Virus record (IMG/VR): IMGVR_UViG_3300042914_001360
Location: 1-20,046 of that record
Origin: a virus
Strand: one strand, 5' to 3'
DNA length: 20,046 nt
Positions 1 to 20,046 of the stretch are shown piece by piece. A program made the translations under genes and the position numbers. Below the pieces are notes generated by a model, which did not search any database, was not told the DNA's origin, and saw only the letters and a list, made by a program, of their open reading frames with translations. Positions within the stretch are counted from its first letter, which is position 1, and the number at the start of each line of letters is the position of its first letter.

Positions 1-228
1 GATCCAGAGGACTTGGAAACAGCGGGTCCGCGCCTTGCGAGTGATTTTGTGAAATTAAAGAATTGGGATCAGGGGGTGGAGGAGCCAAGGCAAAGCGCAC
101 CGCGACGCGAGCAAATAGCCCCAACTCTTGCGACTTATCCAAACGAGGCTGCCGCTAGGGCTGCCGGCAAAAAAGACTACGATTATATAAATATTAATGG
201 CAGAATCCTGCAACTACTCCCAGACTAA
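1..228 (+). CDS. C-terminal part of an unrecognised phage protein
   Basis: The reading frame is open from the first base and stops at 228, so the gene starts upstream of the window; an in-frame TTG at 13 is more likely an internal Leu codon than a start. About 75 residues are visible. They are polar and charged, with a Pro/Arg-rich middle (residues around EEPRQSAPRREQ) and a tail ending in NGRILQLLPD. I recognise no family. It lies 5 bp before the large virion-interior protein on the same strand, so it probably belongs to the late structural module, perhaps a small tail or internal protein. That role is inferred from position only. Confidence 0.6.
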   Translation, partial: DPEDLETAGPRLASDFVKLKNWDQGVEEPRQSAPRREQIAPTLATYPNEAAARAAGKKDYDYININGRILQLLPD

Positions 229-233
229 TATTT

Positions 234-2378
234 ATGGCTTTAAGAGAGGCAACCGAACAAGAAATCGCCCAACTCACAGGACAAGAAACTGCTCCTGAGC
301 AAGAGGCTCGCGCAGGCTCTGAGCCGATGGATGGCGCAAGGGACCGCACCTTTGGCGAAGGAGTTGCGAGACAGCTTGGCCTTATGGCTAGGGCTGCCGC
401 AACGCCTGAGACCATTGGAATGGCTGCTGGAACAATTGCCGGGATTCCATTGAGAGCGCCGGGTGCTGGCGCACAGGCGGGTGGAGTTGCGGGTCTCATC
501 ACAAACATTGGATCAGAGATTTACAAAGCTCTCAGCGGAGATCCGAACGCAAGAAGCGTTAACGATATTTTGGAAGAAGCTAAAAACGCCATTGGATTGC
601 CTAGGCCTGAAACTGGCGCAGAGCGCTTGCAGGAAAGGGTCATTCAGGGTGCGACCGCAGCCATCCCGGGGGTACAGGCTGGACGCATGCTTACAGCAGC
701 AGCTAAAAGCCCCGCTCTTCGTGCAGTTGGTCAGGAGCTTGCCCGCTCTCCGGTGGTTCAGGGTGCTTCAGCAGCTTCTGGTGCTGCCGCAGGTGCGCTT
801 GCGGAAGAGCAGGATGTCGGCCCCGTGGGTCAGACTGCTGCAACGCTGGTTGGCGGATTGGCGCCGGGTTCCGCTGCCCGTATGGCAGAAGTTGGTAGAA
901 AAGCCAAAGAGTTTGGTGTTAGCAGGCTACCTGCTGCTGCAATGTCTTTGGCTGGTGCGACAGAACCTACTCGCGCAGCCGCGATACGGCTATTTAGGGG
1001 TGGGAAATCTCAGGCAGAACTTGCCAAGACTCTTGAAGAGTTTAGGGCAGCAGGGACAACTCCTTCTGTTGGTCAGATGACAGGTTCCGCCAATATCCAG
1101 CAAATTGAAAGCACGGCCGGAAGATTCCCCACCGCCCTTGCTACAATGCGGGAAAAGGCATTTACACAACAACAGGAGATTGGCGAAAGGGTACAAGAAC
1201 TTCGCGGTCAGATTTCAAAAGTTAAAGAACCATATATTGTTGGTCGTGGCGCCAAGAAGGGATTCACAGAAGTTTTTGTGCCACGTGCAAGGGCCACGCA
1301 AAAAGCGCTTTACGACAAGGCCGATTCCTTAATCCCTCCGGCTCTTGTGCGCATACAACCTACTCGCACGCAGCAAGCGCTTGATGACGTGCTTCAAAGA
1401 TTTAGGGATACGCCAGAGCTTAGGACCGAGCTTGGCAATAAGCAGTTAATGTCGATACAGGACGCGATTGCAGGCGGCAAAAACGAGGCAGGCGAAATAC
1501 CTCTTTCGACCATGCGCGATCTTAGGTCTTGGGCCGGAGAGAAACTTTCAAATGTTGACCTCACGCCAGACTTCCCACGGGCGCAGGTTAAGGCGCTATA
1601 CAAGGCGCTTTCGGAAGATTTTGATTCGGCCGTTTCTAGATTCGATAAAACAAAGCAAGCATTTGATAGGGCAAATAACTTTACCCGCGCATTTCACGAC
1701 CGGATGGATATGGTTCAGGATACCCTTAGCCGTAGCAACCCAGACGAAATTTATCGCAATATCCTTAGCAACGCTGCCGAAGGCCCGACAAAACTTACAG
1801 CGATGCTGCGTTCAATTCCGAAGGATGACCAAAAGGCTGTTGTATCTGCCTTTATTAACCGCATGGGTCGCGTTGCCCCGGGGATGCAGGACGAAACCGG
1901 CGAGCTATTCAGCAGCCGCACTTTTCTAACCAATTACAACAAGCTAGACAAAGCTTCCAAGCAGGTTCTATTCGGCCGTTTCGGAAGTAAATATCAGCAG
2001 GATTTGCAGAAAATTGCGGTAGTTGCAGACAAGATCGACAAGGCTTCTCAGGTTCTTGCTAACCCTCCGGGGACTGCGGCTGCTGGTGGAGCTATTGGTT
2101 CAGCCATGGCTATTGGCGGTGGAATTATGTCTGGAAAGTTTGGTTTTGCAAGCGGCGTGATTTTAACTCTTATCGGGGCCAAGCAAGCTGGCAGACTCTA
2201 TACAAATCCTAGATTCGTCGAATGGCTGGCAAGCAATATCGACAAGCCAATCTCCCGGGCTTCGGGGCTTATCGGATCGCTGTCCACGATTGCGAGCGAT
2301 ACAGATGATCCTGACATGGCCGCTTTCGCGGAAGAACTCAAGCAGGAGATGGTCAGGCGAGACGTGGAGGGACGATAA
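234..2378 (+). CDS. Internal virion / DNA-ejection-like protein
   Basis: A 714-residue protein rich in Ala, Gly and Gln. The N-terminal part contains a Gly/Ala-rich weakly hydrophobic stretch (about residues 60-105), the middle is long and mostly helical, and residues about 613-647 form a strongly hydrophobic Gly/Ala segment that could insert in or cross a membrane. The last 40 residues are acidic. This make-up, its size and its place just before a lysozyme gene match the internal core or ejection proteins of podovirus-type phages, which leave the capsid with the DNA and help it cross the cell envelope. No enzyme motif is visible, and the assignment rests on composition and neighbours, not on a recognised domain. 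The ATG follows the upstream stop by 5 bp with no clear Shine-Dalgarno. The next gene starts on the last base of its stop codon. Confidence 0.6.
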   Translation: MALREATEQEIAQLTGQETAPEQEARAGSEPMDGARDRTFGEGVARQLGLMARAAATPETIGMAAGTIAGIPLRAPGAGAQAGGVAGLITNIGSEIYKALSGDPNARSVNDILEEAKNAIGLPRPETGAERLQERVIQGATAAIPGVQAGRMLTAAAKSPALRAVGQELARSPVVQGASAASGAAAGALAEEQDVGPVGQTAATLVGGLAPGSAARMAEVGRKAKEFGVSRLPAAAMSLAGATEPTRAAAIRLFRGGKSQAELAKTLEEFRAAGTTPSVGQMTGSANIQQIESTAGRFPTALATMREKAFTQQQEIGERVQELRGQISKVKEPYIVGRGAKKGFTEVFVPRARATQKALYDKADSLIPPALVRIQPTRTQQALDDVLQRFRDTPELRTELGNKQLMSIQDAIAGGKNEAGEIPLSTMRDLRSWAGEKLSNVDLTPDFPRAQVKALYKALSEDFDSAVSRFDKTKQAFDRANNFTRAFHDRMDMVQDTLSRSNPDEIYRNILSNAAEGPTKLTAMLRSIPKDDQKAVVSAFINRMGRVAPGMQDETGELFSSRTFLTNYNKLDKASKQVLFGRFGSKYQQDLQKIAVVADKIDKASQVLANPPGTAAAGGAIGSAMAIGGGIMSGKFGFASGVILTLIGAKQAGRLYTNPRFVEWLASNIDKPISRASGLIGSLSTIASDTDDPDMAAFAEELKQEMVRRDVEGR

Positions 2379-3220
2379 TGGCCGCCCCACAACTGTCATC
2401 GAGGCTGCCCCAAAAGATTGACGAAAGGGTTACCAACGACGCCATCAGGGATGAGGTAGGCAAGAAGTATTTTGGTTTTTCGGACATGGCGAGCGGCAGT
2501 TGGGCCGGCGGGGAGAAGGCACAGCAAAAGGTTGACATCGCAGAGAGAATGCGGTCTGCTGCAAGGTTTAAGGATCTGGAAGGAGACATTATGCAAAGAC
2601 AAATAAGAAGCTCGATCGAATCCTCGCCGTCGTTTGTTGGCCCCAAGATGCCCGACGCCGGTGGTGGCGTGTTCTCCGGCAGTCTTTTCGACGCCGCCAA
2701 GAAGACCCTTAATTGGGAGGCTCGCCGCGACAAGCAGGGCAATCTAGCCGTTTACCCTCTGCCGAGCGGAGACATGGGCGGGACTTACGAGGTGGCCGGG
2801 ATCAACGACAAGTATCATCCCGAGGCCGCAAAGACTTTGCGCGATCTGCCGCCGGAAGAGCGCGAGGCTTATGCGCTTAATTATATCGTGAAATACACCG
2901 AGCCGGTTACATCCAAGTTGCCAGAAACCTACCGGCCTTTCTTTCAGGATCTAGCCTTTAATCGCGGTCCGACGGGATCGGTTAAGTTTCTCCAGAGGGC
3001 AATGGGATTAAAGGACGACGGCGTGCTTGGTCCCGTAACGCTTGACAAGTTGAAACAGGAAAACCCTGCTGACCTTATGCGCAGGGTAAGCCTCGAGCAG
3101 TTGAATTACGAGCGCCAACTAAAGGCAAAGGACGCAAGGCGCGAGAAGTTTTACCCGGGGCTAGAAAACCGGGTTATGAATCGCAATGCTGCCTTCGGGC
3201 AGTTCAGGGCTTCCGCATAG
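2378..3220 (+). CDS. GH108-type lysozyme with peptidoglycan-binding C-terminus
   Basis: A 280-residue protein. Residues about 103-195 resemble the GH108 (ZliS-like) muramidase family, which cuts the glycan strands of peptidoglycan. The best catalytic Glu candidate is E114 in LNWEARRD, and the conserved core segment DLAFNRG lies at 191-197. Residues about 198-270 match the PG_binding_3 type: FLQRAMGLKDDGVLGPVTLD is a typical repeat. The first 100 residues are an extra domain of unknown role that ordinary GH108 endolysins of about 180 residues lack. There is no signal peptide and no holin or spanin next to it. Its place directly after the internal virion protein suggests that it may ride in the particle and open the wall during DNA entry; host lysis is the alternative. 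Its 3' end overlaps the convergent gene at 3204 by 17 bp. Confidence 0.8.
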   Translation: MAAPQLSSRLPQKIDERVTNDAIRDEVGKKYFGFSDMASGSWAGGEKAQQKVDIAERMRSAARFKDLEGDIMQRQIRSSIESSPSFVGPKMPDAGGGVFSGSLFDAAKKTLNWEARRDKQGNLAVYPLPSGDMGGTYEVAGINDKYHPEAAKTLRDLPPEEREAYALNYIVKYTEPVTSKLPETYRPFFQDLAFNRGPTGSVKFLQRAMGLKDDGVLGPVTLDKLKQENPADLMRRVSLEQLNYERQLKAKDARREKFYPGLENRVMNRNAAFGQFRASA

Positions 3221-3650
3221 AAGCGGATACCCCGGGCGAAGTAACAACATAGGACGGCTTGGCATCGTTAAGCCTGAAGAATGCCCCCTGAGTTTGCCAT
3301 ACCAAGGATGACCCGTAGTAAATGCTGCCAGACCTCACAACGTATTCAGCGTTACCCCAATTCTGATTCCTGCTATGCCCGTAGTATTTTCCAGTTGTAG
3401 CGAAACCCCTGCCATCAAAGGAAACATACTGACCGTCTCCTGTTATTGCGGTATTGCGGCTCAGGGTGGCGCCGTTCCCGCCGACCATGGACCCGGTGAA
3501 GTTCGCTGTAATTTCTTCCGACTTTCTGCGGCTTTCGTAGAGCGCCTCGGTTTTAGCCTTGGTCTCGGCGAGGAGACGGTTGGACTCCTCCTCGCCGTCC
3601 CATGCGAATAGTGCCGAGGTTGTTAACAGTAGAATTAAGGTTGCTTTCAT
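3204..3650 (-). CDS. Secreted protein of unknown function (moron-like)
   Basis: A 148-residue protein when started at the ATG at 3650, chosen because it opens with a clear signal peptide: MK, the hydrophobic core TLILLLTTSALFA, then WDGEEE. An upstream in-frame start would bury this segment. The mature part begins with a charged helix (about residues 20-50) and continues as a Gly/Ser/Tyr/Asn-rich, probably beta-rich domain with many aromatic residues. I recognise no family. It is the only minus-strand gene among + strand genes in the left half of the window, has its own promoter (3658-3685) and no clear Shine-Dalgarno. A single exported protein between structural and early genes is typical of a moron, expressed independently and acting on the host envelope or the surroundings. 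That role is inference. Confidence 0.7.
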   Translation of the reverse strand: MKATLILLLTTSALFAWDGEEESNRLLAETKAKTEALYESRRKSEEITANFTGSMVGGNGATLSRNTAITGDGQYVSFDGRGFATTGKYYGHSRNQNWGNAEYVVRSGSIYYGSSLVWQTQGAFFRLNDAKPSYVVTSPGVSASMRKP

Positions 3651-3657
3651 TAGAGCT

Positions 3658-3685
3658 AGAATATAAAAAAATGAAATGGAGTCAA
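3658..3685 (-). promoter_or_regulatory. Promoter for the secreted protein gene
   Basis: On the minus strand TTGACT (3685-3680), a 16-bp T-rich spacer and TATTCT (3663-3658) form a sigma70-like promoter. The start codon at 3650 lies 8 bp beyond the -10, so the transcript would begin at or next to the ATG. The -35 lies inside the first codons of the divergent endonuclease gene. A TATAAA at 3662-3667 on the + strand could serve that gene. Confidence 0.45.
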
Positions 3686-4074
3686 CAAAAGAAATGAGGC
3701 TTGGGAACAGGCAGATTGGGGCGGTCGGTGTCGCCAAGGTCATTGCGGCGTTATTCCGCAATGGTTACAACGCGCTTACCCCGGTTGAGGATTTCTCCGG
3801 GTATGACCTTGTGGCCGAGAAGAATGGGAACTTCTTTCGCATACAGGTGAAGTCAACACAGGGTACCGAGCGCAACAGGGTGTTCTACCGATTCTGCACT
3901 GGCACAGGCTGCTTTGCGAAAAAGCGATATTCGGCCAGCGATGTTGACTATATTATATGTTATGCTCTCGACGCCGACTTGTATTGGATTTTCAAGACAA
4001 AGGAATGCAAGACAAAGACGAAGAAATGCCACCCAAAGACCGGCTCCTCATGGCGCATCATAAACGACCTCTGA
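3676..4074 (+). CDS. PD-(D/E)XK endonuclease, small phage type
   Basis: A 132-residue protein resembling the compact PD-(D/E)XK family in Pfam PF11645. The active-site pattern is visible: D44 in SGYDLV, then Q57 and K59 in FFRIQVKST, with Gln in place of the usual Glu, as happens in this family. The C-terminal third is rich in Lys and Cys. Members cut DNA with a metal ion; whether this one is a homing-like nuclease, a resolvase or a defence enzyme cannot be told. Start at ATG 3676; an in-frame ATG at 3694 is an alternative. It is divergent from the secreted protein gene with only 25 bp between them, and its 3' end is overlapped by the next small gene. Confidence 0.75.
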   Translation: MESTKEMRLGNRQIGAVGVAKVIAALFRNGYNALTPVEDFSGYDLVAEKNGNFFRIQVKSTQGTERNRVFYRFCTGTGCFAKKRYSASDVDYIICYALDADLYWIFKTKECKTKTKKCHPKTGSSWRIINDL

Positions 4075-4241
4075 CCCCCAAGCAGGCTTGGCGCTTGTTC
4101 GAGGATAAGGTTGCCCATTGTAGCTCGGTGGAGCAGGCGGCAGAATGGCTAAGGCAGCACCCGCATATAGCCAAGAAGATGACCGGGGCGGGCCTTTTAC
4201 AGTGTTTCGACGAAGATTCCGGGCTTAAAAAAAGTCGTTGA
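4026..4241 (+). CDS. Small hypothetical phage protein
   Basis: About 71 residues from ATG 4026; in-frame ATGs at 4005 and 4050 are equally possible because no Shine-Dalgarno clearly decides the start. It overlaps the end of the endonuclease gene. The sequence is helical and amphipathic, with LTPKQAWRLFEDK and SVEQAAEWLRQHP, and ends in a basic tail. I recognise no family. Its stop codon overlaps the -35 of the early promoter, so it is the last gene before the big early operon. Confidence 0.5.
   Translation: MPPKDRLLMAHHKRPLTPKQAWRLFEDKVAHCSSVEQAAEWLRQHPHIAKKMTGAGLLQCFDEDSGLKKSR
4232..4241 (+). repeat. Repeated 10-mer AAGTCGTTGA over the early promoter
   Basis: AAGTCGTTGA occurs here, at 14572-14581 and at 19001-19010, and inverted at 18976-18985. 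Here it covers the first part of the -35 (TTGACA, 4238-4243). That is where a repressor or activator would bind, so it is a candidate operator. Confidence 0.45.
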
Positions 4242-4267
4242 CATAAACGCCCCCCGGCTGGCATAGT
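4238..4267 (+). promoter_or_regulatory. Promoter of the early operon
   Basis: A perfect TTGACA (4238-4243), an 18-bp GC-rich spacer and CATAGT (4262-4267). The next gene starts at ATG 4275, 8 bp past the -10 and with no Shine-Dalgarno, so the mRNA would be leaderless or nearly so. It would drive the compact operon reaching to about 12493. The GC-rich spacer and a -10 matching at 4 of 6 bases suggest that it is weak unless activated. Confidence 0.5.
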
Positions 4268-4274
4268 CCCCGGG

Positions 4275-4517
4275 ATGGAGGGCAAGGAAATTTCCGACCT
4301 TTCCGCGATGCGGAAGAGCGACCTTATATCCATGCTCAACATGATCGTGATGTCCATGTGCTTGGACAACGAGTCAAGGTCGATCACCATCACAAGCAGG
4401 GCTTTCGAAGAGGCGGTTAAATTTACCACCAAACACCCCAACGCCTATATCAATTTTGACACAGACCAGAACGGAGACATCAACCTAACCTTAATGGAGT
4501 CCATATGGGAAAAATAA
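4275..4517 (+). CDS. Hypothetical protein, first gene of early operon
   Basis: 80 residues, acidic overall. The N-terminal half is helical and Met-rich (MEGKEISDLSAMRKSD followed by a Met-rich hydrophobic helix). The C-terminal half looks like a short beta-rich or mixed domain ending DINLTLMESIWEK. I recognise no family. It starts right behind the promoter with no ribosome-binding site and its end overlaps the resolvase gene by 13 bp, so the two are likely coupled in translation. First position in an early operon is often taken by a regulator or host-takeover protein; nothing in the sequence proves that here. Confidence 0.65.
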   Translation: MEGKEISDLSAMRKSDLISMLNMIVMSMCLDNESRSITITSRAFEEAVKFTTKHPNAYINFDTDQNGDINLTLMESIWEK

Positions 4518-4945
4518 ATTCACGACGCAAGGGAGCGGCAGGGGAGAGGGAGTTTGCATCATACCTGCGCGAGCAGGGCTGGCAAAAAGCACGGCGCACA
4601 CAGCAATACGCTGGCAATCCAGATGGCGGGAGCGGGGATGTGGTCTGTGGGAATTTCCCATTTCACTGCGAGGTCAAGCGTTGCCAGCAGGTCAAGCCAG
4701 AGGAATGGATGCGGCAGGCCAAGTCCGACGCGCCAGAAGGCAAGATCCCAGCAGTGTTCTTTCGCCGCAACGGCGAGAAGAAGTGGCTGGCCATTGTCCA
4801 AGCCGACGACCTTTGCGAGATTGCACGCCACATAGCGCCGCCCAATTTTGTTGTTGACGTGGTGGCTACCCATCCTGTAGCAACGACCGTGGCGCAGGGA
4901 TTTGTAATACCTTCAACCCCAATAAACCCAAACAAAATACAATAG
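4505..4945 (+). CDS. Holliday-junction-resolvase-like PD-(D/E)XK nuclease
   Basis: 146 residues with the layout of Hjc-type and related phage resolvases: RRKGAAGEREF places Glu at 14, SGDVV gives D45, and CEVKR gives E56 and K58, the E-(n)-D-(n)-ExK metal-binding set. Such enzymes cut four-way or branched DNA formed during phage replication and recombination, which must be cleared before packaging. The C-terminal 40 residues are hydrophobic and Thr/Pro-rich and lie outside the core fold. It sits just before the ssDNA-binding protein and exonuclease genes, a normal phage recombination grouping. A role as a general branched-DNA nuclease is equally possible. Confidence 0.75.
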   Translation: MGKINSRRKGAAGEREFASYLREQGWQKARRTQQYAGNPDGGSGDVVCGNFPFHCEVKRCQQVKPEEWMRQAKSDAPEGKIPAVFFRRNGEKKWLAIVQADDLCEIARHIAPPNFVVDVVATHPVATTVAQGFVIPSTPINPNKIQ

Positions 4946-4960
4946 AAAGGACAGTATAAC

Positions 4961-5593
4961 ATGGCACTAACCATCAGCGCAGAATCAAAAAACTCGGAAC
5001 GTCAGTTACCGGAGGCGGGAGCCACGGTCGGCATTCTATTCAGCTTGGTTGACCTAGGTCACCAGAAAACCAATTGGGATGGCGAGGAGAAGTGGTCCCC
5101 CAAGGTCCGCCTAACCTTCGAGCTTCCTGATCAGGTTATCGAGGGCGAGGTTACCGAGAACGGCAAGACCACGAAAGTGACCAAGCCGATGATCGTATCC
5201 ATCGAGCAGACCCGGTCGCTTGGCGAGCGCGCAAGCCTTCGCAAGCTTCTGGAACAGTGGCGCGGTCAGGCGTTTACCGCCAAGGAACTTCAGGCGTTTA
5301 GCCTCAAGAACCTGCTCGGCAAGCCGGCCATGCTGACCCTTGTACACAAGACAAGTCAGCAGGGCAGGAACTACTGCGCCATTGCCGGTGCTTCCAAATT
5401 GCCCAAGGGCATGAAGGCGCCGTCGGAGACGCAGAACGAGCATGTGTATTACGAGATTGAGCAAGGCGAGTCCGGTGACTTTTCCAAGTTGCCGGAATGG
5501 TTGCAGGGCAAAATCCGCGAGTCCCGGGAGTTTGCCGGCAATGCACCGGTTGCAAAGGCGACCGATGGCGATGGCAATAAAATGCCATTCTAA
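4961..5593 (+). CDS. Putative single-stranded DNA-binding protein
   Basis: 210 residues, preceded by a good Shine-Dalgarno (GAAAGGA, about 10 bp before the ATG). The body looks beta-rich (GATVGILFSLVDLGHQKT and further on VRLTFELPDQVIEGEV), consistent with an OB-like fold. The tail ends in an acidic linker and a hydrophobic tip, DGDGNKMPF, which is the hallmark of SSB-type proteins whose tip docks partner enzymes. I know similar proteins in phages next to exonucleases; the exact family name is uncertain. Its place between a resolvase and an exonuclease supports a role coating ssDNA in replication and recombination. Confidence 0.65.
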   Translation: MALTISAESKNSERQLPEAGATVGILFSLVDLGHQKTNWDGEEKWSPKVRLTFELPDQVIEGEVTENGKTTKVTKPMIVSIEQTRSLGERASLRKLLEQWRGQAFTAKELQAFSLKNLLGKPAMLTLVHKTSQQGRNYCAIAGASKLPKGMKAPSETQNEHVYYEIEQGESGDFSKLPEWLQGKIRESREFAGNAPVAKATDGDGNKMPF

Positions 5594-5597
5594 TCTA

Positions 5598-6416
5598 GTG
5601 GCTCTTACTTTTTCACAGAAAGAGCCAAACCAAACCCGCTTGGTCTTCACGGACCAAGCGGGTCATTGGTATAATGCCGATGGCAAGTCGGCTCATGTAA
5701 TCATTGGCAAGACCGGTCTGGAGCGCAACACGACCGTCGGCGACGCAAGGAAGCTTGGACTTTACCCGAGCGTGACGTCGGTTCTGGCCGCAATGGCAAA
5801 ACCGCAGCTTGCCAACTGGCAGATGGAGCAGGTGCTATTGGCGTCCATCAATATCGCTAGGGAGCCGGACGAATCGCTGGAGAGCTACGCCAAGCGAGTG
5901 ATCAAAGCGTCCAAGGAGCAGACCACCAAGGCGGCCGAGCATGGAACCCGCATGCATGAGGAAATGGAAAAGATCCTTATGGGTCAGGAGACTTCCAAGG
6001 ATGAGCGGATGGCGCCCTATATCAAAACATTCAAAGAGTGGGCCGCCGAGAATGTGACCAAGACGCACTGGTGCGAGCGTGCGCTGGTCGGGGCCGGGTA
6101 TGCCGGCAGGTGCGATGCGCTGGTGGATCTTAATGGTGTCGGCACCTGCATCATCGATCTAAAGAACCGCAAGGTAAACGATCGCTATGAGCCGTTTTTC
6201 GAGACGGACGTGGCGCAATTGGCTGCTTATAGGATGGCGCTGGGCGATACCAGCGTTGGTTGCGTTTCGATTGTATTGGCCGCGAATGATCCAGAGAAGA
6301 TTGTCACAAGGATCTGGGACGAGCGGGAGATTTGCGAAGCCTACCAAGCATTTTCTGCTTTACTCAAAGTATGGGCTTGGGTAAAGCAATACACACCACC
6401 GGGGATGAAACTATGA
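5598..6416 (+). CDS. RecB/Cas4-like PD-(D/E)XK exonuclease
   Basis: About 272 residues from GTG 5598. Numbered from that start, the RecB-family nuclease motifs are visible: H120 in HGTRMHEEME, D173 in AGRCDALVD, D187 and K189 in CIIDLKN, and Q207...Y211 in QLAAY. The N-terminal part, with GHWYNADGKS and LERNTTVGDARKLGL, resembles a phage exonuclease family I know from other genomes. It probably resects DNA ends for recombination together with the neighbouring SSB-like protein. The start is uncertain: the frame is open upstream, and ATG 5571 (inside the previous gene) and TTG 5640 (inside a hairpin) are alternatives; the conserved region begins near GHWYN. Its stop overlaps the next start as ATGA. 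Confidence 0.8.
   Translation: MALTFSQKEPNQTRLVFTDQAGHWYNADGKSAHVIIGKTGLERNTTVGDARKLGLYPSVTSVLAAMAKPQLANWQMEQVLLASINIAREPDESLESYAKRVIKASKEQTTKAAEHGTRMHEEMEKILMGQETSKDERMAPYIKTFKEWAAENVTKTHWCERALVGAGYAGRCDALVDLNGVGTCIIDLKNRKVNDRYEPFFETDVAQLAAYRMALGDTSVGCVSIVLAANDPEKIVTRIWDEREICEAYQAFSALLKVWAWVKQYTPPGMKL
5599..5663 (+). other. Tandem hairpins at the exonuclease start
   Basis: Two inverted repeats sit just after the SSB-like gene. TGGCTCTT (5599-5606) pairs with AAGAGCCA (5620-5627). ACCCGCTTGGTC (5634-5645) pairs perfectly over 12 bp with GACCAAGCGGGT (5652-5663), leaving a 6-base loop. Neither is followed by a T-run, so they are not classical terminators. They overlap the possible starts of the exonuclease gene (GTG 5598, TTG 5640) and could control its translation or protect mRNA ends. 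Confidence 0.45.
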
Positions 6417-6733
6417 AATTTGAAATAAAAGAAATGAATGATGAATTTTTGTATTCTGAAAAAGAAGTTAAAAATCTTGGAAAAAGATTTACAAAAATAA
6501 TACAAGATGAAAACAAAAGATTTGATAAAAAAATAAAAGAACTTGAGACAAGATTTCAGGATATGATAAAAAATGTTGAGTCCGCATTTGATAGGAAATA
6601 TCTGGCGAATATGGAAAATATGTATAGCTCATTAAATAAGTCATTATCAGATGAGCTTGGGCTAGTTGGTGAAACTAGGGCATTGAGAGAGAAAATAATT
6701 AAATTTGAAAATACGGTCAGAAGATTAAAATGA
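6413..6733 (+). CDS. AT-rich coiled-coil protein, likely recent acquisition
   Basis: 106 residues from ATG 6413, which overlaps the exonuclease stop as ATGA. It is almost entirely charged helix (KEVKNLGKRFTKIIQDENK, then FDKKIKELETRFQDMIK) with heptad spacing, so a coiled coil is very likely. Bases 6421-6720 hold 82 G or C in 300 (27 percent), while flanking genes are near 50 percent, and codons are strongly AT-ended. That points to transfer from an AT-rich source. Even so it is joined by 4-base overlaps at both ends, as its neighbours are. I recognise no family; it may be a scaffold, an adaptor or an inhibitor that works by coiled-coil contact, but no role can be read from the sequence. Confidence 0.7.
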   Translation: MKFEIKEMNDEFLYSEKEVKNLGKRFTKIIQDENKRFDKKIKELETRFQDMIKNVESAFDRKYLANMENMYSSLNKSLSDELGLVGETRALREKIIKFENTVRRLK

Positions 6734-7026
6734 AGCCACCAACCATCGAAGAACTTGGCAAGGCCGCAGAAGATATTGTCTGGCGAGTTATGGGCAAAGG
6801 CTCTGAGAAATCCGCGTATGGAGAGTGGTTTAATGTTGACAAGCCGGTGCATGATTACCATATAGGTCGCGCTATGCGTCACTTGTCCACGGCCATGTTG
6901 CAGTTGCAGAAGTCAACGCCTTGCCCGGACAACAACGGTGAAACGGCTGCGGATCACCTTGAAAGGGCGCTGGTCCGCGCACTGTTTACTTGGGCGCAAG
7001 TAAAGAAAGAGGTACCACGACTATGA
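6730..7026 (+). CDS. Hypothetical phage protein with His/Asp-rich helices
   Basis: 98 residues, coupled to both neighbours by ATGA overlaps. The segment HIGRAMRHLSTAMLQLQ followed by ETAADHLERALVRALFTW is reminiscent of small phage proteins with an AxRHL...D...HLxxAxxR pattern, such as DUF5664 in which the His and Asp residues are conserved. The match is loose and I do not assign it. It could be a small helical metal-binding or nucleotide-handling protein. GC content returns to about 50 percent immediately after the AT-rich gene. Confidence 0.65.
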   Translation: MKPPTIEELGKAAEDIVWRVMGKGSEKSAYGEWFNVDKPVHDYHIGRAMRHLSTAMLQLQKSTPCPDNNGETAADHLERALVRALFTWAQVKKEVPRL

Positions 7027-7298
7027 AGAAAATAGAGGACATCAAAGTAACATTCATCTGGGGAGGCCGCGAAGTCACGGCATGGGGCGATTGCGATTAC
7101 AAGACGCACCGCATTGACATCGGGCCGCAGGGCTACCGAGAACACGTCATGGCGGACGTGCCTTACGATATGTCAATCTCTCGCATCACGGTTTGTCACG
7201 GTGACGCAGACATTGCTAACCCCGAGCCGGAACTGCTGAAATTTGCCGAGCAGCTTCTCATGGAGGAAGCCGACGAACAACTTTGCGAGGTGGCATGA
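7023..7298 (+). CDS. Hypothetical protein
   Basis: 91 residues from ATG 7023, overlapping the upstream stop by 4 bp; a GTG/TTG-type start further upstream is unnecessary. The first 50 residues look like short beta strands (IKVTFIWGGREVTAWGDCD). The tail is an acidic helix, LLKFAEQLLMEEADEQL. I recognise no family. Its stop overlaps the glycosyltransferase start as ATGA. Confidence 0.65.
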   Translation: MKKIEDIKVTFIWGGREVTAWGDCDYKTHRIDIGPQGYREHVMADVPYDMSISRITVCHGDADIANPEPELLKFAEQLLMEEADEQLCEVA

Positions 7299-7960
7299 AG
7301 AAAGTTGTGGTCACGCAGGCTTTCGGGGACGATTGGCTGGAGGTCTTAAACCTGACCAGACCGCGCATTGAGGCTTACTGCAAGCGGCACGAACAGGACT
7401 TTATCTCCATCGAGAAGCCGCTGGCGCATCCGGTGCAGTACAGCAAGCTGATCATACCGCACCTCATGACGACCAAGGGCTACGATGTCGTAACCTTCCT
7501 TGACGCCGATGTGCTGGTTGCGTTGGATTGCCCGGACATCTCCAAGGATGTAGATAAGTTCTGCGCTTTCGACGAGGGATCATACCTTGACCGCAAGCCG
7601 GGAATGACGGCACTGGCCAAGGCTTTTGGTTACAAGATCGAGCCAAGGTTCTACGTTAACACGGGTGTCTTTGTGGCAACAAAAGAAGTGGCCGGGATAT
7701 TCGCCCAGCCGCCCATCGGTTTGTTCCCCAACCACTTTGCCGAGCAGACATGGATGAACATCATGGCACACCTATGCGATCTTGATCTTCAGGAACTTGA
7801 CCCGGTCTACAACTGCATGACCAGCGTTGAGCAGCACTTCGGTCTTAACCGCTACCATGACGCATATATGATTCACTATGCGGGACAGTCGAATGACATG
7901 CACAAGCTTAGGGGACAGATTGAGGCGGACATTAAGAAGCTTGAGGAAGAGATCCGATGA
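7295..7960 (+). CDS. GT-A fold glycosyltransferase
   Basis: 221 residues from ATG 7295. VVTFLDADVLV contains the DxD motif (residues 70-72) that binds the metal and sugar-nucleotide in GT-A glycosyltransferases. RFYVNTGVFVATKE (about 120) and YMIHYAG near the C-terminus match acceptor- and metal-side segments of GT8-like enzymes. The last 25 residues form a charged helix. It would move a sugar from a nucleotide-sugar to an unknown acceptor: phage DNA, a virion protein or the host surface. It lies in the early operon, with another glycosyltransferase at 11220 and an Fe/2-oxoglutarate oxygenase at 8807 in the same transcript, so the three may act on one target. The acceptor cannot be deduced. 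Confidence 0.75.
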   Translation: MKKVVVTQAFGDDWLEVLNLTRPRIEAYCKRHEQDFISIEKPLAHPVQYSKLIIPHLMTTKGYDVVTFLDADVLVALDCPDISKDVDKFCAFDEGSYLDRKPGMTALAKAFGYKIEPRFYVNTGVFVATKEVAGIFAQPPIGLFPNHFAEQTWMNIMAHLCDLDLQELDPVYNCMTSVEQHFGLNRYHDAYMIHYAGQSNDMHKLRGQIEADIKKLEEEIR

Positions 7961-8190
7961 CCCCGGTGCGCGTGGTTCAGGCCAACGGCAAGTACAGGCT
8001 TGAGACCATCATGGGCAATGTAATTGGTCCAAGGTTGTGGGGCGCGATACCCCCAAACGGCTTGCCGCCGATCGATGACGTTTTTGACACAAAGGATGCC
8101 GCTAGGGATGCGGCAGAATTATGGAACATGTATGCGGTCTGGTGTCAGGACCGCTCGGGGAAGAAAAAGAAATGGTCTCGACGCAATTAA
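7957..8190 (+). CDS. Small hypothetical protein
   Basis: 77 residues, started by the ATGA overlap with the glycosyltransferase. The first 30 residues suggest a small beta hairpin (VRVVQANGKYRLETIMGN), followed by a helix with AARDAAELWNMYA and a very basic tail GKKKKWSRRN. The basic end suggests contact with nucleic acid. No family is recognised. Confidence 0.6.
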   Translation: MTPVRVVQANGKYRLETIMGNVIGPRLWGAIPPNGLPPIDDVFDTKDAARDAAELWNMYAVWCQDRSGKKKKWSRRN

Positions 8191-8483
8191 CATCCGGTGA
8201 TTACGACGCAAGAATCCAGCAGCTTGCCGGCGAGATAGTCATCCGCGCAATCGATGACATAAGGATGCTACAGAGACGAGGTATCCTGAATGGGATACAA
8301 CCCACAGGAGCAAGAAGCAAAAACGTCAGGGACTGCAACTGCTACCGCAGAGTTGAGTCTGTCAGGAAGCTTGTGGACGATTTCTCCAATGGCGTGATCC
8401 TGTTCTGGTGCAAGGTGGCCGGAATAGATATTGACCAAGCAACCCTCAATCGTGTAATAAAGAAGAATCATGGAACTAATTAA
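8172..8483 (+). CDS. Hypothetical protein
   Basis: 103 residues from ATG 8172, chosen because longer starts run deep into the preceding gene; it still overlaps that gene by 19 bp. Mostly helical: QLAGEIVIRAIDDIRMLQR, then a Cys-containing loop DCNCYRR and a final helix FSNGVILFWCKVAG. Cys and aromatic residues are frequent, yet no metal-binding pattern is complete. I recognise no family. Confidence 0.6.
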   Translation: MVSTQLTSGDYDARIQQLAGEIVIRAIDDIRMLQRRGILNGIQPTGARSKNVRDCNCYRRVESVRKLVDDFSNGVILFWCKVAGIDIDQATLNRVIKKNHGTN

Positions 8484-8634
8484 AACCATACTCGAGATGA
8501 CCGTAAACATTGCCGCGCTGATTATTGCGTTCTCGGTTGCGCTATCGCTTGTTTTGGCCGGGGCAGCGTTTTTGTTTTGGTTGTTTGACAGAATTAAGGA
8601 GGAAAGAGAGCAATGGAAAAACTGGGACAGATAA
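8470..8634 (+). CDS. 54-residue single-pass membrane protein
   Basis: This short gene overlaps the preceding gene by 14 bp and the next by 22 bp. The protein has a short N-terminal helix (MELIKTILEM), one long hydrophobic segment at about residues 12-38 (IAALIIAFSVALSLVLAG within it) and a charged C-terminal tail, DRIKEEREQWKNWDR. That is an N-out, C-in inner-membrane topology. It could be a holin-like, superinfection-exclusion or membrane-anchor peptide; no lysozyme is nearby, so a holin role is not favoured. Coding is supported by the snug fit in the operon and by the clean hydrophobic/charged layout. Confidence 0.6.
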   Translation: MELIKTILEMTVNIAALIIAFSVALSLVLAGAAFLFWLFDRIKEEREQWKNWDR

Positions 8635-8843
8635 AGTTTCTAGGCGATCGTGAGGTCAAGATGGTCGAGATGAAATTCGACATTGATGAAGTTACCGCAG
8701 ATAAGCTGGCAGCATTCGGTTTCAACATGATTAAGTATAACCGTGATGAACTCGCCGGCATTGCACTTAAGCAGCTTCTGACTGAGTACGTTGAAAGGAA
8801 GAACAAATGCAAACAGAAAAAACGTTTAAGCAAAAAATCCTAA
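8613..8843 (+). CDS. Small hypothetical protein
   Basis: 76 residues with a strong Shine-Dalgarno (AAGGAGG about 10 bp before the ATG). It starts with a possible beta hairpin (LGQIKFLGDREVKMVEMKF), then a helix-turn segment EVTADKLAAFGF and a helix LAGIALKQLLTEYVE, ending in a run of Lys/Arg. The basic tail overlaps the start of the oxygenase gene by 37 bp. No family is recognised; a small nucleic-acid-binding protein is possible. Confidence 0.6.
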   Translation: MEKLGQIKFLGDREVKMVEMKFDIDEVTADKLAAFGFNMIKYNRDELAGIALKQLLTEYVERKNKCKQKKRLSKKS

Positions 8844-9379
8844 CGGCCGTAACGGTCCCAGAGGTATTTACCCGCTCGCAGTGCGAGATGATTATCCGCG
8901 ACGCCGAGATCATCGGCATGACCCGGGCGCCCGTGCTTGCCAAGGACGGCAGCCGGGTGACAAGCCGAACCCGCACCTGCGCGTCATGCTGGCTGCCCAA
9001 GTCGCCGCACTTCCAGTGGGTCTACAATTATCTGGCAGCGGTTGTATCCGAGGTTAACAAGGAACACTACAGGTTCGATATATCGGACATGCAGCAGTTG
9101 CAGGTGCTTAGGTACCGGCCGCTCCAGAAGTTTAAGTGGCATTTCGATACCTACGACGGAAGCGACCGCAAGATGACCTGCGTCGTGAACCTGTCACGGC
9201 CGGATGATTACGTCGGCGGCGGGCTATGCGTCGAGGCGGATTGGCATGGGGTGGAGAAGTCAACGCATCAGGGGTCGGCAAACTTCTTCCCGTCTTGGAT
9301 TAAGCATAAGGCCAAGGCACCACTGCTCGGTACGCGCTGGGCGCTGGTGGCATGGATCACAGGGCCGGCATGGAGATAA
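8807..9379 (+). CDS. 2-oxoglutarate/Fe(II) oxygenase, prolyl-hydroxylase (PKHD) type
   Basis: 190 residues matching the P4H-like 2OG-Fe(II) oxygenase fold. H112 and D114 in WHFDTYDG, and H167 in FPSWIKHKAKAP, are the three iron ligands. R177 in GTRWALVAW is the 2-oxoglutarate-binding Arg, and DDYVGGGLCV is the usual turn before the distal half. The full catalytic set is present, so it is probably active. Related phage enzymes hydroxylate proteins, and some distant relatives oxidise nucleobases; this sequence looks closer to the protein hydroxylases. It is in the same operon as two glycosyltransferases, and a hydroxyl group would be a natural acceptor for a sugar, although that link is only inferred. 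Confidence 0.85.
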   Translation: MQTEKTFKQKILTAVTVPEVFTRSQCEMIIRDAEIIGMTRAPVLAKDGSRVTSRTRTCASCWLPKSPHFQWVYNYLAAVVSEVNKEHYRFDISDMQQLQVLRYRPLQKFKWHFDTYDGSDRKMTCVVNLSRPDDYVGGGLCVEADWHGVEKSTHQGSANFFPSWIKHKAKAPLLGTRWALVAWITGPAWR

Positions 9380-9834
9380 ACGTCACGCTCAACGCCAACG
9401 AGATTCTGGTCGCAGGATACGTTGGCATGCGCAGGAATGCGGAAGCGAGCCATATGCGCCGTAACCCACGCTTCCCCGAGAAGGTGGTTGGCGAGCTATG
9501 GGGGTACCATATCGAAGCCGCGCACGCAGAGCTTGCGGTTGCCAAGACGCTTGGGATCTATTGGGGATTCGGGGTCAACACGTTTCATGTGCCTGACATC
9601 GAGAACACGAACCTAGAGGTACGGTGGTCGAGCCGGAAGGATCTCAAGATCCGACCGGACGACACCGGGATTGTAGTGTCAGTATCCGGCCGCTGCCCGG
9701 ACTATACGATTCATGGATGGATTCACGCCGAGGATGGTAAGAAGGATGAGTACAGGTTCAGCCAGCACCCGCCCTGCTTCTTTGTGCCGCACGCCAATCT
9801 CAACCCCCTATCGGAGTTAAAACTACATGATTGA
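9370..9834 (+). CDS. PD-(D/E)XK-like phage protein
   Basis: 154 residues from ATG 9370, which overlaps the oxygenase stop by 10 bp; ATG 9352 is an alternative. The sequence follows a pattern I know from many phage hypothetical proteins: AAHAELAVAKTLG (Glu 54), VPDIENTNLEVRW (Asp 76, Glu 83), then a beta-rich end with GRCPDYTIHGWI and PPCFFVPHANLNPL. The E...D...ExR layout resembles the PD-(D/E)XK nuclease core, with Arg 85 where the catalytic Lys is expected. It may be a nuclease with an altered site or a non-catalytic DNA-binding relative. Confidence 0.65.
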   Translation: MEINVTLNANEILVAGYVGMRRNAEASHMRRNPRFPEKVVGELWGYHIEAAHAELAVAKTLGIYWGFGVNTFHVPDIENTNLEVRWSSRKDLKIRPDDTGIVVSVSGRCPDYTIHGWIHAEDGKKDEYRFSQHPPCFFVPHANLNPLSELKLHD

Positions 9835-9907
9835 TATAGGACCAAACGAAATGCTTATGTTCGCCATTGGCGTTGCGCTATTGGCAATGTGGATGGACCG
9901 CAAATGA
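9827..9907 (+). CDS. 26-residue membrane peptide
   Basis: A tiny frame overlaps the preceding gene by 8 bp and the next by 4 bp (ATGA). It has a polar start, MIDIGPNEM, one hydrophobic segment LMFAIGVALLAMW, and a charged end MDRK. The double overlap leaves no other explanation for the spacing between its neighbours, and the layout is that of a real small membrane protein. Function unknown. Confidence 0.5.
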   Translation: MIDIGPNEMLMFAIGVALLAMWMDRK

Positions 9908-10500
9908 CATTCGCAGCAAACCTACCGCGCCATCAGTACGTCATGGTGGACCGCCAGTTCTGCTCTCAAGGCAAGGAGCATGGATGGGAGGATGCGGTCT
10001 GGTTCGGGCTATACTCGGTACCGCACCGGGCTTGGGGATGCACCGTCATGCTCAAGTGCGGCGCCCTGTACCGTGGGCTGCCCCTGCATGCGCTCGCATT
10101 CCCGGGCGGAACGGAAGAGCCGTGGACCTTGGGCGACGCGCAACGCTGGGATTGTTTCGGCTGGAACTTTACCACGATCGAGTATGACTACCTGCGCGAA
10201 CTAGACTGTCAGGTGTGGTTGGCGTCCCGGCAGGCTTGGATGCAGGGATCGTACATGTTCACGGCCGAGCCTTACGGTGACGCTTATAGCATGGAGCCTA
10301 GCCAAACAAAGTCGCATCACTTCATCGAACTCGCCAACGGCCGCATCGCTTGCGTCCCGGGCAACAACGTCATGTTCAAGGAGACGTCTTTCACCGGAAA
10401 GAATTCCCTTGCCAAACCCACATGGCTTAGGGTACAAACGAAAACCTTCCACGCCGAAGAGCAACCGTTCGACGGGGTCGTGGGGGAAGAAACAGCATAA
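9904..10500 (+). CDS. Hypothetical phage protein, Trp/Cys-rich
   Basis: 198 residues from ATG 9904; a GTG at 9889 is possible but the 4-base overlap with the membrane peptide favours the ATG. It is rich in Trp, Tyr, Phe and Cys and looks mainly beta-stranded (VWFGLYSVPHRAWGCTVMLK). The central part WFTLGDAQRW-like and YDYLRELDCQVWLASRQAW suggests a compact globular domain. I recognise no family and see no complete catalytic motif. Confidence 0.65.
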   Translation: MTFAANLPRHQYVMVDRQFCSQGKEHGWEDAVWFGLYSVPHRAWGCTVMLKCGALYRGLPLHALAFPGGTEEPWTLGDAQRWDCFGWNFTTIEYDYLRELDCQVWLASRQAWMQGSYMFTAEPYGDAYSMEPSQTKSHHFIELANGRIACVPGNNVMFKETSFTGKNSLAKPTWLRVQTKTFHAEEQPFDGVVGEETA

Positions 10501-10511
10501 GGAGGTAGACC

Positions 10512-10703
10512 ATGCCACTAGGTAAGAACGTAGGTAAGAACATCAAGGAACTGATGGCGGACAACCGCAAGAAGGGCAGCGCCCGGGGTGCCGGCGGCAA
10601 GCCGCGATCCCGTAGTCAGGTGTTGGCGATCGCGCTATCCGCCGCAGGGAAGAGCAAGCCGAGCCGGCGGTATCCGAAAACCTTTCGTATCCGCACGTCT
10701 TGA
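10512..10703 (+). CDS. Small basic phage protein, DUF6496-like
   Basis: 63 residues behind a very strong Shine-Dalgarno (AAGGAGG, 6 bp before the ATG). It is highly basic. The order GKNIKELMADNRKKG followed by KPRSRSQVLAIALSAAG matches a common type of small phage protein with an SRxQxxAIAL ending that I associate with DUF6496. Function is unknown for the family; the charge suggests binding to DNA or to the particle interior. The strong ribosome site implies high expression compared with the rest of the operon. Confidence 0.7.
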   Translation: MPLGKNVGKNIKELMADNRKKGSARGAGGKPRSRSQVLAIALSAAGKSKPSRRYPKTFRIRTS

Positions 10704-10894
10704 GTCAGAAGATCGATTGGTTGGTGGACATGCTGTCCTTATCCCGGCGCAAACTAGCAAAGCGCAGGGATGAGGCAGACCACCTTATGATAAACAAACT
10801 AAGGGCGATCATCGCGCAGGTGGATGCGTCGCTCCTCATAGCAAAGGAAATCCAAAGAGATGAACACGAAAGAAAGCGAACAGGTTCTAGCTGA
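10700..10894 (+). CDS. Small helical protein, TTG start
   Basis: 64 residues if it starts at TTG 10700, which overlaps the upstream stop as TTGA; the first ATG is at 10730 and would give 54 residues. The whole protein is a charged helix (RRKLAKRRDEADHLMINKL, then a second helix rich in Ala and Ile) with possible coiled-coil spacing. No family is recognised. Confidence 0.5.
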   Translation: MSQKIDWLVDMLSLSRRKLAKRRDEADHLMINKLRAIIAQVDASLLIAKEIQRDEHERKRTGSS

Positions 10895-11204
10895 AAGGCT
10901 AACCGTGATGGAGGCGACGCTGGTCGCCATCAAGCAGGAATTATTTGTCACAAGGAAACGCCTTGAGGATGTGATGCTCGCGATTACAGGCAAGGCGGAA
11001 GAACCAGTTATACCGGAAGACCTGAAGGTAGATAGGTCGATCAAGGGCAACAAGCTTCCAGAAACCGTAGCCCGTCGCTACGCCGTATGGCAGCAGCAGC
11101 ACCTCATGGGCATGAGCATCAGCGCGATTGCCCGTGCTTGGAAGTGCGACAGGCGCTCGGTCCAGTATGCCCAGAAAAACAACTGGCGGGCTAAATACGT
11201 TTAG
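10860..11204 (+). CDS. Coiled-coil plus helix-turn-helix protein
   Basis: 114 residues. Residues about 1-45 are a Leu/Met-rich helix with coiled-coil spacing (LAERLTVMEATLVAIKQEL). A linker follows, then residues about 72-112 form a helix-turn-helix: MGMSISAIARAWKCDRRSVQYAQKNNW, of which ISAIARAWKCDRRSVQ is the core. It probably dimerises through the coil and binds DNA through the HTH, making it the clearest DNA-binding regulator candidate in the early operon and a possible binder of the repeats near 14.6 kb. The link to those repeats is speculation. It overlaps the previous gene by 35 bp. Confidence 0.65.
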   Translation: MNTKESEQVLAERLTVMEATLVAIKQELFVTRKRLEDVMLAITGKAEEPVIPEDLKVDRSIKGNKLPETVARRYAVWQQQHLMGMSISAIARAWKCDRRSVQYAQKNNWRAKYV

Positions 11205-11219
11205 GGAGGATATCAAACC

Positions 11220-12317
11220 ATGAAATTATGGAAGAACGAAACACCCGGTGTTCATCGCATCGATGACAATAACCTTTGGCCGCGCACAACGTACATGCTG
11301 CCCGACGAACTGACGGGCGAGCTATTCAAGACGTCGGTGCCGTGTCCGCACAAGATCAAGCCTTACTACCCGGGCCGCTCGACCGGAGGGGCAACCGCCG
11401 TGTACCGTGCCGGGGCGATCGGGGACGCGATCATCACCACCGCGATCGTGCATTATCTGGTGCAGGAGTCGGGAGGGGTTGTGGATGTATACGCACCCGC
11501 ACGCAACCTGACACTATATGCAGGACTAGGCGCCAGACTTCTTCCCCTGCCGGCAACGCTCGAGGCGTGGGATTCGTACGACGCGCACGTCCCGACCGAC
11601 GACCTGTTCAGCGGGCAGGTGGGAGACACCAAGCTTGGGACCGGACCGGGCAACTGTTATGACCGCATCTACACTTGGATGAATGCCGGAGACGTAGATC
11701 CAAAGTATAAACGCCCGCACCTGTACCTGATCGAGCCGGACCACAAGGAATTGACCGATATGGGCAAGTGGCCGATTAAGGGAGACTTCTTCGCCTACCA
11801 CGTCAGCAGTTCAGGGCCGACCCGCACCTACCCGCCCAAGCAGGGACAGGAAGCCGTGCTGGCATTGCTCGAGGCTTTCCCCAATCACAAGGCGGTGATT
11901 ATTGGGCTAGACAACTCAAACAATTTCAAGGTAGACCATCCCAGAGTGATCGACCTTTTCAATTCAACCAAGCAGTTCCGCTCGTTGTTCCCGATCGTGA
12001 GCAATGCGGATTTCGTCGTGGCGCCGGACAGTTCGATCAACCACGTCGCTGCCGGCTTGGACACGCCATGTGTGTCCCTATGGGGCAGCTACCATCCTGA
12101 TGATCGTATGACCTACTACCCGCGCAACGTGTCGGTGTTCAAGCCTGACACCTGCCCGCATAGCCCGTGCCGCCCACATGCGGGCTTGCCGCAGCAGATG
12201 TGCAAGGACGCGACTAACAAGACCAAGGGTACGCAATACTGGTGTAACGCGCTACGTCATATCACCGCCCAAGACATCGTTGAGGCGGCCAAGAAGGCGG
12301 TGGAGTTGAATGGATGA
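11220..12317 (+). CDS. GT9-like (heptosyltransferase family) glycosyltransferase
   Basis: 365 residues with a good Shine-Dalgarno (GGGAGGA). The N-terminal half has YRAGAIGDAIITTAI (about 62-76), like the GDxxxxT opening of ADP-heptose:LPS heptosyltransferases. The C-terminal half has the donor-site block ADFVVAPDSSINHVAAGL and then CVSLWGSYHP, diagnostic of the GT9/GT-B fold. A Cys-rich segment near the end (CPHSPCRP, then QMCKD and WCNA) is unusual for the family and could bind a metal or form a lid. It would transfer a sugar from a nucleotide-sugar. In a phage the target could be host LPS, a virion protein or modified DNA; none can be picked from the sequence. Confidence 0.8.
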   Translation: MKLWKNETPGVHRIDDNNLWPRTTYMLPDELTGELFKTSVPCPHKIKPYYPGRSTGGATAVYRAGAIGDAIITTAIVHYLVQESGGVVDVYAPARNLTLYAGLGARLLPLPATLEAWDSYDAHVPTDDLFSGQVGDTKLGTGPGNCYDRIYTWMNAGDVDPKYKRPHLYLIEPDHKELTDMGKWPIKGDFFAYHVSSSGPTRTYPPKQGQEAVLALLEAFPNHKAVIIGLDNSNNFKVDHPRVIDLFNSTKQFRSLFPIVSNADFVVAPDSSINHVAAGLDTPCVSLWGSYHPDDRMTYYPRNVSVFKPDTCPHSPCRPHAGLPQQMCKDATNKTKGTQYWCNALRHITAQDIVEAAKKAVELNG

Positions 12318-12493
12318 GCAGGGTGGAAGCAATCTTTGTAAGTGTCCAAAATATCATAATGGCAGTATTGCCTTGGATGATCACAATGAAGATAATTCTT
12401 ACGGCAGCAGGTGGGACCAGAATTGATTGGATCGACGCCGGTCTTATTCTTTCCTACATGTTCCTAGCAAGGAGGAGAAACCCAAACTTTTAA
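12314..12493 (+). CDS. 59-residue membrane protein, last gene of the early operon
   Basis: Starts at ATG 12314 and overlaps the GT9 stop as ATGA. The protein has two hydrophobic stretches (about residues 7-31, with IIMAVLPWMITMKIILTAA, and about 39-51, with IDAGLILSYMFLA) and a basic end RRRNPNF. It may be a hairpin with both ends inside. The coupling to the GT9 gene suggests a membrane partner for that enzyme or simply an independent small membrane protein. Function unknown. Confidence 0.6.
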   Translation: MSRVEAIFVSVQNIIMAVLPWMITMKIILTAAGGTRIDWIDAGLILSYMFLARRRNPNF

Positions 12494-12497
12494 TTTA

Positions 12498-12575
12498 ATG
12501 CCGGAGTGGTGCGCAGGGAGATCCTGCGACGGGTTGTCCTCCTGAAGGTGTGTTCACCCCTTGAATCACCGGCAT
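12498..12575 (+). ncRNA. Structured intergenic RNA candidate
   Basis: A 78-base fold closed by a perfect 7-bp helix, ATGCCGG (12498-12504) with CCGGCAT (12569-12575). Inside are a 6-bp hairpin CGCAGG-GAGAT-CCTGCG (12512-12528) and a 4-bp hairpin GGTG-TGTT-CACC (12547-12558), giving a multibranched, tRNA-sized shape. The T-arm and anticodon arm of a tRNA are absent and I match it to no known riboswitch or ribozyme. It lies between the early operon and the primase-helicase gene, so it could be a cis-acting leader, a processing site or a small RNA. The rest of 12494-12644 holds only the Shine-Dalgarno GAAAGGA of the primase-helicase gene. Confidence 0.4.
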
Positions 12576-12644
12576 GCTTTTCAAATGACATGTAAACGAA
12601 CGCACACATGATGTCGGAGAAACAAATAAAGAAAGGAAACACAA

Positions 12645-14573
12645 ATGAAACTACCAAGCAGAACAGAGCAATTCATCCGTACCGGGGCGCAGGAAGGCGA
12701 ACGTAACCAAGAGCTATTCCTCGCCGCACAACAAATCAGGGACGCCGGAGGCACCGAGGCCGAGGCGATGGCGAAGCTGTCGCCGGCGGCCGAGTCAAGC
12801 GGGCTGAAGGAGAGCGAGATCCGGGCGGCGATCACCTCGGCATTCAGGCGCAGCGCCCGCCAACCGATCACGCCGCATAGCTATATCAATCCATTCAAGC
12901 CGCTCAAGATCGAGATTGAGCCTTGCCCCAAGCCGTCGGACAACTCCGATGACGTCCGCAAGTTCCTATTGACCGCATTCAGGGAGGGGGAGCGGATCTG
13001 CATCGTGGGCGCGGTCGGGCATGAGGATGGCGAGCGACCCAACGGTAAGGGAACCATCATGACCCGGGAGGAGTGGCTGCATAAGTTCCATGCCGGGGTC
13101 GAGCTACCGGATGCGTACGTCGGTGCGTACGTCTGCATCAATCCCGTGGGCGAGTCACGCAAGGCAGAGGATGTAAAGGATTTCAGGCATGCCCTGATCG
13201 AGTTTGATAGCGGCACCATGGAAGAGCAGTGGGCGATCGTCAACACGCTCGAGTTGCCCTGTTCGGTCATCATCCATTCTGGTCACCGCTCGGTTCATGC
13301 TTGGGTCAAGGTGGATGCAAAGAACGCGCAGGAGTATGCCGAGCGCGTTGCCTACCTGTACTCCAAGATGTCGCAGTTCGATATCGATCCCAAGAACAAG
13401 GATGCGTCCAGACTGTCCCGTCTCCCCGGGGCGCCCCGCAAGCTGAAGAACGGGCATCAGGCGCTGCTCGCATCCAACACGGGTAGGTCAGGGTGGAGCG
13501 AGTGGAAGGCACACATGGAGACCATGAATCTGCCGCAGCCAACCCCGTGGGATGACATCCTCAACTTCGATGCCGGATCGGACAACGACTGCCTGTTAGG
13601 CAACCGCTGGCTATGCAAGGGCGGGTCGTGCCTGTGGGTTGGCGGGTCGGGCTTAGGCAAGTCAACGCTGTGCCTACAGGCCATGATGACGTGGGCGCTA
13701 GGCAGAAGCTTCCTTGGCATCTCGCCCAAGAAGCCGCTGCGGTCGCTGCTCATCCAAGCCGAGAACGATCTGGGCGACGTGGCTGAAATGGCTCAAGGTG
13801 TGCTGCGCCACCTCAAGGGTACGCTCAACCTGAACGAGGATGAGACCAAGCAGATTCTGGATAACGTGGTCATCGTCCGCGACTGCACCAAGACGGGACC
13901 GGAGTTTGCCAAGATGGCAGCGTCCCTCATCGGGCTGCACCGTCCTGACCTGTGCTGGATCGATCCGCTCCTGTCCTTCATGGGAGGGGATGCGCTGGCC
14001 CAAGAGAACATGACCATGTTCCTGCGCCATTGCCTGAACCCGATCAGTGTGGCGACGGGTGTGACATGGATGGTAATGCATCACACCCCCAAGCCACCCA
14101 AGGAGGGGCAGGGGTCTACGATCCTCTACGATCTCGCCTACGCCGGGATAGGGTCAAGTGAGCTTACCAACTGGGCAAGGGCCGTGGTGTACCTTCAGGC
14201 GGTGAAGGAAGGGCATTTTAAGCTGTCTTTCCCAAAGCGGGGAGGAAGGGCTGCGATTCCTTGGCCGCAAAGCGATACAGACCTGCACGCCAGCAAGTAC
14301 GCCACCCATGTATGGCTAAAGCACGCAGAGGAATGGATGGCATGGGAGGAGTCTAACGGGCCTGAGAATACAGGCAGGGGCAGGCCAGAGGTGACCATCG
14401 AAAGGGCTATACCAGATTGGCCCAAAGGGGGTGGTTATGGTACCTGCATCGACCATATTATAGCGTCTGTGGCATGCTCGAAACGCAAGGCTCAGGAGCT
14501 ATTCGCGGTCGCAAAACAGGACGGGACGATCACAAAGAATGGGGATGGCTGGGACATCACCCAGCTTTCGTAA
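12645..14573 (+). CDS. Primase-helicase: AEP-like primase fused to RepA-like ATPase
   Basis: 642 residues. Residues about 20-70 look like a PriCT-type helical domain. Residues about 180-270 carry AEP primase motifs: LIEFDSG (E186, D188), SGHRSVHAW (H218), and DASRLSRLPGAPR (about 253-265). Residues about 320-540 form a RecA/RepA-type ATPase: Walker A GGSGLGKST at 333-341, Walker B around LCWIDP (D440), and the segment MVMHHTPK at 477-484. The last 60 residues look like a winged helix. Such fusions make primers and unwind DNA at phage or plasmid forks. A good Shine-Dalgarno (GAAAGGA) precedes the ATG. The stop codon lies within the first element of the origin-like block, which strongly ties the protein to that site. 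No DNA polymerase is seen in the window, so host polymerase may be used. Confidence 0.85.
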   Translation: MKLPSRTEQFIRTGAQEGERNQELFLAAQQIRDAGGTEAEAMAKLSPAAESSGLKESEIRAAITSAFRRSARQPITPHSYINPFKPLKIEIEPCPKPSDNSDDVRKFLLTAFREGERICIVGAVGHEDGERPNGKGTIMTREEWLHKFHAGVELPDAYVGAYVCINPVGESRKAEDVKDFRHALIEFDSGTMEEQWAIVNTLELPCSVIIHSGHRSVHAWVKVDAKNAQEYAERVAYLYSKMSQFDIDPKNKDASRLSRLPGAPRKLKNGHQALLASNTGRSGWSEWKAHMETMNLPQPTPWDDILNFDAGSDNDCLLGNRWLCKGGSCLWVGGSGLGKSTLCLQAMMTWALGRSFLGISPKKPLRSLLIQAENDLGDVAEMAQGVLRHLKGTLNLNEDETKQILDNVVIVRDCTKTGPEFAKMAASLIGLHRPDLCWIDPLLSFMGGDALAQENMTMFLRHCLNPISVATGVTWMVMHHTPKPPKEGQGSTILYDLAYAGIGSSELTNWARAVVYLQAVKEGHFKLSFPKRGGRAAIPWPQSDTDLHASKYATHVWLKHAEEWMAWEESNGPENTGRGRPEVTIERAIPDWPKGGGYGTCIDHIIASVACSKRKAQELFAVAKQDGTITKNGDGWDITQLS

Positions 14574-14603
14574 GTCGTTGATAATGGTTTTTGCAGAAAT
14601 GCG

Positions 14604-14793
14604 ACTTACGCAAGATTTGTGACCACCGCAACAAATGTTTCTGCGGTACCGCAACAATTCGCTTTTTGCCGCATACCGCAACTACCGCAAGAAATACCCC
14701 TTATAAGGGGTATTTCTGCGGTGGTGCTGCGGCGGTCGAAAATCTTTTCTGCGGTGGTGGGTCAAAAGTTGGATCGGCAAATCTTGCGTAAGT
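14604..14793. repeat. 16-bp perfect inverted repeat enclosing 190 bp
   Basis: ACTTACGCAAGATTTG (14604-14619) is the exact reverse complement of CAAATCTTGCGTAAGT (14778-14793). A second nested pair, ACCACCGCA (14622-14630) with TGCGGTGGT (14750-14758), extends the potential cruciform. No target-site duplication flanks the outer arms, which argues against a MITE. Confidence 0.85.
14642..14722. repeat. Two perfect palindromes inside the origin-like block
   Basis: TGCGGTACCGCA (14642-14653) is a perfect 12-bp palindrome made of two head-to-head GCGGT units. GAAATACCCCTTA (14691-14703) and its exact complement (14704-14716) form a 26-bp palindrome with no loop. It extends outward to ACCGCA (14684-14689) and TGCGGT (14717-14722) with one bulged A. 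No T-run follows, so it is not a normal terminator. Confidence 0.85.
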
Positions 14794-14810
14794 GTTTTCA
14801 AATTGAAAAC
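14794..14810. promoter_or_regulatory. Operator-like near-palindrome
   Basis: GTTTTCAA and TTGAAAAC flank a single central A, giving a 17-bp dyad typical of HTH repressor sites. It abuts the 16-bp repeat and lies about 40 bp upstream of the promoter at 14837. A direct repeat GGGTCAAAAG at 14759-14768 and 14820-14829 brackets it. Confidence 0.4.
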
Positions 14811-14836
14811 GGCGGGTCGGGGTCAAAAGATACGCT

Positions 14837-14863
14837 TTGTGACGTCGCTATGCGTGCTATACT
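14837..14863 (+). promoter_or_regulatory. Extended -10 promoter abutting a start codon
   Basis: TGC-TATACT, an extended -10 with TATACT at 14858-14863, is preceded by a weak -35 (TTGTGA, 14837-14842, spacer 15; or CTTTGT at 14835, spacer 17). The ATG at 14870 lies exactly 7 bp past the -10, where transcription should begin, and there is no Shine-Dalgarno, so the mRNA is probably leaderless. Confidence 0.55.
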
Positions 14864-14869
14864 AGCCAA

Positions 14870-15010
14870 ATGAAACAAGGTCTATACGCCAACATGAACC
14901 GCAGGAAGCGTCTTGGGATCTCACGGTCCAAGCGGAAGTCCACGATCCAGCCCAAGGTATGGCGTATGATGAAGGCCAAGCGTGGTGGCTTCAGTGAAAA
15001 CAAAGGTTGA
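14870..15010 (+). CDS. 46-residue basic phage protein
   Basis: Reads MKQGLYANMNRRKRLGISRS and continues basic to GGFSENKG. It resembles a group of tiny phage proteins with a KGLYANI...RRKxGxSRxKxxSTI pattern that I know from other genomes; their function is undescribed. It is very rich in Arg and Lys, so nucleic-acid binding is likely. It starts at the expected transcription start of the promoter at 14837 with no ribosome-binding site, and overlaps the next gene. Confidence 0.7.
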   Translation: MKQGLYANMNRRKRLGISRSKRKSTIQPKVWRMMKAKRGGFSENKG

Positions 15011-15251
15011 GTTAGCTTGGGACTACATTGAGTTGTTGATTCTGGAGAACTCCAGACTACACAAGACTATTGGAAGGGTAGATCGGTTCTTTGGGGATGT
15101 GCTTGCCAACTGCAGCCATGAGGTTTATCAGGCTAACATGGATGCGATGATTGCTGACCTTGAAGACCTCAACGGGTTTATCGATACGCACAAGGCAAAG
15201 ATAGCCAAACTAGCGGAGGCACTGAATGAACCCACGAAACCTACCCTGTAA
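14994..15251 (+). CDS. Small coiled-coil protein
   Basis: 85 residues from GTG 14994, with GTG 14982 and 14985 as alternatives; all overlap the end of the 46-residue gene. The protein is helical throughout, with heptad-like Leu/Ile spacing (WDYIELLILENSRLHKTI, and later MIADLEDLNGFIDTHKAKI), so it is probably an oligomeric coiled coil. No family is recognised. It overlaps the next start by 26 bp. Confidence 0.6.
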   Translation: MKTKVELAWDYIELLILENSRLHKTIGRVDRFFGDVLANCSHEVYQANMDAMIADLEDLNGFIDTHKAKIAKLAEALNEPTKPTL

Positions 15252-15462
15252 TAGCCCCAGACGTACCCCGGGAGGGTCCAAGAAGTTTGTAGTGCGGGCA
15301 TGCTCAGGCGGTAAATCCAAGACCATCCGCTTCGGTGACCCCAAGATGACCATCAAGAAGTCCAATCCTGCCCGCAGGAAGAGCTTCCGGGCTAGGCATA
15401 GGTGCGATTCGCAGCCCCCGTCCAAGACCAGCGCCAGATACTGGAGTTGTCGTAAGTGGTGA
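15226..15462 (+). CDS. Small DUF5872-like basic protein
   Basis: 78 residues. GGKSKTIRFGDPKMTIKKSN, then ARRKSFRARHRCDSQPP and the ending ARYWSCRKW, match the conserved core of DUF5872, a small domain found in phages and giant viruses and marked by RFGDPxMxxK, FRARHxC and a final YWSCxxW. The two Cys and the His could bind a metal. Function is not known. The protein is strongly basic, so it may bind DNA or be packaged. Confidence 0.8.
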   Translation: MNPRNLPCNSPRRTPGGSKKFVVRACSGGKSKTIRFGDPKMTIKKSNPARRKSFRARHRCDSQPPSKTSARYWSCRKW

Positions 15463-15476
15463 AAAAAGGCTCCACA

Positions 15477-15626
15477 ATGCCCCGCAATCGAGCGGAAATG
15501 GCCCTAGAAACGAGGATTGACGCAAAGTGCATACCCCACACCACCCAATCGAAGATACGGCCTTTAAAGACGAAATTGCCAGAATCCTTGGGTAACAAGG
15601 CTTGTTGCGTGTCTATTGGCAGGTAA
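15477..15626 (+). CDS. Possible 49-residue protein
   Basis: An ATG at 15477 opens 49 codons (starting MPRNRAEMALETRIDAKC, ending KACCVSIGR), 14 bp after the DUF5872-like gene, with AAAAAAGG as a plausible Shine-Dalgarno. The sequence is mixed, with three Cys. A minus-strand frame (15637-15392) covers the same bases but runs back through the DUF5872-like gene. I favour the + strand, with modest certainty. Confidence 0.4.
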   Translation: MPRNRAEMALETRIDAKCIPHTTQSKIRPLKTKLPESLGNKACCVSIGR

Positions 15627-15639
15627 ATCAAAACCAAAA

Positions 15640-15669
15640 ATCAAAACCTGCTGGAAAATCTCCAGCAGG
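15640..15669 (-). terminator. Rho-independent terminator, minus strand (distal)
   Basis: A 9-bp perfect stem CCTGCTGGA/TCCAGCAGG (15647-15669) has a 5-base loop. On the minus strand it is followed by TTTTGATTTTTGGTTTT. It backs up the terminator at 15807-15848. The 15670-15771 stretch between them holds no gene that I can support. Confidence 0.6.
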
Positions 15670-15771
15670 AAATTCAAAAATAAAATCCTATCCGCCCGCG
15701 CGGAATCTCGCTCCTTAATAGGCACTTTCGGTTTAGCCAATAGAATATAGTGGCAGCCGGAAAATCGAAAT

Positions 15772-15806
15772 AATTCCTAGCAAGTTGATAGGAATTGTAG
15801 GAATTG
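15772..15806. repeat. Short repeat cluster TAGGAATT
   Basis: AATTCCTA (15772-15779) is the inverse of TAGGAATT at 15789-15796, and TAGGAATTG repeats directly at 15789-15797 and 15798-15806. This may be a binding site between the two minus-strand terminators. No role is clear. Confidence 0.4.
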
Positions 15807-15848
15807 AATAAAATAAAAAGCCGGCAAGGGAATAAAACCCAAGCCGGC
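15807..15848 (-). terminator. Rho-independent terminator closing the minus-strand module
   Basis: On the minus strand GCCGGC-TT-GGG, a loop TTTTATT, CCC-TT-GCCGGC (15848-15820), and then TTTTTATTTTATT. It lies 7 bp past the stop of the 24-residue peptide. A second hairpin, GGGTGCT/AGCACCC (15851-15875), overlaps that stop codon. Confidence 0.75.
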
Positions 15849-15855
15849 CCGGGTG

Positions 15856-15930
15856 CTACTTTCTAAAGAGCACCCAAAACACGGCCGCCATTATGGCGCC
15901 GAATATAACTCCGATACCAAAGCTATTCAC
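15856..15930 (-). CDS. 24-residue membrane peptide
   Basis: A GTG at 15930 starts a peptide of 24 residues, MNSFGIGVIFGAIMAAVFWV plus LFRK. It is a single hydrophobic helix with Gly spacing suited to helix packing, and a basic end. It overlaps the preceding gene by 8 bp and is followed by a hairpin and a terminator, a natural end of an operon. The weak Shine-Dalgarno (AAGG) and small size make it uncertain. It may be a membrane-acting peptide. Confidence 0.45.
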   Translation of the reverse strand: MNSFGIGVIFGAIMAAVFWVLFRK

Positions 15931-16060
15931 GGCGCCTTATTTTATGCGTGTGCGTACCGGCATGGTCCCCAATCCAAAAAGCCGGCACCGGGTACCACGA
16001 CGCGTAAACGTCGTCATAATACTCGCAGCCGTCTTGTATTATATCTAATTCTTTAAGCAT
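15923..16060 (-). CDS. 45-residue hypothetical protein
   Basis: From ATG 16060, with a good Shine-Dalgarno (AAGAAGGGAAAC before the start). The frame is open to 16117, but only this start has a ribosome site. It is acidic and aromatic-rich, with IIQDGCEYYDDVYASWYPVP and ending HTHKIRRRE. I recognise no family. The region 16061-16161 holds its leader and a copy of GGAACGTCC (16149-16157) that recurs at 16892-16900. Confidence 0.6.
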   Translation of the reverse strand: MLKELDIIQDGCEYYDDVYASWYPVPAFWIGDHAGTHTHKIRRRE

Positions 16061-16161
16061 ATGTTTCCCTTCTTTTATGTTTTCTCTTTGGTCCCAGCGT
16101 CCGCCGGTCCCGTGCATGCCCTACGGTTTGAACGTAAGACATGAGGCGGGAACGTCCTTAG

Positions 16162-16860
16162 CTAGTTAACGGCCGCAATCGCCGCCGCCTTCTTTTTCGC
16201 CGCACCGTGCGGCATGAATCCGACGACTACAGACCGTTGACCGCGAGCACAAAGCCGGCAGCGTGCGCAATTCATTCCCTCTATTTTCTGTGCCGGGCAT
16301 ATCACAACTTTACGGCCGGCCGGCGTTGTCGTGTTTTCAGTTATCCCGTCGGGGAGAATTGTCGCAACCGGACCAATGCCAAGCGCCGCCAACTCGTCGG
16401 CATGATTCAAACCGTTAGCGGATAGATTCACCGTAAAACCGTCCCGGTTTGCCGCCGCAATCGCTTCCCGGTTTTCCCTTACCGGGCCGTTTTGCCTATC
16501 TAAAACCGGTTTATGCGTGTAAGTGAAGCCGTTGCGGCCCGTGTTCGCTTTGACTAGGTCCGCCAACATGGCGCCATCAATAACTTCATTCTCCCCGGGC
16601 AAGTCCCCGGCTTGGTTATGGCGCCAAAAAGTTTGCCCGGGCAGCCGGCGAACTTTCTCCAAAAAGCCGGCGAACGTGTCCCCCCGCTTCCCGGCCGTCA
16701 CCTTGTCCCAATGCCAGCCAATTGGGCCGACTACAAAGCAACCGTTAGCCTTTAGCGGGCATGAATCCGGGCAAGTTCTGCGGTCACTTGTTGAAACAAA
16801 CATGGGGCCGGTTTTTGCGTTTTGAGAGATAGGTGAAGAGTGATATTTCGAATTTTGCAT
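16162..16860 (-). CDS. DUF7227-type protein
   Basis: 232 residues. The order TGPMFVSTSDRRTCPDSCPL, then GCFVVGPIGWHWDKVTAGKRG, FWRHNQAGDLPGENE, FTYTHKPV, NLSANGLNHADELAALG and the Cys cluster CARCRLCARGQR matches a phage and bacterial family I know as DUF7227. Two Cys groups (near residues 30-41 and 195-210) may bind an Fe-S cluster or zinc. The HNQAGDLPG and THKP segments are the most conserved and may form an active site. The biochemical role is unknown. No Shine-Dalgarno precedes the ATG; a TATTTT (16872-16867) lies 7 bp upstream, so a leaderless transcript is possible. Confidence 0.75.
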   Translation of the reverse strand: MQNSKYHSSPISQNAKTGPMFVSTSDRRTCPDSCPLKANGCFVVGPIGWHWDKVTAGKRGDTFAGFLEKVRRLPGQTFWRHNQAGDLPGENEVIDGAMLADLVKANTGRNGFTYTHKPVLDRQNGPVRENREAIAAANRDGFTVNLSANGLNHADELAALGIGPVATILPDGITENTTTPAGRKVVICPAQKIEGMNCARCRLCARGQRSVVVGFMPHGAAKKKAAAIAAVN

Positions 16861-16874
16861 ATGTTTAAAATAGT

Positions 16875-16920
16875 GGCGCCGGGAAACGGTTGGAACGTCC
16901 CCGGCGCCTTTTTGTTTATT
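16875..16920 (+). terminator. Strong hairpin with + strand T-run between minus-strand genes
   Basis: GGCGCCGGG (16875-16883) pairs perfectly with CCCGGCGCC (16900-16908), followed on the + strand by TTTTTGTTTATT. As a terminator it points the wrong way for the surrounding minus-strand genes. On the minus strand only ACTATTTT follows, so it would act weakly there. The 16-base loop contains GGAACGTCC. It may stop antisense transcripts entering the DUF932-like gene or act in both directions. Confidence 0.55.
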
Positions 16921-16922
16921 GT

Positions 16923-17777
16923 TTACGATGCGAGGGCAAGCGCCATGTCACGCGCAACGGCATGAACGTTCCCGCCACGCTGAAACGTTTCGACGTGTAG
17001 GTCCGCAAGCTTCCCCTTGGCGGCAACGTCGGCGACGTTCCACAAGGTGCGATTGAATCGGATGCCCGCGTCAATGTTTCGCAATGCCCGCACGCTATAA
17101 TGCCGGCCGCCGGTACGATAACCACGCGTGAAGTTTTCCTGAACGCGATTGAATGTCCGCCACAAGTCATTTTGTACATCTTCGCTGCGGTGGTAAATTT
17201 GCGCGGCATATTCTGCGCGGCTGATTTTCCTTACCGCTTCTTCACGCCCCCAACGCGCTGCCGCGCCAAGGTGAAAAAGCATTTTCCGCTGATTTTCGTC
17301 CAAGTTGACTTGTTGCCATTCCCAAACTTGAGAAGACAACTTAGGGACGTAAGACTTGACTTCTTCCGCCCCGGCCCTGATAAGTCGCGACAACTCCCCG
17401 GGGTTTCCGACGTGGCGGATCCTAATTGATGCGGCAAGCGCGCCAGCATAAATTCCATTCATACAAACGGCGCGAAACACGCCAGCCATCATTACAAAAG
17501 CGGACGTCCCGTCGTTCCCGTTTTTCATGACAAGTTGCGGGCGGAATTCCCTCGTCGATGGCAAGCTTGGATGATCCAAGCGTATGACATGCCCGAGATA
17601 TGGGACGCGCTCCGCGAACCGTGTACCCTTTACTGTACGCTGCGAAACGCGCCAACCGTCCGCCATAAGCGGCGCGAGCGCGTCGGCCGTGCTAATTCCC
17701 GCGAAACGCGCGGACGTTGTCCCCGGGTAGCCCGTGGACGTGGTTAGATATGATTGGTTCTCTGTCACTGTTTGCAT
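16923..17777 (-). CDS. DUF932-type phage/plasmid protein
   Basis: 284 residues with a strong Shine-Dalgarno (AGGAGGAAAC before the ATG). RPQLVMKNGNDGTSAFVMMA followed by GVFRAVCMNGIYAG is the central signature of DUF932, seen in phages, plasmids and genomic islands. The C-terminal half is helical and ends with a segment on DMALALAS. Its precise role is not established; relatives appear next to anti-defence and mobile-element genes. Position in the module with a DUF7227-type protein suggests joint expression, although an intervening hairpin could uncouple them. Confidence 0.8.
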   Translation of the reverse strand: MQTVTENQSYLTTSTGYPGTTSARFAGISTADALAPLMADGWRVSQRTVKGTRFAERVPYLGHVIRLDHPSLPSTREFRPQLVMKNGNDGTSAFVMMAGVFRAVCMNGIYAGALAASIRIRHVGNPGELSRLIRAGAEEVKSYVPKLSSQVWEWQQVNLDENQRKMLFHLGAAARWGREEAVRKISRAEYAAQIYHRSEDVQNDLWRTFNRVQENFTRGYRTGGRHYSVRALRNIDAGIRFNRTLWNVADVAAKGKLADLHVETFQRGGNVHAVARDMALALAS

Positions 17778-17789
17778 GGTAGTTTCCTC

Positions 17790-17909
17790 CTATTTCCTTT
17801 TATTGTTTACTGTCCCGGCGAGAATCCCGAGAAGGATTCCCGCTAGGAAAACGGTTGCAATGGCGCCGGCAAGGGCCGGGAATGTCACGGTTGCGGTTGC
17901 GGGTATCAT
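17790..17909 (-). CDS. 39-residue membrane peptide with duplicated N-terminus
   Basis: Starts at ATG 17909, overlapping the upstream stop as ATGA. It reads MIPATATVTFPALAGAIATV and then a hydrophobic segment FLAGILLGILAGTV ending NNKRK, a single-pass membrane protein. Its first 13 residues nearly repeat those of the preceding gene (MIPATPAATFPAQ). Function unknown. Confidence 0.6.
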   Translation of the reverse strand: MIPATATVTFPALAGAIATVFLAGILLGILAGTVNNKRK

Positions 17910-18145
17910 TTGCCGCTCGCAATCTTTTTGAGTTGCGCAACGGGGAAAACCCAACGCACACCATTCACAATTACATAAGCGCGCCATTTCCCGATAACGT
18001 TTTTCCTTAGGCGCTCAACGGTCCCGGTTTTTACGCCGGGCCGCCTAAGTTGAAATGAATCAGGCAACGTGACAGTGTCTCCCCTAATAAAATCGGGCCG
18101 GGAAGCTTGGGCCGGGAATGTCGCGGCAGGGGTTGCGGGTATCAT
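17873..18145 (-). repeat. Duplicated 37-bp gene start
   Basis: Bases 18145-18109 and 17909-17873 on the minus strand share ATGATACCCGCAACC, an 8-bp variable stretch, and GACATTCCCGGCCC, about 33 of 37 positions in all. The repeat covers the first 12 codons of both small genes. Confidence 0.75.
17906..18145 (-). CDS. 79-residue SH3/KOW-like small protein
   Basis: From ATG 18145, with a GAAGGAG Shine-Dalgarno. After the MIPATPAATFPAQ start, the segment DFIRGDTVTLPDS followed by GVKTGTVERLRKN and WRAYVIVNGVRWVFPVAQLK suggests a small beta barrel of SH3 or KOW type, often found in proteins that touch nucleic acids or the ribosome. The fold is inferred from strand pattern only. It is coupled by ATGA overlaps at both ends. 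Confidence 0.6.
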   Translation of the reverse strand: MIPATPAATFPAQASRPDFIRGDTVTLPDSFQLRRPGVKTGTVERLRKNVIGKWRAYVIVNGVRWVFPVAQLKKIASGK

Positions 18146-18423
18146 CGGATATCTCCTTCCCAAGTTTTCATTACCTCGCGTGTCGCAATGGCTTTTATGA
18201 TTTGATATTTCACCCTAATTGGATTCTCGAGCGCCATTACCCCGTTTCCGCGTATGCAATCGCGCAAGTATTCTTCGGCGGCATTTAGGGTTAGGAATTC
18301 GCGCAACCTCTTCCAAGGTTTTGCGGGATTTTCTCCGCAATAAACGCGGACATAAAAATAAGTTGCATCCGCAATTCGGGAAGCTTGGGCCGTTCCCGTT
18401 TCGGCGCTAGTCGTGTTTTGCAT
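18142..18423 (-). CDS. Hypothetical protein leading the minus-strand module
   Basis: 93 residues. The segment ATYFYVRVYCGENPAKPWKR followed by a helix LNAAEEYLRDCIRGNG and strands PIRVKYQIIKAIAT suggests a small alpha-beta domain. I recognise no family. No Shine-Dalgarno is seen before the ATG at 18423; the first gene of a module often has a promoter close by, and the sequence upstream (18440-18500) is AT-rich. Its stop overlaps the next start as ATGA. Confidence 0.65.
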   Translation of the reverse strand: MQNTTSAETGTAQASRIADATYFYVRVYCGENPAKPWKRLREFLTLNAAEEYLRDCIRGNGVMALENPIRVKYQIIKAIATREVMKTWEGDIR

Positions 18424-18566
18424 GGAAGTAAGTTCGCACCTTATGCCGCATCTTGCAAGCTTTTTTATTAAAATATTTCAAACTTTACCTTATTCTATGT
18501 CCGCTATCTTCACCCTCCCTGCGAATCAAAACGCCATGGCGGCCGTTTAAACGCGATTTTTACGCC

Positions 18567-18594
18567 TTGGGGAAGCTTAAAACCGTGATATAGT
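18567..18594 (+). promoter_or_regulatory. Extended -10 promoter for the terminase operon
   Basis: TGA-TATAGT, an extended -10 with TATAGT at 18589-18594, and a weak -35 TTGGGG (18567-18572). The ATG at 18601 is exactly 7 bp downstream, as at 14870. The rest of 18424-18600 is divergent intergenic DNA, AT-rich toward the minus-strand module, with a palindrome CTTGCAAG at 18452-18459 and no gene visible. Confidence 0.55.
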
Positions 18595-18600
18595 GTAGGA

Positions 18601-19248
18601 ATGCCCGAGGAAAAAGGCGGACGGCCGACGAAGTATAGTGAAGAGATTGCCGAGAAGGTCATCGCATATATCCGTAAGGGTTTGACTTGGGAGCGTGCGG
18701 CCGAAGCCGTGGGGATTCCTGAGCGGACCATCCAAGGATGGCAAGAAAGCCGGCCCGCATTCCGCGACGCTATAAAAAAAGCGCGGCGAGAATTAGAGGC
18801 GAGTTTATTAGATTCAATCAGCGAAGCAGGCGTAAAGCATTGGCAGGCAAAGGCTTGGATAGCGGAGCGCGTGTTCGGATATGCGCAGCCAAGCGCTCGA
18901 GTTGACGTGAAGGCGGAACTGAATCACGGACTCTCCCCAAGCTTGGCGGCGATGCTCGCCGGCATTCATTCACGGTCAACGACTTACGTAAAGTCTGCAC
19001 AAGTCGTTGATAATCAGGCTAGTTTAGACAATGTTTATTGCGCGACAAATGAGCCGGCCCTAATTCCGGCGGGAAAATCTAAAATTGACAAACTAAGTAA
19101 GCGTAAGTTGGTAAGACAAAGGAAGTTGCAACGCACCACCACACCACCCCGGGACGCCCCCAATCCCCCAAAATTTTCGCATACCCCCCCAGAGAAAACC
19201 GACCAAAACAAAAAGGAAGATGGCGAAGCCCCCCAAGAGCAGGCGTAA
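18601..19248 (+). CDS. terS: Terminase small subunit
   Basis: 215 residues. Residues about 8-55 (GGRPTKYSEEIAEKVIAYI, then AAEAVGIPERTIQGWQESR) form the helix-turn-helix that binds the packaging site, and RELEASLLDSISEAGVKHWQ followed by AWIAERVFGYAQP is the oligomerisation region of many TerS proteins. The C-terminal 70 residues are basic, Pro-rich and disordered, where TerL contacts are usual. The ATG follows an extended -10 by 7 bp with AGGA directly before it, too close for normal use, so the mRNA may be leaderless. It overlaps the large-subunit gene by 29 bp and contains an inverted repeat (18976-19014) that could be its own pac site. Confidence 0.85.
   Translation: MPEEKGGRPTKYSEEIAEKVIAYIRKGLTWERAAEAVGIPERTIQGWQESRPAFRDAIKKARRELEASLLDSISEAGVKHWQAKAWIAERVFGYAQPSARVDVKAELNHGLSPSLAAMLAGIHSRSTTYVKSAQVVDNQASLDNVYCATNEPALIPAGKSKIDKLSKRKLVRQRKLQRTTTPPRDAPNPPKFSHTPPEKTDQNKKEDGEAPQEQA
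18976..19014. repeat. 10-bp perfect inverted repeat in terS, pac-site candidate
   Basis: TCAACGACTT (18976-18985) is the exact inverse of AAGTCGTTGA (19001-19010), with a 15-bp centre that holds ACTTACG. The right arm extends to AAGTCGTTGATAAT, identical over 14 bp to 14572-14585 at the origin-like block. Packaging sites inside the small-subunit gene are known in P22-like and other headful phages. Confidence 0.5.
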
Positions 19249-20046
19249 GTCGCCAGAAGAAGTTCTTCAGGACATCGCAACTCCTGAGGGTTTCGCACGG
19301 CACGTTATCGGCATCAAGCTTTACGATTGGCAGCGTGCGGTCCTGCGGGATCTCGCCAAGGAGCAATCCCGGGTAGCCCTGCGTGCCGCCAACGGTTCCG
19401 GCAAGACCAGCACCGTCATCGCGTCTATTTTGCTTTGGCATTGCTTTTGTTTTAAGCGATCAATTTCGGTGACGACCGCCGGGGTATTCCGGCAGGTCGA
19501 ATCGCAGTTGTGGCCGAGCCTTCGCAACTACGTTGCCCGCTTGGGTGGTGGTTGGGACGTAACATCAGGAGAGATTCGATACACGGACCCGCAGGGCGAT
19601 ACAAGCAGAATTATTGGCTATTCCGCAACCGACCCCGGACGGGCGGAAGGATGGCACGCCGAGGACCACACCAAGCACCCCCTGCTCATGGTTGTGGACG
19701 AGGCGAAGTCTGTCGCTGACCCGTTGTTCGAGGCCATCAGTCGCTGCCAACCCACCCGCCTGCTTATTGCGTCCAGCCCCGGGGGTACCAGTGGAGCCTT
19801 CTACCGCGCGTTTACCAAGGAGGCGAACATGTGGAAGACCCACGCCGTAGCCGCCAAGGACTGCCCGCATATACCGCAAATACAGATTGACGAGGTCATC
19901 CAAAGGTACGGCGAGAAGCATCCCCTGACCCGCTCCATGATTTACGGCGAGTTCGTTGACATAGGCGCCGAGAGTCTTGTCATTAGCCTTACCCAGATCC
20001 AGAACTGCCAGAATAGCCCGCCAGACTACAAGCCTGCGGAACGGGT
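19220..20046 (+). CDS. terL: Terminase large subunit, N-terminal ATPase part
   Basis: Open to the end of the window, 275 residues visible. LYDWQ (residues 34-38) resembles the adenine-binding Q-motif, AANGSGKT (56-63) is Walker A, LLMVVDEAK (155-163) is Walker B with the catalytic Glu 161, and ASSPG (184-188) is the coupling motif. This is the ATP-driven motor that moves DNA into the prohead; the nuclease domain lies beyond the window. The ATG at 19220 overlaps the small-subunit gene by 29 bp and has an AAGGA just before it. Confidence 0.85.
   Translation, partial: MAKPPKSRRKSPEEVLQDIATPEGFARHVIGIKLYDWQRAVLRDLAKEQSRVALRAANGSGKTSTVIASILLWHCFCFKRSISVTTAGVFRQVESQLWPSLRNYVARLGGGWDVTSGEIRYTDPQGDTSRIIGYSATDPGRAEGWHAEDHTKHPLLMVVDEAKSVADPLFEAISRCQPTRLLIASSPGGTSGAFYRAFTKEANMWKTHAVAAKDCPHIPQIQIDEVIQRYGEKHPLTRSMIYGEFVDIGAESLVISLTQIQNCQNSPPDYKPAER

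Follow-up and report, generated by a model that had tools for sequence, protein, structure and literature searches.

Immediately behind the gene of a putative primase-helicase, a 20,046-base viral contig (hereafter the window) carries a dense block of nested direct and inverted repeats. Is this block the place where the phage starts to copy its DNA and, if so, which protein reads it? An initial annotation, made from the letters of the window, had raised the possibility of an iteron-type origin. We analyzed the upstream protein, the block and both of them in related contigs.

A primase-helicase with a C-terminal winged helix

The protein encoded upstream of the block (Table 1) matched PHROG 2597, DNA primase, with an E-value of 2.8e-52. 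Its helicase part, residues 318–484, was recognized by the PF13481 AAA_25 model (E 2.1e-21). AEP primase motifs ALIEFDSG (183–190) and SGHRSVHAW (212–220) were found ahead of the helicase; R215, S216 and H218 of the latter are invariant which, given the poor fold model, is a motif-level observation. The primase motifs (183–220) are in turn preceded by PriCT-1 (PF08708, residues 14–69), which is under the cut-off in the window protein (E 0.045) and over it in relatives P0001 (1.1e-5) and P0004 (5e-6). A profile search of solved structures with the primase-helicase matched none. The full-length structure model was poor (mean pLDDT 41.8), so that the evidence for a primase consists of the motifs, the weak Pfam matches and the PHROG 2597 match. 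The domain order fits that of InversePrim, an AEP family found in phages in which PriCT-1 stands ahead of the primase and a RepA-family helicase follows; the His of SGHRSVHAW would correspond to the motif II His of that family. Neither an origin nor a C-terminal winged helix is described for the family in the available part of that work (PMC5862659).

The AlphaFold2 model of a 73-residue C-terminal piece had a mean pLDDT of 80.5, with helices at positions 29–40 and 44–57 and strands at 60–63 and 66–69 of the piece, as in a winged helix-turn-helix. Foldseek returned no match to it below E 0.001; therefore, only the general winged-helix fold is claimed. The best structural match, with Z 6.7, was the FtsK gamma domain bound to its site, and P4 alpha-type origin-binding domains were absent among the structural matches listed. 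The likeness to FtsK gamma and KOPS, where a RecA-type motor reads a short directional site through its C-terminal winged helix, is at the level of fold only, and a Z-score under 8 may reflect a common arrangement.

Anatomy of the repeat block

The repeats were located again in the window, and the coordinates are collected in Table 1.

Table 1. Features of the primase-helicase gene and of the candidate origin behind it (window positions)
Feature	Position	Strand	Remarks
Primase-helicase, 642 aa	12645..14573	+	PriCT-1, AEP primase motifs and RepA-type AAA_25 helicase; PHROG 2597
C-terminal winged helix-turn-helix, putative origin-binding domain	14391..14570	+	AlphaFold2; class co-segregates with unit
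Candidate origin block	14571..14793	.	Stop codon to end of right outer arm; kept in 25–29 relatives
CGTAAGTCG spanning the stop codon, inverted as CGACTTACG at 14602–14610	14565..14610	.	Mostly invariant columns
Left outer arm ACTTACGCAAGATTTG, core CTTACGCAAG	14604..14619	+	Class A blocks only; core conserved
Left-hand units ACCGCAA at 14625, 14648, 14675, 14684	14625..14690	+	Invariant columns in relatives
Central 28-bp palindrome AGAAATACCCCTTATAAGGGGTATTTCT	14690..14717	.	Loopless; 0/500 shuffles reach it
Right-hand inverted units, TGCGGT at 14717 and 14750, TGCGGC at 14728	14717..14755	-	Invariant columns in relatives
Right outer arm CAAATCTTGCGTAAGT	14778..14793	-	Exact inverted match to left arm
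TGCTATACT, extended -10-like	14855..14872	+	Just ahead of ATG 14870 of next small gene; outside block

All the repeats that had been reported for the block were recovered. The outer arms form an exact 16-bp inverted repeat, inside which a 9-bp repeat is nested: ACCACCGCA at 14622–14630 pairs with TGCGGTGGT at 14750 and also at 14717. The 12-bp palindrome TGCGGTACCGCA lies at 14642–14653, and the ACCGCAA unit at 14648 is half of it. The counts of four ACCGCAA and four TGCGGT/C units (the latter including a TGCGGT at 14642) stand, as does that of three copies of TTTCTGCGGT, at 14638, 14713 and 14746. Two statements required correction: the loopless central palindrome exists but is 28 bp long, not 26, and the block does begin at the stop codon of the primase-helicase gene, but this TAA occupies 14571–14573. 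One inverted pair had been overlooked, that of CGTAAGTCG, inside 14557–14577, with CGACTTACG; between the two lies the nearly invariant TTGATAATGGTTTTTGCAGAAATG.

Chance expectation was estimated from 500 dinucleotide shuffles. A hairpin arm of 14 was reached in none of them (maximum 11), nor was a 28-base self-complementary stretch (maximum 22). A single 6-mer occurred seven times in 6 shuffles, and a single 7-mer four times in 18; ACCGCA is present 7 times in the block, compared to 0.35 expected from the rest of the window. The central palindrome greatly exceeds what chance would give, whereas the number of units in this one sequence exceeds it moderately. The reality of the units is settled by their conservation in relatives.

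Conservation in close relatives

A protein search yielded 38 contigs with related primase-helicases, 79–100% identical, and the block was found behind every complete relative gene with enough downstream DNA. In 25 relatives with blocks of this type (class A), the TACCGCA/TGCGGT unit columns had a mean identity of 0.993, with 96% of columns invariant. Identity was 0.984 in the central palindrome and 0.976 in the short outer arms; the other block columns gave 0.851, and one spacer only 0.624. Random divergence of the units among relatives, which had been named as one observation that would speak against an origin, was thus looked for, and the units proved far more constant than the rest of the block.

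The companion expectation of conserved arms with varying loops was borne out in part. The units and the core are kept while the spacers drift, but pairing between the 16-bp outer arms is not maintained, since relatives alter one arm alone, and a conserved outer stem was rejected. Because the changes are uncompensated, the outer arms look like binding sites rather than a stem. For class A the covariation term from RNAalifold was only −0.83; the two pairs in which both sides had changed fell within an unconserved spacer. Class A has a single unit type, and for the window itself co-variation is visible only against other branches.

Exact 16-bp terminal repeats placed 158 bp apart could also belong to a MITE-like mobile element. 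However, the block is a single copy in the window, occupies the orthologous position behind the same gene in all relatives, shows no flank duplication, and its arms decay in relatives, so we give a mobile element next to no weight.

Wider searches with parts of the block were also performed. The 16-mer outer arm scanned alone occurred in 60 contigs, part of which proved to be relatives. The pattern TGCGGTACCGCAAN{1,3}AAT in viral contigs gave, outside this phage family, single units in unrelated contexts. Block DNA searched directly against named phages returned nothing relevant, and a genome scan for relatives returned one only, a contig of a Planctomycetota MAG.

The C-terminal domain and the repeat unit co-segregate

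Relatives at 44% identity have the same layout directly behind the stop codon with a different unit. In one instructive pair, L143 and L141, the sequences are near-identical to the interdomain linker, and both the C-terminal domains and the units differ. Two further searches of 80 loci each were performed; the sampling is non-random (the best 80 per query of about 276 B-group contigs), and near-identical contigs were collapsed. The C-terminal domains of the 105 distinct combinations were clustered de novo, blind to DNA. Each cluster was found to have one dominant unit or unit group: TAGTGCA/TACTGCA for 59 members, TACCGCAA for 28, the ACCCTCAA/ACCCCCAA group for 14 and ACCTTCAA for 3. Within the 14, two winged-helix subclasses go with ACCCTCAA and ACCCCCAA, respectively, while the 2 members of a third carry a mixture of C-rich units. 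The Planctomycetota contig carries a related helicase and, at 6009–6140 (L301), a block of GTGGCAG/CTGCCAC units around CACCCCGTAGGGGTG.

Among the first 79 combinations no class holds another class's unit in quantity, and no mismatched pair of winged helix and unit was seen in the 105 combinations obtained from the best 80 loci per query. The layout is constant across classes, with the stop codon followed by units, central GC palindrome, inverted units and the next gene, and in every complete relative of this family the block comes straight after the stop codon. By this comparison, the C-terminal domain of the initiator appears to set the repeat specificity.

Co-segregation of domain and unit is explained equally well if the winged helix binds the block mainly as an operator, regulating the replication gene or the gene behind it, with the origin elsewhere. 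The next ATG in B classes is only 123–152 bp behind the primase-helicase stop, and in class A the block is followed by a conserved -10-like TATACT; both features suit regulation. An operator, however, has no need for a palindrome whose pairing is kept through double changes (see below); the next gene differs between class A and the B classes, and the proven systems of such layout (SaPI, SCCmec and pRN1) are origins. We consider an operator in place of an origin unlikely; the two roles of the block can coexist.

The -10-like site, TATACT or TACAAT, is kept in relatives. The position of TGCTATACT, a few bases before the ATG, suggests a promoter with almost no leader; a promoter scan found no site there. 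The gene that starts at 14870 encodes a small basic protein (MKQGLYANMNRRKR...).

Joint exchange of winged helix and block

DNA identity of L164 and L172 is about 0.9 up to −240 bases from the stop, 0.31–0.52 from −240 to +120, where the winged helix and the block are located, and 0.92–1.00 from the next gene start onward. Other cross-class pairs have the same identity profile. In one same-class pair the cassette is kept (0.82–0.93) and the next gene differs. In a tree of 52 proteins built on residues 1–570, the distribution of the B1 label requires 10 changes, of which at least 7 fall on well-supported branches; placement of all non-B1 rows in a single clade was rejected (AU p = 5e-49). The next gene exists as three alleles, each combined with several block classes. 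Since identity drops between close relatives and the class changes at least seven times on the tree, the winged helix and the block travel as one cassette. The identity profile, the tree changes and the mixing of next-gene alleles together demonstrate that the flanks recombine freely and the winged helix and block stay matched. Such joint travel is as expected of an initiator DNA-binding domain and its origin.

Many contigs break at the linker, winged helix or block, among them L236 and L239 at residues 581–582, L179, L185 and L216 at residue 623, and L161 at the palindrome. These breaks are probably assembly forks that result from cassette diversity within one sample.

Nested inverted repeats round a palindrome beside a replication gene, with at least one contig (L161) ending at that palindrome, also bring to mind a hairpin telomere site of the N15 tos kind. 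Against this, contigs run through the block, and the two ends of a 37,838-base relative (G002; loci L102 and L103) share a 123-base direct repeat through which the sequence closes on itself. Because of this repeat, G002 is probably a complete circularly permuted genome, though it is classed as linear in the collection. With the models used, no protelomerase (PF16684), family-A DNA polymerase or tyrosine integrase was found in three relatives of 36–39 kb (G001–G003). A telomere site at this locus appears extremely improbable.

The central palindrome is kept as a pairing structure

The sequence of the palindrome differs class by class. In the class B1 stem four pairs are changed on both sides (CG36/GC23, GC48/AT11, AT45/TA14 and CG57/TA2), and no broken pair was found in 59 combinations at six stem positions; the B1 stem therefore retains its stem-loop where the sequence drifts, as described for pRN1. 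Because the palindrome drifts with its pairing kept, a hairpin or cruciform is expected at this place, and a protein site read by sequence is not. The drift points to probable melting or priming at the centre. A known structured RNA was rejected, as Rfam contained no family for the block and gave only two sub-threshold microRNA matches.

A weak terminator-like hairpin was called on both strands at 14697–14710, as would be the case if a transcription terminator stood behind the replication gene and the repeats were incidental. Its tail, however, has no more than 4 T in the first six bases, the pattern is not kept in other classes, and the equivalent B-class hairpins are followed by CTATTATTGC or ATCTTGAGG. 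A terminator also leaves the seven invariant units and their exchange with the protein domain unexplained, and we regard it as very unlikely.

GC skew and surrounding genes

In two long genomes the maximum of the cumulative GC skew was 0.2–0.4 kb from the block and the minimum on the opposite side of the circle. The skew switch anticipated for an origin is thus located at the block, but its sign is that of a bacterial terminus, contrary to an origin; the cumulative minimum that marks origins of the bacterial type is not at the block. Part of the switch is the gene-direction switch at about 16 kb of the window. Because of its sign, the skew neither proves nor excludes an origin. A cumulative skew minimum is not a defining feature of phage iteron origins.

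On the minus strand of the window, DUF7227 and DUF932 genes (16162–17777) run opposite to the early genes. The orientation of genes changes once between the block and this minus-strand group and a second time ahead of the terminase at 18601. The early region also encodes a 2OG-Fe(II) oxygenase-like protein (PF13640) at 8807–9379.

A model of initiation

Given the observed anatomy, conservation, co-segregation of class and unit, repeated joint exchange and palindrome pairing, we interpret the block as a phage replication origin and the upstream primase-helicase as its initiator, with a probability of about 0.83. An iteron-type origin read by the neighbouring replication protein, as proposed by the initial annotation, remains the best explanation, in agreement with unit conservation and the presence of a skew switch at the block, albeit one with the sign of a bacterial terminus. 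In the proposed mechanism, the C-terminal winged helix would recognize the 7-bp unit, and the opposed units on either side of the central GC palindrome would seat helicases facing each other. The helicase would melt the centre, where each exposed strand can form a hairpin, and the N-terminal primase would make primers there. The primers may then be extended by host polymerase, with forks probably moving in both directions.

Comparison with known systems

The earlier remark that no described element with exactly this architecture was known needs qualification: the origins of SaPI, SCCmec, pRN1 and phage Sfi21 are also located directly behind a replication gene. In SaPI Rep/ori and in SCCmec Cch2 with its putative origin, the C-terminal domain recognizes short repeats directly downstream of its own gene (PMC7581432). 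Here, too, several short repeats follow the gene of the putative initiator at once, and C-terminal recognition is suggested by comparison. The SaPI/SCCmec helicases have DUF927 or D5/Primase_Cterm domains and a separate primase (PMC7581432), whereas here primase, RepA-type helicase and winged helix are in one protein and the repeats flank a GC palindrome.

ORF904 of pRN1 combines an AEP primase, a helicase and a C-terminal winged helix in one protein, its origin is directly behind the gene, and a stem-loop is required whose structure is conserved although its sequence is not (PMC4234260). The present system is similar in all these respects, including a stem-loop structure that is kept, but pRN1 has an SF3 helicase and no iterons, while here a RepA-type helicase is accompanied by iterons and a palindrome. 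Phage P4 alpha with ori and crr, compared by description, likewise unites a primase, a helicase and a winged helix that binds iterons in a single protein; unlike here, its primase is of the Toprim kind and its helicase is SF3 (PMC4234260).

In phage Sfi21 (NC_000872 record) the annotated origin, a 302-bp non-coding region, immediately follows a putative primase gene, and its centre is flanked on each side by AGTAAC/GTTACT units. Position and arrangement are thus alike, but the centre is AT-rich with no GC palindrome, and the replication protein is a different one in which no winged helix was detected. Repeats also follow the gene in four phages whose proteins are about 30% identical, from Streptococcus, Faecalibacterium, Enterococcus and Paenibacillus; the raw counts in the gap were AGGGACA 11; AAAATAG 4; AATAGCT 6; and GCCGCAA 4 plus GCGGCAA 3.

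Exchange of an initiator domain together with the origin is known from lambdoid O proteins. In PLE, the RepA_N DNA-binding domain and the cognate origin have been exchanged together several times, with specificity proven experimentally (PMC8263062). The joint exchange is common to PLE and the present family; in PLE, satellites of one Vibrio phage, RepA_N is N-terminal and neither primase nor helicase is part of the protein (PMC8263062). The general kind of system is therefore known (SaPI, SCCmec, pRN1 and P4, with domain-origin exchange in PLE). New are the protein family, the combination in which inverted units surround a GC palindrome, and the extent to which exchange has taken place in nature.

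Implications for the phage family

Sequence alone almost never suffices to locate the origin of an environmental phage. For this freshwater phage family, sequence comparison indicates that the block is very probably where DNA copying starts, and the tail of the protein most likely reads it. An origin is hereby proposed for a primase family for which none was found described in the part of PMC5862659 available to us. The exchanges found in nature serve as experiments linking a DNA-binding domain with the site it would read; metagenomes therefore allow the origin, the initiator and a small recognition code to be read, for instance ACCCTCAA versus ACCCCCAA versus ACCTTCAA among related winged helices.

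With about even odds, we further propose that PriCT1-primase-RepA-helicase proteins are one-protein initiators in which a cassette of about 350 bp, winged helix plus origin, recombines between fixed flanks and switches the origin type in nature. Co-circulating phages would then fall into origin-compatibility types, and the selective pressure might come from origin-targeting nucleases or origin-borrowing competitors. These results suggest that, in wild populations of phages, the specificity of replication is a trait that can be swapped.
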